Below, one piece after another: positions 1 to 64,000 of a stretch of 64,000 nt of DNA; the first letter of the stretch is position 1; the number at the start of each line of letters is the position of its first letter. Origin of the DNA: Saccharospirillum mangrovi (GTDB taxonomy: Bacteria > Pseudomonadota > Gammaproteobacteria > Pseudomonadales > Natronospirillaceae). The stretch spans positions 1,796,001-1,860,000 of the forward strand of contig NZ_CP031415.1 in assembly GCF_003367315.1 (NCBI RefSeq), given 5' to 3'. Under the pieces are notes generated by a model. The model saw only the letters and a list, made by a program, of their open reading frames with translations, searched no databases and was not told where the DNA came from. Position numbers and translations under genes: made by a program.

Positions 1-1675
1 AGCCCGGACCAGCCGGCGCCTTGGGTGCCTTAACCGGTTTGGCAACGGGTTTTGCTTCCACACTTGGGGCCGGTTGGCGCGGCGCCTGAATGTTGGAGAT
101 GGCCGCTTCCTGAGGCTTAACCTGAGCTTCCAGCACCGCTTCGGATTCCGACGGTGTGGCTTCAAATTTCAACGCGTAGCTGGGTACGGAATTCACCAGG
201 TTTTCGTCGTCATCGCGCAGGCGCACCACTTCGTAGTGCGGTGTTTCCATTTGTGGGTTGGGTACCACTAGAACGTGAACTTTCAGGCGTTGCTCGATCT
301 CATGGATGGCTTCGCGTTTTTCGTTCAGCAGGAAGGTGGCGACCGACAACGGCACAATGGCTCGAATCTGAGCGGTGCGTTCTTTCAGCGATTCTTCTTC
401 GACCAGTCGCAGAATCGCCAGTGACAGCGATTTCACATCGCGGATGATGCCGTGGCCGTTACAGCGCGGGCAGACGATGCCGCTGGTTTCACCCAACGAC
501 GGGCGCAGACGCTGACGCGACATTTCCAGCAAACCGAAACGCGACAGGCGGCCTACTTGCACGCGGGCGCGGTCGGAATTGGTGGCGTCTTTGATGCGTG
601 CTTCGACTTCACGCTGGTGTTTGGTCTGGTTCATGTCGATGAAGTCGATCACGATCAGGCCGCCCATGTCGCGCAGGCGCAACTGACGGGCAATTTCTTC
701 GGCCGCTTCCAGGTTGGTGTGGAAGGCGGTTTCCTCAATGTCGCCACCCTTGGTGGAGCGCGATGAGTTGATGTCGATGGAGACCAGGGCTTCGGTCGGG
801 TCGATGACGATGGAGCCGCCGCTGGGCAGCTTCACTTCGCGCTGGAAGGCGCTCTCGATTTGCGATTCGATCTGGTAGCGGTTGAACAGCGGTACCGGGT
901 CTTCATAACGCTTCAGTTTGCTCTGGTAGTTCGGCATGACTTTCTGCACGAAATCCAGGGCGTAGTCGTAGGCTTCTTTGCTGTCGATCAGCACTTCGCC
1001 GATGTCCTGACGCAGGTAATCACGAATGGCGCGCAGGATGACGTTGCTTTCCTGAAGAATCAGGAAGGGGGCCGGGCGAGAGGTGGAGGCTTCACGGATG
1101 GATTCCCACAACTGGATCAGGTAATCCAAATCCCATTGCAGTTCTTCAGCGCTGCGGCCAATACCGGCGGTCCGCACGATAACGCCCATGCCATCGGGTA
1201 CTTCGATGCCTTGCAGGGCTTCGCGAATCTGGGCGCGTTCGTCGCCTTCAATACGGCGGGAAATACCGCCAGCGCGGGCGTTGTTGGGCATCAACACCAG
1301 GTAACGACCGGCCAGGCTGACCATGGTGGTCAGGGCGGCGCCCTTGTTGCCACGCTCTTCTTTATCGACCTGAACAATGACTTCGGTGCCTTCTTTCACC
1401 AGTTCTTTGATGCTGGAACGAGACGACATGGACGGGTCGATGAAGTATTCGCGGGCGATTTCTTTCAGCGGGAGGAAGCCGTGGCGCTCGGCGCCGAAGT
1501 CGACGAAGGCGGCTTCAAGGCTGGGTTCGATGCGGGTGATTTTGCCTTTGTAGATGTTGGCTTTCTTCTGTTCGCGAAAGCCGGTTTCGATGTCGAGATC
1601 GTAGAGTTTTTGGCCGTCTACCAGTGCGACCCTCAGCTCTTCGGCTTGAGTCGCGTTGATCAGCATTCTTTTCAT
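1..1675 (-). CDS. rne: Ribonuclease E, N-terminal catalytic part (cut by window edge)
   Basis: Endoribonuclease that starts mRNA decay and rRNA/tRNA processing and scaffolds the degradosome. The N-terminus begins [17 protein letters not shown], typical of RNase E, and the S1-type region ([20 protein letters not shown]) follows. The zinc-link motif CPRCNG sits at residues 402-407, nearly the same position as in E. coli. About 558 residues lie in the window; the last 30 are a Pro/Ala/Lys-rich linker, the expected start of the non-catalytic scaffold, and the rest is beyond base 1. It is divergent from rluC, as in E. coli and Pseudomonas. Start chosen at the first ATG (1675-1673); a second ATG lies three codons in. 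Confidence 0.97.
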
Positions 1676-2162
1676 TGAGTAACAGTGCTCTGTTGGTAAT
1701 GAGTGACAGAGCAGCAAGGGCAGGGTCTACAGGCGGGCGAACACCGAAATATATAGGATCACGCTATTCGTGGCTGCATTGTCCAGAATCTCTGAGGCAA
1801 TGCGGCGCTCGGTGTTTCCATGAACAACCGGGCAACGGAAAGAGTCTTACGGGGATGCCTGCTCTTTTTAGAAGCACTTGCGTTCTGTGGTGAAGTGCTT
1901 TCTTCCGTATGAACCCATCGTCATACGCTGTTTTAATCTGTACTTGCTGCCCAACCAATTCTGTCAGACCGATGCCTGTCATCTGTCTGGAGGTTGGGTT
2001 CCGCTTCCCGGCCGCCTGTGTGGTCTCTGGGCGGGGGGAATCACGGGCTCCCAGCGAGCCGGAGTTTAGCACCATGATTACAACCCAGCAATAAAAGCGC
2101 TGGGAGGCCTTAGTTCCAGACTATCAACCTCAGAAGCCGTCGCTGAACCAGCCGCCGAGGGC
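1676..2162 (-). promoter_or_regulatory. Long non-coding gap; probable rne 5' leader
   Basis: About 525 bp separate the divergent rne and rluC starts. No ORF here looks protein-like. In E. coli the rne transcript has a long 5' UTR through which RNase E limits its own mRNA, so a long leader is expected. Visible structure includes a CCCAGC/GCTGGG hairpin (2084-2089 with 2099-2104). I cannot locate the rne promoter with confidence, and assigning the leader is inference from gene order. Confidence 0.4.
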
Positions 2163-2171
2163 TGCTATCAT
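2163..2171 (+). promoter_or_regulatory. Candidate extended -10 promoter for rluC
   Basis: TGCTATCAT is an extended -10 element (TGn plus TATCAT) about 30 bp upstream of the rluC start. No good -35 is seen, which extended -10 promoters tolerate. The match is by eye only. Confidence 0.35.
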
Positions 2172-2200
2172 CCGCGTTTTATTTTGGGTCGCACGCCACT

Positions 2201-3151
2201 GTGTCAAAAGTCAGTTTTTATCGTGTCGAGATGGATAGGGCCGGTCAGAGGATCGATAATTTCCTCATCGGTTATTGGAAGAAGGTACCCAAGAGCCGGG
2301 TGTATCGGGTGTTGCGCAAAGGCGAAGTGCGCGTCAACGGCAAGCGCGTCAAGCCCGAATACCGGCTGGTGGCGGACGATGAAATTCGCATTCCTCCAGT
2401 CACACTTCCCGAAACCAATACGGAAACGGTGGTGCCAGGGCAGTCGCTGCAGCGCCATTTGGACAACGCCATTCTGTATGAAGACGACTGGGTGGTGGCA
2501 ATCAACAAGCCTTCGGGTTTGGCGGTGCACGGCGGGTCGGGCATTCGGTTGGGGTTAATTGAGTCGTACCGGGCCATGCGGCCGGAATTGCGCTTTGTCG
2601 AGCTGGTGCATCGGTTGGATCGGGATACTTCCGGTGTCGTGCTGATCGCCAAAAAGCGCAGCGCTTTGACGACTTTGCAGGCGGCTTTTCGCGCCAAGAC
2701 GGACGTTAAGAAGACGTATTGGTGCCTGGTGCACGGCCGTTGGTCGGACGATGTGACCGAAGTGGATGCGCCATTGCGCAAACAGCAGGCGGTCGGTGGC
2801 GAGCGATTTGTCCGGGTCGCGCCCGATGGCAAAGCCTCATTGACGCGTTTCCGGGTGCTTAAGGCGTATGCGCAAGCCACCTGGGTTGAAGCGCAACCGG
2901 TAACCGGCCGTACTCACCAGATTCGAGTGCATTGCCAGCACGCCGGCCATCCGATTCTGGGTGACACCAAGTATCAGTCCGGCCGCGCGGAACAGCTGTG
3001 TCGGGAAATGGGTTTGGAACGCTTGTTTTTGCATGCTGCTCAGCTTAGGGTGCCGCACCCGGACAGTGGCGCAGAGTTGGTGATTGAAGCGCCGCTGGAG
3101 CGGCCTTTGTTCAGCCTGTTGCAGCAGTTGTCAGCCGGTTCGGCTTCCTAA
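2201..3151 (+). CDS. rluC: 23S rRNA pseudouridine synthase RluC
   Basis: Converts uridines 955, 2504 and 2580 (E. coli numbering) of 23S rRNA to pseudouridine. An N-terminal S4 RNA-binding domain (residues about 14-66, AGQRIDNFL to DDEIRIPPV) is followed by the RluA-type catalytic domain with HRLDRDTSG, whose Asp140 is the expected catalytic residue. Length is 316 aa, normal for the family. The start is GTG at 2201; an in-frame ATG lies at 2231, just before AGQRIDNFL. The GTG start keeps the usual short N-terminal extension. Neither start has a strong ribosome-binding site. sppA follows after 29 bp on the same strand. Confidence 0.94.
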   Translation: MSKVSFYRVEMDRAGQRIDNFLIGYWKKVPKSRVYRVLRKGEVRVNGKRVKPEYRLVADDEIRIPPVTLPETNTETVVPGQSLQRHLDNAILYEDDWVVAINKPSGLAVHGGSGIRLGLIESYRAMRPELRFVELVHRLDRDTSGVVLIAKKRSALTTLQAAFRAKTDVKKTYWCLVHGRWSDDVTEVDAPLRKQQAVGGERFVRVAPDGKASLTRFRVLKAYAQATWVEAQPVTGRTHQIRVHCQHAGHPILGDTKYQSGRAEQLCREMGLERLFLHAAQLRVPHPDSGAELVIEAPLERPLFSLLQQLSAGSAS

Positions 3152-3180
3152 TCCGGCGTATTGAATAGGGCAAAAAGGTT

Positions 3181-4173
3181 ATGTTTGGAAAAGATCGATC
3201 ATCTACCGACGGCACCGAAAACTGGGCCGGTTCGCGCAAAGAGTGGCAACTGATCGAAAAGGTCGTTCTGGCCAATACATCGGAATTAAAAAAGCACCGG
3301 CGTTGGGGTGTTTTCTTCAAGCTGCTGACGTTTATTTATTTGTTCGCCTTGCTGTGGTTAATCATTGCCGGTCGTTCGTTCGATCACGGCGGCGTTCCCA
3401 ACAGCACCGGCGGCCACACCGCTGTGGTGCAGGTGCGCGGTGTTATTGCCGACGGTGAGCTGGCAAGTGCCGACTCGGTGGTTGCCAGCTTGCAGGCGGC
3501 GCTGGATCACCCGGATACGCGCGCCGTCATTCTGCGCATCAACAGTCCGGGCGGCAGCCCGGTGCAGTCTTCCTACATTTATAACGAAGTGCGCCGTCAG
3601 CGCGATTTGCACCCCGACATCCCCATCGACGCTGTTATTGCCGATACCGGCGCCAGCGGCGCTTATTACATCGCCGCCAGTGCGGAAAACATCTACGCCA
3701 ATGGCGCCAGCCTGGTGGGTTCCATTGGTGTCACCGCTGCCGGTTTCGGTTTTGAAGAGCTGATTGATCGTGTTGGCATCGAGCGGCGCGAATTCACCGC
3801 GGGCGAACACAAGGCGTTTCTTGACCCCTTCCAACCGGTCGATCCCGAAGAGCGTGAGCTGTTTGAGGCGCTGCTGAACGACGTCCACCAGCAATTTATT
3901 GAAGACGTCCGCGCCGGTCGCGGTGATCGTTTGGATGAATCCAACGATAAGCTGTTTTCCGGCTTGGTCTGGACGGGCGATCAGGCCGTTGAGCTGGGTT
4001 TGATCGACGGCATCAAATCGACTTCGGAACTGGCACGCGAGCTGGGCTACCCGCAGTTGGTTGATTTCTCAGCCCACCTGACGCCCTGGCAGAAGTTCGC
4101 GCGTAATTTCGGTGTCGGCGTTGCCGAGACGTTGGTGAAGCTGGGCGTGGTCGAGCAGTTGAGTCTGCGCTAG
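3181..4173 (+). CDS. sppA: Signal peptide peptidase SppA, short (36K) type, S49 serine protease
   Basis: Inner-membrane protease that degrades cleaved signal peptides. One transmembrane segment (residues about 46-63, FFKLLTFIYLFALLWLIIAG) anchors a periplasmic S49 domain. The catalytic Ser159 lies in DTGASGAYYIAAS and the general-base Lys211 in FTAGEHKAFLDPF; the INSPGGSP loop is at 121-128. At 330 aa it is the single-domain type, not the 67K double-domain E. coli SppA. It follows rluC, probably in one transcript. Its stop codon overlaps the maf stop codon on the other strand through a shared CTAG. Confidence 0.93.
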   Translation: MFGKDRSSTDGTENWAGSRKEWQLIEKVVLANTSELKKHRRWGVFFKLLTFIYLFALLWLIIAGRSFDHGGVPNSTGGHTAVVQVRGVIADGELASADSVVASLQAALDHPDTRAVILRINSPGGSPVQSSYIYNEVRRQRDLHPDIPIDAVIADTGASGAYYIAASAENIYANGASLVGSIGVTAAGFGFEELIDRVGIERREFTAGEHKAFLDPFQPVDPEERELFEALLNDVHQQFIEDVRAGRGDRLDESNDKLFSGLVWTGDQAVELGLIDGIKSTSELARELGYPQLVDFSAHLTPWQKFARNFGVGVAETLVKLGVVEQLSLR

Positions 4174-4745
4174 GGCAGGCGATAGCCCAAGCTGCGCAGT
4201 TCCCGGGCGAGCGATATCAGCGGTAAGCCGATCAAAGCATTGGGGTCATCACTGCGTACCCAGTCGAACAGGGTGATGCCCAGTGCTTCCACTTTAAAAC
4301 TGCCGGCGCAATCCAGCGGCTGCTCGGCATTCACGTAACGTTCTATTTCTTCGCCCGTTAACGACCGGAACCGCACTTGTGTATCCACTACCCAGCCAGC
4401 CTGGGTTCTCCCCGCCAGCGCGACCGCCGTGTGGAAATGAACGGTCTGGCCTGAACAGGCCTGCAACTGAGCGCAGGCGCGCTCGAAGCTGCCGGGTTTG
4501 GTCAGCAGTGTGCCGTCGGGTGCGGCGGCGGTTTGGTCACTGCCGATGATCAGATGATCCGGGAAGTCGGCTGTCAGGCTCTGAGCCTTGGTGATTGCTA
4601 AACGCAGCGCCAGTGCCTGCGGCGTTTCAGCCGGATTTGGGGTTTCATCGCACAGTGGGGCGGCCTGAGTGAAGTCCAATCCCAGCGTGTGCAGTCGATC
4701 TGCCCGGTATTTTGAAGTGGAGGCCAGTAATAACGGGGCTTGCAT
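4170..4745 (-). CDS. maf: Maf-like nucleoside triphosphate pyrophosphatase (YceF type)
   Basis: House-cleaning enzyme that hydrolyses non-canonical NTPs; the YceF subfamily prefers 7-methyl-GTP. The protein begins MQAPLLLASTSKYRADRL, with the S-x-x-R phosphate-binding motif. The catalytic region reads LIIGSDQTA, and the C-terminal GSFKVEALGITLFDWVRSDDPNALIGLPL is typical of the family. Length 191 aa is normal. The gene lies between sppA and yceD, as in Pseudomonas, but is on the opposite strand to both. Subfamily assignment (YceF rather than YhdE) rests on context. Confidence 0.92.
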   Translation of the reverse strand: MQAPLLLASTSKYRADRLHTLGLDFTQAAPLCDETPNPAETPQALALRLAITKAQSLTADFPDHLIIGSDQTAAAPDGTLLTKPGSFERACAQLQACSGQTVHFHTAVALAGRTQAGWVVDTQVRFRSLTGEEIERYVNAEQPLDCAGSFKVEALGITLFDWVRSDDPNALIGLPLISLARELRSLGYRLP

Positions 4746-4804
4746 GGCGATGAACTCCTAAAAACTTTTGACTTGAAAGCGCTCATCCGTATCATACCGC
4801 GCCT

Positions 4805-5335
4805 ATGTCGAAATCCGAGCTTCCCGACCACCTCGATGCTTATAAGCTGGCGGACCAGAAAGTCTCCCTCAGCGGTCAGGTGTCGTCTGCTCGATTGACC
4901 CGTTTAAGCGAGTCAGTTTTGAGTTTGGGTGACGCCTTTGAGGCGGAGTTGGATTTCTTTCAGGATGAGGAACATCGGCGCATTGTCACCGGCACCGTCC
5001 GGGGGCAGGTCGAGTTGGAGTGTCAGCGTTGTCTGCAACCCATGGTTCAGCCGCTCGACAGCCGCTTCCGCCTTGCCATCGTTTATAACGACGAAATGGC
5101 TAAGGCGTTGCCAGCAGACGATGAACCTTTGCTGTTGTTGCCGGACGAATCGTTAGACCCGGCCAGCATCGTGGAAGAAGAGTTGTTGTTGAGTTTGCCG
5201 TTACAGGCAATGCACAGCGAAGCGGAATGCCGGATTCAGACCGAGTTCAAACCGGAAACAGACGATACCTCGACTGCAACGGAACCGACTCGGGATAACC
5301 CTTTTCAAGTGCTGGCTTCACTGAAAAAGGACTGA
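4805..5335 (+). CDS. yceD: YceD/DUF177 protein, 23S rRNA accumulation protein
   Basis: DUF177 protein encoded upstream of rpmF across bacteria and linked to 23S rRNA accumulation. The characteristic motif [12 protein letters not shown] (about residues 75-86) is present, as is the acidic C-terminus ending [12 protein letters not shown], a conserved YceD tail. Length 176 aa is normal. The start ATG has no obvious Shine-Dalgarno and lies 59 bp from the divergent maf start. It forms the head of the yceD-rpmF-plsX cluster. Confidence 0.92.
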
Positions 5336-5427
5336 AAGGTCCTGCGAAGCAGGCCAAGAAAACAACCGGAACGGGCCTGGTGCCGGTTCTGATTCAGTTA
5401 AATGCTCTATACCAGGAGGCTACGGCC

Positions 5428-5610
5428 ATGGCAGTTCAGCAGAACAAAAAGACTCGTTCCCGCCGCGGAATGCGTCGTGCACACGATTCACTGAAGGGCA
5501 CCGCTCTGACAGTTGATCCGACTACCGGTGAAACGCATCGTCGTCACCACGTTTCTCCGGATGGTTTCTACAAAGGCCGTAAGGTCATTGCGGACGCCGA
5601 CGGCGAATAA
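5428..5610 (+). CDS. rpmF: 50S ribosomal protein L32
   Basis: A 60-aa ribosomal protein beginning [21 protein letters not shown], the L32 signature. The ATG at 5428 follows a clear AGGAGG (5414-5419). An upstream in-frame GTG at 5380 would add 16 residues with no homology and is rejected. It lacks the four zinc-binding cysteines that some L32 paralogues carry. plsX starts 6 bp downstream, so co-transcription is almost certain. Confidence 0.97.
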
Positions 5611-5616
5611 GTCCCG

Positions 5617-6612
5617 GTGGCTGTTTTAGCCATCGACTTGCAGGGAGGGGACCAAGGCCCCTCCCAATTGCTTCCTGCCTCCCTCGATTTCTTCGAACAT
5701 CACCCGCACCACCGCGCCATCGTTTTTGGCCGAATCGACGACTGCAAACCCTATATTGGCTCCTTGCCGCCCAATCTGACGTTCCGCTCCTGCGAAGGCG
5801 ACTTGCCCGCTGGATTGAACCCCGCACGCCTGTTACGCCACGACTACAACAGCGCCATCGAAGCGGCGGTTCAGTGCCTGGCTAATCAAGAGGCCGACGC
5901 TCTGGTGTCGTCCGAACACACCGGCGTATTGATGACCTTGCTGCACCGTCACAGCCTGGTGCATCCGGCGTTGGAACGTCCGGCCTTGGTCAGTTGGGTT
6001 CCAACCGCCCGACAGCCGGTATTGATGCTGGATCTTGGGGCGTCGTTTTCCGCCACCACCGAACAGTTGCTGGGTTTTGCCGCCGCGGGTATTGCCATTG
6101 CCAGTGATCGCAGCAGTCGCAAGCCGCGCCTGGCACTGTTGAATCTGGGTGTTGAAGCCAACAAAGGGCCGCCAGCGTTGCATTTGGCAGCGGAACGATT
6201 GGCGCAATGGTCGGATGTCGATTTCTGTGGCTTTGCCGAAGCCAATACCATCTTCCGGGGCGATTACGACTTGATCATTACCGATGGTTTTACCGGCAAT
6301 GCGGTCATTAAATCGGCGGAAGGTACGGTCGATCTGTTGTTGTCGGCTTTGCGCCAACAACTGGGTGGCGATCTGCTGGGAAAAGCGCTGGGCTGGGTAT
6401 TGGGGCGGCGTTTGCAACCGTTGCTGAACCAGTTGGATCCGCGTCAGAGCAACGGTGCTTTGCTGGCCGGTACCAGTCTGACACTGATTAAAAGCCACGG
6501 TCACGCCGATGCCTTGGCATTTAAAGCGGCCATTATCCGGGCGATTGAGGCGTCCGAGGGTGGCTGGAGTCAGCGAGTGTTGAGGCGTCTTGATCCATTG
6601 TTGGTCGACTAA
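5617..6612 (+). CDS. plsX: Phosphate acyltransferase PlsX (divergent sequence)
   Basis: Makes acyl-phosphate from acyl-ACP for phospholipid synthesis, with PlsY as the next step. The N-terminus LAIDLQGGDQGP matches the family DxMGGDxGP pattern. Other conserved parts are SSEHTGVLMTLL, DLGASFS, the DGFTGNAVIKSAEG motif and KSHGHADALAF near the end. Two signature loops deviate from the usual sequence: MGGD is QGGD and SAGNTGAL is SSEHTGVL. Length 331 aa is normal. Start is GTG, six bases after rpmF. A 10-bp sequence TGGTCGACTA is repeated across and after the stop codon. No fabH follows. Confidence 0.93.
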   Translation: MAVLAIDLQGGDQGPSQLLPASLDFFEHHPHHRAIVFGRIDDCKPYIGSLPPNLTFRSCEGDLPAGLNPARLLRHDYNSAIEAAVQCLANQEADALVSSEHTGVLMTLLHRHSLVHPALERPALVSWVPTARQPVLMLDLGASFSATTEQLLGFAAAGIAIASDRSSRKPRLALLNLGVEANKGPPALHLAAERLAQWSDVDFCGFAEANTIFRGDYDLIITDGFTGNAVIKSAEGTVDLLLSALRQQLGGDLLGKALGWVLGRRLQPLLNQLDPRQSNGALLAGTSLTLIKSHGHADALAFKAAIIRAIEASEGGWSQRVLRRLDPLLVD

Positions 6613-6727
6613 TTGCTGGTCGACTAGTGGCGTCATTCGCTCAAATTGACGGTGAATCCCAATTTATCGGTCAATAATTCGCCTTTTACTGTTCCCTGTG
6701 TTCATAAATGTTTTAACGGCCTCTCTC

Positions 6728-6755
6728 TTTACTGAGATTTGTCGCCGACCATAAT
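6728..6755 (+). promoter_or_regulatory. Candidate promoter of the fabD operon
   Basis: TTTACT (6728-6733) and CATAAT (6750-6755) are separated by 16 bp inside the 202-bp gap between plsX and fabD. Such a gap suggests a separate promoter for fabD onward. Hexamers were matched by eye. Confidence 0.35.
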
Positions 6756-6814
6756 GCACGCCAGACAAGCGACCCTGCGTGGGTGGCTCAACCGAATAAA
6801 CAAGGATACGCAGC

Positions 6815-7753
6815 ATGGCCAAGACAATTGCCTTTGTGTTTCCCGGCCAAGGCTCTCAGCAGGTCGGAATGCTCGCCGATCTGGCGGAGCATTACCCGCT
6901 GATCACCGACACCTTTAAAGAGGCGTCCGATGCGTTGGGTTACGACCTATGGGCTCTGGTTCAACAAGGCCCGGCTGAAGAACTGAACCGCACTGAGAAA
7001 ACCCAGCCTGCGCTGTTGACGGCCAGCATCGCCTTGTGGCGTTTGTGGCGTGCAGAGGGTGGGGCGGCTCCGGCGTTGTTGGCCGGTCACAGCCTGGGTG
7101 AATATTCCGCTTTGGTGGCCGCCGATGTATTGCCGCTGGCCGACGCCGTTCGTCTGGTCGAAAAGCGCGGCCAGTTGATGCAGGCCGCAGTTCCGGCCGG
7201 TGAAGGTGCCATGGCGGCGATTCTGGGTCTGGATGACGATGCCGTTATCGAAGGCTGCCGTCAGGCCAGCGATGCAGGCGTTGTTGAAGCGGTTAACTTC
7301 AATACACCGGGGCAAGTGGTTATTGCCGGTGCGACCGCTGCTGTTGATCGCGCTATTGAAGTACTGAAAGCGGCCGGTGCCAAACGAGCCATGCCGTTGC
7401 CGGTCAGCGTACCGTCGCATTGCAGCCTGATGCGCGAAGCGGCCGATGAACTGGCTGCCTATATGGACGGTCTGACGTTGTCGGACGCCAGCATTCCGGT
7501 AGTACAGAACGTGACCGCCAAAGCTGAGCAAAGCGTCGCAACGCTCAAACCGAATTTGCTGGAACAGCTGTACCGGCCGGTGCTTTGGTCGCAGTCGGTT
7601 GCCGAACTGGTGAACCAGGGCGTGACCGAAACCATTGAATGTGGCCCGGGTAAGGTGTTGACCGGTCTGAACAAACGCATTGATAGCAATCTGGAATTGT
7701 CGGCGCTGGGCAGCCTGGCCGCTTTTCAGGAACGTTTAGGGAGTGATTCATGA
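6815..7753 (+). CDS. fabD: Malonyl-CoA:ACP transacylase FabD
   Basis: Loads malonyl groups onto acyl carrier protein for type II fatty acid synthesis. The sequence opens with FVFPGQGSQ; the catalytic Ser93 is in GHSLGEYSAL and His202 in VPSHCSLM, matching E. coli Ser92/His201. Length 312 aa is normal. The ATG follows AAGGA (AACAAGGATACGCAGC). The stop codon overlaps the fabG start by ATGA, so translation is probably coupled. Confidence 0.98.
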   Translation: MAKTIAFVFPGQGSQQVGMLADLAEHYPLITDTFKEASDALGYDLWALVQQGPAEELNRTEKTQPALLTASIALWRLWRAEGGAAPALLAGHSLGEYSALVAADVLPLADAVRLVEKRGQLMQAAVPAGEGAMAAILGLDDDAVIEGCRQASDAGVVEAVNFNTPGQVVIAGATAAVDRAIEVLKAAGAKRAMPLPVSVPSHCSLMREAADELAAYMDGLTLSDASIPVVQNVTAKAEQSVATLKPNLLEQLYRPVLWSQSVAELVNQGVTETIECGPGKVLTGLNKRIDSNLELSALGSLAAFQERLGSDS

Positions 7754-8490
7754 GCGACGCTAAGCTGGTTTTGGTTACTGGCGCCAGCCGCGGCATTGGT
7801 GCTGCCATTGCCGATCAACTGGGCAAAGCCGGTTACCGGGTAGCGGGTACCGCCACCTCTGACAGCGGTGCCGAAAAAATCACCGAGCGCTTCAAGGCTG
7901 CCGGTATCGACGGCAAAGGCTATCGGTTGAACGTGACTGAAGCCGATTCCATCGAAGCGGTAATGAGCGCGCTGAAAGAAGAATTTGGTGACGTTGCCAT
8001 TCTGGTCAACAACGCTGGCATTACTCAGGACAACCTGTTCCTGCGCATGAAAGAAGCCGAATGGGATGGCGTGATCAACACCAACCTGAGCTCGGCGTAT
8101 CGCATGAGCAAAGCGGTGATCAAGGCGATGACTCGCGCCCGTTGGGGCCGCATCGTTAACGTCTCTTCTGTAGTGGCTTCGTCCGGCAACGCCGGTCAGG
8201 TAAACTACGCCGCCGCCAAAGCTGGTTTGGAAGGCTTCACGCGTTCTCTGGCACGTGAAGTGGGTTCTCGTTCCATCACCGTCAACTCTGTTGCACCAGG
8301 CTTTATTGCTACAGACATGACGGACGAATTGCCTGAAGCCAATCGCGAAGCGCTGCTCAAGCAGGTTCCGCTGGGTCGATTGGGTGATCCGCAAGAAATT
8401 GCCGCGGCCGTTGCTTTTCTGGTCAGCGACTCAGCGTCTTACATCACGGGTGAGACGCTGCACGTCAACGGCGGCATGTACATGAGCTGA
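7750..8490 (+). CDS. fabG: 3-oxoacyl-ACP reductase FabG
   Basis: NADPH-dependent short-chain dehydrogenase that carries out the first reduction in fatty acid elongation. The cofactor motif GASRGIG is at residues 11-17, NNAG at 87-90, and the catalytic Ser140, Tyr153 and Lys157 lie in NVSSVV and YAAAK. Length 246 aa is normal. The ribosome-binding site TTAGGGAG lies inside the fabD end. It is followed by acpP after 88 bp. Confidence 0.98.
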   Translation: MSDAKLVLVTGASRGIGAAIADQLGKAGYRVAGTATSDSGAEKITERFKAAGIDGKGYRLNVTEADSIEAVMSALKEEFGDVAILVNNAGITQDNLFLRMKEAEWDGVINTNLSSAYRMSKAVIKAMTRARWGRIVNVSSVVASSGNAGQVNYAAAKAGLEGFTRSLAREVGSRSITVNSVAPGFIATDMTDELPEANREALLKQVPLGRLGDPQEIAAAVAFLVSDSASYITGETLHVNGGMYMS

Positions 8491-8505
8491 CCGGGCGGTT
8501 TAGAC

Positions 8506-8535
8506 TTGCCCGCCAGCGAAAGCTTTTAATACACT
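8506..8535 (+). promoter_or_regulatory. Candidate internal promoter for acpP
   Basis: TTGCCC (8506-8511) and TACACT (8530-8535) are spaced by 18 bp in the fabG-acpP gap. acpP is expressed far above its neighbours in other bacteria and usually has its own promoter. The assignment is by eye. Confidence 0.3.
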
Positions 8536-8578
8536 AACGCGCACTGAACGGTGCTGATTCCAATTAGGGAGTGTTCCA

Positions 8579-8815
8579 ATGAGCAACATTGAAGATCGCG
8601 TCAAGAAAATCGTCTGCGAACAGCTGGGCGCTAAAGAAGAAGACGTTACAGCCCAGGCTTCTTTCGTCGATGATTTGGGTGCCGATTCACTCGACACCGT
8701 TAACCTGGTGATGGCGCTGGAAGAAGAATTCGAAACCGAAATCCCGGACGAAGAATCTGAGAAGCTGGCGACTGTTCAGGACGCGATCGACTACATCAAC
8801 GCCCACCTGGGCTAA
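8579..8815 (+). CDS. acpP: Acyl carrier protein
   Basis: Small acidic carrier of acyl chains in fatty acid synthesis. The phosphopantetheine attachment Ser37 lies in [15 protein letters not shown]. At 78 aa it matches E. coli AcpP almost residue for residue at the core. The ATG follows TTAGGGAG at good spacing; the same sequence precedes fabG. A terminator lies about 40 bp after the stop. Confidence 0.99.
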
Positions 8816-8853
8816 CAGATCTGCCGTAAGGCAACCGTTCTGTACTGACATTG

Positions 8854-8887
8854 AAGCCGTATTGTCGCCTTGGCAGTACGGCTTTTT
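8854..8887 (+). terminator. Rho-independent terminator after acpP
   Basis: Stem GCCGTATTG (8856-8864) pairs with CAGTACGGC (8874-8882) with one G-U pair and a 9-nt loop, followed by TTTTTA. It lies between acpP and fabF, so fabF may be expressed by read-through or from its own start. Confidence 0.8.
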
Positions 8888-8945
8888 AGTTTCCGGCTGA
8901 CTGATCTTCAGCAGCCGTTAGATAGGTAAGTCATTGGAGGATTCT

Positions 8946-10184
8946 ATGTCACGCCGCAGAGTCGTAGTGACGGGCCTGGGGTGCATCAGCCCGCTGGGAA
9001 ACGATGTCGTTTCTACCTGGGAAGGCATTCTGGCTGGACGGAGCGGAGCCGCTCCCATTGAATTGTTCGATACCGAAAAATTCGGCACCAAGTTCGCTGC
9101 CACGGTGAAAGGGTTTGATCCGACACTGACGATCAATCCCAAAGACACCAAGAAAATGGATGGCTTTATCCAATATGGCTACGCCGCTGCTGTTGAAGCC
9201 ATCCGTCATTCCGGTATTGAAGCCACGGAAGCCAATGCGCATCGCATCGGCTTTGCCATCGGTGCTGGTATTGGTGGTCTGGATAGCATTGAGCGTAACC
9301 ACTCCGCCTTGGTCAATTCCGGGCCGCGTCGAGTTTCGCCGTTCTTCGTACCCTCGGCCATCATCAATATGATTGGCGGTTATTTGTCGATCGATTTCGG
9401 CTTCAAAGGCCCGAACATTGCGATCACCACGGCTTGTACCACCGGCACCCACAACATCGGTTACGCCGGTCGCACCATTGCCTATGGCGATGCCGATGTG
9501 ATGATTGCTGGCGGTGCTGAAATGGCGTCCACGCCGCTGGGTATGGCGGGCTTTGGTGCTGCACGCGCGCTGTCGACGCGCAATGACGATCCGCAACACG
9601 CCAGCCGCCCATGGGACAAAGATCGCGACGGCTTCATGCTCGGCGACGGCGCCGGCATTCTGGTACTGGAAGAATACGAACACGCCAAAGCGCGTGGCGC
9701 GACCATCTACGCCGAATTGACCGGCTTTGGCATGAGTGGTGACGCCTTCCACATGACGTCACCTCCGGAGGATGGCGCGGGTGCCCGTACTTCGATGCAT
9801 CACGCCATCGCTGACGCTGGCCTGAACGCGACCGATATCGACTACATCAACGCCCACGGCACCTCCACGCAGGTCGGTGATGTCGCTGAAAGTCGCGCGG
9901 TACAAGGTCTCTACGGTGCCGACTACAAGCAAGCGGTGATGAGTTCGACCAAGTCGATGATCGGCCATTTGCTGGGTGCGGCGGGTGCGGTAGAAGCCAT
10001 TTTCAGTGTGCTGGCGATTCGTGATCAGGTCGCGCCGCCGACGATCAACCTGGAAGAACCCGGCGAAGGTTGTGTACTCGATTACGTGCCCAACACAGCG
10101 CGCGAGATGCCCATTCGCCATGCCTTGTCGAACTCTTTCGGCTTTGGCGGCACCAATGGCACTCTGGTGTTTAGCAAAGTCTAA
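8946..10184 (+). CDS. fabF: 3-oxoacyl-ACP synthase II FabF
   Basis: Condensing enzyme that elongates acyl-ACP with malonyl-ACP. The active-site Cys164 lies in [12 protein letters not shown], and the two catalytic histidines are in NAHGTST and [12 protein letters not shown]. The C-terminal [14 protein letters not shown] is a family hallmark. Length 412 aa from the ATG at 8946, which has a strong TTGGAGG (8934-8940). An upstream TTG reading adds four residues and is not chosen. A strong terminator directly follows. Confidence 0.98.
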
Positions 10185-10187
10185 AGG

Positions 10188-10211
10188 ACGGGGCTTCGGC
10201 CCCGTTTTTTT
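10188..10211 (+). terminator. Strong terminator abutting the pabC start codon
   Basis: ACGGGGC-TTCG-GCCCCGT forms a 7-bp stem with a UUCG-type tetraloop, followed by seven T in a row. The pabC ATG begins at the very next base. The T-run occupies the place of a pabC ribosome-binding site. Confidence 0.9.
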
Positions 10212-11027
10212 ATGCCAATGAATATCCTCAACGGTCTGCCGACTGATCAACTGGATGTCCGCCATCGCGCACTGGCCTACGGTGATGGCCTGTTTGAAAC
10301 CTGTCGGGTGGAAAACGGACAAATCCGCTTTTGGTCCGAACACCGCCAGCGATTGAACGAAGGTGCCCGCCGGTTGCAACTCAACTGGGCCAGCGCCGAT
10401 CAAGACCAACTGGAAGCCGAACTGACCGCTGCCATGCCCGCAGACAGTGGCGTCTGGGTCTGCAAAATTCTGCTGCTGCGCCAGTATCCGGGCCGTGGCT
10501 ACGATTTCGATCCGCAACAGCAGCGTTGTGACCGGCTGATTCAGCTCTCTCCCTATCAACCTGCCGCCTGGCAGATGTCGGCTGCACGCGTGGTGAGTTC
10601 TGCGGTGCCGGCATCAATCAATCCGGCCTTGGCGGGTTTGAAGCATCTGAACCGTCTGGATTCTGTGTTGGCGCGCCAGAGTGCGCGGGCCGCTCAGGTG
10701 GATGAGGCGCTGCTTGGGCTGAGTGACGGTTGTCTGGTGGAAGGGACGATGTGCAATGTCTTTATCAAGACCGGCCAGCACTGGCAAACCCCGCCCTTGG
10801 ATCAGGCGGGTGTGAATGGCATCATTCGCCGTCGCTGGATGCGCCTGGGTCAATTGACCGAGGCGAACTGGCAAATGACTGACCTGCCGCAAGCCGATGC
10901 CATGCTGTTAGGCAACGCCCTGATGGGACTGGTGCCGGTCGCCGAAGTGGATGGCCAACCGCTGACGCTGCCTTCGCCGGATGAATTGGCACAGCTGCGC
11001 AACCTGATTGGAATACCGAGTGATTAA
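10212..11027 (+). CDS. pabC: Aminodeoxychorismate lyase
   Basis: PLP-dependent fold-IV enzyme that makes p-aminobenzoate from 4-amino-4-deoxychorismate for folate synthesis. It opens MNILNGLPTDQLDVRHRALAYGDGLFET, as in PabC. The expected catalytic Lys is in LAGLKHLNRLDSVLARQ, and EGTMCNVFIK is the conserved cofactor loop. Length 271 aa. ATG at 10212 or 10218 are both possible; neither has a Shine-Dalgarno because the fabF terminator lies immediately upstream. mltG overlaps its end by 8 bp. Confidence 0.93.
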   Translation: MPMNILNGLPTDQLDVRHRALAYGDGLFETCRVENGQIRFWSEHRQRLNEGARRLQLNWASADQDQLEAELTAAMPADSGVWVCKILLLRQYPGRGYDFDPQQQRCDRLIQLSPYQPAAWQMSAARVVSSAVPASINPALAGLKHLNRLDSVLARQSARAAQVDEALLGLSDGCLVEGTMCNVFIKTGQHWQTPPLDQAGVNGIIRRRWMRLGQLTEANWQMTDLPQADAMLLGNALMGLVPVAEVDGQPLTLPSPDELAQLRNLIGIPSD

Positions 11028-12078
11028 ACGACTGCTGATCGCCATCGTATTGCTGGGCATGATCGCCACAGTGGGTATGGCGCTCTACCTGCGCGACCAA
11101 CTGACCCAACCCCTGTCGCTGACCGAAGCCACGCTGTATCAAGTTGAAGACGGCGCCTCGCTTAAGCGCGTCTTGAATGACTTTCAGAAACGAGGCTGGC
11201 TGAGTGAGCCTCGTCTGCACGAATACTGGTTACGCCTGACCGACCAAACCGCCATTCAGCGCGGCGAGTATCGGCTGCAACCGAACGAAACGCCGAGTGA
11301 CGTCGTGGCTCGTATGGTCGCTGGCGATAAAGTGATGCGCTCAGTGCAATTTATTGAAGGCTGGAACTTCCGGCAGATTCGGGCCGCACTGGCCGCTCAG
11401 GAACATCTGCAACAGACGTTGCCTGAGTTGTCGGACCCGGCGGTCGCTGAATTACTGGGCATAGACCACAGCAACCCCGAAGGCTGGTTTTTCCCCGATA
11501 CCTACTTGTTTGAACGCGGCCTGGCCGATACCGAAGTGCTGCGGCGTTCGTATCAAAAAATGCAGGCGGAGCTCGAGCGGGCCTGGGCGATGCGGTCCGA
11601 ACTGCGCGCCATCGAAACGCCTTATGAAGCGTTGATTCTGGCGTCCATCATTGAAAAAGAAACCGGCGCTGCTTTTGAGCGCCCGCAGATTTCAGGTGTG
11701 TTCAGCCGCCGTTTGCAGCAGGGCATGAGACTGCAAACTGACCCGACGGTCATCTATGGTTTGGGTGACAGCTACAACGGCAACCTGACGCGCGATAACT
11801 TACGGCGCGATAATCCGTACAACACCTATCGACGCGGCGGCCTGCCGCCGACGCCCATCGCCAGCCCGGGCCGGGGCGCGCTGGAAGCGGCGGTGAACCC
11901 GGATGATGGCCTGGCGCTGTACTTCGTTGCCAAGGGCGATGGCACGCATTTGTTTTCCGCGACTTACGAAGAACACCAGGCCGCGGTTCGGCAGTATCAA
12001 CGGTTTGGCCGGCGTCGAGACGACTATCGCTCCGCACCGCCGCCCGACGAAACCCCAGCGGAAGAGGCTACCCAATGA
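11020..12078 (+). CDS. mltG: Endolytic murein transglycosylase MltG
   Basis: Inner-membrane lytic transglycosylase (YceG family) that cuts nascent glycan strands. A single N-terminal membrane segment (residues about 2-22, LLIAIVLLGMIATVGMALYL) precedes the YceG domain. The conserved ASIIEKETG motif carries the catalytic Glu, and RLQQGMRLQTDPTVIYG follows. Length is 352 aa from the GTG at 11020; the longer reading from a TTG at 11008 adds four residues. The gene overlaps pabC by 8 bp and tmk by 4 bp. Confidence 0.94.
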   Translation: MIKRLLIAIVLLGMIATVGMALYLRDQLTQPLSLTEATLYQVEDGASLKRVLNDFQKRGWLSEPRLHEYWLRLTDQTAIQRGEYRLQPNETPSDVVARMVAGDKVMRSVQFIEGWNFRQIRAALAAQEHLQQTLPELSDPAVAELLGIDHSNPEGWFFPDTYLFERGLADTEVLRRSYQKMQAELERAWAMRSELRAIETPYEALILASIIEKETGAAFERPQISGVFSRRLQQGMRLQTDPTVIYGLGDSYNGNLTRDNLRRDNPYNTYRRGGLPPTPIASPGRGALEAAVNPDDGLALYFVAKGDGTHLFSATYEEHQAAVRQYQRFGRRRDDYRSAPPPDETPAEEATQ

Positions 12079-12695
12079 AGGCCGCCTTTATCAGCATTGA
12101 AGGCCTGGAAGGCGCGGGTAAAACCACCCAGCGGTCGGTCCTGGAAAGCTGGATAACCGAGCGTTTTGGCGCGCCCCTGGTCACGCGTGAACCTGGCGGA
12201 ACGCCCATTGCGGAACGCATCCGGTCGCTGTTGCTGTCTCACGATGAAGAACCTTTGGATGCCTGGAGCGAATTGCTGCTGGTGTTTGCGGCCCGACGTC
12301 AGCATCTGACTCAGGTGATACAACCGGCGCTGGCAAACGGCCAGTGGGTGATCAGTGATCGCTTTACCGACGCGTCCTTTGCCTATCAGGGCGGCGGTCG
12401 TGGTTTGAATTGGTCGCACCTGCAAGCGCTGGAAGAATGGGCGTTGGCCGGTTTTCGTCCGGATTTGACGCTGTGGCTGGATTGTCCGATAGAAACCGGC
12501 CTGGCGCGGGCGCGTCAGCGCGGTGAACTGGATCGCATTGAAGCCGAAGATCTGGCGTTTTTTGAACGCGCCCGTGCGGGCTATGAGCGGCGCTTTCAGG
12601 AACAACCTGAGCGCATTGTCCGGCTGGATGCGTCGGTCGATATCGACGCCTTGAGCCAACAGGTGCGTGCGGTGTTGCAGGAACGTTTCTCATGA
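12075..12695 (+). CDS. tmk: Thymidylate kinase
   Basis: Phosphorylates dTMP to dTDP. The P-loop is GLEGAGKTTQ near residues 10-19, the DRxxxSxxAYQ motif is DRFTDASFAYQGGGRG, and REPGGTP is the substrate loop. Length 206 aa is normal. The gene is coupled to mltG and holB by 4-bp overlaps, the usual order in gammaproteobacteria. Confidence 0.97.
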   Translation: MKAAFISIEGLEGAGKTTQRSVLESWITERFGAPLVTREPGGTPIAERIRSLLLSHDEEPLDAWSELLLVFAARRQHLTQVIQPALANGQWVISDRFTDASFAYQGGGRGLNWSHLQALEEWALAGFRPDLTLWLDCPIETGLARARQRGELDRIEAEDLAFFERARAGYERRFQEQPERIVRLDASVDIDALSQQVRAVLQERFS

Positions 12696-13651
12696 CACCC
12701 GTCTTGCCCGTTTGGCTGCAACCAGCGAACGATCGGCTGATGCAAGCCTACCGCGCTGAGCGTTTACCGCACGCGATGCTGATCATCGGCCGGGTCGGCG
12801 ATGGTTTGCATCGGTTCGGGCAGCGGCTGAGCCATCAATTGCTGTGTACCTCCGATGGTGTTCGTCCCTGTGGCGAATGCCGGCCCTGTCAGTTGGTGAA
12901 GGCCGGGTCGCATCCGGATCAGCGCGTGATTGAGCCGGAAGGCAAGAGCGACACCATCAAGGTCGATGCAGTACGTGACATTGCCGACTTCATGCACGAA
13001 ACCGCGCAGCAGGGCGGCAACAAGGTGATTCGACTGACGCGGGCGGATCGCATGAACAACAACGCCGCCAATGCCTTGCTGAAAATGTTGGAAGAACCGA
13101 CGCCGAACACCTTTTTGCTGTTGGAAACCGAATCGTTGTCGCGGCTGTTGCCAACGGTACGTTCGCGTTGTCGTCTGTTGCGTCTGGATCGCCCCAGCCT
13201 CGAACAAGCGCGGGAATACCTGCAACAGCAGTCGGTGACGGATCGGTTGGATGATCGGCTGGCATTAACCGCCGGTGCGCCGCTGGCGGCCGCTGAATTG
13301 TCGGACGACGCCCTGACAGCCTGGCAAGGTCGGGTTGAACGCTTTCGTCAGGAACGCGGCTTCAGTGCCCTGGCGGCCTACATTGCCGAACAGGACAGCG
13401 ATGCCTTATTGGACCAATTGCTGCTGTGGATGGACGGCGCCGTGCACCGCCAGTTTCACACCGAACACGCCATCAGTTCGTTGGATGCACCCGTCGTTGA
13501 GCCGCTTTCAGCGTTGCCGAGCGAGGCGTTGTTCGGCTTTCGCGATCTGGTGTTGCGGCTGAAAGAAAGTCTGGCCGGGCAGGCCAACCTCAACGCTCAA
13601 CTGTGGAGCGAGCAACTGGCGGCTCGGTGGCTGGAACTGACGTCGAACTGA
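12692..13651 (+). CDS. holB: DNA polymerase III delta' subunit
   Basis: Clamp-loader subunit. The zinc-finger cysteines are in CGECRPCQLVKAGSHPD; the AAA+ core includes GNKVIRLTRADRMNNNAANALLKMLEEP. The P-loop is degenerate (GRVGDGLHR), as expected for delta', which does not hydrolyse ATP. Length 319 aa. It ends the fab-pabC-mltG-tmk-holB run. The pilZ/tatD genes that often follow holB in Pseudomonas are absent; the next gene is convergent. Confidence 0.95.
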   Translation: MTPVLPVWLQPANDRLMQAYRAERLPHAMLIIGRVGDGLHRFGQRLSHQLLCTSDGVRPCGECRPCQLVKAGSHPDQRVIEPEGKSDTIKVDAVRDIADFMHETAQQGGNKVIRLTRADRMNNNAANALLKMLEEPTPNTFLLLETESLSRLLPTVRSRCRLLRLDRPSLEQAREYLQQQSVTDRLDDRLALTAGAPLAAAELSDDALTAWQGRVERFRQERGFSALAAYIAEQDSDALLDQLLLWMDGAVHRQFHTEHAISSLDAPVVEPLSALPSEALFGFRDLVLRLKESLAGQANLNAQLWSEQLAARWLELTSN

Positions 13652-13655
13652 GGCG

Positions 13656-14531
13656 TTATTCCGTTTCTTTGCGCCGTTTCCGCTTCGGTTCTGGCGGCGG
13701 TAACGACTCCGCTGGCGGCACCAGACCATCCTCAATGTAATGACGCGACTCTTCCTGCGTTAACGACACCGAACCTTCCCAGGGCATCAAACGATAAGCC
13801 GGACTCGCCGGGCCTTCGAAATCCATGTACGGGTATTTGATGATGTCGAAGTAGGGGCTGTAGTCGAAATCGCTGGGTGTGCAGAGCTTGGGGTTACGCT
13901 GAAACAGACGGACATCGCCGTTCACTTCGCGTTTCACCAACGGCAGCAACGGAAACGACACCGAGGCGAATGCCTCTGCCAGCATGGTCGAGCACACCGT
14001 GCGCGTGCCACCACCGGGTTTCCAGCGAAACAGCGACGAGCGGAACCGCCTCGGAAACAAACTCCACGGAATGTAAAAGCGCCACAAATCGAGAATCTGG
14101 CGGACGTCGTAATTCGTGCCCAGCCGACCGATGGCATACGCCAGCACCAGTTGCACGTCTTCGTAGGCCAGTTCGCGTGGCCGGCAAATGCGCAGGTGCC
14201 GGTTTTGATAGACGTTCAATGGTCGGATGATGGTGCCCAAACCCAGTTGGCTTTCGGCGATCAACTGGACGTCGGGCTGGCCGTCGTAGAATTCGCGAAT
14301 GCGTTGTCGTAAGCGTGGATCAGCCACATCGTGCAGCCGGCCAATGTACAGCGCCGCGTGCGACCAGCGGCTGCGTGTCACCATGCCGATGACGTCGGCC
14401 ACTCGGGATCGACCTTCGACCAACACAACGTCACCGCTGCGAATTTCATGGCGCAACTTGCGGAAATCGCTGCGCGGATAGTCCGGATGTTCGTGTTCTT
14501 CCGTCAGCCAACGTTTCAGGAATTTTTTCAT
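13656..14531 (-). CDS. YiiX/YebB-like permuted NlpC/P60 cysteine hydrolase
   Basis: Resembles the permuted papain-fold amidase family (YiiX/YebB-like). The catalytic His58 is in SRWSHAALYIG, Cys180 in GGGTRTVCSTMLAEAF, and the acidic residue E93 (LIAESQLG) lies between them. In this family His precedes Cys, the reverse of classical NlpC/P60. No signal peptide is visible, and the C-terminus is basic and proline-rich (PPPEPKRKRRKETE). Length 291 aa. Substrate unknown: lipid, peptide or peptidoglycan amides are all possible. It is convergent with holB, 4 bp apart. Confidence 0.75.
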   Translation of the reverse strand: MKKFLKRWLTEEHEHPDYPRSDFRKLRHEIRSGDVVLVEGRSRVADVIGMVTRSRWSHAALYIGRLHDVADPRLRQRIREFYDGQPDVQLIAESQLGLGTIIRPLNVYQNRHLRICRPRELAYEDVQLVLAYAIGRLGTNYDVRQILDLWRFYIPWSLFPRRFRSSLFRWKPGGGTRTVCSTMLAEAFASVSFPLLPLVKREVNGDVRLFQRNPKLCTPSDFDYSPYFDIIKYPYMDFEGPASPAYRLMPWEGSVSLTQEESRHYIEDGLVPPAESLPPPEPKRKRRKETE

Positions 14532-14620
14532 CTTGATGACTCACCCTCCGCTGTCCCGCGTTGCCGGAGTCGTTATCACAGTTATAGACTAGTCCGCGAA
14601 TTTCGCGCGTACGAGCCCCC

Positions 14621-15238
14621 ATGCTGAACACACTCTTGCCGGTCAAGGATCGCCATCCCACCGAGAGTGCCATCCTCAATTCAGCCATGAGTTTGTTTCT
14701 GTTGGCCGGTGAAGATGTCGTCACCATCAGCCGATTGATTCAAACCGCAGGCATCAGCCGCTCGGTTTTTTATCACCATTTTTCCGGGAAAGAAGACCTT
14801 TACGCGGCCATCTTGTTGTCGGACGAATTTGGCTTTGGCGACTTATTGCAGCGGCATCGACGCAGCCCGGATTTAACCACCTTGATGCGCGAATGCCTCA
14901 AATATCGCATCCAGCATTTGGACAAACACCAGTTGCTGATGCGCCTGGAAGCCAGGCTCGCAAAAGAAGGCACGGAACTCGATCGCTATCGGCAATGGCA
15001 ACGCCTGAAACGCAACCACATGGCGTTGTTCACCGAAATCGCTGCCGAGCAAATGCAGCTGAATGCCGACAGCGACGAACTGCGTTTCCTCTACGGTTTG
15101 ATCTGGACGCTGGCCGACGGTCTGGCAACGCTGCGCGACAACGAGCTGTACCACGAACTGATTCAGGACCGGCGTGGTTTCAGTCGCTATTTGATGGACG
15201 CCGTTGCGTTGATGGGAAACAAGCCGAATGCGACTTGA
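14621..15238 (+). CDS. TetR/AcrR family transcriptional regulator
   Basis: An N-terminal TetR helix-turn-helix spans about residues 14-60 (TESAILNSAMSLF to SRSVFYHHFSGKEDLY), including the recognition helix ISRSVFYHHF. The C-terminal ligand-binding half (residues 70-205) is all helical and not assignable to a known ligand group. Length 205 aa is typical. It overlaps the following DUF1285 gene by 11 bp, which suggests the two are translated from one message. It is divergent from the YiiX-like gene (89-bp gap). Confidence 0.85.
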   Translation: MLNTLLPVKDRHPTESAILNSAMSLFLLAGEDVVTISRLIQTAGISRSVFYHHFSGKEDLYAAILLSDEFGFGDLLQRHRRSPDLTTLMRECLKYRIQHLDKHQLLMRLEARLAKEGTELDRYRQWQRLKRNHMALFTEIAAEQMQLNADSDELRFLYGLIWTLADGLATLRDNELYHELIQDRRGFSRYLMDAVALMGNKPNAT

Positions 15239-15758
15239 GCAACTGCTGCAACAGCTTGGCGACCAGAAAACGCCCCCCGTCGAACGTTGGAACCCGGATT
15301 TTTGTGGCGATCTCAACATGCAGATTCGCCGCAATGGCGACTGGTTCTACGAAGGTACACCCATCGGCCGGCCGGCGTTGGTGAAGTTGTTTGCCAGCGT
15401 CTTGAAGCGTGAAGGTGACGATTATTTTCTGGTGACGCCGGTCGAGAAAGTCGGGTTGACGGTAGAAGCCACGCCCTTTATTGCAGTCACGGCTGAACGC
15501 ATTGAAGACACCTGGATCGTTACCAACAACCTGGGCGAACGTCAGCCGCTGGATGCTGATCACCCGCTGGACACTCAAACCGATGCGCAGTTACCGACGA
15601 TGATCTGGCGGCGCAATTTGCCAGCGCGTATTCATCAGAATCTGATGTACCAATGGCAGGACTGGGCGTTGGAGCAGGGTAGTTTAGATGAAGCGGGGCA
15701 GTTGTGGCTCGACAGTGGCGGGGAGCGTTTTTTGCTGGCGCAATTGCCGACGGATTAA
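15228..15758 (+). CDS. DUF1285 domain protein
   Basis: Matches the DUF1285 family: the central region WNPDFCGDLNMQIRRNGDW followed by FYEGTPIGRPALVKLFASVL is characteristic. Length 176 aa. No signal peptide or membrane segment, so likely cytoplasmic. Biochemical function is unknown to me. It overlaps the TetR gene end and is followed by a strong terminator shared with etfD. Confidence 0.8.
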   Translation: MRLEQLLQQLGDQKTPPVERWNPDFCGDLNMQIRRNGDWFYEGTPIGRPALVKLFASVLKREGDDYFLVTPVEKVGLTVEATPFIAVTAERIEDTWIVTNNLGERQPLDADHPLDTQTDAQLPTMIWRRNLPARIHQNLMYQWQDWALEQGSLDEAGQLWLDSGGERFLLAQLPTD

Positions 15759-15773
15759 CGCCTGACTCAGCCA

Positions 15774-15800
15774 TAAAAAAAGCCCCGTTACGGGGCTTTG
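15774..15800. terminator. Bidirectional terminator between DUF1285 gene and etfD
   Basis: AAAGCCCCG-TTA-CGGGGCTTT is a 9-bp perfect stem flanked by A-run on the left and T-rich sequence on the right, so it can terminate both convergent genes. Confidence 0.88.
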
Positions 15801-15805
15801 TTGTT

Positions 15806-17461
15806 TTACATGTTCGGATAATTCGGACCGCCACCGCCTTCCGGCGTAACCCAGGTGATGTTCTGCGCCGGGTCTTTTATGTCGCAGGTTTTGCAGTGCA
15901 CGCAGTTTTGCGCGTTGATCTGGAAGCGCGGCTGACCGGCGTCGTCTTGCACCACTTCGTACACACCAGCCGGGCAATAACGCTGCGCCGGTTCGGCAAA
16001 TTTCGGCAGGTTGTCGCGGATCGGCAAGTCAGCATCTTTCAGTTTCAGATGCACCGGCTGGTCTTCTTCGTGGTTGGTGTTCGACAGAAACACCGAACTG
16101 AGTTTGTCGAAACTCAGAACACCATCCGGTTTTGGGTAGTCAATCGGCTGGCATTGGTCGGCCGGTTTTAACTGGGCGTAATCCGGCTTGGCATCCGACA
16201 GCGTCCAGGGCAATTTGCCGCGGAACAGATTGATGTCGATAAAGGCGTAGGCGGAGCCCAGAATGTTGCCCCACTTGTGTTGCGCCGGTCCGAAATTACG
16301 CTGCTGATGCAGCTCCTTCCAAGCCCAGCTGGCGCGGAAAGCGTCGCCGTATTCAGTCAGATCCTGACCGGCTTCCCAGCCGCTTTTCGCTTGTTTCAGA
16401 ATTACCTCAGCCGCCACCATGCCGGATTTCATTGCGGTGTGGCTGCCTTTGATCTTGGCAAAGTTCAACGTGCCGGCGTCACAGCCGATCAACAAACCGC
16501 CGGGAAAATGCATTTTCGGCAAACTCTGAATGCCGCCTTTGGCAATGGCGCGCGCGCCGTAAGACACACGCTTGCCACCGCTCAATACGTTGGCAAAGGT
16601 CGGGTGATGTTTGAGGCGTTGGAATTCATCGAACGGGCTCAGGTAGGGGTTGTCATACCCGAGATCGGTAATCAGACCGACCACCACCTGATTGTTCTCC
16701 AGGTGATACATAAAGCTGCCACCGGCGGCGCCATGTTCATCCAGCGGCCAACCTGCGGTGTGCACTACCTTGCCCGGCACGTGCACGGACGGATCGACAT
16801 CCCACAGTTCTTTGATGCCCAGGCCATAATGCTGTGCCTCGGCATTGGCATTCAGGTTGAAGCGTTCCATCAGTTGCTTGCCCAAATGACCACGGGCGCC
16901 CTCAGCGAACAGCGTGGTCTTGGCGTGCAGTTCCATGCCGGGCGTGTAGCCATCTTTTTCGGAACCGTCGGCGGCGACACCCATGTCTCCGGTGATGATG
17001 CCTTTAACGGAACCGTCGTCAGCGAACAGGACGTCGGCGGCGGTAAAGCCGGGGAAGATTTCCACCCCCAGGCCTTCGGCATGTTCAGCCAGCCAACGGC
17101 ACAAATTGCCCAGGCTGATGATGTAGTTGCCTTGGTTGTGCATGGTGCTGGGGGCAAACAGATTCGGCACTTTTATGCCTGAGGTTGGGCTGCGCAGTAC
17201 CTGAATGTCGTCACCGGTTACCGGGGTGTTCAGCGGTGCACCTTTTTCCTGCCAATCCGGAATCAGTTCGTTGAGCGCGCGCGGTTCGAACACCGCACCC
17301 GACAGAATATGCGCGCCAACTTCGGAGCCTTTTTCCACTACGCAGACGCTCAGTTCCTGGCCGTTTTCGGCAGCGCCTTGCATCAAGCGGATGGCCGCCG
17401 ACAAACCGGCCGGGCCGGCACCGACGATGACAACGTCAAATTCCATGGATTCGCGTTCCAT
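15806..17461 (-). CDS. etfD: Electron transfer flavoprotein-ubiquinone oxidoreductase
   Basis: Passes electrons from ETF to the quinone pool. The FAD-binding motif VVIVGAGPAGLSAAIRL is near the N-terminus, and HILSGAVFEP follows. The C-terminal [4Fe-4S] domain has CVHCKTCDIKDP with an earlier Cys in RYCPAGVYE. Length is 551 aa, normal. The ATG at 17461 follows AGGAGG at ideal spacing; an internal ATG five codons later is less well placed. Divergent from etfBA across a 279-bp gap. Confidence 0.97.
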   Translation of the reverse strand: MERESMEFDVVIVGAGPAGLSAAIRLMQGAAENGQELSVCVVEKGSEVGAHILSGAVFEPRALNELIPDWQEKGAPLNTPVTGDDIQVLRSPTSGIKVPNLFAPSTMHNQGNYIISLGNLCRWLAEHAEGLGVEIFPGFTAADVLFADDGSVKGIITGDMGVAADGSEKDGYTPGMELHAKTTLFAEGARGHLGKQLMERFNLNANAEAQHYGLGIKELWDVDPSVHVPGKVVHTAGWPLDEHGAAGGSFMYHLENNQVVVGLITDLGYDNPYLSPFDEFQRLKHHPTFANVLSGGKRVSYGARAIAKGGIQSLPKMHFPGGLLIGCDAGTLNFAKIKGSHTAMKSGMVAAEVILKQAKSGWEAGQDLTEYGDAFRASWAWKELHQQRNFGPAQHKWGNILGSAYAFIDINLFRGKLPWTLSDAKPDYAQLKPADQCQPIDYPKPDGVLSFDKLSSVFLSNTNHEEDQPVHLKLKDADLPIRDNLPKFAEPAQRYCPAGVYEVVQDDAGQPRFQINAQNCVHCKTCDIKDPAQNITWVTPEGGGGPNYPNM

Positions 17462-17638
17462 AGGGACCTCCTGGTTCGTGCCCGGTGGGCCGGTGCACTC
17501 GGTGACTGGGCTGCCCTCATGTCACGGAATGGGGCAGACCTGCGTTGTAATTTGTTGATTCGGCGCCATCTAGTGGGCGGTCTAAACTGAGCCCAGGCGC
17601 CGTCGTGCGGGGAGTTTACCCGCTCACCAAACGAAATT

Positions 17639-17678
17639 AAAACAACTGTTTGAATTTTTCGTTTAAAACGGCTTAAAT
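17639..17678 (+). promoter_or_regulatory. Candidate etfBA promoter with an overlapping PsrA-like box
   Basis: TTGAAT (17650-17655) and TTAAAT (17673-17678) are 17 bp apart, about 60 bp before etfB. AAAAC-AACT-GTTTG (17639-17652) overlaps the -35 and resembles the PsrA operator (CAAAC-N2-4-GTTTG), though its first base deviates. PsrA-type regulators control fatty-acid oxidation genes in pseudomonads. This is inference from a short match. Confidence 0.3.
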
Positions 17679-17740
17679 GAGGCCCACTCTCAGTTCCAGC
17701 CTGGCTTTCGGGCCACCGCATCCACACGATCGAGGACACT

Positions 17741-18490
17741 ATGAAAGTACTGGTACCCGTCAAGCGTGTTGTGGACTACAACGTAAAAGTCCGCGTCAAG
17801 CCCGACCACAGCGATGTGGATCTGGCCAACGTCAAGATGGACATGAATCCTTTTTGCGAGATCGCCGTTGAAGAAGCGGTCCGTTTGAAAGAGCAGGGCA
17901 AAGCCGACGAAATCGTTGTGCTGTCTATAGGTGACGCCAAAGCTGAAGAACAGTTGCGTAAAGCCATGGCCCTGGGTGCCGATCGCGGCATTTTAATTAC
18001 CACCGATGAAGCACCGGGCTCGTTGTCAGTTGCCAAGCTGATCAAAGCCGTGGTCGATGCCGAACAGCCGGGTCTGGTCATTCTGGGCAAACAATCCATC
18101 GACAGCGACAACAACCAAACCGGCCAGATGCTGGCGGCACTGACCGGTTGGGCGCAGGGCACCTTTGCCTCAAAACTCGAGATTGACGCCGACACCGCCA
18201 AGGTCACTCGTGAAGTCGACGGCGGTTTGCAGACCGTGTCATTGAAGTTGCCAGCTATTGTCACTACCGATTTGCGTCTGAACGAACCGCGCTACGCCAA
18301 ATTGCCGGACATCATGAAGGCCAAGAAGAAACCGCTCGATAAGAAAACCGCAGCGGATTACGGCGTGACCGTCAGCAAAACCATCAATACGTTGAAAGTT
18401 GAGCCGCCGGCTGAACGCCAGGGTGGCATCAAGGTGGGCTCGGTTGCCGAGTTGGTCGACAAACTGAAAAACGAAGCGAAGGTGCTGTGA
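17741..18490 (+). CDS. etfB: Electron transfer flavoprotein beta subunit
   Basis: Beta subunit of ETF, which collects electrons from acyl-CoA dehydrogenases. The N-terminus [20 protein letters not shown] and the internal [17 protein letters not shown] are family signatures, and [16 protein letters not shown] is the AMP/FAD-binding loop. Length 249 aa is normal. GAGGA precedes the ATG. It overlaps etfA by one base (TGATG). Confidence 0.98.
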
Positions 18491-19416
18491 TGAGTATTCT
18501 GGTAATCGCGGAACACAACAACGAAGCGCTGTCGTCTGCCACCGCTCATACCGTGACGGCCGCCCAGGCGATTGGCGGTGATATCGACATCCTGGTTGCC
18601 GGCAACGGCGCTGCGGCTGTAGCCGAACAGGCGGCCAAACTCAGCGGCGTCAAACGCGTCCTGTTGGCCGACAGCCCGCTGTACCAATACGCGCTGGCCG
18701 AAGAAATGGCGGCGTTGATTATCGAGCACGGCAAGAACTACAGCCACATTCTGGCCAGCTCGACGACTTCCGGTAAGAACTACTTGCCGCGCGTGGCGGC
18801 CTTGCTCGATGTCGAACAGATTTCCGACATCATTGCTGTTGAATCGGCCGATACCTTCAAGCGTCCGATTTATGCCGGTAACGCCATCGCTACTGTTCAA
18901 TCCAGCGACGCCATCAAAGTCATCACCGTTCGCGGTACCGCCTTTGATGCCTGCGCAACCGATGGCAGTGCCACTGTCGAATCCATTGCTGCTGCGGCGG
19001 CTGTGGGTGTGTCGGAGTTTGTTGGTGAGGAGTTGGCCAAGTCCGATCGTCCGGAACTGACTTCCGCCAAGATCGTTATTTCTGGTGGTCGCGGTCTGGG
19101 CAACGGCGAGAACTTCGAGTTGCTGTACAAGGTTGCCGACAAGCTGGATGCCGCGGTGGGTGCATCGCGCGCGGCGGTTGATGCCGGCTTTGTACCGAAC
19201 GACATGCAGGTCGGTCAGACTGGCAAAATCGTCGCACCGGAGCTGTACATTGCGGTGGGCATTTCCGGTCAGATTCAGCATCTGGCGGGCATGAAGGATT
19301 CCAAAGTCATCGTCGCCATCAACAAAGACGAAGACGCGCCTATTTTCCAAGTGGCCGATTACGGTCTGGTTGCCGATCTGTTCGAGGCGGTACCGGAATT
19401 GGAAAAAGCGCTTTGA
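18490..19416 (+). CDS. etfA: Electron transfer flavoprotein alpha subunit
   Basis: Alpha subunit carrying the FAD. The C-terminal signature [20 protein letters not shown] and [20 protein letters not shown] are present. Length 308 aa from ATG 18490; a GTG one codon upstream is possible. Forms an operon with etfB and works with etfD. A repeat and then a terminator follow. Confidence 0.98.
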
Positions 19417-19422
19417 TGTGCG

Positions 19423-19506
19423 CGGGAGACGCAAGACGGAAGACGCTTAACGCTGGTTAGGTGGGCCTCGTCTCCAGCGTCTGCCGTCTCCCGTTAAGCG
19501 TCTCCC
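19423..19506. repeat. Imperfect inverted repeat of GAGACG/AAGACG units
   Basis: CGGGAGACG (19423-19431) is exactly inverted at 19485-19493, and GACGGAAGACGCT (19435-19447) pairs with 19476-19488 with one mismatch. GACGCTTAACG on the left is inverted again as CGTTAAGCGTC on the right (19492-19502), so two alternative foldings exist. It lies between the etfA stop and its terminator, suggesting a REP-like or mRNA 3'-end element. Confidence 0.6.
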
Positions 19507-19513
19507 CAAAAAC

Positions 19514-19535
19514 CCGGCTTCGGCCGGTTTTTTTT
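19514..19535 (+). terminator. Rho-independent terminator of etfBA
   Basis: CCGGC-TTCG-GCCGG stem-loop followed by eight T. Confidence 0.85.
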
Positions 19536-19668
19536 ATTGGGATGAGACAGGGCCGTTCAGTCAAGGAACAGCAAAAGCCGCGCCGGCAGTTGGGTCCGGC
19601 CACATCTGCGGGTATAGTGGCCGGATTTTCGGCGGCCAGGGCTGGTCGCTGCAGTAATGGAAGCGGTC

Positions 19669-21831
19669 ATGAGCTGGTTTTTTAAACCACAGCACAAAGC
19701 CCAGAAAGACCGGGCAATTCTCAAACGCATCGACGAAACGCTGAGCCGCCAAGGCTTGCCCAGCGCCATCCTGCATTTTCTGGTTTTCCTGTTGCTCGAA
19801 TGGCAATGGCGTTCAGTTGGCCCGGTGCCAAACGCCAGTTATGTGTTTGGTTTGCTGTTGGTGATCATGGCCGCCTGGCGCTTCATCATGATTGCCCAGT
19901 TCAACGATTGGTACGGTCGTGGCCCGGCGCGCTGGCGCGACTGGTTTATCGGGTCGGGTTTTCTGCACGCGGGTTTGTGGTCGGCCTATCTGTTGTATCG
20001 TCTGTCTGGCCCCGACCATCCCATTCAATTGCTCGGTTTGCTCTACACCCTGGCGGTTGCCGCTGGTGGCACCTTCGTTTATTCGCTGTACGGCCGCACC
20101 GTGCGTACTTATTTGGCGATTTTGTTGTTGCCGGTGGCCGTCTATTACGCATTCGCCCAGCACACCGCGGGCCATTGGCTGATCAGTCTCGCCTTTGTGG
20201 CACTCTATCTGTATCTGGTCAGCACCGCTGGCCGGGTGTCTGAATTAGTCTGGGGTTTCCTGACCCACAACCACGAACTCAAGATGCGACTGCGTGCCTT
20301 GGAACAGGCACGCGAAGCTAACGTCATTCAAGCCACCACCAACCGCCGCTTCATTAACCAGTTACTGCATCGCATTAAAAACCCGCTCAGTGGCATGCTC
20401 GGTGTGTTGGGCATGCTCAGCCATGACGATGCTTCAAGTGAACACCAGGGCATGCTGAACATAGCGCGTCGCAGCGGGCATTCGATTCTCGATCTGGTCA
20501 ACGATCTGGAAGCCTACATCGAGCAGAAAGATCAGTCGCGTGTGCCGCAACTGGTGGTGTTCAACCTGCGTAAAACGCTGGAACACGCCTTGTCCGATAT
20601 GGGCAGCAAGGCGCACGAACACGGCTTGGAATTGGCCTATCTGTATCATCCGGCGGTGCCGGAACGAATTGAATCGGACCCGCAGTGGTTGTCGAACGCC
20701 TTCCGCCGCTTGCTCGATTTCGCGCTCGACAGCGCTCAGGAAGGTGAAATCACCGTCCGCATCGCGGTGGAACAACGGGGTGAAGAAGAGCGCCTGTTGC
20801 TGTCGTTCTATTTCATCAACGAAGCGGTTTCGGTTGACGATCTGCGCGCCGCCATTCACCGCAGTATGCAAACATTGCCCGAGGACGAAGACGTCTCCGA
20901 GCAGTTGACGCTGATGGTTGCGGCGGCTCAGTTCCGTGCCATGGGGGCAGAACTCACGGCCAGCAGCCGCGACAAGGGCCACCTGAAAACCATTCGGGTT
21001 TCGTTGCCGATGATTGCCTCGTCGCAACAAGCCAGCTCGTTCCGACCGGCGCGTTTCATGGCAGGTCGTTCGGTCGTGTTGTCGGATCTGAGCCCGGTCA
21101 ACGAACGCGCCCTGAGCGCCGAATTCCTCAGTTGGGAAATGGCGGTATCGACCTGGCCGTTGGACCGTTTGCTTCAGGAATCCGAGCAAAGCGCCGACTT
21201 TATTTTGGTCAACATTCCAGTCCAGGACGGCCCGGCGCGGCAAACGCTGGCTCAGGTGCAGCAATTGCTGCATCAATTGGAAGGGCAGACGGTTGCAGTC
21301 TTTTTGTACGCTTCAGAATTGCAACGCGGCTTACTGGCCGACTTGCGCGGCGAATTCCACTTTATCGAAAAGCCGATTACCCGCGATGCGTTGCTGCATG
21401 CTTTCCGCCGTGCGCTGGATGATCAACGCGTCGATGGCGACCAGGATTATCGCTGCGGTAACACCCGCGTCTTGTTGGCGGAAGACAATCTGGTCAGCCA
21501 GAAAGTGGTCAGTCGTCTGTTGGAACGCATGGGCGTTACCGTCGACAGTTGCGTCAACGGTCAGGAAGCCGCGCAGATGGCGGTGTCTGGCGACCCCTAT
21601 GATCTGGTGATTATGGATTGCCAGATGCCACGCATGGATGGCCTGGAAGCCACTCGGCTGATTCGACAGCACGAACTCAATTCCGGCGAGCACATTCCCA
21701 TTATCGCCATGACCGCCGAAGACACTCCGGAACAGGAACGCGCCTGTCTGGCGGCCGGAATGGACGATTTCATGGTCAAGCCGGTGAGTTACGAAAGCCT
21801 GGTGACCCTGGTGCAACGCTGGGTCGGATAG
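19669..21831 (+). CDS. Hybrid histidine kinase-like protein with two receiver domains and a degenerate catalytic core
   Basis: About six hydrophobic segments (residues 32-185) form a membrane sensor, followed by a coiled linker and a HisKA-like helix with H234 in LLHRIKNPLSGML. The ATP-binding region (about 290-450) lacks recognisable N, G1 and G2 boxes: the N-box position reads QWLSNAFRRLLDFALDSAQ and the G1 position FYFINEAV. A first receiver (about 465-590) has lost the acidic pocket; the second (about 598-720) is intact with VLLAEDN, Asp650 in VIMDCQMPRMDG, and Lys in MVKPV. Length 720 aa from the ATG at 19669, preceded by GGAAG. It lies just upstream of the gsp operon, same strand. Confidence 0.75.
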   Translation: MSWFFKPQHKAQKDRAILKRIDETLSRQGLPSAILHFLVFLLLEWQWRSVGPVPNASYVFGLLLVIMAAWRFIMIAQFNDWYGRGPARWRDWFIGSGFLHAGLWSAYLLYRLSGPDHPIQLLGLLYTLAVAAGGTFVYSLYGRTVRTYLAILLLPVAVYYAFAQHTAGHWLISLAFVALYLYLVSTAGRVSELVWGFLTHNHELKMRLRALEQAREANVIQATTNRRFINQLLHRIKNPLSGMLGVLGMLSHDDASSEHQGMLNIARRSGHSILDLVNDLEAYIEQKDQSRVPQLVVFNLRKTLEHALSDMGSKAHEHGLELAYLYHPAVPERIESDPQWLSNAFRRLLDFALDSAQEGEITVRIAVEQRGEEERLLLSFYFINEAVSVDDLRAAIHRSMQTLPEDEDVSEQLTLMVAAAQFRAMGAELTASSRDKGHLKTIRVSLPMIASSQQASSFRPARFMAGRSVVLSDLSPVNERALSAEFLSWEMAVSTWPLDRLLQESEQSADFILVNIPVQDGPARQTLAQVQQLLHQLEGQTVAVFLYASELQRGLLADLRGEFHFIEKPITRDALLHAFRRALDDQRVDGDQDYRCGNTRVLLAEDNLVSQKVVSRLLERMGVTVDSCVNGQEAAQMAVSGDPYDLVIMDCQMPRMDGLEATRLIRQHELNSGEHIPIIAMTAEDTPEQERACLAAGMDDFMVKPVSYESLVTLVQRWVG

Positions 21832-21938
21832 CTTCGTTAGCGGAAATAGTCTTCTTCAGTTGACGTTGGGCCATAGCAGCCAGGACAGTTAAGATACCGC
21901 CGAGGGAATCCGGCGGTTTAAACGAGCAGGACAGTGGA

Positions 21939-23432
21939 ATGACAGCAGTACCTCCAGTTGAATTTGAACGGCGTTTGCCGTTCGCCTTTGCCAAACGTCA
22001 CGGTGTGGTGATCGACGCCCAGCATGTCGATGGCCCGCGTCTGTTGTATCGCCCGAACGCCAATATCAACGCCTTGCAGGAAGCCCAACGGCTGGCGCAA
22101 CGCCTGCTGCCGCAAGTGCAGGTGAACGATCAGGAATTCGCCGACTGCCTGAACAAGGCTTATCAAAGCGACAGCGACGACGCCATGCAGATGGTCGAAG
22201 GTCTGGGCGAAACGCTGGATCTGAGTTCCCTGGCCGATTCGGTGCCGGAAACCGAAGACCTGATGGAGCAGGAAGACGACGCGCCCATCATCCGCTTGAT
22301 CAACGCCATTCTCACCGAGGCGGTACGCGAAAACGCCTCGGACATTCACATCGAAACCTACGAAAAACGCCTGTCAGTACGCTTTCGTGTTGACGGCGTA
22401 TTGCGCGAAGTGGTGCAGCCCAAGCGGGCGTTGGCGCCGTTGTTGGTGTCGCGCATCAAGGTCATGGCGCGGCTCGACATCGCCGAAAAGCGTGTGCCGC
22501 AAGACGGCCGCATAGCCTTACGTGTGGCCGGTCGCGAAGTTGACTTGCGGGTTTCGACCATGCCGGCCAACCACGGCGAACGCGTGGTGTTGCGTTTGCT
22601 CGACAAGCAAGCCGGGCATCTGGACTTGACGCACCTGGGGCTGCACCCGCAAGCGCTGTCCACGCTGAAAGACCTCATTCAGCGGCCGCACGGCATCATC
22701 CTGGTTACCGGCCCGACCGGCTCGGGTAAAACCACGACGCTGTACGGCGCACTGCAGGCATTGAACAGCCAGGCACGCAATATCATGACGGTGGAAGACC
22801 CGATCGAATACAGCCTGGCCGGGGTGGGGCAGACGCAGGTCAACACCAAGGTCGATATGACGTTTGCCCGCGGCCTGCGCGCTATTTTGCGTCAAGACCC
22901 GGACGTGGTGATGATCGGCGAAATCCGCGATCACGAAACCGGCGAAATTGCCGTTCAAGCCAGTTTGACCGGCCACTTAGTGCTTTCAACACTGCACACC
23001 AACAGCGCAGTCGGCGCGGTAACGCGATTGCAGGACATGGGCATCGAACCATTCCTGCTGGCGTCGAGCCTGATCGGCCTCGTGGCTCAACGACTGGTGC
23101 GGACACTCTGTCCGGAATGCAAAACGCCGTATGCCGCCGACGCAGCCGAATGTGATTACTTGGGTGTCGATCCGAAACAGCCTCCAACGCTCTATCACGC
23201 CGCCGGCTGTAGCAGTTGCCGTAACAGTGGTTATCGCGGTCGCGCCGGTCTGTACGAAGTGATCCGGGTTGACGAAGCCATGCGCCAGCTGATTCACGAT
23301 CGCGCTGGCGATATTGATCTGGAACGTCACGCCCGAACGCTCTCACCGAGCATTCTCCAGGACGGCAAAGACAAAGTGCTGGCGGGCGTGACGACGCTGG
23401 AAGAAGTCTTACGTGTCTACCGGAGTTATTGA
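21939..23432 (+). CDS. gspE: Type II secretion ATPase GspE
   Basis: Cytoplasmic ATPase that powers pseudopilus assembly. Walker A is GPTGSGKTTTLYGAL, the Asp box and Walker B lie in ILRQDPDVVMIGEIRDHETGEIA, and a tetracysteine zinc motif is at CPECK and CSSCRNSGYRGR. Length 497 aa. The N-terminal GspE domain precedes the core. It is first in gspEFGHIJKLM, 107 bp after the hybrid kinase, with AGGA before the ATG. GspE is preferred over PilB because G-M pseudopilin genes follow. Confidence 0.96.
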   Translation: MTAVPPVEFERRLPFAFAKRHGVVIDAQHVDGPRLLYRPNANINALQEAQRLAQRLLPQVQVNDQEFADCLNKAYQSDSDDAMQMVEGLGETLDLSSLADSVPETEDLMEQEDDAPIIRLINAILTEAVRENASDIHIETYEKRLSVRFRVDGVLREVVQPKRALAPLLVSRIKVMARLDIAEKRVPQDGRIALRVAGREVDLRVSTMPANHGERVVLRLLDKQAGHLDLTHLGLHPQALSTLKDLIQRPHGIILVTGPTGSGKTTTLYGALQALNSQARNIMTVEDPIEYSLAGVGQTQVNTKVDMTFARGLRAILRQDPDVVMIGEIRDHETGEIAVQASLTGHLVLSTLHTNSAVGAVTRLQDMGIEPFLLASSLIGLVAQRLVRTLCPECKTPYAADAAECDYLGVDPKQPPTLYHAAGCSSCRNSGYRGRAGLYEVIRVDEAMRQLIHDRAGDIDLERHARTLSPSILQDGKDKVLAGVTTLEEVLRVYRSY

Positions 23433-24643
23433 TGGCTGCTTTTGATTACGCCGCTCTGGATGAACACGGCAAACGCCGCTCCGGTGTGCTTGAAGCCGAC
23501 AGCAGCCGGCAGGTGCGTCAGCAACTGCGCGACAAAGGTTGGTTCCCGGTCGCCGTTGAACCCAGCCAGAAAAGCCAGAACCGCAGTCGGGGGTTGTTTG
23601 GCGGCCCGTCCATTTCAGTGCCTGATCTGGCGCTGGTCACACGGCAGTTAGCGACCTTGGTTGCCGCTGGCATGCCACTGGAAGAATGCCTTCGGGCGGT
23701 TGCAGAACAATCGGAAAAAGCCCGCATTCGCAGTCTGATTCTGGCGGTGCGTTCGCGCGTATTGGAAGGCTACAGCCTGGCCCGGGCGCTGAGTGATTTT
23801 CCGCGTGCTTTCCCGCAACTGTATTGCGCCACTGTTGATGCCGGCGAACACAGCGGCCATCTGGACCGTGTGCTGATTCGGTTGGCGGATTATCAGGAAG
23901 ACCAACAGAAGACCCGCAAGCAGATTCAGATGTCGTCGATCTATCCGACGTTTCTGACGTTGGTTGCACTGGGCATTGTCGTGTTTCTGCTGAATTCGGT
24001 GGTGCCTGACATCATCGGCGTCTTTACCTCCACCGGCGAACGCCTGCCCGCGCCGACACGGGCGTTGCTGGCCGCCAGTAACTGGGTACAGCGGTGGTGG
24101 CTGGTGAGCCTGGTTGCCATTGCACTGGCCGTGGTCGCCTTTGGTGTGTGGAACCGGAATCCGGCGCGTCGCCGCAAGACACATCGCCTGATTCTGCGAT
24201 TGCCACTGATCGGTCGGGTTTCGCGCGGTTTCAATACGTCACGTTTCATTGGTACCGTCGCCATTCTGACCGGCAGCGGCGTGCCGTTGGTGGAAGCCAT
24301 GCGCATTGCCGCCGAAGTGGTTTCCAATCTCGACATTCAAGCGGCCGTGCGTGAAGCCACGCTGCGAGTCTCCGAAGGCGGCTCGCTGCACAAGGCGCTG
24401 GCGGAATCCGGACACTTCCGGCCGATGATGCTGCACATGATCAGCAGCGGCGAAGCCAGCGGTGAGCTGGATGCCATGTTGCAGCGCACGGCCGACGCCG
24501 AGGATCAGCAGGTCAAAGATTTGATCAGCACGGTCCTGGGTTTATTTGAACCGATTATGGTCTTGTTGATGGGCGGCATCGTGCTGATCATCGTCTTGGC
24601 CATCGTGTTACCTATCATGGAAATGAACAGCTTTGTGGCTTAG
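23432..24643 (+). CDS. gspF: Type II secretion inner-membrane protein GspF
   Basis: Polytopic platform protein that couples GspE to the pseudopilus. Two GspF domains (residues about 65-190 and 265-390) each contain the pattern seen in TRQLATLVAAGMPLEECL and IGTVAILTGSGVPLVEAM. Three membrane segments are visible, the last being VLLMGGIVLIIVLAIVLPI. Length 403 aa. Its ATG overlaps the gspE stop by one base. Confidence 0.96.
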   Translation: MAAFDYAALDEHGKRRSGVLEADSSRQVRQQLRDKGWFPVAVEPSQKSQNRSRGLFGGPSISVPDLALVTRQLATLVAAGMPLEECLRAVAEQSEKARIRSLILAVRSRVLEGYSLARALSDFPRAFPQLYCATVDAGEHSGHLDRVLIRLADYQEDQQKTRKQIQMSSIYPTFLTLVALGIVVFLLNSVVPDIIGVFTSTGERLPAPTRALLAASNWVQRWWLVSLVAIALAVVAFGVWNRNPARRRKTHRLILRLPLIGRVSRGFNTSRFIGTVAILTGSGVPLVEAMRIAAEVVSNLDIQAAVREATLRVSEGGSLHKALAESGHFRPMMLHMISSGEASGELDAMLQRTADAEDQQVKDLISTVLGLFEPIMVLLMGGIVLIIVLAIVLPIMEMNSFVA

Positions 24644-24656
24644 GAATCTCAACACT

Positions 24657-25109
24657 ATGTATAACTGCAACTCTGGGCGTAAACCCAACTCTGCACGTAA
24701 ACAACAGGGTTTTACACTGATTGAACTGATGGTCGTTCTGGTCATCCTGGGAATTTTGTTCGGGTTAGTGGTGCCGAACGTCGTCGGCCGTGGCGATGAA
24801 GCGCGGGTGACAGCGGCGCAAACCGACATCCGCACGCTGGAAAATGCCCTGGAAACTTATCGGCTGCACAATTCAGCGTACCCATCGACCGATCAGGGTC
24901 TGGAGGCGCTGGTCAGCCAGCCCAACGGCAGCCCGCAAGCCAACAACTGGCGCGGCCCCTACGTTCGCCAAACCCCGACTGACCCTTGGGGTAATCCGTA
25001 CGCCTACATCGCCGAAGGTAATGGCTACGAAATCATTTCCTACGGCGCCGACGGCCAGGCCGGTGGCAGCGACATCAACCAGGATATTTCCTCCAACGAC
25101 AGCGAATGA
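24657..25109 (+). CDS. gspG: Major pseudopilin GspG
   Basis: Main subunit of the secretion pseudopilus. The prepilin cleavage site is KQQG/FTLIELMVV, and the C-terminal half has the GspG calcium-site region (TDPWGNPYAYI, YGADGQAGG). Length 150 aa from ATG 24657; a TTG at 24633 would extend it by eight residues but lies in the gspF end. The leader of about 21 residues is long for a pseudopilin. Confidence 0.95.
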   Translation: MYNCNSGRKPNSARKQQGFTLIELMVVLVILGILFGLVVPNVVGRGDEARVTAAQTDIRTLENALETYRLHNSAYPSTDQGLEALVSQPNGSPQANNWRGPYVRQTPTDPWGNPYAYIAEGNGYEIISYGADGQAGGSDINQDISSNDSE

Positions 25110-25666
25110 CCCCCGTTGCCCGTCAATTCACCGGTAGGGATGCCGGTTTCAGCCTGATCGAATTGCTGGTGGTGATCATCATCATCGGTGTCGCCGCCAG
25201 CATGGTGCGGTTGGTCGTCAGCCAACCCGACCCGCTGGAAGAACTGGAACGATCCGCTCAGCAACTGGCTTATCGGTTTGGTCAGGTCCAGGACACCGTT
25301 CTGCTCAGTGGCGACGATCAGGGTTTGCTGTTGCTGGCAGATGGTGTTCAGTTTTTGACCTGGCGACCGGGCAACCCGCGTGACGGCGAGCCAGAGATCG
25401 TCTGGGAACCCAACGATGCGGCGCCCAATTGGCAAGCTCCCGATGACACAGAAATCACGCTCTATCTGGAAGGCCAGTGGGTTGAGATTCCGCGTGACCC
25501 GCCGGAAGACGCACGCGATTGGGTGCCGATGATTCTGATGTTTCCTTCGGAAGACTACCAACCGAGTTTTGAGCTTTATCTGAAACCGCCGGGTATCGGC
25601 AACGACGCGGTGCGGGTAAAAGGCGACGGCTTCCGCCGGTTGGAGGTCAGCCGTGTCTCGCTCTGA
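25106..25666 (+). CDS. gspH: Minor pseudopilin GspH
   Basis: Type IV-pilin-like protein with prepilin site RDAG/FSLIELLVVIIIIGVAAS. The C-terminal portion LYLKPPGIGNDAVRVKGDGF fits the GspH fold. Length 186 aa. Starts within the gspG end (4-bp overlap). Identified as GspH by position between G and I. Confidence 0.9.
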   Translation: MTPVARQFTGRDAGFSLIELLVVIIIIGVAASMVRLVVSQPDPLEELERSAQQLAYRFGQVQDTVLLSGDDQGLLLLADGVQFLTWRPGNPRDGEPEIVWEPNDAAPNWQAPDDTEITLYLEGQWVEIPRDPPEDARDWVPMILMFPSEDYQPSFELYLKPPGIGNDAVRVKGDGFRRLEVSRVSL

Positions 25667-26039
25667 GTCGGGTTTTACGTTGATCGAAGTGATGGTTGCC
25701 CTGGCGATCTTTGCCGTCATGGCAGGCGCCATTGCCCTGGCTAATACTCAAAACCTGCGAGCGGCCCGCCAGATTGAAGAACAAAGCGACGCCCGCTGGG
25801 TGAATCAGAACGTTCTGGCTGAGTTGCGACTGTCGGCATTACCCGATGCGGGGGACGTTTTAACCCGCAGCGCGACATTCAACGGCCGGGAATGGACGGT
25901 TCAACTGGATGTCTCAGCGGTTGAGATGCCGCTGCTGGGGCCGCCGTTAAGGCACGTGGTGCTGAGTGCCCGTCTAGCCAGTGACTCAAACGACAGCCCA
26001 CCGGCCGACCGACTGATCGCTGTATTGGGTGCGCCATGA
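25653..26039 (+). CDS. gspI: Minor pseudopilin GspI
   Basis: Prepilin site ESG/FTLIEVMVALAIFAVMAG followed by the short GspI domain (NQNVLAELRLS, FNGREWTVQLDV). Length 128 aa. GTG start inside the gspH end (14-bp overlap). GspI nucleates the pseudopilus tip with J and K. Confidence 0.92.
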   Translation: MSRSESGFTLIEVMVALAIFAVMAGAIALANTQNLRAARQIEEQSDARWVNQNVLAELRLSALPDAGDVLTRSATFNGREWTVQLDVSAVEMPLLGPPLRHVVLSARLASDSNDSPPADRLIAVLGAP

Positions 26040-26740
26040 ATTCACAGGCCCGGGGTTTCACCCTGATTGAGCTGCTGATTGCTCTGGCGATCTCGGCCAT
26101 TCTTGCCGTGGGTACTTTCTACTTGGTGCAGACCTCGCGCCAGACCCAGACCACCCTGGTTGACCGCAACGAATACCGCAGCCAGCTGAGCCGCGTTATG
26201 CGGACGCTGGAAAGCGATCTGCATCAGTGGGTGCCCGGTCGGCCGGTGAGCGACGCCTTTGGGCAGGAGCAGGGGGCTTTGTTACTGGATAACCAAGGGT
26301 TCGCGCTGACGCGTGCTGGTTGGACGCTCAGTCAGTTTACTGAACTGCAACGCTCAGATTTACAGCGGGTACGCTATCGATTGGCCGAACCCGGCAGTGA
26401 ACTGTGCCCGTTATCGGAAGACAGCAGCGACAGTGATACCCAGGCAGGCTGCCTGATCCGCAGTCACACCATTCAGCTCGATGACGACGGCCGGCTGGAG
26501 TGGCGATCACAAATGTTACTGCGGCCGGTTAAGGCCGTGCAGTGGCGCTTTCTGGCAAAAGTTGGCGAGGAGCAACGTTTCTTTGATGCCTGGCCGCCCG
26601 AAACAACTCAGGTGTTAACCGGCGAACCTGTTTTACGGGCGATTGATGTACGTCTGGTCTTGCCCGATGGCGAGGTGAACCGGCTGATCGACGTACCCAA
26701 CCTGCCAGAAGACGCGGACGGTTCCGATGCGATTCAATGA
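26036..26740 (+). CDS. gspJ: Minor pseudopilin GspJ
   Basis: Prepilin site ARG/FTLIELLIALAISAILAV, then the GspJ body with RVMRTLESDLHQWVPGRPV. Length 234 aa is normal. It overlaps gspI by 4 bp and gspK by 14 bp. Part of the tip complex with GspI and GspK. Confidence 0.92.
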   Translation: MNSQARGFTLIELLIALAISAILAVGTFYLVQTSRQTQTTLVDRNEYRSQLSRVMRTLESDLHQWVPGRPVSDAFGQEQGALLLDNQGFALTRAGWTLSQFTELQRSDLQRVRYRLAEPGSELCPLSEDSSDSDTQAGCLIRSHTIQLDDDGRLEWRSQMLLRPVKAVQWRFLAKVGEEQRFFDAWPPETTQVLTGEPVLRAIDVRLVLPDGEVNRLIDVPNLPEDADGSDAIQ

Positions 26741-27692
26741 ACGCGGCTTCGCATTGATCCAGGTGTTGCTGGTGTTCGCCTTGCTGGCGGTCATCGTCGC
26801 CCGATTGCAATACCAGCAACGTATCCAGATTGAGCGCGCTTATCAGGGGCTGTTTATCAGCCAGGCGCAAACCTACATCGACAGCGCCGAAGCCATCGCC
26901 AAAGTCGGTTTGAAAATAGACGCGGAACAGACCGAAACCGATCATTTTGGTGAGGAGTGGAACCAAACCATCGGACCGTTTCCGGTCGACAATGGCCTGA
27001 TCAGCCTGGAGCTGAACGACCTGCAAGGTCGCTTCAACCTGAACTGGCTGCATCCGAATGCGGCCAATCCGGAAGCGGCGGCCGAAGGCTTTAAACGCCT
27101 GTTGCTGGAGTTGGACCTGAGCGACAGCATTGCCGATGAACTACTCGATTGGTTCGACCGGGACAGCGGTTCTGAATTCAATTACGTCGATCAGGAGCCT
27201 GGGTATCGGCCGTCGTTCCTGCCCATGGCCGATGTGTCCGAATTGCGCTTGCTGAAAAGTGTTGATGATGAGACCTACGCCAAACTGTCGCCCTACGTTG
27301 CAACCCTTGGGCCGACCGACGAGTTAAACATCAACACCGCATCCAGCGAGGTGTTGATGACACTGGCGTCGTTTATCAGCAAAGAAGATGCAGACGCGCT
27401 GGTTGACCGTCGCGGTGAAGACGGCTTTGGTCAGCCGGATGACTTACTGTCCGATACGCTGTTTCAGGAAAACGACGACAAGCCCCTGTATATTGACGCC
27501 TTGACCGTGCATTCGCAGTGGTTTGATCTGTTCACCGAAGTGTCGCTGGATGAACGAACCTTGCGCCAGTCCAGCCGTTTGTATCGCTCGGACAGCGGCA
27601 ATGTCATTGTGAATGAGCGTTCCCAGGCCATTCGAAAAGCCAACCGGTCGCCCGGCGATACGCTCAGCGGCAAGGCCGTCACCGAACCCTAG
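26727..27692 (+). CDS. gspK: Minor pseudopilin GspK
   Basis: Largest tip pseudopilin. The hydrophobic N-terminus reads NERGFALIQVLLVFALLAVI; as usual in GspK the residue after the processing site region is less canonical than FTLIE. The body contains DLQGRFNLNWL, the helix-hairpin-like TDELNINTASSEVLMTLA and DEYLLDWFD-like sequence LLDWFDRDS. Length 321 aa. Fits after gspJ. Confidence 0.92.
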   Translation: MRFNERGFALIQVLLVFALLAVIVARLQYQQRIQIERAYQGLFISQAQTYIDSAEAIAKVGLKIDAEQTETDHFGEEWNQTIGPFPVDNGLISLELNDLQGRFNLNWLHPNAANPEAAAEGFKRLLLELDLSDSIADELLDWFDRDSGSEFNYVDQEPGYRPSFLPMADVSELRLLKSVDDETYAKLSPYVATLGPTDELNINTASSEVLMTLASFISKEDADALVDRRGEDGFGQPDDLLSDTLFQENDDKPLYIDALTVHSQWFDLFTEVSLDERTLRQSSRLYRSDSGNVIVNERSQAIRKANRSPGDTLSGKAVTEP

Positions 27693-27705
27693 AAGGAATT
27701 AAAAC

Positions 27706-28962
27706 ATGACCCCGGAGTTGTCGATTTACTGGCTCGGTCTGGGCCGGCTTGAATGGCGTTGGCACAGCCAGGTAGAAGCGCAACAGGGCCGTTGGGACGA
27801 CTTAGTCGATGAGGTGCGCGAACGTAACCGGACCGGCGCCAGCGTGCGACTGTATCTGCCACACGTGCATTTCACGGCCCTCACGATCAAGGTTCCGCTC
27901 GGCCGCCGCCGGTTATCGCCCGCGATTTTGCGCTTTACCGCAGAAGAGCAGTTGGCGCAGGACATCGACAGCCTGCATCTGGTGCCGTTGGACCAGCCGC
28001 AAAACGGCCAGTTGACTGTCCTGGTGGTCGAATCGGACTGGCTGAGTAACCTGAAAACAACGCTGGCGGAAGGTGGCCTGAATCTGGTTGAGGCCTTTGA
28101 TGCCGGCTATTTCCAGTGGCCGACCATGCCAGTCAGCGACGTTCAATTGGATTTGGATGAGCAGCGGGTGCTGTGCCGACACAACGCCTTGCTGCATCAA
28201 ACGCACATTCAAGGTTTTGCTCAGTGGTTTGAGAGTTTCAAACACGAACGCGGTCTGGCATCGCCGTTGAAACTGGCACTGACCAGCAGAACCAACGACG
28301 AGCGCGCTCGTCAGTTACGCACCGAATTGGAAGCCGCTGGCGATGAGTTGGAATGGGTTGTGAGTCCGTTGCCCACGCTGGCGGAATGGGATGAGCAGTG
28401 CCGCCAAAGCAAAGGGCAGGGCAACTTAATGACCGGCGTCTTTGCGGTCCGGGCTGAATCCGGGCAGAGCCGACGCTGGTTGCCGACAGCGGTGGCCGCC
28501 AGCCTGGTATTGGGATTGTGGATGGTGGTCAGCGGGTTCAATGCGCTGCGCGATCAACAACAAGCCGATGCTACCTGGGCCGCCAGCGAGGCGGTTTTCC
28601 GTCAGGTATTCGGCGCCGATAAGCGCATACAGCGGCCACTGATGGTTCGTGAAATGGACAACCGCATCCTGACGCAGAATGGCGGCCAAAGTGATACCGA
28701 TATTACCGTGATCACAGCGCTGGATGCCTTGCGCGTACTGGACGATGCGCTGGTGCTGGATGACTTTCGGTTCCAGCAGAATGCCGGGCTGATGCTGTTC
28801 ACACTGCGACAGCCAGCCAGCGCAGAAGGCGACGCCTTTGCCCGCTTCGAAGCAACGAAGACGGCACTGCAAGACAAAGGCTACGAAGTCGAATATTCGG
28901 CCAGTCAGGACAGCCAGGCGGTGCGCGGCCGCTTTCAGGTACGACTTGGAGATAATGGATGA
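27706..28962 (+). CDS. gspL: Type II secretion protein GspL
   Basis: Bitopic inner-membrane protein that anchors GspE. The cytoplasmic actin-like domain covers about residues 1-255; one membrane segment (about 262-278, WLPTAVAASLVLGLWMVV) precedes a periplasmic ferredoxin-like domain. The N-terminus is divergent and was assigned mainly by topology and position. Length 418 aa. AAGGAATT precedes the ATG. Confidence 0.88.
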   Translation: MTPELSIYWLGLGRLEWRWHSQVEAQQGRWDDLVDEVRERNRTGASVRLYLPHVHFTALTIKVPLGRRRLSPAILRFTAEEQLAQDIDSLHLVPLDQPQNGQLTVLVVESDWLSNLKTTLAEGGLNLVEAFDAGYFQWPTMPVSDVQLDLDEQRVLCRHNALLHQTHIQGFAQWFESFKHERGLASPLKLALTSRTNDERARQLRTELEAAGDELEWVVSPLPTLAEWDEQCRQSKGQGNLMTGVFAVRAESGQSRRWLPTAVAASLVLGLWMVVSGFNALRDQQQADATWAASEAVFRQVFGADKRIQRPLMVREMDNRILTQNGGQSDTDITVITALDALRVLDDALVLDDFRFQQNAGLMLFTLRQPASAEGDAFARFEATKTALQDKGYEVEYSASQDSQAVRGRFQVRLGDNG

Positions 28963-29450
28963 ACGCTTTGATCGAGACGTGGTTAGGCCCACTGAATGCC
29001 CGCTGGCAGCAATTGGGCCAGCGTGAACAACTGGCGTTGCGCGTCCTGGCCATGGTCGTTGCACTCCTGGCCTTCTGGCTGTTGCTGATTCAACCGATCC
29101 GACATTGGCAGCAAAACGCCGATCAACAACTGAGCAATGCCCAGGCAACCTATCAATCGCTGTTGCAAAAAGCGCCACAGGCAATGAGTTCCGGCCTGGT
29201 CGCCGCCAATCCATCGAGCGATTCGCTCAACACCGAGCTACGACGCCAGGCCAACCGCTTCGGTTTAACCATTCAAGGCTTTGAACCCGATGGCGATTTA
29301 TTGCGGGTACGCCTGGACGATGCGCGCTACAGCCAGGTTGTACAGTGGCTGGCCGCACTGCAGGCTCAGGGGGTTACTGTTGATCAACTCACGCTCAACG
29401 GCCGCGATCAACCCGGTCGAGTTCAGGTGCTGGCCGTGCTCCGGCGCTAG
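28959..29450 (+). CDS. gspM: Type II secretion protein GspM
   Basis: Small inner-membrane partner of GspL. One membrane segment at about residues 27-45 (ALRVLAMVVALLAFWLLLIQPI) and a periplasmic ferredoxin-like domain ending QVLAVLRR. Length 163 aa. Overlaps gspL by 4 bp and is the last gsp gene here; no gspN, gspC or gspD is in the window. Confidence 0.9.
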   Translation: MNALIETWLGPLNARWQQLGQREQLALRVLAMVVALLAFWLLLIQPIRHWQQNADQQLSNAQATYQSLLQKAPQAMSSGLVAANPSSDSLNTELRRQANRFGLTIQGFEPDGDLLRVRLDDARYSQVVQWLAALQAQGVTVDQLTLNGRDQPGRVQVLAVLRR

Positions 29451-29555
29451 GCAGTTCTGGCAAAAACTGGCAGCATTGAAGGGTTCCTGACCAAATACCC
29501 ACAACAGCTAACTCGCTAAAACACTAAGCCCATAACAACAAAAGAAGAGGCCTGC

Positions 29556-30209
29556 ATGACCCAAAGTGACCTGGATTGGGCGGAATTGGTGCAGCTGGAT
29601 GAACGTAACGCCCGTCAAGCGCGCTCACTGCTGTACCATTCCTATCGCGATGAACCGACCTTCCGTTATTTGCTGGGTGCCGACCGCCCGGGTTACCGGC
29701 AGCGTATTCGTGCCACCATCCGTGAATTGATCTATCTGCATTTTGAGCGCGGTGAAACCGTCTTTGGCGTTCTTGACAAGACCAGTCAGCGACTGCTGGG
29801 CGTGGTCTTTGTCAGCGATGTTGGTTTGAAGATGGATATTTCACGTCAGTTGCGTTGGCGCTTGAAAATGACCCTGACAGCAGGCTTTGAAGCCACCCGG
29901 CGTTTCATCAGCTACTACAACGACGTTCAAAGCAGCTTGCCGGACAAACGCCACCGTCTGGTCAGTTTGATCGGCATCCATCCGGATTTTCAGAAACGCG
30001 GCCTGGGCCGAATGCTGATGGAAGCCGTGCATGAGCTGACCGAACAGGACAATGAATCCATTGGCCTGTTCCTGGACACCGGCAACACGCGCTATCTGTC
30101 TTTCTATGAATCGCTCGGCTACCGCAGTTTCGCTGAACTGCCGCTGGGTGAGCTGACCGAAACCGTGCTGTTCCGGCCGAATCCGAATTACGCCGAGCAG
30201 GCGGCTTAA
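29556..30209 (+). CDS. GNAT-family N-acetyltransferase
   Basis: GNAT fold with the acetyl-CoA loop in GIHPDFQKRGLGRMLMEAV (about residues 146-164) and the C-terminal beta-bulge region FLDTGNTRYLSFYESLGY. Length 217 aa. Substrate unknown. AAGAGG precedes the ATG. It stands alone between the gsp operon and gor, with an inverted repeat just after it. Confidence 0.82.
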   Translation: MTQSDLDWAELVQLDERNARQARSLLYHSYRDEPTFRYLLGADRPGYRQRIRATIRELIYLHFERGETVFGVLDKTSQRLLGVVFVSDVGLKMDISRQLRWRLKMTLTAGFEATRRFISYYNDVQSSLPDKRHRLVSLIGIHPDFQKRGLGRMLMEAVHELTEQDNESIGLFLDTGNTRYLSFYESLGYRSFAELPLGELTETVLFRPNPNYAEQAA

Positions 30210-30224
30210 CCCATCATTTCTTCA

Positions 30225-30253
30225 GACAGGAAGTTCGGTTTGAACTTCCTGTC
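30225..30253. repeat. 12-bp perfect inverted repeat between GNAT gene and gor
   Basis: GACAGGAAGTTC (30225-30236), loop GGTTT, GAACTTCCTGTC (30242-30253). No T-run follows, so it is either a terminator without a U-tract, a transcript-end stabiliser, or a regulator site 45 bp upstream of the gor start. Confidence 0.65.
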
Positions 30254-30297
30254 ACTGCCCCCATCCAAGCGTTTCGCTCATCTTCTCAGGAAGTCTC

Positions 30298-31683
30298 ATG
30301 TCTACATCCTACGACTATGATCTGGTGGTCATTGGTGCGGGGTCCGGTGGCGTTCGTGCCGCTCGCATGTCGGCCAGCCGCGGAGCCAAGGTCGCCATCA
30401 TCGAATCCCGCTACCTGGGTGGAACCTGTGTCAACGTCGGCTGCGTGCCGAAAAAGCTCTTTGTTTACGCCTCTGAGTACGCCCAAGCATTCGAAGACAG
30501 TGCTGGTTATGGCTACCGTGTAGACAGTCAACCGACGTTCGACTGGGCCACATTGAGAGACAACAAAACAGCCGAGATTCAACGCTTGAACGGCGTCTAC
30601 GACGGGCTTCTTGGGCGAGCCGGCGTGGAGATTATTCTGGGCCATGGCCGATTCGTAGACGATCACACGGTAGAAGTCGACGGCCAAAAACGCATCAGTG
30701 CCGCACAGATTTTAATTGCGACCGGCACCTGGCCGACACGGCCAGACATTCCTGGTGCAGAGCTTGGCATCACTTCCAACGAGGTGTTTTACCTCGATAC
30801 GTTGCCGGACGATGCCATTGTCGTCGGTGGCGGTTATATCGCCGTGGAATTCGCCGGAATTTTCAACGGTTTGGGTGTTTCAACCCATTTGGTTTATCGC
30901 GGCGAGCCGGTGCTGCGCGGCTTCGATCGTGAAGTCCGCGACTTCGTTTCCGAGCAAATGGCGCAAGCCGGTGTCGATCTGCAATACAACCGTAGCCTGA
31001 CCAAGATCGAAAAACTGGCCAACGGACGTCTGAACGTCACCTTTGACGACGGCGGCCAAACCGAAACCGGCCTGGTGCTGTTTGCCACTGGCCGTGATGC
31101 GCTGGTGGATGGGTTGGATTTGAACAACACCGGCGTGACGTTAACGGATAATGGCTTTATTGCCGTCGATGATCGTTACCGCACGGCCGTGCCGCACATT
31201 CGCGCCCTGGGCGACGTCATTGGCCGTGTGCCGTTGACGCCGGTAGCCATTGCCGAAGGCATGTTTATTTCGGCCGATTTGTTTGGCGATGAAAGCCCAC
31301 GACCGGTGGATTACAACCAAATCCCGACGGCCGTTTTCTGCCAGCCGAACGTCGGTACCGTGGGTCTGACGGAAGAAGCCGCGGCAGAGCAGTTTGATCG
31401 GGTCGAGGTGTACAGCACTCAATTCCGAGCCATGCGCAATACTTTGTCGGGCAATCCGGGCCGGACTTTGATGAAGATGCTGGTGGATGCGCAGACTCAG
31501 CGCGTTTTGGGCTTGCACATGGTAGGCGACGACGCTGGCGAGATCATTCAGGGTTTGGCCGTGGCAATGAACGCCGGTGCTACTAAGGCGGATTTCGACC
31601 GGACCATTGGCATTCACCCGACCTCGGCGGAAGAGTTCGTCACCATGCGCGAACCCAGCCGCATCGTCGGGCGGTCAGTCTGA
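30298..31683 (+). CDS. gor: Glutathione-disulfide reductase
   Basis: NADPH-dependent flavoenzyme that keeps glutathione reduced. FAD motif VIGAGSGGVRAARM, redox-active Cys44 and Cys49 in GGTCVNVGCVPKKL, NADPH motif VGGGYIAVEFAGIFNGLG and the C-terminal GIHPTSAEEFVTM with the catalytic His. Length 461 aa is normal. AGGAAG precedes the ATG. Its 3' end overlaps the convergent recombinase gene by 9 bp. Confidence 0.95.
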   Translation: MSTSYDYDLVVIGAGSGGVRAARMSASRGAKVAIIESRYLGGTCVNVGCVPKKLFVYASEYAQAFEDSAGYGYRVDSQPTFDWATLRDNKTAEIQRLNGVYDGLLGRAGVEIILGHGRFVDDHTVEVDGQKRISAAQILIATGTWPTRPDIPGAELGITSNEVFYLDTLPDDAIVVGGGYIAVEFAGIFNGLGVSTHLVYRGEPVLRGFDREVRDFVSEQMAQAGVDLQYNRSLTKIEKLANGRLNVTFDDGGQTETGLVLFATGRDALVDGLDLNNTGVTLTDNGFIAVDDRYRTAVPHIRALGDVIGRVPLTPVAIAEGMFISADLFGDESPRPVDYNQIPTAVFCQPNVGTVGLTEEAAAEQFDRVEVYSTQFRAMRNTLSGNPGRTLMKMLVDAQTQRVLGLHMVGDDAGEIIQGLAVAMNAGATKADFDRTIGIHPTSAEEFVTMREPSRIVGRSV

Positions 31684-32943
31684 TTCGACCGGGTTGATCT
31701 TCTTGTGGCGCGCCGAGGCATGGCGCGCCTGACGTTCGACGTCGATGTAGCGATCTGTAATGGCGCTGGAACCGTGGCCGGCGTCATCACGAACGTGCTC
31801 GCGCGGCCGGGTCTTCACGTCTTCTGAAATGCCGGTGTGGCGCAACCAGTGTACGGTGGCAGCCTGTAACGCATCGGCTTCTTCGATTTCACCCTGGGTG
31901 CGCAGCCGCTCGATCGCCAGATCAAAACATTCCTGAACGATAAAACGAATCTGGCGGGTGCTGGTGATGCCGCCTTTGCCGCGGACTTTGGGGATCAACG
32001 GCGCCGATTCACCCGGTAACGGCAGTGGCGTCTGGCCCAGAAAGGCGCGGAAACGACGTAACGACAGCAGCATGGCGTCCGACACCGAAACATCCCGTTC
32101 TTTATTGCCTTTGCCTACGGTAGTGAACCACCAGTTGCCGTGCGCGTCCTGAGTGAAATCGCCCATGCTGGGCTGCCAGCGATCGGTTTCGGCCAGTTCG
32201 GAAATCCGCAGATACATACCAAACAGGCAACTGACGATGAACAGCGCCCGCTCATAACGCTCCGGATCTTCTGGCACGGCGTTTTCGATGGCGTTCAGGA
32301 CTTCGTGCCACTGGGCTTCCGACAGCCGGCGAATGGTCGCCGCGCCCTGGCGTTTGCGCAGGAATTTGCCTTTCTGCCGAATCTGCGCCACCGGATTAAG
32401 TTCGACGTGTTCTTCCTGCAGCAAATAATTGAAGAAGGTCGACAGGATAGAAAAAATCGCCTGGAGCGCGCTTTGGCTTAAGTCAAAGCCACCGATGTCG
32501 GCGCTTTGGCCGCGTTTGTGGTCGCGCTTGGAGACTTTGGCGACAAAGGGTTTCCATTCCGGGTTCTGCACCCGCTCGCCGCCACTGTCGCGAAACCGGG
32601 CCACACTCTTGGTGCCGATCCAGTGTCGGGGTGGATCCTGGCAGAATTCGACAAAAGCCTCGATGTGCTGGCGTCGGACTTCGGCCAGGCTCAAGCCCTG
32701 CAGAAACCAGCACCACTGCATAAAGCGTTCGATTTCACGCCGGTACGACGCGAAGGTGTCCGAGCTACCGCGGTAGCTGTAGAGAAATTCGTGGCACAGT
32801 TGCAGGTCGTTACCGAGGTCAGTTTCAGCAATGCGCGCGTGTTGGCGAACCTGTTCGCTGGCCTGAGGTCGATGCCGGAACGGGTTTTCGAAGTGGCTGA
32901 GGTTGTCGAAGATCGGAATGGGCGAGGGCAGAGGCTTGGTCAC
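31675..32943 (-). CDS. Orphan tyrosine recombinase/phage integrase family
   Basis: Site-specific recombinase with all catalytic residues: Arg246 in YLRISELAE, Lys in GKGNKERDV (about 278-281), His365 and Arg368 in HWLRHTGIS, His390 in DAGHGSSAITDRYI and Tyr399. A SAM-like core-binding domain occupies residues about 45-190. Length 422 aa. Start is GTG at 32943 with AGGA upstream. Nothing around it looks like a prophage, integron or transposon, so it seems a resident chromosomal gene; target site unknown. It is 16 bp downstream of the phosphatase gene and may be co-transcribed. Confidence 0.88.
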   Translation of the reverse strand: MTKPLPSPIPIFDNLSHFENPFRHRPQASEQVRQHARIAETDLGNDLQLCHEFLYSYRGSSDTFASYRREIERFMQWCWFLQGLSLAEVRRQHIEAFVEFCQDPPRHWIGTKSVARFRDSGGERVQNPEWKPFVAKVSKRDHKRGQSADIGGFDLSQSALQAIFSILSTFFNYLLQEEHVELNPVAQIRQKGKFLRKRQGAATIRRLSEAQWHEVLNAIENAVPEDPERYERALFIVSCLFGMYLRISELAETDRWQPSMGDFTQDAHGNWWFTTVGKGNKERDVSVSDAMLLSLRRFRAFLGQTPLPLPGESAPLIPKVRGKGGITSTRQIRFIVQECFDLAIERLRTQGEIEEADALQAATVHWLRHTGISEDVKTRPREHVRDDAGHGSSAITDRYIDVERQARHASARHKKINPVESD

Positions 32944-32959
32944 CGGCGTCAGGTCCTGC

Positions 32960-33658
32960 TCAGGAAAGTGAGTATGAATCGGTGCCGGTCAGCCAATCGG
33001 CCACATTGATCAGCACCAGCGGGCCGTCGTTGTAGGCGCCTCGGTCAATAAACACCGAATTCCCCAGCCGCTCAACGCGTTCAACAATGGTATGTCCATG
33101 AAACAGCCAGTCTACGCCTGCGACCGAGCGATCATCCCGGCCGGCCAGGCGCGAACGGCCCCAGACCCAATCCGACTTGTCGTAATCGCTGGCGTCGAGT
33201 CGGTCGTCCCAATGTGGCAAGCGATACTGCGCATGGCACAGACCAATTCGAGCCTGGTCAAATTCAATCGTCAATGTATGTGGCAATTGGTCCAGCTGTT
33301 CGGCCCAGACTTCCAATTGCTGTTCTGGCTGATGCAACGCCCAGTTGCCGCCATTCATCAACCATCGGCTCCAACTCATCGATTGCTGACTGCGCAAAGC
33401 GTCGATCAGCATCTGTTCGTGATTGCCCCGAACCGCAAAAAACCAGGGTTCGTCGAGCAATTCCAGACAGGCCGGGCTGTCTGGCCCGCGGTCGATTAAA
33501 TCGCCGACGGAAAACAATCGGTCGCGCTTGGGATCGAATTCACGTTCGGCCAGCGCTGCATCCAGTCGCGCCCGGTGGCCGTGCAGGTCGGCCAGAATGA
33601 AGTCTCGTCCGTGCGGGTTGGCGGTGAGCGTCTGATGGCTCTCAATCGATTGTTTCAT
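32960..33658 (-). CDS. PP2A/PrpA-like metallophosphatase
   Basis: Calcineurin-like phosphoesterase related to bacterial Ser/Thr phosphatases PrpA/PrpB. Metal-binding motifs are ADLHGH (D24, H26), VGDLIDRGPDS (D53, R57), RGNHEQM (N79, H80) and the later CHAQY and HGHT. Length 232 aa from ATG 33658; an upstream in-frame start would add 30 residues without homology. Substrate could be a phosphoprotein or a dinucleotide. Confidence 0.85.
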   Translation of the reverse strand: MKQSIESHQTLTANPHGRDFILADLHGHRARLDAALAEREFDPKRDRLFSVGDLIDRGPDSPACLELLDEPWFFAVRGNHEQMLIDALRSQQSMSWSRWLMNGGNWALHQPEQQLEVWAEQLDQLPHTLTIEFDQARIGLCHAQYRLPHWDDRLDASDYDKSDWVWGRSRLAGRDDRSVAGVDWLFHGHTIVERVERLGNSVFIDRGAYNDGPLVLINVADWLTGTDSYSLS

Positions 33659-33816
33659 GCCGGTATTATGCGCGCAGGTCGATGCCAGCGAAAGGCGGGC
33701 AGGGCGCATGCTTGGTGACCTTTGGGCACTGGGCGAGGGCGCCGGCAACAGCTAGACTTCTGCCACGGATACGTTCGTTTAAACGCGAATTGAGCACATA
33801 ACGAGAGGGGATTCCT

Positions 33817-34959
33817 GTGTACCGCAATGTGCTGGTGCAAACACTTGAAGGGGCCATTGGTTATCTCGCCTGGGCGGTGGTGTGTTATCTGACGCTCAGC
33901 AGTGAACCGGCGGATTCGCCACAGGGAAAAATACGTCTGCTGCTGATTGTGGCGGGTTTGCTGGTCTATATCGTCGGTTTTTACTTTTCATCGCGCGACG
34001 CTCAGTACGAACGCTTTGATCTGCGCATTCGTCAGTTGGCCTATATGGCGCAATTCATCGCCGTTATCGGCATTCGGTTCGAGACACAAACCGGCGTCAT
34101 CGCCATTCTCAGCGTGGCGCTGGCCGCGCAATTGCCGTTCTTTTTCTCCCGTCAGGGCGCTTTGATCGGACTCACGGTGCTGATCGGCATCGACTTTGGA
34201 TTCACCTTCTGGGCCTGGGACATCGAAGATCCGGTATTGCGCTGGACGATGGTCGCTGCATTCCATGCCTTCGCCATGCTGATGAGTCAGCGTGTCATCC
34301 AGGAACAGGAAGCGCGCGACCAGGTGTCGGCGCTGAACCGGGAGTTGCTCGCAACTCAGGCGCTGCTGGAAGAATCCGCCAAACAAACCGAGCGCATTCG
34401 TATTGCGCGCGATCTGCACGACGGCCTGGGCCACAAACTCACGGCGCTGATTCTCAAGCTGCAATATCTGACGCACACCACTCAGGATGAAACCCGCGAG
34501 CGAGTAGGGGAGACGCACGAACTGGCCCGAGGCCTGTTGTCGGACGTGCGTGAGACCGTGCACCAGATGCGCGGCGATTCGAGCATTCGTCTGAAAGAGG
34601 CGCTGGAAGCGCTGGTGTCGCAAGTACCGCGATTGCGCATCGAACTGGACCTGGACCCGACAGCCAGCGTCGCCGATGTGGAAGTGGCAGAAGCCTTGTT
34701 TCGCTGCATTCAGGAAGCCATCACCAATACGCTCAAACACGGTAATGCCAGCCGCATGACCATCAGCAGTCGGAAAGGTCCGAACGACATTCAGCTCTTT
34801 ATTGCCGACAACGGCGGTTGCCAGGGCGGTTTCTTTGAAGAAGGCGATGGGTTGCGCGGCATGCGCGAACGCATCGAAGCACTCAGTGGTCAGCTGCACA
34901 TCGCAACTCAAAGCGGTTTTGCACTGAACATTTCCATTCCTGTTGCGGAGGCTATATGA
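33817..34959 (+). CDS. NarL/DesK-type sensor histidine kinase
   Basis: Five or six membrane segments (residues about 8-160) make an integral-membrane sensor, followed by HisKA_3 with phospho-accepting His201 in RIARDLHDGLGHKLTA and a HATPase with CIQEAITNTLKHG, ADNGG and GDGLRGMRERIEALSG. Length 380 aa. Start is GTG with GAGAGGGG upstream. It overlaps the regulator gene by 4 bp. Signal unknown; an all-membrane sensor suggests a membrane-state or small lipophilic signal, as in DesK. Confidence 0.88.
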   Translation: MYRNVLVQTLEGAIGYLAWAVVCYLTLSSEPADSPQGKIRLLLIVAGLLVYIVGFYFSSRDAQYERFDLRIRQLAYMAQFIAVIGIRFETQTGVIAILSVALAAQLPFFFSRQGALIGLTVLIGIDFGFTFWAWDIEDPVLRWTMVAAFHAFAMLMSQRVIQEQEARDQVSALNRELLATQALLEESAKQTERIRIARDLHDGLGHKLTALILKLQYLTHTTQDETRERVGETHELARGLLSDVRETVHQMRGDSSIRLKEALEALVSQVPRLRIELDLDPTASVADVEVAEALFRCIQEAITNTLKHGNASRMTISSRKGPNDIQLFIADNGGCQGGFFEEGDGLRGMRERIEALSGQLHIATQSGFALNISIPVAEAI

Positions 34960-35612
34960 GCCAATCCATCAAGGTCATGCTGGTGGATGACCAAACCCTG
35001 GTGCGCGAAGGCATCAAATCCTTATTGCAGCTGGCGGGTCACATCGACATCGTCGGAGAAGCCAGTGACGGCGAAGAAGCACTGGAACGCATTCCCAACT
35101 GCCAACCCGACGTTGTATTGATGGATATCCGCATGCCGCGTTTAGACGGCATTGAAACCACGCAACGACTGGCCGCTCAGCCAGGCACTCCACCGGTGAT
35201 TATTCTGACCACCTTTGACGATCACGAACTGGTCCTGAACGGCATTCGCGCCGGAGCACGAGGGTTCCTGCTCAAAGACGTCTCACTGGAAAGTCTGGTT
35301 GAAGCCATTGAGGCCGTTCATCGCGGCGAAACCCTGATTCAGCCCGCCGTGACCGAGCGCGTCATGCGTGGCTACACCGAACTCACCGGCGATTCCAAAA
35401 TCGACAAAGAGCCGATTCAGGAACCACTGACGCAGCGTGAGATCGAAATTTTGCGATTGATGGCCGGTGGTTACAGCAACAAGGAAATTTCCCGCGCCAT
35501 TTTTAAATCGGAAGGCACCATTAAGAACCACGTCTCCAATATTCTCGCCAAAATGAACGTGCGTGATCGCACCCGGGCCGTGCTTAAAGCGCTTGAACTG
35601 GGACTGATCTAA
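34956..35612 (+). CDS. NarL/LuxR-type response regulator
   Basis: Receiver with acidic pair DD at 11-12, phospho-acceptor Asp57 in VVLMDIRMPRLDG and Lys in FLLKDV, then a LuxR helix-turn-helix (LTQREIEILRLMAGGYSNKEI, KNHVSNILAKM split across the DNA-binding helices). Length 218 aa. Partner of the kinase at 33817. Targets not visible. Confidence 0.92.
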   Translation: MSQSIKVMLVDDQTLVREGIKSLLQLAGHIDIVGEASDGEEALERIPNCQPDVVLMDIRMPRLDGIETTQRLAAQPGTPPVIILTTFDDHELVLNGIRAGARGFLLKDVSLESLVEAIEAVHRGETLIQPAVTERVMRGYTELTGDSKIDKEPIQEPLTQREIEILRLMAGGYSNKEISRAIFKSEGTIKNHVSNILAKMNVRDRTRAVLKALELGLI

Positions 35613-35659
35613 ACCCCGCTTGATTTCACTTCCAAGCCATGGATACTGGGCTTAAATAA

Positions 35660-35672
35660 TCTACCTTGTAGA
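35660..35672. promoter_or_regulatory. Short palindrome before the MatP-like gene
   Basis: TCTAC-CTT-GTAGA lies 5 bp before the ATG at 35678, where a ribosome-binding site would be. It could be an operator used for self-repression by the ribbon-helix-helix protein. Tentative. Confidence 0.3.
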
Positions 35673-35677
35673 CATTT

Positions 35678-36376
35678 ATGCCCAGACCTCGCTTTCGCAT
35701 CGGCACTGACGATTGGTTCGATGCCCTCGACTGGCTCGATTATCAACTCGCGCAACCCAGTTGGTTAGTCGCCAACAAACACCCAATTCATCAACTGGGT
35801 CTGGCCCATTTCAAAGAACAACTGCGTCTGTTCCGTAACGTCGAAGAACCCGGCCAGGGCCATTGTGATGATTTGCAGGCGATGCTGAACGATGCGCTTG
35901 AACGCGGCGATTGGGATCGGCTGCGTAAAACGCTTTCGGCACGACGTCGTCGCCGACGCGAAAAGCGAACCAATCAAGGCCCCGTCAATCTGACCCTCAG
36001 CGGCCAGGCGCATCAATGGCTGAAACAATTGGCTCAGGCAGGCCAACACAGCACGCTAAGCGCCGCGTTGGAATTCCATCTGCCGGATTTAGTGGCTCAG
36101 CTAGAAGCCGACGCCCAGGCACAACGTGCTGAGGCCATCGAGGCGGAACTTGCCGACTGGTCACAAACTCATTTACTGGCGGCCATCGAAGCGTATCTGG
36201 CTCGTGCAGCCGAAGAACGCAGCCTGGCAACGGCTTGTAGGATTGCGTATCAGTGGTACCAGCGTGAACCGGATGTCACCAAAGCCGGGTTATTGCGTGA
36301 ACGCTTTATTGAAGACCTGGTCTGGAATGAAGCGCATCTGAAACGCCCAGCGAGTGAATTCTTGTCGGTGGACTGA
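35678..36376 (+). CDS. Ribbon-helix-helix DNA-binding protein resembling MatP
   Basis: The centre of this 232-aa protein reads as a basic arm (residues 88-97, ARRRRRREKR) followed by a ribbon-helix-helix (101-136, with VNLTLSGQAHQWLKQLAQ and STLSAALEFHLPDL). This parallels E. coli MatP, where IRARRKRHF precedes [33 protein letters not shown]. The N-terminal 85 residues are helical and Trp-rich and differ from MatP, and the C-terminal 95 residues form long acidic helices, longer than MatP's coiled coil. I infer a nucleoid or regulatory DNA-binding protein; MatP function is unproven. Confidence 0.5.
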   Translation: MPRPRFRIGTDDWFDALDWLDYQLAQPSWLVANKHPIHQLGLAHFKEQLRLFRNVEEPGQGHCDDLQAMLNDALERGDWDRLRKTLSARRRRRREKRTNQGPVNLTLSGQAHQWLKQLAQAGQHSTLSAALEFHLPDLVAQLEADAQAQRAEAIEAELADWSQTHLLAAIEAYLARAAEERSLATACRIAYQWYQREPDVTKAGLLRERFIEDLVWNEAHLKRPASEFLSVD

Positions 36377-36410
36377 TCTAAAGGCCTGAAACCAGGTCTA
36401 TATATTTTAT

Positions 36411-36430
36411 CCTGTAATAAAGATTACAGG
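36411..36430. repeat. Inverted repeat CCTGTAAT-AAAG-ATTACAGG
   Basis: Perfect 8-bp arms with a 4-nt loop in an AT-rich gap of about 200 bp between the MatP-like gene and the lipoprotein gene. No T-run follows on either strand. Could be an operator or a weak terminator; nothing else is seen in this gap. Confidence 0.45.
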
Positions 36431-36578
36431 AAATAATGAATCTATCTAAACTACCCTCAAGCCGACATGTGTTTTATCTATCTCTAAATCGCCATCAGCT
36501 TGATCGCTCACTGGTACCTGACCTTTGTGGCTTCCCTTTGCTATGGTGGCCTTTGATGCAGTCGAGGAACCCTTTCAG

Positions 36579-37130
36579 ATGATGCGTGCAGTAATGATGT
36601 TTATCGCGTTAGTGATGGCCGTTTTAATGGTCGGTTGTGCTGCAACGGATTCTGCCGCTGAGCAACAGAACTTTTCTCAGGCTCAGGCCATTAACGATCC
36701 ATGGGAATTAGATTGTGAAGAAGGTGCTTCGTACTGTTCCTTGTTGAAAGTGCCCACCGATAAGACCTATTACCTGACGATCTACCAAAATCCAGATACG
36801 ACGGAAAACGTTCTGACTTTTCACCGTTTCGCCGACGTCACCTTAGCCAATCATCTGCGCATTACCTTTGGTGATGTGGCCAGCATCGATGTGGCCGATC
36901 TGGCGCAGGAATACGTCGAACACAAACCCAATAATCTGATTTATCTGTTTAGCGAGTCTGACTGGTTGGCTCTGTCTCAGCGTTTCCGAGGCGTCGATGA
37001 AATTCGTCTGGAAATGCAGTATGCCGATACCGGTGAATGGTGGGTGCAAAACATCGAGGCTGCATCATTTGAAGCGGCCTGGAATGAACTGCAGTTCCAT
37101 CAGTTATTCATGGAATCGCAGGCTTTTTAA
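36579..37130 (+). CDS. Small predicted lipoprotein, function unknown
   Basis: Signal sequence with lipobox VLMVGC (Cys20) marks a lipoprotein. The mature 164 residues contain a CEEGASYC pair of cysteines (likely a disulfide) and an acidic beta-rich domain with no family I recognise. Length 183 aa from ATG 36579, which follows GAGGAA; a longer reading from a TTG or GTG upstream has no support. Its stop codon overlaps the stop of the convergent arsN1-like pseudogene. Confidence 0.7.
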   Translation: MMRAVMMFIALVMAVLMVGCAATDSAAEQQNFSQAQAINDPWELDCEEGASYCSLLKVPTDKTYYLTIYQNPDTTENVLTFHRFADVTLANHLRITFGDVASIDVADLAQEYVEHKPNNLIYLFSESDWLALSQRFRGVDEIRLEMQYADTGEWWVQNIEAASFEAAWNELQFHQLFMESQAF

Positions 37131-37640
37131 GGTTTGCCGGTCAAATACTCGACGATAACGACGTCCAGCCATTGTCCGTTTAACTGGCCATGGCGCTCGT
37201 AGACGCCTACCTCCCGGAACCCGACTTTACGCGACAGCGCCCGGCTGGCCGCGTTAAAAGTGAAGATACGAGACAAACACCTTGTGAAAACCGGCGTCAG
37301 TCGCTGCCGCTAACAGGGCGGTTAGCAGTTCGCGGCCAATCCCCTGCCCTTGGGCACTCTTCTTCAGGTAAATCGAGAATTCGGCGATGCCGTCGTAACA
37401 GGGCCGGTCGCGATAGGACGACAAGCGCGCAAAACCGACAACCTGATTATCCAGCGTGGCTACCCACAGCGGATAACGTTCGATAGTCGGTAACCAGGCT
37501 TCAATTTCACTGGGTTCGCGCAGGCGGGTTTCGAAGGTGCCTAAACCGGAGGCGATGCCTTCGTTGTAGATCTCGGTAATAGCCAAAACATCGCCATTCT
37601 GGGCTGGCCGGAAATGACGGATTGCACTGTCTGAGGGCAT
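37127..37640 (-). pseudogene. arsN1: arsN1-like GNAT acetyltransferase broken by one frameshift
   Basis: Residues 1-120 match the PAT/ArsN1 family: IRHFRPAQNGDVLAITEIYN, GTFETRLREPSEIEAWL, and the acetyl-CoA loop AQGQGIGRELL. After AGFHKV the frame runs into a stop, but the next frame continues with SRIFTFNAASRALSRKVGF and REVGVYERHGQLNGQWLDVV, the family's normal C-terminus, to a stop at 37127-37129. Removing one T from the minus-strand TTT (plus AAA at 37275-37277) restores a 170-aa protein. ArsN1 enzymes acetylate arsinothricin, fitting its place directly after acr3 (2-bp gap). It may be a true pseudogene or a sequencing error. Confidence 0.82.
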
Positions 37641-37642
37641 TT

Positions 37643-38664
<1,022 letters not shown>

Positions 38665-38665
<1 letters not shown>

Positions 38666-39408
38666 CAGGAGGACGCCTGTGCCGGTTGATTAACCCGTTG
38701 CATCAGAGCTTCGGCGCTTTCGACACGCTCGGAATAACGATCGAGCAGGAAATCGCCCTGGTCGCGCGTCAGCAGCGTGAACTTCACCAGCTCTTCCATA
38801 ACGTCGACGATGCGGTGGTAATAACTCGACGGTTTCATGCGCCCTGCCTCATCGAACTCTTGCCACACCTTGGGTACCGACGATTGGTTCGGAATCGTCA
38901 CCATGCGCATCCAGCGGCCCAGCACACGCAGTTGATTCACCACGTTGAACGATTGAGAACCGCCGCAGACCTGCATCACCGCCAGTGTTTTTCCCTGAGT
39001 CGGACGAATGGCGCCGAGCGACAACGGAATCCAGTCAATCTGGCTCTTGAACACGCCAGTCATGGCGCCATGGCGTTCCGGCGAACACCAGACTTGACCG
39101 TCCGACCATTGCACCCAGTCGCGCAATTGCTGCACTTTCGGGTGTTCTACTGAGCTTTCATCGGGCAATGGCAGACCCTGTGGGTCAAAAATACGCACCT
39201 GCGCACCCATGCTTTGCAGTAGACGGGCGCTTTCTTCGATAACCAGACGACTGAACGACCGTTCACGCAACGACCCGTACAACAACAGAAAACGCGGCGG
39301 CCGATCGGAGAGCGCCGTTTGAAACCGATTGGCACTGGGGCGCTGAAATTGTTCGGCGTCCAGATTGGGTAAATCAGCCAGGTTTATGGGTTGCTCAGTC
39401 GGACTCAT
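38665..39408 (-). CDS. arsH: Organoarsenical oxidase/FMN reductase ArsH
   Basis: NADPH-dependent FMN flavoprotein that oxidises trivalent methylarsenicals. The flavodoxin-like phosphate loop is [13 protein letters not shown], and [21 protein letters not shown] is the ArsH signature. Length 247 aa is normal. Overlaps arsC by 4 bp. Confidence 0.95.
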
Positions 39409-39872
39409 GGTTTGGCTCCCAGTTGAGTCAAGGCAGCAGGCCAGTCGGCGCGATTCAGCGAATCCAGCTGAGCCAGGGCGTCAACGCGTTGTTCGATCAA
39501 TGCGATGGTGGCGCGGAAAGCGTCGGCTTTCTCGGCGTCTGTTCCTTCCTGTTTGGACGGATCTTCTAGGCCCCAGTGCACTTTCAGTGCGCGACCAAAC
39601 CAGACCGGGCAACTTTCGCCGGCGGCGCTGTCGCACACGGTGATCACCAGATCCGGCGCGAAATCCTCGAAATCATCCCAGGATTGGCTGCGCAGTTGAT
39701 CCGTCGGATAACCCGCTTCGGCCAGATAGCGCAGCGTTAATGGGTGGACTTCGCCAGCTGGTTGACTGCCAGCGCTGCGCGCTTCGATGCACCCGCCCGC
39801 CCTCGCCTGGCTGATGGCTTCGCACAAAATGCTGCGACAGCGGTTGTGGGTGCAGATAAAGAGAATTTTCAT
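39405..39872 (-). CDS. arsC: Arsenate reductase, LMW-phosphatase type (thioredoxin-linked class)
   Basis: Reduces arsenate to arsenite. The phosphatase P-loop CX5R is CTHNRCR (Cys7-Arg13), and a Cys pair lies in [14 protein letters not shown], as in the thioredoxin-coupled ArsC family. The DPSK-like element is LEDPSKQEG. Length 155 aa. Coupled to arsR and arsH by 4-bp overlaps. Confidence 0.94.
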
Positions 39873-40213
39873 GCGGGTTCACTCGGTTGCAGCGGTTCTG
39901 GGCAGCAATCTACGGATTGATCGGCAATTGGCAGGTAGTCGGCGTTGTGGTCGGCTGTCAGCGTCAATATCGATTTAGCCCAGTCCGGCAGCGCCGGATT
40001 GATTCGGTAATAGACCCATTTTCCACGCCGCTCATCGGCAACCAGTCCGCTTTTGCGCAGCTCGGCCAGATGGCGTGACACCTTGGGCTGGCTCAATGCC
40101 AGCGCATCCTGGATGTCACAGACACACAGCTCGCCCGCCTGACTGATCAGCAACAGGGCTTTCAGGCGAGTGTCGTCGGCGAGGGATTTAAAAAACGGTA
40201 CTGGTGTTTCCAT
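39869..40213 (-). CDS. arsR: Arsenical resistance repressor ArsR
   Basis: ArsR/SmtB winged-helix repressor with the As(III)-binding pair in ELCVCDI (Cys30, Cys32) and recognition helix LSQPKVSRHLAELRKSGL. A further CC pair near the C-terminus (SVDCCPEP) may contribute a third thiolate. Length 114 aa from ATG 40213, preceded by GGAG; a GTG six codons upstream is rejected. First gene of the operon, behind its own operator-promoter. Confidence 0.94.
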   Translation of the reverse strand: METPVPFFKSLADDTRLKALLLISQAGELCVCDIQDALALSQPKVSRHLAELRKSGLVADERRGKWVYYRINPALPDWAKSILTLTADHNADYLPIADQSVDCCPEPLQPSEPA

Positions 40214-40240
40214 CGTTCGGCTCCGCGTCACATGCGGATA

Positions 40241-40268
40241 ACCATATATATGGAATTTCGTATGTCAA
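40241..40268 (-). promoter_or_regulatory. arsR promoter with overlapping palindromic operator
   Basis: On the minus strand TTGACA (40268-40263) and TATGGT (40246-40241) are 16 bp apart. The perfect palindrome CCATATATATGG (40242-40253) overlaps the -10, the expected place for ArsR to block polymerase. Confidence 0.7.
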
Positions 40269-40273
40269 TGCTT

Positions 40274-41059
40274 TTAAGCGCCGGACGTTGGGTTCTGTTT
40301 CAGTGCCCGACCCAACGCCTGGAAATAATCGGCGAAGGCCTGGTTGCAGCGTTGGCGCTCTGCCCCGCCTGGGTAAAGCCCTGCCCTGGCTTCGGCCGAT
40401 GAACGACTGCCCTGCACCAGAAAGCGATTCTTGATGGTCGCGTCTTCAACAAACGCTTCGAATGCCCGGGCGCAGAGTTCTTCCGGTTGGCTGTAATAGA
40501 GCTGATGTCGTTCTCTGTCCGCTTGGGTGGAGGCTCGAAATAAAGCGCTGGGTTGCTGGCCGCTGTCGTCCAGCATGACGGCCTGATAGCAGCGAAACAG
40601 ACGTTCGTTGAGCGCGTGCGGCTGCGGCGGCCGGCTGTCCAGCCAGGCGCGGGAACCCATCTGGCTTGGTGGCGGATCGATAAAGGCCTTGTCGGCAATG
40701 TAGTGATCGAAGGCATGAAACCATTCATGTGCGATGCTGCCCGGCCCGGCGTTTTTGGCCAGCGCAAAGGCTCGACTGGCCGGCTGATAATGCGCCACCA
40801 CGCCCAACTGCCCGCCCAGGCCGTACTCTAACGACAGCGTGCCGCGCAGGCCGATCAGGGTTTCATTGCCGCCGAGAATCAGCATCAGGTCGCACAGAGC
40901 ATCGTAAAAGGCGCTGGCCGCGCGGTCGCGTTCGTCCGTTGTCACCCAGCGGCCGAGCCGCACCGAGCGAAAATCGAAACGCCGGCGCACCTCGGCAAAG
41001 CCCACTGCCTGGCCCTGACGATGATCCGGACCGTTACGTTTCCAGCCTGTTTGACTCAT
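40274..41059 (-). CDS. Zinc-metallopeptidase-like protein (HExxH; LPD1/CLCA_X-like)
   Basis: A 261-aa protein with HEWFHAFDHY (His111, Glu112, His115) and a downstream ELCARAFEAFVED whose Glu may be the third zinc ligand. This HExxHAxD plus E-x-x-ARAFE layout is like the LPD1 domain found in phage polyvalent proteins and the CLCA_X group. No signal peptide, so cytoplasmic. It is divergent from imuA with the LexA box 75 bp from its start, so it may also be SOS-controlled. Family naming is tentative; the metal motif is clear. Confidence 0.65.
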   Translation of the reverse strand: MSQTGWKRNGPDHRQGQAVGFAEVRRRFDFRSVRLGRWVTTDERDRAASAFYDALCDLMLILGGNETLIGLRGTLSLEYGLGGQLGVVAHYQPASRAFALAKNAGPGSIAHEWFHAFDHYIADKAFIDPPPSQMGSRAWLDSRPPQPHALNERLFRCYQAVMLDDSGQQPSALFRASTQADRERHQLYYSQPEELCARAFEAFVEDATIKNRFLVQGSRSSAEARAGLYPGGAERQRCNQAFADYFQALGRALKQNPTSGA

Positions 41060-41131
41060 GCAAAAACCAGCTCCAAAACCCCGTTACAAATTCTGACGTG
41101 TGCCAACTGGCAAAGTAAAACGCCGACATTA

Positions 41132-41151
41132 TACTGTATTTATATACAGTA
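41132..41151. promoter_or_regulatory. LexA (SOS) box
   Basis: TACTGTATTTATATACAGTA is a near-perfect match to the gammaproteobacterial LexA operator (core CTGT-N8-ACAG, 41134-41149). It lies 15 bp before imuA and 73 bp before the divergent metallopeptidase gene. Confidence 0.95.
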
Positions 41152-41165
41152 ATTTGTGCCGTTTT

Positions 41166-41816
41166 ATGTCGTTACTGACCACTCTGACCGAACGCGGTGA
41201 CCTCTGGTCCGGCCAGCACTGGCGGCAGACGCAGATCCCGACGCTGCCAACCGGCCAAGCCGCTCTGGATGCAATTTTACCCGGCGGCGGCTGGCCGTCA
41301 GCGGCGGTGACCGAGCTCTTCTATCCGGCATCCGGACAGGGCGAGTTGCGCGTTTTGTTGCCCGCCTTGGCGCAACTGAGCCAGAGCGACAGCCGTTGGC
41401 AAATCTGGTGCAACGCGCCTTTTCGTCCACATGGCTCGGCGTTGGCGCATTGGGGACTGCGGCTCGATCGCTTATTGCTGTGCCAGACGTCCAGCGAAGC
41501 CGAGCTGTGCTGGACACTGGAGCAAAGCCTCAGTACCGGCGGCAGTCATGCCGTGGTGGCTTGGGTCGATGTACTCGACTCGCGGCGTTTGCGTCGCTTG
41601 CAACTGGCGGCCGAGAAAAGCGATGTGCCGCTGTTTCTGTTGCGGCCGACTGCGCGCCAACATCAGGCCTCCATGGCGGCGCTGCGCCTGGCGATTGAGC
41701 CGGATCAGGCCGAGCAGGTGCGTTGTCGGGTATTAAAACGGCGCGGCGGCTGGCCCGGCGCCGAGGCGCGACTCAGTTTGCCGCTCAATCGGGCGCGGCC
41801 AGGCTCATCCTTATGA
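41166..41816 (+). CDS. imuA: ImuA, mutasome accessory protein
   Basis: RecA/SulA-related accessory protein of the ImuA-ImuB-DnaE2 translesion mutasome. The start region MSLLTTLTERGDLWSGQHW and TLPTGQAALDAILPGGGWPSAAVTEL match the family; the C-terminus KRRGGWPGAEARLSLPL is also typical. Length 216 aa from ATG 41166, which lies 15 bp after the LexA box; a start further upstream would run through the operator. Overlaps imuB by ATGA. Confidence 0.92.
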   Translation: MSLLTTLTERGDLWSGQHWRQTQIPTLPTGQAALDAILPGGGWPSAAVTELFYPASGQGELRVLLPALAQLSQSDSRWQIWCNAPFRPHGSALAHWGLRLDRLLLCQTSSEAELCWTLEQSLSTGGSHAVVAWVDVLDSRRLRRLQLAAEKSDVPLFLLRPTARQHQASMAALRLAIEPDQAEQVRCRVLKRRGGWPGAEARLSLPLNRARPGSSL

Positions 41817-43240
41817 CAGAAACCACGCCGCTTTGGCTCTATCTGCATTTTCCGCTGCTGGCACTGGAAGCCCGCTTTGGCGAGGCAGCCCAGACGCAAG
41901 CCGCCTTTCTGACCGATACCGACGGCCGCAGCGTGCGCCAGTGTAACGCCGTCGCTCAGGCACAAGGCGTGCAACCGGGCATGACGTTGCGTACCGCCTA
42001 TTGTCTGGTTGAAACAGTGCTACAAGCGCCATACGACGCCACGCTGGAAAGCCAGCAACTGCGCCGTTTGGCGGTGTTGTGCTATCGCCACTGCGCAGAT
42101 ATTCGGCTGTGCCCGCCGCTCGGGCTGTGTCTGGAAATCGGTTCCATGCTGCGCTGGCACGGCAGCCCGCAGGTGTTGCTCGATGCGCTGGAGGCGGCGT
42201 TGCAGCGCAGCGGCCATCGTTATCAGTTATCACTCGGCCACACCCCGTTGAGCGCCCGGTTGCTGGCCGAAACGCAGCGAAACTGGCGTGAGCTGGATCG
42301 CGACGGTGAACGTGACCGTTTGGCGGCGTTGCCGGTCGAGCGTCTGGCGTTGCCGCTGGAACCGCGCGATGTCCAGGCGCTGGCCGCCATGGGTTTGAAA
42401 AATCTGGCACAACTGCGCCGTGCGCCGCGCTCGGAACTGGGCTATCGCTTTGGTGTGGCTTTGATCAACCACCTGAACGCGCTGGAACAGCCACGAGTGC
42501 TGGGCGAGCGCTTTGTGCTACCGCCCCGTTTCAATGAGCGCCTGGAACTGTGGCACGAGGTCGACTCGGCCGAAGCGCTGATCTTCCCGATCAAACGCCT
42601 GCTGCACGCTTTGGAAGCCTATCTGGCCGCGTGTCAGCTGAGCACCAGCGAGTTGCAGTTGGAGCTGGAACATCGAGAAGCACCGCCGACCCGCGTTCCA
42701 GTTCGGTTGACCAGCGCTGCCGTCGGGCAGGACGCCTGGCAACTGCTGGTCGCGTTGGCGTTGGAGCGTCTGACGTTACCCGAAGCCGTGTTGGCAATTC
42801 GACTGCGCGCCGAGGCGCTGATCGAATACGGCGGTACCGAGGGCGATTTATTGGGCGACACCCGGCCACAGGCCGATGCCCAGCGGTTGCTGTCGCTGCT
42901 GACCTCCAAGCTGGGCGCGACGGCCATTCAGCAACCCAGCGCCGGTGCCGATTGGCGACCACTGCATGCTAGCCCTTTGCTCAATCCTGGCGATTTACCG
43001 CCGGCCGCGCCGATATTCCCGCGTGCTCAGCCGGCCTTGCTGTTGCCGCAGCCTAAAGCAGTCGAGCGCGACGATTACCAACTGCTCAGCGGCCCGGAGC
43101 GCATCGCCCTGCCCGCCTGGGTGCAAGCAGACGGCTTCCAGCGCGATTATTACCGCGCCTGGCATTTACCCAGCCGCAGTTGCCACTGGATCAGCCGTGA
43201 CCACCAGGGCCGTTGGCACTGCGAGGGGGTGTTCGCATGA
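41813..43240 (+). CDS. imuB: ImuB, Y-family polymerase-like protein
   Basis: Catalytically inactive Y-family homologue that links DnaE2 to the beta clamp. It starts LWLYLHFPLLALEARFG, where active Y-polymerases have an acidic metal site. NAVAQAQGVQPGMTLRTA is the conserved palm region. The last 40 residues (FQRDYYRAWHLPSRSCHWI, with HCEGVFA) are typical of ImuB. Length 475 aa. Overlaps dnaE2 by ATGA. Confidence 0.93.
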   Translation: MTETTPLWLYLHFPLLALEARFGEAAQTQAAFLTDTDGRSVRQCNAVAQAQGVQPGMTLRTAYCLVETVLQAPYDATLESQQLRRLAVLCYRHCADIRLCPPLGLCLEIGSMLRWHGSPQVLLDALEAALQRSGHRYQLSLGHTPLSARLLAETQRNWRELDRDGERDRLAALPVERLALPLEPRDVQALAAMGLKNLAQLRRAPRSELGYRFGVALINHLNALEQPRVLGERFVLPPRFNERLELWHEVDSAEALIFPIKRLLHALEAYLAACQLSTSELQLELEHREAPPTRVPVRLTSAAVGQDAWQLLVALALERLTLPEAVLAIRLRAEALIEYGGTEGDLLGDTRPQADAQRLLSLLTSKLGATAIQQPSAGADWRPLHASPLLNPGDLPPAAPIFPRAQPALLLPQPKAVERDDYQLLSGPERIALPAWVQADGFQRDYYRAWHLPSRSCHWISRDHQGRWHCEGVFA

Positions 43241-46200
43241 GTGCGCCTTTCGATTACGCCGAACTGCACTGCCTGACCAACCACAGCTTCCTGCGCGGCG
43301 CCTCGCATCCAGACGAACTGGTGTTACGCGCCGCCGAGCTGGGTTACCGCGCACTGGCGATTACCGATGAATGCTCAGTCGCCGGCGTGGTCAAAGCCTG
43401 GCGACCGATCAAAGACAAGCGGGTGTCGCTGCAACTGATCATCGGCAGCGAATTCCGCTTCGACGACCAGCTTTTGGTACTGCTGGCAACCAACCGGGCT
43501 GGCTACGCTCAGTTGTGCCAACTGATCACTCGGGCGAGACGGCGCAGTGACAAAGGTGATTACCGCATCCAGCGGGCTGACTTCGAACAGCAACTCGATG
43601 ATTGCCTTTGCCTGTGGCAGCCCAGTGGGCATCCGGACGACCTGAAACGTCTACACGGTTTCCAAAAAGACTTTCCCGACCGCTGCTGGGTACTGGTTGA
43701 AAACCTGCTCGACGAAGGTGCTTTCAAGCGCGCCGAGCGCGCCTGTAATCTGGCAAGCCAGGCCGGTATTCCGGCCGTTTGTGCCAATGCGGTATTGATG
43801 CATCGGCCCGAACGCAAGGAACTGCAAGACGCCCTTACCGCTATTCGTCATCGTCAGTCGCTGGACCAGATCTGGCCGGAACTGAAACCCAACGCCGAAA
43901 ACCATCTGCGCTCTTTCAATAAGCTGCGCTCGCTTTACCCGGCCGACTTGCTGGCACAGACGATGGTTATTGCCGATCGTTGCCGTTTCGATCTGAGTGA
44001 GTTGAGTTACAGCTACCCCAGCGATCTGGTGCCGGGCCAGTTCAGCGCGCCGGAATATCTGCGTCTGCTGGTGCGCCAGGGCGCCAGACGACGGCATCCG
44101 CAAGGCACCACCGAAGCGTTTGAGCGTCAGCTCGATACCGAATTGGCACTGATCCGGGAGAAAGGTTACGAGCACTATTTTCTCACCGTCTACGACATCG
44201 TTCGTTTTGCCCGCTCTCAGGGTATTTTGTGCCAGGGGCGTGGTTCGGCGGCCAATTCGGCGGTCTGTTATTGCCTGGGCATCACCGAGGTCGATCCGGT
44301 GGCCGGCAAGCTGGTGTTCGAGCGTTTTATCTCCAGCGGCCGGCACGAGCCGCCAGACATCGATGTCGACTTCGAACACGAACGCCGCGAGGAAGTCATT
44401 CAGTACCTGTATCGCCGCTACGGCCGCAAACGCGCCGCGCTGGCCGCGACTGTGATCAGCTACCGGCCCAAAAGCGCGGTGCGCGACGTCGGCCGGGCGC
44501 TGGGGCTGGATCTGGCGCAACTGGAACGACGCCTTGCCAACTACGGCTGGCGCTATCGCTCTAAGAATTGGATCGACGAATTAGTGCAGGACACCGGCCT
44601 GGGCCTGTCGGCGCAGCAGATTGCAGTGTTTAAACGATTGCTGGCCGCAATTCTTGGGTTTCCGCGCCATCTGTCGCAGCACGTCGGTGGTTTTGTGCTG
44701 ACCGATCAGCGCATTGCTGACTATGTGCCCATCGAAAACGCCACCATGGCCGACCGCACCGTTATCCAATGGGACAAAGACGATCTCGAAGCCGTCGGCC
44801 TGATGAAAGTCGATGTGCTGGCGCTAGGCATGTTGACGGCCGTACGCAAGACGCTGGATCTGATTCGCCAGCACCAGGGCGAAGCCATTCGCTTGCAGAA
44901 CATCAACCGCAACGACGCCGACGTCTACGCCATGATTCAACGCGCCGACACCATTGGTGTGTTCCAGATTGAATCGCGCGCTCAGATGAGCATGTTGCCG
45001 CGGCTGAAACCGAAGCAGTTCTACGACCTCGTAGTTCAGGTCGCCATCGTCCGGCCGGGGCCGATTCACGGCGACATGGTGCATCCCTACCTGCGCCGAC
45101 GGCTCGGCCAGGAGAAAGTGGATTATCCCAATGCGGCACTGGAAGACATCCTCAAGCGCACCCTGGGCATTCCTATTTTCCAGGAGCAGGTTATCTCCCT
45201 CGCGCAAAAGGCAGCGAACTTCACCGCCGACGAAGCCAACACCCTGAGGTCTTCCATGGCGAGCTGGAAAAAAACCGGACATATCAGTGACTTACGCGGC
45301 AAACTTCAAGCGAATATGCGCGCCAACGGCTACAGCGAAGAGTTCATTCAGCGCATCAACCGGCAGATTGAAGGTTTCGGCGAATACGGTTTTCCCGAGT
45401 CGCATGCCACCGGCTTCGCGATGATTGCTTACGTCTCCGCCTGGCTGAAGCATTACCACCCGGCGGCCTTTTGTTGCGCGCTGCTGAACAGCCTGCCGAT
45501 GGGCTTTTATTCGGCGTCGCAACTGGTGCAGGACGTGCGTCGGCACGGCGTTGAAGTGCGGCCGGTCGACATCAACGCCAGCGACTGGGATTCAACGTTG
45601 GAACCTGCCAATGAAGGCTGGGCAATCCGGCTGGGGTTGCGCCGGGTGAAACGACTCAGCGACAACGCCGCTCTGGCGCTTGTGGCGCAACGGCCCGAGG
45701 GCGGCTACCGGCATTTGCGGCAACTGGAAGGTGTTCCCGGCCTGACCCGGCGTGATCTGGATGCACTGGCCGCCGCCGACGCCTTTCACAGCCTGGTGGA
45801 ACACCGCCATCAGGCGCGTTGGGAAAGTGCCGCTTTGAATCTGCAAGCGCCGTTGTTGAAAGACGCCTTCGACACCCGTACCGAAGCCGATTCCTACACC
45901 CTGCCCGCGCCCGATGCGCTGGATAACCTGGCCGAGGATTATCACAGCCAGGGTCTGACACTGGGACCGCACCCGGTACGACTGCTGCGCGAACGCGGCC
46001 AGTTACCCGTCAGTTGCCCGGCCGACCAGTTACTGGTGCTGGCCGAAGCCGAACAGGCGCGGCTACAGCGGCTGGCCGAGCAACACGGCTTGCCGTTGCC
46101 GGATCATGTCCGTTTGCCAGTGCAGGTGCTGGGCCTGGTCACCAACCGGCAAATGCCCAAGACATCAACCCGCATTACCTTTGTGACGCTGGAAGACGAC

Positions 46201-46398
46201 ACCGGCAACATCAACGTCATTGTGCGGCTGTCGTTGGCGCAGTCGTCACTGAAAGTGCTGACCACGCGCAGTCTGATCCGCGTCAGCGGCACGCTGGAGA
46301 AAGCCTTCGATAACGACGTGATTCATGTGCTGGCCGACCGGCTGGAGGCGCTCGACGCCGAGGTCGAACTGCGCATTCGCTCGCGCGACTACCATTGA
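43237..46398 (+). CDS. dnaE2: Error-prone DNA polymerase DnaE2 (ImuC)
   Basis: C-family polymerase alpha subunit used for damage-induced mutagenesis. The PHP domain (residues about 7-200, YAELHCLTNHSFLRGASHPDE) is followed by the polymerase core with GRGSAANSAVCYCLGIT and DIDVDFEHERREEV, which carry catalytic Asp residues. A C-terminal OB domain (TRITFVTLEDDTGNINVIV) is present. Length 1053 aa is normal for DnaE2 and shorter than DnaE1. Damage-inducible through the LexA box before imuA. Confidence 0.96.
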   Translation: MSAPFDYAELHCLTNHSFLRGASHPDELVLRAAELGYRALAITDECSVAGVVKAWRPIKDKRVSLQLIIGSEFRFDDQLLVLLATNRAGYAQLCQLITRARRRSDKGDYRIQRADFEQQLDDCLCLWQPSGHPDDLKRLHGFQKDFPDRCWVLVENLLDEGAFKRAERACNLASQAGIPAVCANAVLMHRPERKELQDALTAIRHRQSLDQIWPELKPNAENHLRSFNKLRSLYPADLLAQTMVIADRCRFDLSELSYSYPSDLVPGQFSAPEYLRLLVRQGARRRHPQGTTEAFERQLDTELALIREKGYEHYFLTVYDIVRFARSQGILCQGRGSAANSAVCYCLGITEVDPVAGKLVFERFISSGRHEPPDIDVDFEHERREEVIQYLYRRYGRKRAALAATVISYRPKSAVRDVGRALGLDLAQLERRLANYGWRYRSKNWIDELVQDTGLGLSAQQIAVFKRLLAAILGFPRHLSQHVGGFVLTDQRIADYVPIENATMADRTVIQWDKDDLEAVGLMKVDVLALGMLTAVRKTLDLIRQHQGEAIRLQNINRNDADVYAMIQRADTIGVFQIESRAQMSMLPRLKPKQFYDLVVQVAIVRPGPIHGDMVHPYLRRRLGQEKVDYPNAALEDILKRTLGIPIFQEQVISLAQKAANFTADEANTLRSSMASWKKTGHISDLRGKLQANMRANGYSEEFIQRINRQIEGFGEYGFPESHATGFAMIAYVSAWLKHYHPAAFCCALLNSLPMGFYSASQLVQDVRRHGVEVRPVDINASDWDSTLEPANEGWAIRLGLRRVKRLSDNAALALVAQRPEGGYRHLRQLEGVPGLTRRDLDALAAADAFHSLVEHRHQARWESAALNLQAPLLKDAFDTRTEADSYTLPAPDALDNLAEDYHSQGLTLGPHPVRLLRERGQLPVSCPADQLLVLAEAEQARLQRLAEQHGLPLPDHVRLPVQVLGLVTNRQMPKTSTRITFVTLEDDTGNINVIVRLSLAQSSLKVLTTRSLIRVSGTLEKAFDNDVIHVLADRLEALDAEVELRIRSRDYH

Positions 46399-46408
46399 AC
46401 AAAAAGAA

Positions 46409-47374
46409 TTATTGAGCGGCGGGAATTGCCGAGGCGTCCAGCAAGCCGCTGGCGACCGCCTGCTGACGAATCCACTGGCGCAACAGTCGAATGCCGTTTT
46501 CATCGCGCCGGGCCGTCTTGAAGGCGAAATAGAACCGGTCGCCCGTTATCAGGCTGTGGCACGGCAGTCGCACCAGCTCCGGATCGTCGTCGACGGTGTG
46601 CATGTAGTCGTTGGTCAGCGCCAGGCCCTGGTGATGTCGCGCCGCTTCCAGGGCCATCAGCATGTGGCTGAAATGCTGCACGCGAGTGCTGTCCGGCAGC
46701 GATATGCCAGCCTGGGCAAACCAGCGGCGCCAGTCTTCGGTGTGGATGTCGTAGATGCTGTAGGTCGACAACAGCGGATAGCGCAACAGCCAGGCCGGGT
46801 CGATCTGCTCCGGCTCATTGCTGTCAATCAGGCCGGCTTGCTGCCAATCGGCGCACATGGCCTGCCAGAATGGCCGGCTGGTGATGGCGAACATGCGTTC
46901 GCAGTAGAGCAGATCGGTGGTAAAGCCGCGGTGTTCGCCTTGCAGCGTGATAAAACAATCGGCGACCCGATCCGACAACAACGGCGATTCGTTCATCATT
47001 TCCAGCGCCAGATCCAACTGCGGATGCTGGCGCTGCAAGGTCGGCAAGCGGGGAATCAGCCACCGCACCGCAATGGAGCTGTACATGGCGATGCGCACCC
47101 GGGTATCCACCCGGCCCTGTACCTGCTCGCTGGCACGCTCCAACTGAAACAGGGCCGAACTTACTGCGTCCTGATAATGCCGGCCTTCGGCGGTCAGACT
47201 GAGATGGCGGCCTTGGCGATGAAACAACTCCTCGCCCAAATAGGCTTCCAACTGCTGAATCTGATGGCTGACCGCGCTCTGGCTGACGTTCAGCTCGGTG
47301 GCGGCCCGGGAAAAGCTGTTTAAGCGAGCAACGGCTTCGAATACGGGCAAGGCTTTCAGGGGTGGCAGTTTCAT
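46409..47374 (-). CDS. LysR-family regulator (GcvA-like)
   Basis: An N-terminal winged helix (LPVFEAVARLNSFSRAATEL, SQSAVSHQIQQLE) and a periplasmic-binding-protein-like effector domain define a LysR regulator; the KLPPLKALPVFEAVARL start is like GcvA/AmpR group members. Length 321 aa. Divergent from the EamA transporter gene across 116 bp, so it probably controls it. Effector unknown. Confidence 0.88.
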   Translation of the reverse strand: MKLPPLKALPVFEAVARLNSFSRAATELNVSQSAVSHQIQQLEAYLGEELFHRQGRHLSLTAEGRHYQDAVSSALFQLERASEQVQGRVDTRVRIAMYSSIAVRWLIPRLPTLQRQHPQLDLALEMMNESPLLSDRVADCFITLQGEHRGFTTDLLYCERMFAITSRPFWQAMCADWQQAGLIDSNEPEQIDPAWLLRYPLLSTYSIYDIHTEDWRRWFAQAGISLPDSTRVQHFSHMLMALEAARHHQGLALTNDYMHTVDDDPELVRLPCHSLITGDRFYFAFKTARRDENGIRLLRQWIRQQAVASGLLDASAIPAAQ

Positions 47375-47490
47375 CGTGTTATCTATCTAAAAAACTAATA
47401 GAAAAAAGAATACATCATTTCTCTCGATGGCGGACCTTCCCTACACTGCCATTTCATTCTTATTCCTGTGCAAACTTTCGGAGCACGTCG

Positions 47491-48384
47491 ATGTCGGGCA
47501 AAACCGTCCCCAGCGCCATTCTGTTGCTGATCATCGGCAACGCCCTGGCGTTGCTGTCGGACGTCATCATCAAACTGCAGGACGCCAACGCGCCGATTTT
47601 CCAATTCATCCTGGTGCGCACGCTGTGCACCCTGACTTTGCTGTTACCGCTGATTCGTCAGGTCGATCGCACAGCCTTGCTGGCAGGTTGGAAGGTTCAT
47701 CTGTTGCGCGCCCACATCAGCATCTTCGGCATCGTCTGCATGATCGTCGCACTGAAAACCCTGCCGCTGGCAACGGCCAATGCCGTCTTCTACGCCGCGC
47801 CTTTGCTGGTGATGTTGTTGGGCGTGGTGTTTGTCGGTGAACGTTTGAGCGTGCCCAGCCTGGTGGCCGTGCTCAGTGGTTTTCTGGGCATTGTCGTGAT
47901 TCTGCGCCCGGTGGCGTTTGACTGGGCCAGCCTCAGTGCGGTCGGCGTCGCCTTTACGCTGGCCATCGGTGTGCTGCTGGTGCGCAAACTGCCGGCCGGT
48001 CAATCGACCGTGCATTCGCTGGTGTTGGTGCATTTGATGATGTTGCCGACCTTGGTCGTATTAACTCTGGTCGAAGCCGCCCCTTGGGATTCCAGCCTGG
48101 TGCTGTCGGCCTTTGGTTCGGCGTTTTTCATTCTGTGTTATCAGGTGACGGTGCTGAAAGCCTACCGTTGGGTGGCAGCGAACCGGGTGACCAGTGCGGA
48201 ATACACCGGCCTGATCTGGGCGATCCTCGGTGGCTGGGCGTTCTTTGGCGAGCAGCCAGACGTCTACTTCATTCTGGGTGCGTTGATGATTGTACTGCCG
48301 CTGCTGTGGTTGGGTTGGCACGAACACCGTCCGCGCCGGAAACTGCGCCCACAACACGAGCTTCAGGCGTCGACAATCCAGTAA
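47491..48384 (+). CDS. EamA/DMT-family transporter
   Basis: Ten membrane helices in two EamA repeats (residues about 8-140 and 150-280), e.g. TANAVFYAAPLLVMLLGVVF at the end of the first and TSAEYTGLIWAILGGWAFF in the second. Length 297 aa from the ATG at 47491, which has GGAG upstream; a longer reading from 47362 crosses the promoter region. Likely a metabolite or amino-acid exporter. Overlaps the convergent apbE by 22 bp. Confidence 0.85.
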   Translation: MSGKTVPSAILLLIIGNALALLSDVIIKLQDANAPIFQFILVRTLCTLTLLLPLIRQVDRTALLAGWKVHLLRAHISIFGIVCMIVALKTLPLATANAVFYAAPLLVMLLGVVFVGERLSVPSLVAVLSGFLGIVVILRPVAFDWASLSAVGVAFTLAIGVLLVRKLPAGQSTVHSLVLVHLMMLPTLVVLTLVEAAPWDSSLVLSAFGSAFFILCYQVTVLKAYRWVAANRVTSAEYTGLIWAILGGWAFFGEQPDVYFILGALMIVLPLLWLGWHEHRPRRKLRPQHELQASTIQ

Positions 48385-49310
48385 GGCAAGCCGGTCTGTT
48401 CGAGAAAAGCGCGTGCATCGGCGCCGGCGAGCATCGCCAGACTGGCGACCAGACCGCTTTGAATGCAGCTGGGTGCCGCCACCGTTACTGAACGCGGCGC
48501 GTTTTCCACCGGCCAGCCGGTAATCGGGTCGAGCAAATGGCTGTATCGGCGGCCGTCACACAATAGAAACCGACGGCTGTCGCCGGATGTTGCCAGTCCA
48601 CCTTTCGCCAGTTTCAGCATTAATGCCGACTGCCCTTCCTGCTCCGGCGCTTCCACCCCAACCCGCCAGGGTTGCTGATCGGCCCTGGGGCCACTGCACG
48701 CTAAATCGCCACCCAGATTGACCAGAATGCCACTGCTGCGCCAACGCGCCGGAATGGCTTGCAGGCACAAACCCAGCGCCCGGTCGGCGGCGTATTCTTT
48801 GCCGATGCCGCCGAAATCCAGCTCCATGCCAGCCGGGATTGTCAGCCAGCCGCCGGTAATTTCGCCTTTGGCGCCGGCGTCATCTGAACGCCAATCCAGT
48901 TGTTGCCAGCCTATGCGTGGCAACAGGGCGGCTACTGCTTCTGCCGTGGGCAGACGGTCGCTGCCATCGAATTTCCACACCTGGCGCAGCAGGCCGGATG
49001 TCAGGTCAAAACGACCGTCCGACAGCCGCCAGGCCTGCTCGGCGAAATTCAGCAGCCGGGCCGTTTCGGCATCGACGCGCTGAGACTGCCCCGGTTGAGC
49101 GTGCAAGGCGGCAAACAGATTGTCGGTGCGATAGCGGCTGTAGCGCTGTTCAATGCGCCAGACTTCGTCTGCCGCCACCTTCAACAAACGTCGTGCCAGT
49201 TCCCGCTGCGTCTGTGGCAAGGCAAGCAGCACCTCACAGGGGCTGGCCATGGCGTCAAAACGCCCCAGCCAGGCATCCCCTTGCCAGTCCAGACGCAGCG
49301 AGCGCTGCAT
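48363..49310 (-). CDS. apbE: FAD:protein FMN transferase ApbE
   Basis: Attaches FMN from FAD covalently to a Thr/Ser of target proteins. Family motifs are FDLTSGLLRQVW, LDFGGIGKEYAADRAL, GILVNLGGDL, SGDSRRFLLCDGRRYSHLLD and DPITGWPV. Length 315 aa. Unusually no signal peptide or lipobox is visible at the N-terminus (MQRSLRLDWQGDAW), whereas most ApbE are exported. Its ATG overlaps the DUF3570 stop by one base, so the two are translationally coupled. Last gene of the TlpA-DUF4266-DUF3570-ApbE operon. Confidence 0.93.
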   Translation of the reverse strand: MQRSLRLDWQGDAWLGRFDAMASPCEVLLALPQTQRELARRLLKVAADEVWRIEQRYSRYRTDNLFAALHAQPGQSQRVDAETARLLNFAEQAWRLSDGRFDLTSGLLRQVWKFDGSDRLPTAEAVAALLPRIGWQQLDWRSDDAGAKGEITGGWLTIPAGMELDFGGIGKEYAADRALGLCLQAIPARWRSSGILVNLGGDLACSGPRADQQPWRVGVEAPEQEGQSALMLKLAKGGLATSGDSRRFLLCDGRRYSHLLDPITGWPVENAPRSVTVAAPSCIQSGLVASLAMLAGADARAFLEQTGLPYWIVDA

Positions 49311-50626
49311 CAGAAACGCCCACCGATGGTCAGCATCACGGCGGTCATCTCGGGCAGATCACCGGCATCGGCTGGAGTGGTGTCAGAACTGTTGTCAGAA
49401 CCAAAGTCACGAGGCATTTGTCGATAGGCCGCCAAACGGGTGTAGAGCTCGGTTTTCTCGTCGAAGCGGTAACCATAGCGCACGCCCAGCGTCCAGGCGT
49501 CGAAATCGCCCAGTCGATAGTCAGCCGTCAGTGCCTGCGGGTCGTCCGCCAACTGCGCGCTGGTGACATACGGCTGGTAGGCATCGATGGCGGACTGGCT
49601 GTACCAGCGCACCTGCGGTTCCAGATACTGGTGACCAAAGCGCCAGCGGTAACGCGCATCCACGGTGTGAGACGTCATGCCCCAGTCGTCGAACAGGAAG
49701 CGGTAGCTGCCATCGAGGATGTCACCGCCGTCGAACTGGTATTTGCCCTGCCAGAACAACGCCTGCTTGAGTCGGCTGTCCGGGCGCTGCTCGTAACGGT
49801 AGCCCTGCAAGGTTCCGCCAGCGGTATCGTAGACACTGACGATCTTGTACGGGTCAGTCAGGTAGCCGTTGTTGTAGCTGAGGCTGTAGTTGAACTGCAT
49901 CAGCGAGCGGCGGTTGATGATCTGAGTGACGCCGAATATCACGTCTGTGACCTGTTTGTCGGCTTCTTTGCCATCACGGCTGGCATCGAAATCGACGCTG
50001 AAGCTGCCACTGCCCGGCTCGGCCATGGCGCTGAGACCCACCGGAACGCCACCTTCGGGCGTCAGTACGTCCAGCGACAGACTCGTCGCCAGCGTGACGG
50101 TGGTGTTCTTGTTGTTGAAATAGCGCGACAGGCTGGCGTTGCCACCGCGCGATTCATAGTCGTGCTCGGTCGAATAATGCACGCCACCGGAATAGCTCCA
50201 ATCGCGACCCAGCGGGGCTGACCATTGGATGTTGCCGGTGTAACGGGTATCGCGGAAGGTGTCGTCCAGCGGCAGATCGCCAGCCTCGACGGTGTAACTG
50301 CCACGACCGGACGGTCGGGTGAACGTCTGCGGCTGATCCGACGGCATGGCGCCATTGGGCGAAGCGCCGGTCAGCGTATCCAGCGTCAGCTTGAAGTTCA
50401 GGCTGGTTTCGCTGTCGAAGTTGCGCGTCGCACCCAACACCGCCTCGGTGGCTTCAACCCGGTCATTGCTTTCGGTGTATTGCAGCACGGCGGCGTCGAA
50501 GTCCCAGTTTTCCAGCTCACCGGCCATGGCCTGGTTGGGCAGGCCCTGCAACACAGCGCAACCGATGGCCGCCAGACTGGCGCCGAGCGCTGCGCCCGGA
50601 CGCGTCAATGAAGTATCCGATTTCAT
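49310..50626 (-). CDS. DUF3570 protein, predicted outer-membrane beta-barrel
   Basis: A signal peptide (residues 1-35, cut near NQAMA/GELEN) precedes about 400 residues of alternating amphipathic beta strands rich in Tyr, Ser and Asp, ending with the aromatic residue Phe (MLTIGGRF), as outer-membrane barrels do. LTGASPNGA at residues 85-93 is a DUF3570 hallmark; within it DTLTGAS (83-89) resembles the ApbE flavinylation motif D-x-x-[ST]-G-A-[ST]. The sequence ends directly on the apbE start. Function unknown; context suggests an envelope redox or metal-related role. Confidence 0.8.
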   Translation of the reverse strand: MKSDTSLTRPGAALGASLAAIGCAVLQGLPNQAMAGELENWDFDAAVLQYTESNDRVEATEAVLGATRNFDSETSLNFKLTLDTLTGASPNGAMPSDQPQTFTRPSGRGSYTVEAGDLPLDDTFRDTRYTGNIQWSAPLGRDWSYSGGVHYSTEHDYESRGGNASLSRYFNNKNTTVTLATSLSLDVLTPEGGVPVGLSAMAEPGSGSFSVDFDASRDGKEADKQVTDVIFGVTQIINRRSLMQFNYSLSYNNGYLTDPYKIVSVYDTAGGTLQGYRYEQRPDSRLKQALFWQGKYQFDGGDILDGSYRFLFDDWGMTSHTVDARYRWRFGHQYLEPQVRWYSQSAIDAYQPYVTSAQLADDPQALTADYRLGDFDAWTLGVRYGYRFDEKTELYTRLAAYRQMPRDFGSDNSSDTTPADAGDLPEMTAVMLTIGGRF

Positions 50627-50642
50627 CCTGGTCTCCTACGAC

Positions 50643-50861
50643 TCAGTTACAACCACAACCGCCGCCGCCAAAGCCGCGACCGCCACTGCTGCCTTCTTTA
50701 CTGAAATAGACGTGATCGTCGAGCGCCGCTTCGATGGGGTCGCTGATCAATTCCATGTCCTGCTGGGCCAGCAAATCACGCTCCCAGGGCTTGACGCCGA
50801 GTGAGCTGCAACCGGCCAGCAGAACGGTGAATGCCAAGGTCAACACAGTGAGTGATTTCAT
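50643..50861 (-). CDS. DUF4266 small lipoprotein with Gly/Cys tail
   Basis: A 72-aa protein: signal peptide with lipobox VLLAGC (Cys18), then LGVKPWERDLLAQQDMEL and IEAALDDHVYFSKEGSSGG, and a tail RGFGGGGCGCN. This is the DUF4266 pattern. After processing only about 55 residues remain. The tail with two cysteines separated by one glycine could bind a metal or be a redox or modified site. Located between the TlpA-like gene (5-bp gap) and DUF3570 (16-bp gap), so it should act with both. Confidence 0.82.
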   Translation of the reverse strand: MKSLTVLTLAFTVLLAGCSSLGVKPWERDLLAQQDMELISDPIEAALDDHVYFSKEGSSGGRGFGGGGCGCN

Positions 50862-50866
50862 CGTCG

Positions 50867-51403
50867 TTACTCCGCTAACAGCTGTTCAATGCTGGCTTCG
50901 TAGTCCGCCACCTTGTTGCCGTGGAAACCGATGTGCGACGCGCGAATGCGACCCTGACGGTCGATCAAATAGCTCGACGGCATGCCAAACAGGCCGTAGG
51001 CCTCGGGCCACTGCGCCTGGGTATCCAGCAAGATGGTGAAATCGGCCGGGACTTTGGTGAGGAAGTCGCGTGCGGCCGCCGGGTCCTGATCCAGGTTGAC
51101 GCCGACGATTACCAGACCCTGATCGCCAAAACGCTGCTGGACGGTGTTCATCCAGGGAAACGATTCGCGACACGGGCCGCACCAGGACGCCCAGAAATCG
51201 AGCAGAACAACCTGACCGCGCAGATCGTTGAGCGACACCGGCTGACCATCGAGGTCCAGCAACGCCTGATCGGCGTGCGGCGCAGCTTTGGCGTCAGCGG
51301 CCGAAAACAATTCGTCAGCCTGGGCTGAGCCGGTCAGAGCGACCAGTACCAGACTGATGCCCAGTAGCAGGTGCAAACGAATAGAACGAATGAAGGTAGT
51401 CAT
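50867..51403 (-). CDS. TlpA/ResA-like periplasmic thioredoxin
   Basis: A signal peptide (residues 1-29, LTGSAQA/D) leads to a thioredoxin fold with WCGPC (Cys75, Cys78) in FWASWCGPCRESFPWM and the cis-Pro region GMPSSYLID. Length 178 aa. Likely a reductant of periplasmic protein thiols and fed by DsbD, whose gene is divergent. First gene of the leftward operon; its -35-like TTGACG (51449-51444) abuts the CTTAAG array. Confidence 0.88.
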   Translation of the reverse strand: MTTFIRSIRLHLLLGISLVLVALTGSAQADELFSAADAKAAPHADQALLDLDGQPVSLNDLRGQVVLLDFWASWCGPCRESFPWMNTVQQRFGDQGLVIVGVNLDQDPAAARDFLTKVPADFTILLDTQAQWPEAYGLFGMPSSYLIDRQGRIRASHIGFHGNKVADYEASIEQLLAE

Positions 51404-51449
51404 ACGACGGACCCGGTTGTGAGTTCAGGCCGAAGCATGAGGTCGTCAA

Positions 51450-51488
51450 CTTAAGGCAGTCTTAAGCGGCACTTAAGATGGCCTTAAG
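51450..51488. promoter_or_regulatory. Four CTTAAG boxes at exact 11-bp spacing
   Basis: CTTAAG occurs at 51450-51455, 51461-51466, 51472-51477 and 51483-51488, each separated by 5 bp, so all four face the same side of the helix. CTTAA-N5-CTTAA is the form of the PmrA/QseB box bound by OmpR-family regulators. The array sits in the 131-bp gap between the divergent tlpA-like and dsbD operons; a regulator of this class is encoded in the dsbD operon. Confidence 0.85.
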
Positions 51489-51489
51489 G

Positions 51490-51519
51490 TTGATCGACGA
51501 GGCTGAGCGTGACGATATA
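51490..51519 (+). promoter_or_regulatory. Candidate dsbD promoter
   Basis: TTGATC (51490-51495), 18-bp spacer, GATATA (51514-51519). The -35 starts two bases after the last CTTAAG box, a position suited to activation. Confidence 0.5.
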
Positions 51520-51534
51520 CGAGGAGATTCCGTC

Positions 51535-53376
51535 ATGAAGTCTGCCGCCGTTGCCTGGGCTGTGTTGCTGTCTGCTGTGATGTCATTGCTGGCACCGCTG
51601 TCCCAGGCTGAGGAATTTTTACCGCCCGATCAGGCTTTCCAGCCCAATGTCGTTGTCGATGCCGAATCAGCCGCCCTGCGCCTGCATTGGGACATTGCCG
51701 ATGGCTACTACCTGTACAAATCCCGGGTTCAGGTCTCGTTGAACGGTCAGCCATCGGAACTGATCTTCGACAGCGAGTCCGAATTGAAGCAAGACCCCAA
51801 CTTCGGCCCGATGGACGTTTTCCACCACGAAATGGCCCTGCACACGGCGTTGCCCGCCACCTCGGCTGATACTTATGAAATGACGCTGACCTATCAGGGC
51901 TGCGCCGAAGCTGGCCTGTGCTACCCGCCGCAAACCAAGCGGATGAGTTTGGAAAATCCGGGTTTGGCAAATCCGGGGTTGGTGAACACAACCAACGCAC
52001 CTTCCATCGCAGCACCGGCGACCTCTGGCCTGGACAGCGCCAACAACGCCACCGGCCTTGCCAGTTGGATGGCTGACGCCAGTCTGGTGTGGATTCTGGG
52101 TACCTTTTTCGTATTGGGCCTGGGCCTGACCTTTACTCCCTGCGTGTTGCCGATGGTGCCGATTCTGGCGGGCATCATTGCTGGTCAGGGTGAACAGATC
52201 AGTGCGCGTAAAGGCGCCAGTCTGTCGCTGGCTTATGTGTTGGGCATGGCGACCACCTACACGCTGGCGGGTGTGCTGGTGGGTTTCTTTGGCGCCCGGC
52301 TGAACCTGCAAACAGCGCTGCAAAACCCCATCGCGCTGTCGATTTTTGCTGGCATCTTCGTGGTGTTGTCGTTGGCTATGTTCGGCTTCTATGAATTGCA
52401 GATGCCGTCGTTCATTCGTAATCGCCTGGGCCAGATGGACACCGGTAGCGCCCGCAGCGGCATCGCCCGTTACGGCAGTGTGGCGTTGATGGGTCTGGTG
52501 TCGGCACTGGTGGTCTCGCCGTGTGTGTCTGCGCCCCTGGCCGGTACGCTGATCTACATCAGCACCACGGGCGATGCGCTGCTCGGCGGCTCGGCGCTGT
52601 TTATGCTCAGCCTCGGTATGGGCGCGCCGTTATTGCTGGTCGGCGCTGGCGGCGGACGTCTGCTGCCTAAAGCTGGTATGTGGATGATTGCCGTTAAGCA
52701 GTTCTTCGGTGTGGTGCTGCTCGGTATTGCCATCACCCTGGTGTCCCGCTTCCTGCCCGGCGCGGTCAGTCTGGCGCTGTGGGGCTTGCTGATTCTGGTG
52801 TACGCCGCACAACTGGGCCTGGGTGGCGAAGCGCAGACCGGCTGGCAGAAAACCCGACGCGGCATCGCCGCTGCCATGGGCATTTATTCCGGTGCATTGT
52901 TGATTGGCGCTCTGGCGGGTCAGACTGATCCGTTGCAGCCGCTGGCCGGGCTCGGCGCAGGCCGCTCTGGCGTGGCTGCCGAACAAGGCGTTGCACCGGC
53001 GTTGTTTGAGCGCATTGCCGATGTGGCTGAACTGAACCGGCAAATGGCCATCGCCCAACAAAGCGGCGAAGCCGTAGTGCTCGATCTGTATGCCGACTGG
53101 TGCACCGCCTGCCAGGACATGGAAAGGGCCGTGTTCGAGCATGAAACCGGCAACTACAGCGGCCAGATCCGCTTCCTGCAACTGGACGTCACCCGCAACA
53201 GCGACGCCCACGTTAATTTCCTCGAATCCCACAAGCTGTTTGGCCCGCCCGCCCTGCTCTATTACAACGCTCAGGGCAATGAAGCAGCCGGGCTGCGCAC
53301 GCTGGGCGAAATCGACTTCGAGCAATGGCGCGGGCAACTGGCTAGTCTATTGTCTGACGACGACCGGACTTTGTGA
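51535..53376 (+). CDS. dsbD: Thiol:disulfide interchange protein DsbD
   Basis: Moves electrons from cytoplasmic thioredoxin to periplasmic thiol proteins. Signal peptide (1-25, LSQA/EEF), the N-terminal alpha domain with Cys123 and Cys129 in QGCAEAGLCYPP, eight membrane helices with Cys in LTFTPCVLPMVP and VVSPCVSAPLAGT, and a C-terminal thioredoxin domain with Cys523 and Cys526 in YADWCTACQDME. Length 613 aa from ATG 51535, which has GAGGAG upstream; a TTG at 51478 would start inside the regulatory array. Followed after 9 bp by the response regulator. Confidence 0.95.
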   Translation: MKSAAVAWAVLLSAVMSLLAPLSQAEEFLPPDQAFQPNVVVDAESAALRLHWDIADGYYLYKSRVQVSLNGQPSELIFDSESELKQDPNFGPMDVFHHEMALHTALPATSADTYEMTLTYQGCAEAGLCYPPQTKRMSLENPGLANPGLVNTTNAPSIAAPATSGLDSANNATGLASWMADASLVWILGTFFVLGLGLTFTPCVLPMVPILAGIIAGQGEQISARKGASLSLAYVLGMATTYTLAGVLVGFFGARLNLQTALQNPIALSIFAGIFVVLSLAMFGFYELQMPSFIRNRLGQMDTGSARSGIARYGSVALMGLVSALVVSPCVSAPLAGTLIYISTTGDALLGGSALFMLSLGMGAPLLLVGAGGGRLLPKAGMWMIAVKQFFGVVLLGIAITLVSRFLPGAVSLALWGLLILVYAAQLGLGGEAQTGWQKTRRGIAAAMGIYSGALLIGALAGQTDPLQPLAGLGAGRSGVAAEQGVAPALFERIADVAELNRQMAIAQQSGEAVVLDLYADWCTACQDMERAVFEHETGNYSGQIRFLQLDVTRNSDAHVNFLESHKLFGPPALLYYNAQGNEAAGLRTLGEIDFEQWRGQLASLLSDDDRTL

Positions 53377-53385
53377 TCTTTACCC

Positions 53386-54054
53386 ATGCGCTTATTGCTG
53401 ATTGAAGACGACGACGATCTGCGCGACGGCGTCCGTACGGCCCTGAAATCCGAAGGTTACACCCTGGATTGTCTGGCCGACGGCCGCCAGGCGTTGCACG
53501 CACTGCGCCACGAACGGTTCGATCTGGTATTGCTGGATTTGGGCTTGCCGGGCCTGGACGGCTTAACGGTACTGAAAACACTGCGCGCCGAAGGCAAACC
53601 AACCCCGGTGTTGATCCTGACCGCGCGCGATGCCGTGACCGACCGCATCGCTGGCCTCGACAGCGGCGCCGACGACTATCTGGTCAAGCCGTTCGACATC
53701 ACCGAACTCAAAGCCCGCATACGGGCGCTGCTGCGTCGCAGTGCCGGCCGTGCCGACAGCGCCCTGCAATACGGCAATCTGCGCATCGACCCGGCCACGC
53801 AAAGCGTGCACCTTCACGACCAGGCCATCGCCCTAACCCGGCGCGAATTTGCGCTCTTGCATGAACTGGCGAACCAGCCGGGGCATGTGTTCACGCGCGA
53901 TCATTTGCAGCAGTTGCTGTACGGCTGGGACGACGAAGTGGAAAGCAACACCTTGGAAGTGCACGTCCATCATCTGCGCAAAAAGCTCTTTCCCGGATTG
54001 ATCCGCACCTTACGCGGCGTTGGATACGCCCTGGACAAGGACGCCCAGCCATGA
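53386..54054 (+). CDS. OmpR-family response regulator (QseB/PmrA type)
   Basis: Receiver with acidic IEDDDD at 6-11, phospho-acceptor Asp51 in LVLLDLGLPGLDGL and Lys in YLVKPFDI, then a winged-helix domain with LTRREFALLHELA and ESNTLEVHVHHLRKKL. Length 222 aa. Regulators of this subgroup bind CTTAA-N5-CTTAA repeats, exactly what lies upstream of dsbD. Overlaps its kinase by ATGA. Transcribed with dsbD, so autoregulation is likely. Confidence 0.92.
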   Translation: MRLLLIEDDDDLRDGVRTALKSEGYTLDCLADGRQALHALRHERFDLVLLDLGLPGLDGLTVLKTLRAEGKPTPVLILTARDAVTDRIAGLDSGADDYLVKPFDITELKARIRALLRRSAGRADSALQYGNLRIDPATQSVHLHDQAIALTRREFALLHELANQPGHVFTRDHLQQLLYGWDDEVESNTLEVHVHHLRKKLFPGLIRTLRGVGYALDKDAQP

Positions 54055-55454
54055 GGTTCCAGTCCATCCGCAGCCGGACGCTGGGTATGGCACTGGTACT
54101 GCTGCTGAGCGCCAGTTCAGTGATCACCTGGTTCAGCTTTAACGACGCCGCCCACGAAGTGGAAGAACTCTACGACGCCCATCTGGCGCAGCAGGCGCGA
54201 TTGCTTGGCAATCTGATTGCGGGGCTGAACCGCACCACACTGAGCACCATCGAGAAACTGAGATTGCTCAGCACGCTGGAAGAACTCAGCGCCCAGGCCG
54301 ACCCGCGTCTGGGCCATCCCTACGAAAGCAAGGTGGTGTTTCAGGTCTGGCTGAATGATCAATTGATTCTGCGCTCGGTCAACGCGCCCTCAGAGCAATT
54401 GACCGATTATGAAGGCGGCTTTACCAACGAGCGGGTCGCCAATGCTCGCTGGCGCGTCTTTGTGTTGCCCGGCAGCGAGAGCGATGCCAGTAGCCAGGAA
54501 CGCATCATCATCGCTGAACGCTGGGACGTTCGTGGCGAGCTGGTGGCGGGGATTGCGTTGCGCAGTCTGCTGCCGGAGTTATTCGGCTTGCCGATTCTGG
54601 CTGCCCTGTTGTGGTGGGCTATCGGGCGTGGGCTGCACCCGCTGGCGCAACTGGCCCGGCAGATTCGTCAACGCGAGCCGCATTCGCTGCAACCGTTGCC
54701 GTCCGGGCCATTACCAACCGAATTGGATGTCATTCACCACGCCATCAATGATCTGCTCGCCCAACTGAAACAACGCCTGGAGCGCGAGCAGCAGTTTATT
54801 GCCGATGCCGCGCACGAGCTGCGTACGCCGCTGTCGGTGCTCAGCCTGCACACTCAGAACGCGATTGGCAGCCCGGACGAGGCCGATCGTCAGGCGGCGT
54901 TGCAATCGTTGCAGTCCGGTCTCGATCGGACTACCCGCATCGTGGCGCAGTTGCTGACGCTGGCGCGTCTGGACCCGGACGACACGCCGCCCACGCAGCC
55001 AACCGATGTCCTGGCCGTCACTCGACAGGAATTGGCCAATCTGGCGCCGTTGGCCTGGCGCGATGGCGTCGATTTATTGCTGTTGAACGAAGACGATCAC
55101 GCCTGGCAACTGCTGGCTGAAGCCGGCAGCGTCGAGATTCTGCTGCAAAATCTGATCAGTAATGCTTTGCGGCATGGCGCGGCGGGCAAACAGATTGAGA
55201 TTGACTGGCAGCCACGCGACGACGGGCTGGAATTGAGCGTTACCGACCATGGCCCTGGTGTCGCCGATGAAAAAAAACCGCTGTTGTTGCAGCGGTTCTA
55301 TCGGACCGGATCAGAGGGTGGCGCGGGTTTGGGTCTGTCGATTGTGGCGCGCATCGTTGAGCGTCATCAGGCAACGCTGCGGCTGGACGATACGCCGGGT
55401 GGCGGATTAGTCGTCCGCATCCTCTGGCCGCAACAGCGGATAATCGTGCACTAA
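54051..55454 (+). CDS. Sensor histidine kinase (QseC/PmrB type)
   Basis: Two membrane segments (residues about 11-29 and 174-192) flank a periplasmic sensor of roughly 140 residues; then HisKA with His255 in FIADAAHELRTPLSVL and a HATPase with LLQNLISNALRHG, VTDHGPGVAD and GGAGLGLSIVARIV. Length 467 aa. Signal unknown; gene context points to envelope redox or metal stress. Its last 48 bp overlap the convergent solute-binding gene. Confidence 0.92.
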   Translation: MRFQSIRSRTLGMALVLLLSASSVITWFSFNDAAHEVEELYDAHLAQQARLLGNLIAGLNRTTLSTIEKLRLLSTLEELSAQADPRLGHPYESKVVFQVWLNDQLILRSVNAPSEQLTDYEGGFTNERVANARWRVFVLPGSESDASSQERIIIAERWDVRGELVAGIALRSLLPELFGLPILAALLWWAIGRGLHPLAQLARQIRQREPHSLQPLPSGPLPTELDVIHHAINDLLAQLKQRLEREQQFIADAAHELRTPLSVLSLHTQNAIGSPDEADRQAALQSLQSGLDRTTRIVAQLLTLARLDPDDTPPTQPTDVLAVTRQELANLAPLAWRDGVDLLLLNEDDHAWQLLAEAGSVEILLQNLISNALRHGAAGKQIEIDWQPRDDGLELSVTDHGPGVADEKKPLLLQRFYRTGSEGGAGLGLSIVARIVERHQATLRLDDTPGGGLVVRILWPQQRIIVH

Positions 55455-56180
55455 GGGCTCGTATTCGCCGGTTTGCCGCAGCAACGCCAACCCTCGGTTA
55501 AATTGCTCAATCACCGCCTGGCCGCGTGCCGTCTTTGGTGCAATCACATAATGATTGCTGCGCTGAATCGGCTTTGGTGCAACGTAGAACAGGCTCGGTT
55601 CAAGCTCGTTCACTTGCGCCTGCACCGCCCACTGCAAGTTGTTGCTGAGCAGAAAATCCACCCGACCGGCCAGCAACATGCGAAAACACGAGGTGTACTG
55701 GGGCGCGTCCATCACATCGATGATGCCGTCATCCAGCGCCTGCTGAATCGCCGCCGGCAACCCCCAGCCTTGAGCGCGGCACAGCACCGCACCACGCAAC
55801 GATTCCATTGTTTGATAATTCAGCGGATGCGACGCCCGGCTGATGATGACGGTATCGACAGTTATAAACGGCACCGAGAACAGCATCTGTTCTGCGCGTT
55901 CGTCGGTGTGGACATACGGAAAGGTGGCGTCAAAGTCGCCGTTGAGCGTGGCGCGGTAGCCGCGTAACCAGGGCTGGAAGCGCACCTCGGTCGGCTCGTC
56001 CACCGCCGCGAATGCGGCTCGCACCAGTCGTGTGCTGAGGCCGCCTTCAGGCAGGGCTTGATCGGCAAACGGCGGGTAGTCGTTACCAGTGACCAGAGTG
56101 ACCTCGGCCCGGCCAGTGAGGCTGAAGGCTGCCAGCAGTGCGATGCTGAGACAGCCTTTGACGAAGGCTGCGTTACTCAC
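55407..56180 (-). CDS. Periplasmic solute-binding-like protein (SBP_bac_3 fold)
   Basis: A signal peptide (1-24, LTGRA/EV) precedes a family-3 solute-binding domain: [33 protein letters not shown], and a second lobe from [15 protein letters not shown]. Length 257 aa. There is no transporter gene nearby, so it may be an orphan binding or sensing protein. It overlaps the kinase gene end on the other strand by 48 bp and argF, the upstream gene on its own strand, by 8 bp. Confidence 0.8.
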
Positions 56181-57081
56181 TGCAGAGTAAGAATTCCAAT
56201 AGCGCTTTCTGGGCGTGCAGCCGGTTACCGGCCTGCTCCCACACCACAGAACGCGGATCGTCGAGCATATCGACGCTGACTTCTTCGCCGCGATGCGCCG
56301 GCAGACAGTGCAGGAACAGCGCCGCCTTGTCGGCTTTGTCCATCAACGCCGGCGATACCTGGAAGCCTTTAAAGGCCTCAATGCGTTTCTGAGCTTCCTC
56401 TTCCTGGCCCATGCTGGCCCAGACGTCGGTGGTTACCAGATGCGCGCCTTCGACCGCTTCGGCCGGGTCGCGCAGAATCTTCACGCGGTCGCCGGCGGCG
56501 TCGAGCAACGACTGCATCGGCTCGTAGCCTTCCGGGCAGGCAATGTTCAACTGGAAATCGTACTGACGGGCGGCGTTGATGTAGGAGTTGCACATGTTGT
56601 TGCCATCGCCGATCCAGGTCACCGTCTTGCCCTGAATCGGGCCGCGTACTTCGTGGTAAGCCTGCATATCGGCCAGCAACTGGCAGGGGTGGTAATCGTC
56701 GGTCAGAGCGTTGATGACCGGCACCGAAGAGTATTCGGCAAAGGTGGTGACTTTTTCGTGCTCGAAGGTGCGGATCATCACCGCATCGACCATCTGCGAC
56801 AGCACGCGTGCGCTGTCTTCGATCGGCTCGCCACGGCCCAGCTGGGTATCGCGCGGCGACAGGAAGATGGCACCACCGCCGAGTTGAATCATGCCGGCTT
56901 CAAAGGACACCCGCGTCCGCGTCGACGATTTTTCGAACACCATGCCCAGCACGCGGTTTTTCAACGGCTCGTAGCGGGTACCGCGTTTGAACATGCCCTT
57001 GAGCTCAATGGCACGTTCCACCAGATGCCGCAATTCGTCCGTATTCAGGTCGTTCAGTGTAAGAAAGTGCCTGACCGCCAT
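56173..57081 (-). CDS. argF: Ornithine carbamoyltransferase
   Basis: Makes citrulline from ornithine and carbamoyl phosphate in arginine synthesis. The carbamoyl-phosphate motif is [10 protein letters not shown], the ornithine loop [10 protein letters not shown], and [13 protein letters not shown] is the HPxQ motif. Length 302 aa from ATG 57081 with GAGAGG upstream; a longer in-frame reading adds 20 residues without homology. Divergent from grxD. Confidence 0.96.
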
Positions 57082-57283
57082 GCTGTTTTGCCTCTCGATG
57101 ATTGTCGTGGCCGTTGTGGCCCGGGAGCGGAAAACGGCCAATCATACTGAAGCATCAAAAGTGCAGCAATGCGCCATCCGGACCGGCCACCATTGAAATG
57201 AAAACGGCAAACCCCATCTGCACGATCACATTAATGGCGTACAATAACGGCCATTCCATTCACCTCACATTGGACGCAGCGAG

Positions 57284-57619
57284 ATGAGCGACGACACCCT
57301 CAACACCATCAAAGACCAGATCGCCAACAACCCCGTGCTGCTGTACATGAAGGGCAACCCGAACCAGCCCATGTGCGGCTTCTCCGCGCAGACCGTTCAG
57401 GCCGTCATGAATTGCGGCAAACGCTTTGCCTACGTCGATATTCTGTCTAACCCGGACATCCGCGAGAAACTGAAGGAATACGCCAATTGGCCGACCTTCC
57501 CGCAACTGTGGGTTAACGGCGAACTGATCGGCGGTTGCGACATCGTGACTGAAATGGCAGGCAACGGTGAACTGCAACAGCTGATCGACGAAGCTGTGCC
57601 GGAAAGCGAAGCCAGCTGA
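57284..57619 (+). CDS. grxD: Monothiol glutaredoxin Grx4
   Basis: CGFS-type glutaredoxin that carries [2Fe-2S] clusters. The active site is MKGNPNQPMCGFSAQT (Cys31), with WPTFPQLWVNGELIGGCDIV. Length 111 aa is normal. The usual SPxxPxCGFS segment reads NPNQPMCGFS. moeB follows after 44 bp. Confidence 0.95.
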   Translation: MSDDTLNTIKDQIANNPVLLYMKGNPNQPMCGFSAQTVQAVMNCGKRFAYVDILSNPDIREKLKEYANWPTFPQLWVNGELIGGCDIVTEMAGNGELQQLIDEAVPESEAS

Positions 57620-57663
57620 TCGGCCAAGGCCCGAACCCGCGTCGGGCCAATTCCCCTCCCCTG

Positions 57664-58440
57664 ATGACCACCTTCCCCGACCTTACCGACGACGAACTGC
57701 TGCGCTACAGCCGGCATATTCTGTTGCCACAAATCGATGTTTTGGGCCAGCAACGCATCCGCAACGCCACCGTGCTGGTGGTAGGCGCTGGCGGTCTGGG
57801 CAGCCCGATTCTGCTGTATCTGGCCGCCGCCGGTGTTGGCGAACTGCGCATTGCCGATGGCGACCGTGTGGACGAGACCAACCTGCAACGCCAGATCGTG
57901 CATAGCACTGCCAGCGTCGGCACCGCCAAAACCGAAAGCGCAGCGGCCACGTTGCAGCGGCTGAACCCGCATTGCCGCCTGGTTGAAATCGACCAGCCAC
58001 TGGACGCCACCGGGCTGGAACACTGGGCCGAGGGCTGTGATCTGGTGGTAATCGGTACCGATTCCTTTGCCAGCCGCTACGACGCCAACGCGGTCTGTCT
58101 GCGTCTGGGCATTCCACTGGTCTGTGGCGCGGCCATCGGTTTGAACGGCCAGGCCACCAGTTTCGATTTCCGCCGCGACGACAGCCCATGCTTTGCCTGC
58201 CTCTATCCGGATGGCGAAGACACCGAATTAAGCTGTTCCACCGCTGGTGTGCTCGGGCCTTTGGTTGGCATGGTCGGCACCGTACAGGCCACCGAAGCGC
58301 TGAAACTGCTGGCGGGTTTTGGTGAACCTTTGGTCGGCCAGTTGCTGACGGTTGATGCGACCGATCTCAGCTGGAACCGTTTCCGTTTTGCGCGCCGGCC
58401 CGACTGCCCGGTTTGCGCGTCCCGCCCCCGTACTGCTTGA
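57664..58440 (+). CDS. moeB: MoeB/ThiF-type adenylyltransferase
   Basis: E1-like enzyme that adenylates the C-terminus of MoaD for molybdopterin synthesis. Nucleotide motif VVGAGGLGSPILLYLAAAG; RYSRHILLPQIDVLGQ start; zinc ligands CFACLYP and CPVCAS; the likely active Cys is in ELSCSTAGVLGPLVG. Length 258 aa. The homologue ThiF cannot be excluded from sequence alone, but MoeB is favoured by the sequence start. Confidence 0.9.
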   Translation: MTTFPDLTDDELLRYSRHILLPQIDVLGQQRIRNATVLVVGAGGLGSPILLYLAAAGVGELRIADGDRVDETNLQRQIVHSTASVGTAKTESAAATLQRLNPHCRLVEIDQPLDATGLEHWAEGCDLVVIGTDSFASRYDANAVCLRLGIPLVCGAAIGLNGQATSFDFRRDDSPCFACLYPDGEDTELSCSTAGVLGPLVGMVGTVQATEALKLLAGFGEPLVGQLLTVDATDLSWNRFRFARRPDCPVCASRPRTA

Positions 58441-58497
58441 CCTAAGCCACGCTCGCTGGCGTACTTAAGCGATTCATATCGCTGCTGGGAGCCGACA

Positions 58498-59088
58498 ATG
58501 ACCACTCAACAATCGACCACTCAACAATCCGATGGCACCAGCCTCAGCAATCACTTCATCGTCGCCATGCCCGACATGGCCGACCCCTGGTTCAGCGGCA
58601 CCGTCTCCTACCTGTTCCAACACGACGGCGATGGCTGCATGGGCCTGGTCATCAACCGTCTGACCTCAATGACGCTGGGCGATGTGTTCGAATCGCTGAA
58701 CATCGATTGCCAGGACGAAACGCTGCGTAACCAGCACGTCTATTCCGGCGGCCCGGTCATGCCTGAGCACGGTTTTATCATCCATCACTCCAAGGAAGGC
58801 CCCTGGAGCAGCACGGTCAACAACGGTTATCTGAGCATCACCACCAGCCCTGACATTCTAGAAGCCATCGCCCGCGGTGGCGGCCCAAGCGATTATCTGG
58901 TCTGTCTGGGCTGTTCCGGCTGGTCGCCGGGGCAATTAGAAGGCGAATTGAGGGTCAACGCCTGGCTGACGGTGCCGGGCGATCTGGCTCTGATTTTCGA
59001 TGAAGGCATCGAAACCCGTTATGACGCCGCCCTGAAGCGGCTGGGCATCGACAAGATGTTCCTCAGCGACAGCGGCGGTCGTGCCTGA
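58498..59088 (+). CDS. yqgE: YqgE/AlgH family protein (DUF179)
   Basis: DUF179 protein. Family motifs: LSNHFIVAMPDMADPWFSGT, GCMGLVINRLTSMTLGDVFE and YSGGPVMPEHGFIIH. Length 196 aa. In Pseudomonas AlgH affects alginate regulation; exact biochemistry is unclear. It starts with two copies of TTQQS, probably a short expansion of the N-terminus. Confidence 0.93.
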   Translation: MTTQQSTTQQSDGTSLSNHFIVAMPDMADPWFSGTVSYLFQHDGDGCMGLVINRLTSMTLGDVFESLNIDCQDETLRNQHVYSGGPVMPEHGFIIHHSKEGPWSSTVNNGYLSITTSPDILEAIARGGGPSDYLVCLGCSGWSPGQLEGELRVNAWLTVPGDLALIFDEGIETRYDAALKRLGIDKMFLSDSGGRA

Positions 59089-59115
59089 CCGCTGCCCTGC
59101 TCTAAAACCTCAGTC

Positions 59116-59706
59116 TCACAACCCCGCCAAACGCACCAGATCCGCACTGATACGATCGGTCGGTAATTCACTCTTGATCAACACCCGCGTCTTACCTTCA
59201 GCGTCGAAGCCATACACGGCGGAGCTGTGCGAGACATTATAGAAACCGTTGGCGTCCGGTTCGCCATAGCCGTAGGTTGCCCGCATCCGCTTGTTCAGCG
59301 TTTCCAGTTGTTTTTGTGTGCCGGTCAGGCCGATGAATTGCGGGCCGAAGGCCGAGGTGTAATCGGCCAGTCGTTGCGGGGTGTCGCGCTGCGGATCGAC
59401 GCTGACGAACAGCACTTGATAGTCGTCCTGCTGGTCGGCCTGTAATCGGTCAATCGCACGCGACAGGCTCGCCAGCGTACCAGGGCAAATATCCGGGCAG
59501 TTGGTGAAACCGAAAAACAGCAGCGTTGGCTGGCCGATGTAGTCGGCTTCGGTCACAACGTTGCCGTTCTCGTCGGTCAATTCAAATTCCAGATCGGGCA
59601 TCACACCGCCCAAATCGGTGCCTTCCCATTGAATCTTTTCGCCACCGCAACCGGTCAGCGACAGCGTGAAGAGCGCGACCACAAGAGGCATCCACAAACG
59701 TTGCAT
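59116..59706 (-). CDS. SCO1/SenC copper chaperone
   Basis: Lipoprotein (lipobox LSLTGC, Cys20) with a thioredoxin-like fold and the copper site Cys70 and Cys74 in FTNCPDICPGTL plus a later His in YNVSHSSAVYG. It delivers copper to cytochrome c oxidase CuA. Length 196 aa. Encoded just downstream of ctaG on the same strand (39-bp gap), forming a copper/oxidase assembly cluster with copA. Confidence 0.93.
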   Translation of the reverse strand: MQRLWMPLVVALFTLSLTGCGGEKIQWEGTDLGGVMPDLEFELTDENGNVVTEADYIGQPTLLFFGFTNCPDICPGTLASLSRAIDRLQADQQDDYQVLFVSVDPQRDTPQRLADYTSAFGPQFIGLTGTQKQLETLNKRMRATYGYGEPDANGFYNVSHSSAVYGFDAEGKTRVLIKSELPTDRISADLVRLAGL

Positions 59707-59745
59707 CGACTTTGTTCTCCTGGCTTAGATCTGTTTTACCAACAA

Positions 59746-60582
59746 TCAGGCACTGACCGGCTGCCTGGACGAATGCAGCAAACGGCGTAACACGATCAGC
59801 ATGGTGATGACGGCCATCATGCCCGGGGGAATCCAGGTCAGAATGCCGCCGAGCAATTGATCGTTCATCGGGTCAATCGGCCAGGCACGGCCGCAGACCT
59901 CGTACACATCGAACATCGAACCTTGATGAGTGGCAATGTAGGCCCCCAGCCAAAGCTGCGGAACGGTGACAAACCAGATCAACAGAATGCGTTTGCCGAA
60001 GCCCAGCGTTTTCGACAGCACCGGGTTGCGCGGGTCGAGAATCAGCCACCAGAACAGCAGGCCTTCGAGCCACATGCTCCAGTTCATCGCCAGGTAATAT
60101 TCCTGGTCGAGCATGGCGCGGAAATGAATGTCCGGCGTCAGCCAGAAGAAGATCAGCCCGAAAAACAACACCCCCGCCACGAGCGGATACTGAATGATGG
60201 CGTAACCCCAGCGAATTGGTGCCGAGGTCAGCAAACGGCCCAGGGCGTTGCGCGTGCGTCCGGCTGGAACACCGGCAGCCAACACGCGCCAGGGGTTCGC
60301 CAGACAAACCAGAATCGGTGCCAGATGGTGCAACACCAAATGCTGGCCGCGATGGATGAAAAACATGAATTGGGCGTAATAGTCGAAACGGGTGTGCAGC
60401 ACGGTGTAGGCCAGGCCGAGACCGATCCAGAACAGGAGCTGGCGGCCCAGTGCTTCGCCCTCGCCCGCTTGCGCCAGGGCGCGACAACCACGGACATAAA
60501 ACACAGCGGCCGCGCCAAAAAAGAGCACGGCCAGCCAGGAAAATTCGTAGGGCAATAACCAGGTCAGGACATCTGTGATCAC
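59746..60582 (-). CDS. ctaG: Caa3-type CtaG cytochrome c oxidase assembly protein
   Basis: Seven or so membrane helices with histidine pairs (HRGQHLVLHHLAPI) fit the Caa3_CtaG family involved in copper insertion into oxidases. Length 278 aa. It is unrelated to the Cox11-type CtaG. Followed by the SCO gene; copA lies 87 bp away on the same strand. Confidence 0.9.
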   Translation of the reverse strand: MITDVLTWLLPYEFSWLAVLFFGAAAVFYVRGCRALAQAGEGEALGRQLLFWIGLGLAYTVLHTRFDYYAQFMFFIHRGQHLVLHHLAPILVCLANPWRVLAAGVPAGRTRNALGRLLTSAPIRWGYAIIQYPLVAGVLFFGLIFFWLTPDIHFRAMLDQEYYLAMNWSMWLEGLLFWWLILDPRNPVLSKTLGFGKRILLIWFVTVPQLWLGAYIATHQGSMFDVYEVCGRAWPIDPMNDQLLGGILTWIPPGMMAVITMLIVLRRLLHSSRQPVSA

Positions 60583-60669
60583 AGCAAGGGTTCCAACGGG
60601 CTGCTTCGACGGCGAAACGCCACTCTAGCAGGCCCGCTGGCAAAATTTAAAACGCCTTTCGTCGAAGCC

Positions 60670-63177
60670 TCAGTCCGCCTTGGCTGACTCGCCCAGTTTC
60701 AGTGCACGCAAGCGCAGTGCATTGCTGATCACCGACACCGACGACAGGCTCATCGCCGCCGCCGCCAGCATGGGCGACAACAACGCCCCCAACCACGGAT
60801 ACAACACACCCGCCGCCACCGGCACGCCCAGGCTGTTGTAGATAAAGGCGAAGAACAGGTTCTGCTTGATGTTGCGCAAGGTCGCCTGCGCCAGCGTCCG
60901 GGCGCGTACCAGGCCGTTCAGTTCACCTTTCACCAGCGTCAAACCCGCGCTTTCCACCGCTACATCGGCACCGGTACCCATGGCAACGCCAACATCGGCA
61001 GCGGCCAAAGCTGGCGCATCGTTAATGCCGTCGCCGGCCATGGCGACCTTGCGGCCCTGCTCGCGCAGTGATTCCACTAACTGCTGTTTGCCTTCGGGTG
61101 TTAAGCCCGCGCGAACGTCGTCGATGCCCAGTTCACGCGCAACCGCCTGGGCGGTGGTGGCGTTGTCGCCAGTCGCCATCACCAGATGGATGCCTTGCCC
61201 GGCCAGCGTGCGAATGGCGGCTTTGGTGTGTGTCTTGATCGGGTCACGCACCGCCACCAAGCCGGCCAATTGCTGATCGACGCCGATGAACATCACCGTC
61301 TTGCCGGCTTCGCGTAACGTCTCGGCGCGCTCCTGAACTGCGCCCAGGTCGATCTGACGCTGCTCAAACAAGGCCGCATTGCCCAGCCACAGCGTGTGGC
61401 CTTCAACATCACCCACCACGCCCTGGCCGGTGATGGATTCAAACTGCGCCACATCGACCGGCTCGATGCCTTCGTCTTTGGCACCGGCAACAATGGCTTC
61501 GGCCAGCGGATGCTCGGAACCGCGTTCCAGGCTGGCGATCCAGCGCAACACATCGCTGCGGTCGTGGCCGGCTTGCAGGTCGAGGTCTGTCAGTTTGGGG
61601 CGGCCTTCGGTCAGGGTGCCGGTTTTATCGACAATCAGGGTATCGACGGCAGCAAAGCGCTCCAGCGCTTCGGCGTCTTTAATCAGCACGCCGGCCTGAG
61701 CGCCACGGCCGGTGGCGGTCATGATCGACATCGGCGTCGCGAGACCCAGCGCACAGGGGCAAGCGATGATCAGCACCGACACCGCCGCCACAATGGCATA
61801 GACGAAACTCGGCGACGGGCCAACCAACGCCCAGACCACAAAGGCCAGCGCGGCGGCGAATACCACCGTTGGCACAAACCAGGCGGAAACCCGATCGGCC
61901 AGCCCCTGAATCGGCGCGCGCGAACGCTGTGCCTTCGCGACCATATCGACGATCTGCGACAACACCGTATCGCCGCCCACCCGTTCGGCGGTCATCACCA
62001 GGCTGCCTTGCTTGTTAAAGGTACCGCCGGTCAGCGCATCGCCTTCGGTTTTCTCGACCGGCACCGGCTCGCCGGTGATCATCGATTCATCAACCGACGA
62101 CTGGCCCTGAATAACCACGCCATCGACCGGAATCCGCTCGCCGGGGCGCACCCGCAGCCGGTCGCCAGCGTGTACGGCTTCCAGTGGCACTTCTTCATCC
62201 TGGCCGTTATCGCCGACCCGAATGGCGGTTTTCGGTGCCAGATTCATCAACGCCTTAATCGCCGAGCCAGTGCGTTCACGCGCGCGCAGCTCCAGCACCT
62301 GGCCGAGGAAAATCAGCGCCACAATCACCGCCGACGCCTCGAAATAGACCGGAACCTGCCCGCCCATTTGCCGGAAACCCGCCGGGAAGGCATTAGGAAT
62401 CAGTGTCGCCACCACGCTGTAGCCATAGGCTGCGCCGACGCCGAGCATGATCAGCGTCCACATATTCGGGCTGCGGTTCACAATGGAATTCCAGCCGCGC
62501 ACAAAAAACGGCTGCGCCGCCCACAGCACCACGGGCGTCGCCAGAACGAGTTCAATCCAAACGCTGGTGCGCTCGCCCAGCCAGTCGCGCAATGGCAAAC
62601 CCAGCATGGAACCCATGGTCAGAATCAGCAGCGGTACGGCCAGCGCCACGCTGACCCAGAAGCGGCGGCTGAAATCGACCAGTTCCGGGTTGGGGCCGGT
62701 GTCTTCTGCGCTCGGCGTCATGGGTTCCAGCGCCATGCCGCATTTCGGGCAGGTGCCTGGGCCTTCCTGAACGATTTCCGGGTCCATCGGGCAGGTGTAG
62801 AGCGTGCCTTTGGGCATCGCCTCGGGTTCCGGTCGGTCGCCTAAATAATGGTCGGGGTTCGCCTTGAACTTGTCGGCGCAGCCGGTCGAGCAGAAAAAGA
62901 ATCGCTCGCCCTGGTGGTGTTCAACGCCCGCAGCGCGAGCGCGTTCCACCGTCATGCCGCACACCGGGTCTTCAGCGTTAAGGTAGTTTTCCGGGTCTTT
63001 CTGGAAGCGGTCGCGGCAGTTGGGGCCGCAAAAACGGTACGTCGTGCCGTGATAATCGGCTTCGGGTTTTTCCGCGTTGGGATCGACCGTCATGCCGCAC
63101 ACCGGGTCGCGGGTCATAACGGCGGAATGTTCGTGCTTGTGGTGGTGATGGTCGTGATGGTGATGGTCGTGATTCAT
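60670..63177 (-). CDS. copA: Cu(I)-exporting P-type ATPase with two YHS domains
   Basis: P1B ATPase that expels copper. The N-terminus is His-rich ([17 protein letters not shown]), followed by two YHS domains ([10 protein letters not shown] at 24-33 and [10 protein letters not shown] at about 70-79) and a heavy-metal-binding domain ([22 protein letters not shown]). The membrane copper site is [11 protein letters not shown]; the phosphorylation site DKTGTLTEG and the SEHPLAEAI motif follow. YNSLGVP and MSLSSVS near the end are Cu(I)-class signatures. Length 835 aa; the usual HMA domain is absent. Controlled by the MerR-type promoter at its 5' end. Confidence 0.95.
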
Positions 63178-63222
63178 GGTCGCCTCCTCTGTCAGTTACG
63201 AACCAATATTCGATACAGACAG

Positions 63223-63253
63223 AGGCTAAACCTTGACGCAACTGGAAGGTCAA
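63223..63253 (-). promoter_or_regulatory. CueR/MerR-type copA promoter
   Basis: On the minus strand TTGACC (63253-63248) and TAGCCT (63228-63223) are separated by 19 bp, the overlong spacer used by MerR-family activators. The spacer carries a dyad: CTTGAC and GTCAAG separated by 11 bp. This is the layout of CueR targets. The copA ATG is about 46 bp downstream; the site overlaps the tdk stop codon. Confidence 0.75.
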
Positions 63254-63825
63254 GCGCCGGCAATGGCTTCTTTGTAATGGCGTCGGCACATTGAGACATA
63301 ACGCTCGTTGCCGCCAATCACCACCTGGTCGCCTTCGGCGATGGCGCGGCCGTTTTCGTCCAGGCGCGCCACCATAATGGCTTTGCGGCCGCAGAAGCAG
63401 ACGGTCTTCAATTCACTGAGTTTGTCGGCAATGGCCAGCAGGCGTTCGGAACCGGGGAAAAGCTCGCCGCGAAAATCGGTTCGAATGCCGAAACACAGCA
63501 CCGGCACATCGTCGTCATCGACCAGCGTCGCCAGTTGATCGACCTGCTCGCGGCTCAGAAACTGGGCTTCATCGACCAGAATGCAGTCGGCTGTTTCGCC
63601 TTTGTCGCGATACCAGGCCAGCAGATCGGTCTCGGCATCAAAACAATCGGCCGGTTTTTCCAGGCCGATGCGCGAGCGGATCACGCCCTGGCCGTAGCGG
63701 TCATCAATGCGTGCGGTCAGCAGCAGCGCCTTCATGCCGCGCTCGCGGTAGTTGTATTCCGATTGCAGCAAGGACGTCGATTTACCGGCGTTCATTGCCG
63801 AATAGTAGAAATAGAGTTGGGCCAT
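63250..63825 (-). CDS. tdk: Thymidine kinase (type II)
   Basis: Salvages thymidine to dTMP. P-loop [13 protein letters not shown], catalytic Glu in [12 protein letters not shown], and the lasso [15 protein letters not shown]. Zinc cysteines: only part of the usual set is visible ([16 protein letters not shown]). Length 191 aa from ATG 63825; an upstream ATG adds eight residues. Its 3' end carries the copA promoter. Confidence 0.94.
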
Positions 63826-63905
63826 GGGACGCGGGATTCCTGGTTTCAAAGCGAGCGGCGGTTCGCAATAATAGCCGCCACTGTCTGACTGGGGAAAGCC
63901 TTACC

Positions 63906-64000
63906 ATGCGCATCATTTCGTTCAATATCAATGGCATACGTGCCCGGCTGCACCAACTGGAAGCGCTGCGCAAGGTCCAGGACCCGGACATCCTTTGCCT
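63906..64000 (+). CDS. xthA: Exodeoxyribonuclease III (5' end only, cut by window edge)
   Basis: The first 31 residues, MRIISFNINGIRARLHQLEA onward to PDILCL, are the start of the exonuclease III/AP endonuclease family (Mg-binding Asn in FNINGIRAR). The gene runs past base 64000. Divergent from tdk by 80 bp. Confidence 0.9.
   Translation, partial: MRIISFNINGIRARLHQLEALRKVQDPDILC

Follow-up and report, generated by a model that had tools for sequence, protein, structure and literature searches.

A four-box PmrA-type array as putative operator of two divergent redox operons in Saccharospirillum mangrovi

The gap between two divergent redox operons of Saccharospirillum mangrovi harbored four CTTAAG boxes (51450-51455, 51461-51466, 51472-51477 and 51483-51488) with a period of exactly 11 bp. 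This array probably consists of two back-to-back PmrA-type sites, at which the response regulator encoded nearby would activate both operons and, with them, itself. Coordinates refer to the window, i.e., the whole 64 kb stretch of DNA analyzed. Direct reading of positions 51450-51488 (CTTAAGgcagtCTTAAGcggcaCTTAAGatggcCTTAAG) bore out the box positions and the 11-bp period of the original prediction, while its notation CTTAA-N5-CTTAA was incorrect: the boxes are spaced as CTTAAG-N5-CTTAAG, i.e., CTTAA-N6-CTTAA. TTAA-core half-sites lying 11 bp apart correspond to the published PmrA consensus YTTAAK-N5-YTTAAK (PMC10729948). The half-sites described for Salmonella PmrA are CTTAAG and XTTAAT with five bp between them, and Klebsiella PmrA binds half-sites head to tail (PMC3973317). 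As CTTAAG is its own reverse complement, the strip gives a direct repeat in both directions, and the putative operator (51450..51488, no strand) could offer boxes 1-2 to the left promoter and boxes 3-4 to the right one. Compared with PmrA promoters, the window differed by its four contiguous half-sites, its two divergent promoters and its thiol/flavin redox targets. The new element would be the fused four-box form of a known operator type, placed on a flavinylation/DsbD system.

Gene content of the two operons

The leftward operon (minus strand) encoded a TlpA/ResA-like thioredoxin-fold protein with a CGPC motif (50870..51403; Pfam Redoxin/AhpC-TSA; CxxC), a small DUF4266 protein with a CxC at its end and the tail GGGGCGCN (50646..50861; PF14086, 4.8e-23), a DUF3570 protein (49313..50626; PF12094, 6.8e-127) and an ApbE FMN transferase (48366..49310; PF02424, 5.4e-60). 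On the plus strand followed DsbD (51535..53376, with 51535 taken as start; cysteine pairs; NCBIfam DsbD score of 543.8 bits against a cut-off of 330), an OmpR/PhoB-family response regulator near PmrA and QseB, presumed to bind the array (53386..54054), and a sensor histidine kinase with a 2CSK_N sensor region and zero cysteines (54051..55454). Pfam assignments agreed with the gene content described earlier for both strands. Only 9 bp separated the end of dsbD (53376) from the start of the regulator gene (53386), and the regulator and kinase frames overlapped by 4 bp, so that dsbD, regulator and kinase probably form one operon. An in-frame ATG at 51478, upstream of the likely dsbD start, sits within the array; it might be taken as the start codon by automated annotation, and the operator would then be hidden within the gene.

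All five protein kinds of a DsbD-type flavinylation cluster had Pfam matches in the window, and the protein set was the same as in the published DsbD/DUF3570/DUF4266/ApbE flavinylation clusters (PMC8238504), although the thioredoxin-like gene of the window was of the Redoxin/TlpA type whereas the published clusters were counted by PF13899. Flavinylation by ApbE has been demonstrated for a Chlorobium member of the DUF3570 family, and two [ST]GA[ST] flavinylation motifs were described for ApbE-associated DUF3570 members (PMC8238504); the DUF3570 protein of the window had one such motif, TGAS at residue 86. Together, the two gene sets look like the parts of an envelope electron-transfer system, with the array as docking strip for one regulator. 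A term search of the main text of PMC8238504, the only place in the literature searched where DUF3570 or DUF4266 appeared by name, found no discussion of a two-component regulator or promoter for these clusters. No published regulator of the flavinylation/DsbD system was found in the literature searched, and it is such a system that the array most likely controls.

Conservation of the box pair among relatives

Conservation was analyzed in a family sample of 22 genomes and an order sample of 390 genomes. Within the order, the regulator had a match at E<=1e-56 in 175 of the 390 genomes, and DUF4266, the small protein that accompanies DUF3570 in flavinylation clusters, was common, being present in 141. 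In the congener (G015), an orthologous regulator (82% identity; next best genome match 50%) occurred in unchanged gene order, and the locus contained four boxes, CTTAAGgttttCTTAAGcccggCTTAATattgaCTTAAG (L040). Besides this locus, 40 loci around the best regulator matches were analyzed, together with 17 picked by eye because, among the matches listed, regulator and DUF4266 seemed to lie within ~6 kb (3 of the 17 on a guess); DUF4266 was not found by BLAST in two of these picks (L276 and L277).

Divergent DsbD/TlpA gaps were obtained from 18 loci (the window, L285, L040, L075, L077, L080, L261, L262 and L264-L273), in twelve of which (L261, L262, L264-L273) the regulator gene was placed after ApbE and not after DsbD. 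In L263, DsbD lay downstream on the same strand, and the stretch upstream of tlpA was used instead. The array had been predicted to persist in relatives with the same genes beside the regulator, and so it did: two near-CTTAAG boxes (at least 5/6 each) 11 bp apart were found in all 19 regions, whereas 0.21 would be expected from dinucleotide shuffles. Sixteen of these regions were chosen by their genes before their boxes were known, with prior knowledge for the window, L040 and L285; the conserved loci are partly close relatives (L266/L267/L269/L271 and L075/L077/L080) and thus not independent. Where the regulator was directly divergent from DUF4266, the pair was present in L096 and L274 and was not found in L275.

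The number and arrangement of boxes varied, with the 11-bp spacing preserved in most cases. Four boxes were found in the window, L040, L285 and L261 (one box with a mismatch), and three in L262. Two pairs, with box starts 11, 22 and 11 bp apart, occurred in L075 and L077, and with starts 11, 21 and 11 bp apart in L080 and L270, while the two pairs of L263 and L264 were separated by 74-75 bp and did not fit the 11-bp grid. Single pairs were displayed by L265-L269 and L271-L273, some of which had additional GTTAAT boxes in register with the grid. The relatives thereby provide a natural operator series, from one pair to four fused boxes, for OmpR-family dimers sharing a divergent promoter.

Such a regular strip could also be an ordinary minisatellite or a chance repeat with no regulatory role. 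When public genomes were scanned for CTTAA boxes in runs of four with an 11-bp period, at least 120 loci were obtained, many of them near-perfect tandem repeats in unrelated places, as this explanation would have it; 52 of the 120 listed loci, a lower bound, were not simple tandem repeats by a spacer criterion. Against it, the spacers differed within the window and diverged between relatives while boxes and spacing persisted, and the 19 of 19 regions far exceeded chance expectation, which makes a minisatellite barely conceivable here.

DUF4266 clusters away from the regulator served as controls. Subtracting the window and the congener from the 19 family matches left 17 places not beside the regulator, 11 of which were examined, and 10 of these 11 had no box pair in 9 kb. 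Among them, the second DUF4266/DUF3570 clusters of the own genome (around 2804503; L278) and of the congener (L279) are presumably under other control, because no box pair was found in their 9 kb. The remaining cluster (L304), from a family member without an orthologous regulator, displayed a pair, CTTAATCGAAACTTAAA, at position 5185, near the tlpA start. Among the best 30 DUF4266 loci of the order, the pair was present in all five that were regulator-linked and in 5 of the 25 without a regulator seen within ~6 kb (including L242, which is identical with the L304 locus). Some DUF4266 clusters may be served by regulators encoded at a distance.

These five unlinked pairs are what speaks for one or more other response regulators of the genome as main binders of the array in place of the linked one. 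Several observations argue against it: the six other best-matching regulators of the genome had recognition helices unlike that of the linked regulator (NTLEVHVHHLRKKL), both family genomes with an orthologous regulator had the array at the locus, and the exact pairs of three other family genomes (G003, G007 and G011) lay in 3-kb stretches without any of these redox genes. A different binder is therefore quite improbable, and the linked regulator is retained as the candidate.

Promoter geometry and mode of control

A hexamer of the form NAnnnT was scored at offsets 0-40 outside the outermost box in 18 regions, with L285 left out and the regulator side taken as right. At offset 10, 16 of the 18 flanks on the right and 11 of the 18 on the left carried it, while every other offset reached at most 5 on either side. 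Five of the seven missing left flanks (L266, L267, L268, L269 and L271) had an extra GTTAAT box with GAAACT 10 bp outside it (read by eye); counting these, the left side would also reach 16 of 18. Still off the rule were L264 on the right and L272 on the left (both at offset 11), L265 on the left and L273 on the right. L285, unused in finding the rule, fitted it on both sides (CAGGCT and AAGAAT).

Enterobacterial PmrA (BasR) promoters share the two TTAA-core half-sites 11 bp apart, and at E. coli eptA an NAnnnT hexamer (GAGCAT) likewise lies 10 bp from the last box. At E. coli ygiW, the ygiW side missed the rule (TTAAAT) and the qseB side read AAAATT, in an A-rich run.

The conserved hexamer is likely the -10 element. 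Its proposed copies in the window are CATGCT (51434..51439, minus strand, 10 bp outside box 1) for the TlpA-DUF4266-DUF3570-ApbE operon and GAGGCT (51499..51504, plus strand, 10 bp outside box 4) for the dsbD-regulator-kinase operon. Both matched TATAAT poorly (3/6 and 2/6, respectively), and the homologous position read TATAGT, TACTAT or TATGAT in L075, L077 and L080. With a -10-like hexamer 10 bp outside the outermost box, the box pair itself would lie over the -35 region, and transcription would start near 51427 on the left and 51511 on the right, so that each leader would measure ~24 nt. When 51300-51650 was scanned with the sigma-70 consensus, no promoter was found, including any with TTGACG or TTGATC, as expected of activator-dependent promoters.

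These two hexamers had been taken in the original prediction for -35 elements abutting the array, TTGACG (51449-51444, minus strand) toward the left and TTGATC (51490-51495, plus strand) toward the right. They are present as letters, and if functional they would imply -10 elements ~17 bp further out. The conserved hexamer at offset 10, the outcome of the consensus scan, the change of TTGATC to TTAATC in the congener (L040) and a right start site that would then adjoin the ribosome-binding site all speak against this role. TTGACG and TTGATC are probably not -35 elements, and their function as such is very improbable.

The same geometry bears on the sign of control. At both proposed promoters the -35 position falls within the boxes, and geometry alone leaves the sign unfixed, so that the array could be a repressor site: the linked regulator, possibly in its unphosphorylated state, would occlude the two -35 regions and keep both operons shut until a signal arrives. 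Yet with no consensus promoter in the window there would be little left to repress, and eptA, with the same spacing, is a gene activated by PmrA. At the activated promoter of Klebsiella pbgP, the -35 element likewise lies at the PmrA half-1 site (PMC4660055), which resembles the array placed over the -35 region. Repression is unlikely on these grounds, and from the geometry and the lack of a consensus promoter we infer activation.

In the activation model, the kinase would phosphorylate the response regulator encoded at 53386. RNA polymerase would be recruited to CATGCT by a regulator dimer bound at boxes 1-2 and to GAGGCT by another dimer at boxes 3-4. The TlpA/DUF4266/DUF3570/ApbE operon and the dsbD/regulator/kinase operon would be switched on jointly, and hence also the regulator's own synthesis. 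Control of both operons and of the regulator itself from one array, as originally proposed, gains support at the sequence level from the conserved array and the probable dsbD-regulator-kinase operon.

CTTAAG occurred eight times in the 64 kb window, four of them inside the array, and CTTAAG-N5-CTTAAG gave three overlapping matches against none in 100 window shuffles. The search for further exact pairs suggested with the prediction was run over the whole 3.69 Mb genome, and the array stayed the sole exact site. Three other places matched the pair with one mismatch, and in none of them did a flank read NAnnnT at offset 10. With up to two mismatches, 29 places were found (the array counted in) against 161 for a reversed control pattern, so that no second target stands out in the genome. 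A larger CTTAAG regulon in the own genome was set aside on these counts. One single-mismatch site, CTTGAG-N5-CTTAAG at genome position 1358198 (L286), lay a short way upstream of a leftward gene whose product looks like a small secreted protein; this site is a possible second target, but neither flank has NAnnnT at offset 10.

Regulator identity and four-box arrays elsewhere

The regulator carried a receiver domain (PF00072) and a winged-helix effector domain (PF00486), both above cut-offs, which places it in the OmpR/PhoB family. Its best PDB sequence matches were BasR/PmrA (8jo2 and 4s04), and its identity was 47.5% to E. coli QseB and 46.4% to BasR. Scores against the NCBIfam equivalogs reached 260.1 bits for PmrA (NF007928, cut-off 330) and 229.3 bits for QseB (NF007663, cut-off 345). 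The regulator is neither PmrA nor QseB by this test, because it fell below both curated cut-offs. The regulator tree, of low support, did not separate nearness to PmrA from nearness to QseB, and DUF3570-linked regulators did not form one clade. The earlier assignment to the QseB/PmrA kind within the OmpR family stood as regards the recognition helix, similar to those of BasR/PmrA and QseB, and the type of site, whereas the scores came near both cut-offs without reaching them.

The kinase had the QseC equivalog (NF007664) as its best NCBIfam match, with 229 bits against a cut-off of 475. The window pair resembles QseBC/PreAB in this match and in the identity to QseB, but both proteins scored far below the respective cut-offs, and the published consensus of E. 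coli QseB was unlike the window array (PMC10729948). By its description, DsbRS of Pseudomonas aeruginosa, linked to dsbDEG, is likewise a two-component system associated with an operon of the dsbD type; it is copper-responsive, and the passage describing it mentions no flavinylation genes (PMC10141476). Sensing of thiols through kinase cysteines was considered and set aside. The window kinase has no cysteine, and in the kinases of 22 relatives no sensor-region cysteine was conserved, with at most one within the first 200 residues; direct thiol sensing by the kinase is thus unlikely.

Four palindromic boxes give three dimer registers, 1-2, 2-3 and 3-4. Occupation of 1-2 plus 3-4 is the only one that would fit both promoters, while 2-3 would fit neither, and this suggests the speculative idea of all-or-none coupling. 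It is possible, if rather doubtful, that the fused strip is a coupling device making both halves fire together and sharply. If so, the DsbD donor side and the DUF3570/TlpA acceptor side would be forced on together.

At least five of the four-box loci listed in the public-genome scan lay beside ApbE and/or DUF3570 (L177, L159, L161, L191 and L197). The first, from a Pseudomonadaceae MAG (L177/L285), had four boxes, the window's gene order and a regulator of 76% identity. The other four, from Flavobacterium species, displayed four TTAAG/CTTAA boxes with an 11-bp period (L159:1795, L161:3055, L197:4144 and L191:7535) in front of operons that include ApbE along with a thioredoxin-like gene; DUF3570 was seen in three of them. 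A gene for a 652-residue protein stood between array and thioredoxin-like gene in L159, L161 and L197, while in L191 a distance of 65 bp separated the array from the thioredoxin-like gene downstream. Spacers of these arrays differed between species. An OmpR-family regulator followed in two of the four loci (L159 and L191), with a recognition helix, TGVIDVFMNAIRKKL, unlike the window's. Because of this different helix, the four-box arrangement may have originated on more than one occasion around the redox system. In a betaproteobacterial MAG (L114:3670-3707), a four-box TTAAG array immediately preceded the paired genes of a QseB-like regulator and a kinase.

The role of DUF3570/DUF4266 electron transfer is described as uncertain (PMC8238504), and the signal that switches on the array would reveal when cells need this system. 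A dedicated two-component system whose operator can be read would thus offer a handle on the purpose of the flavinylation cluster.
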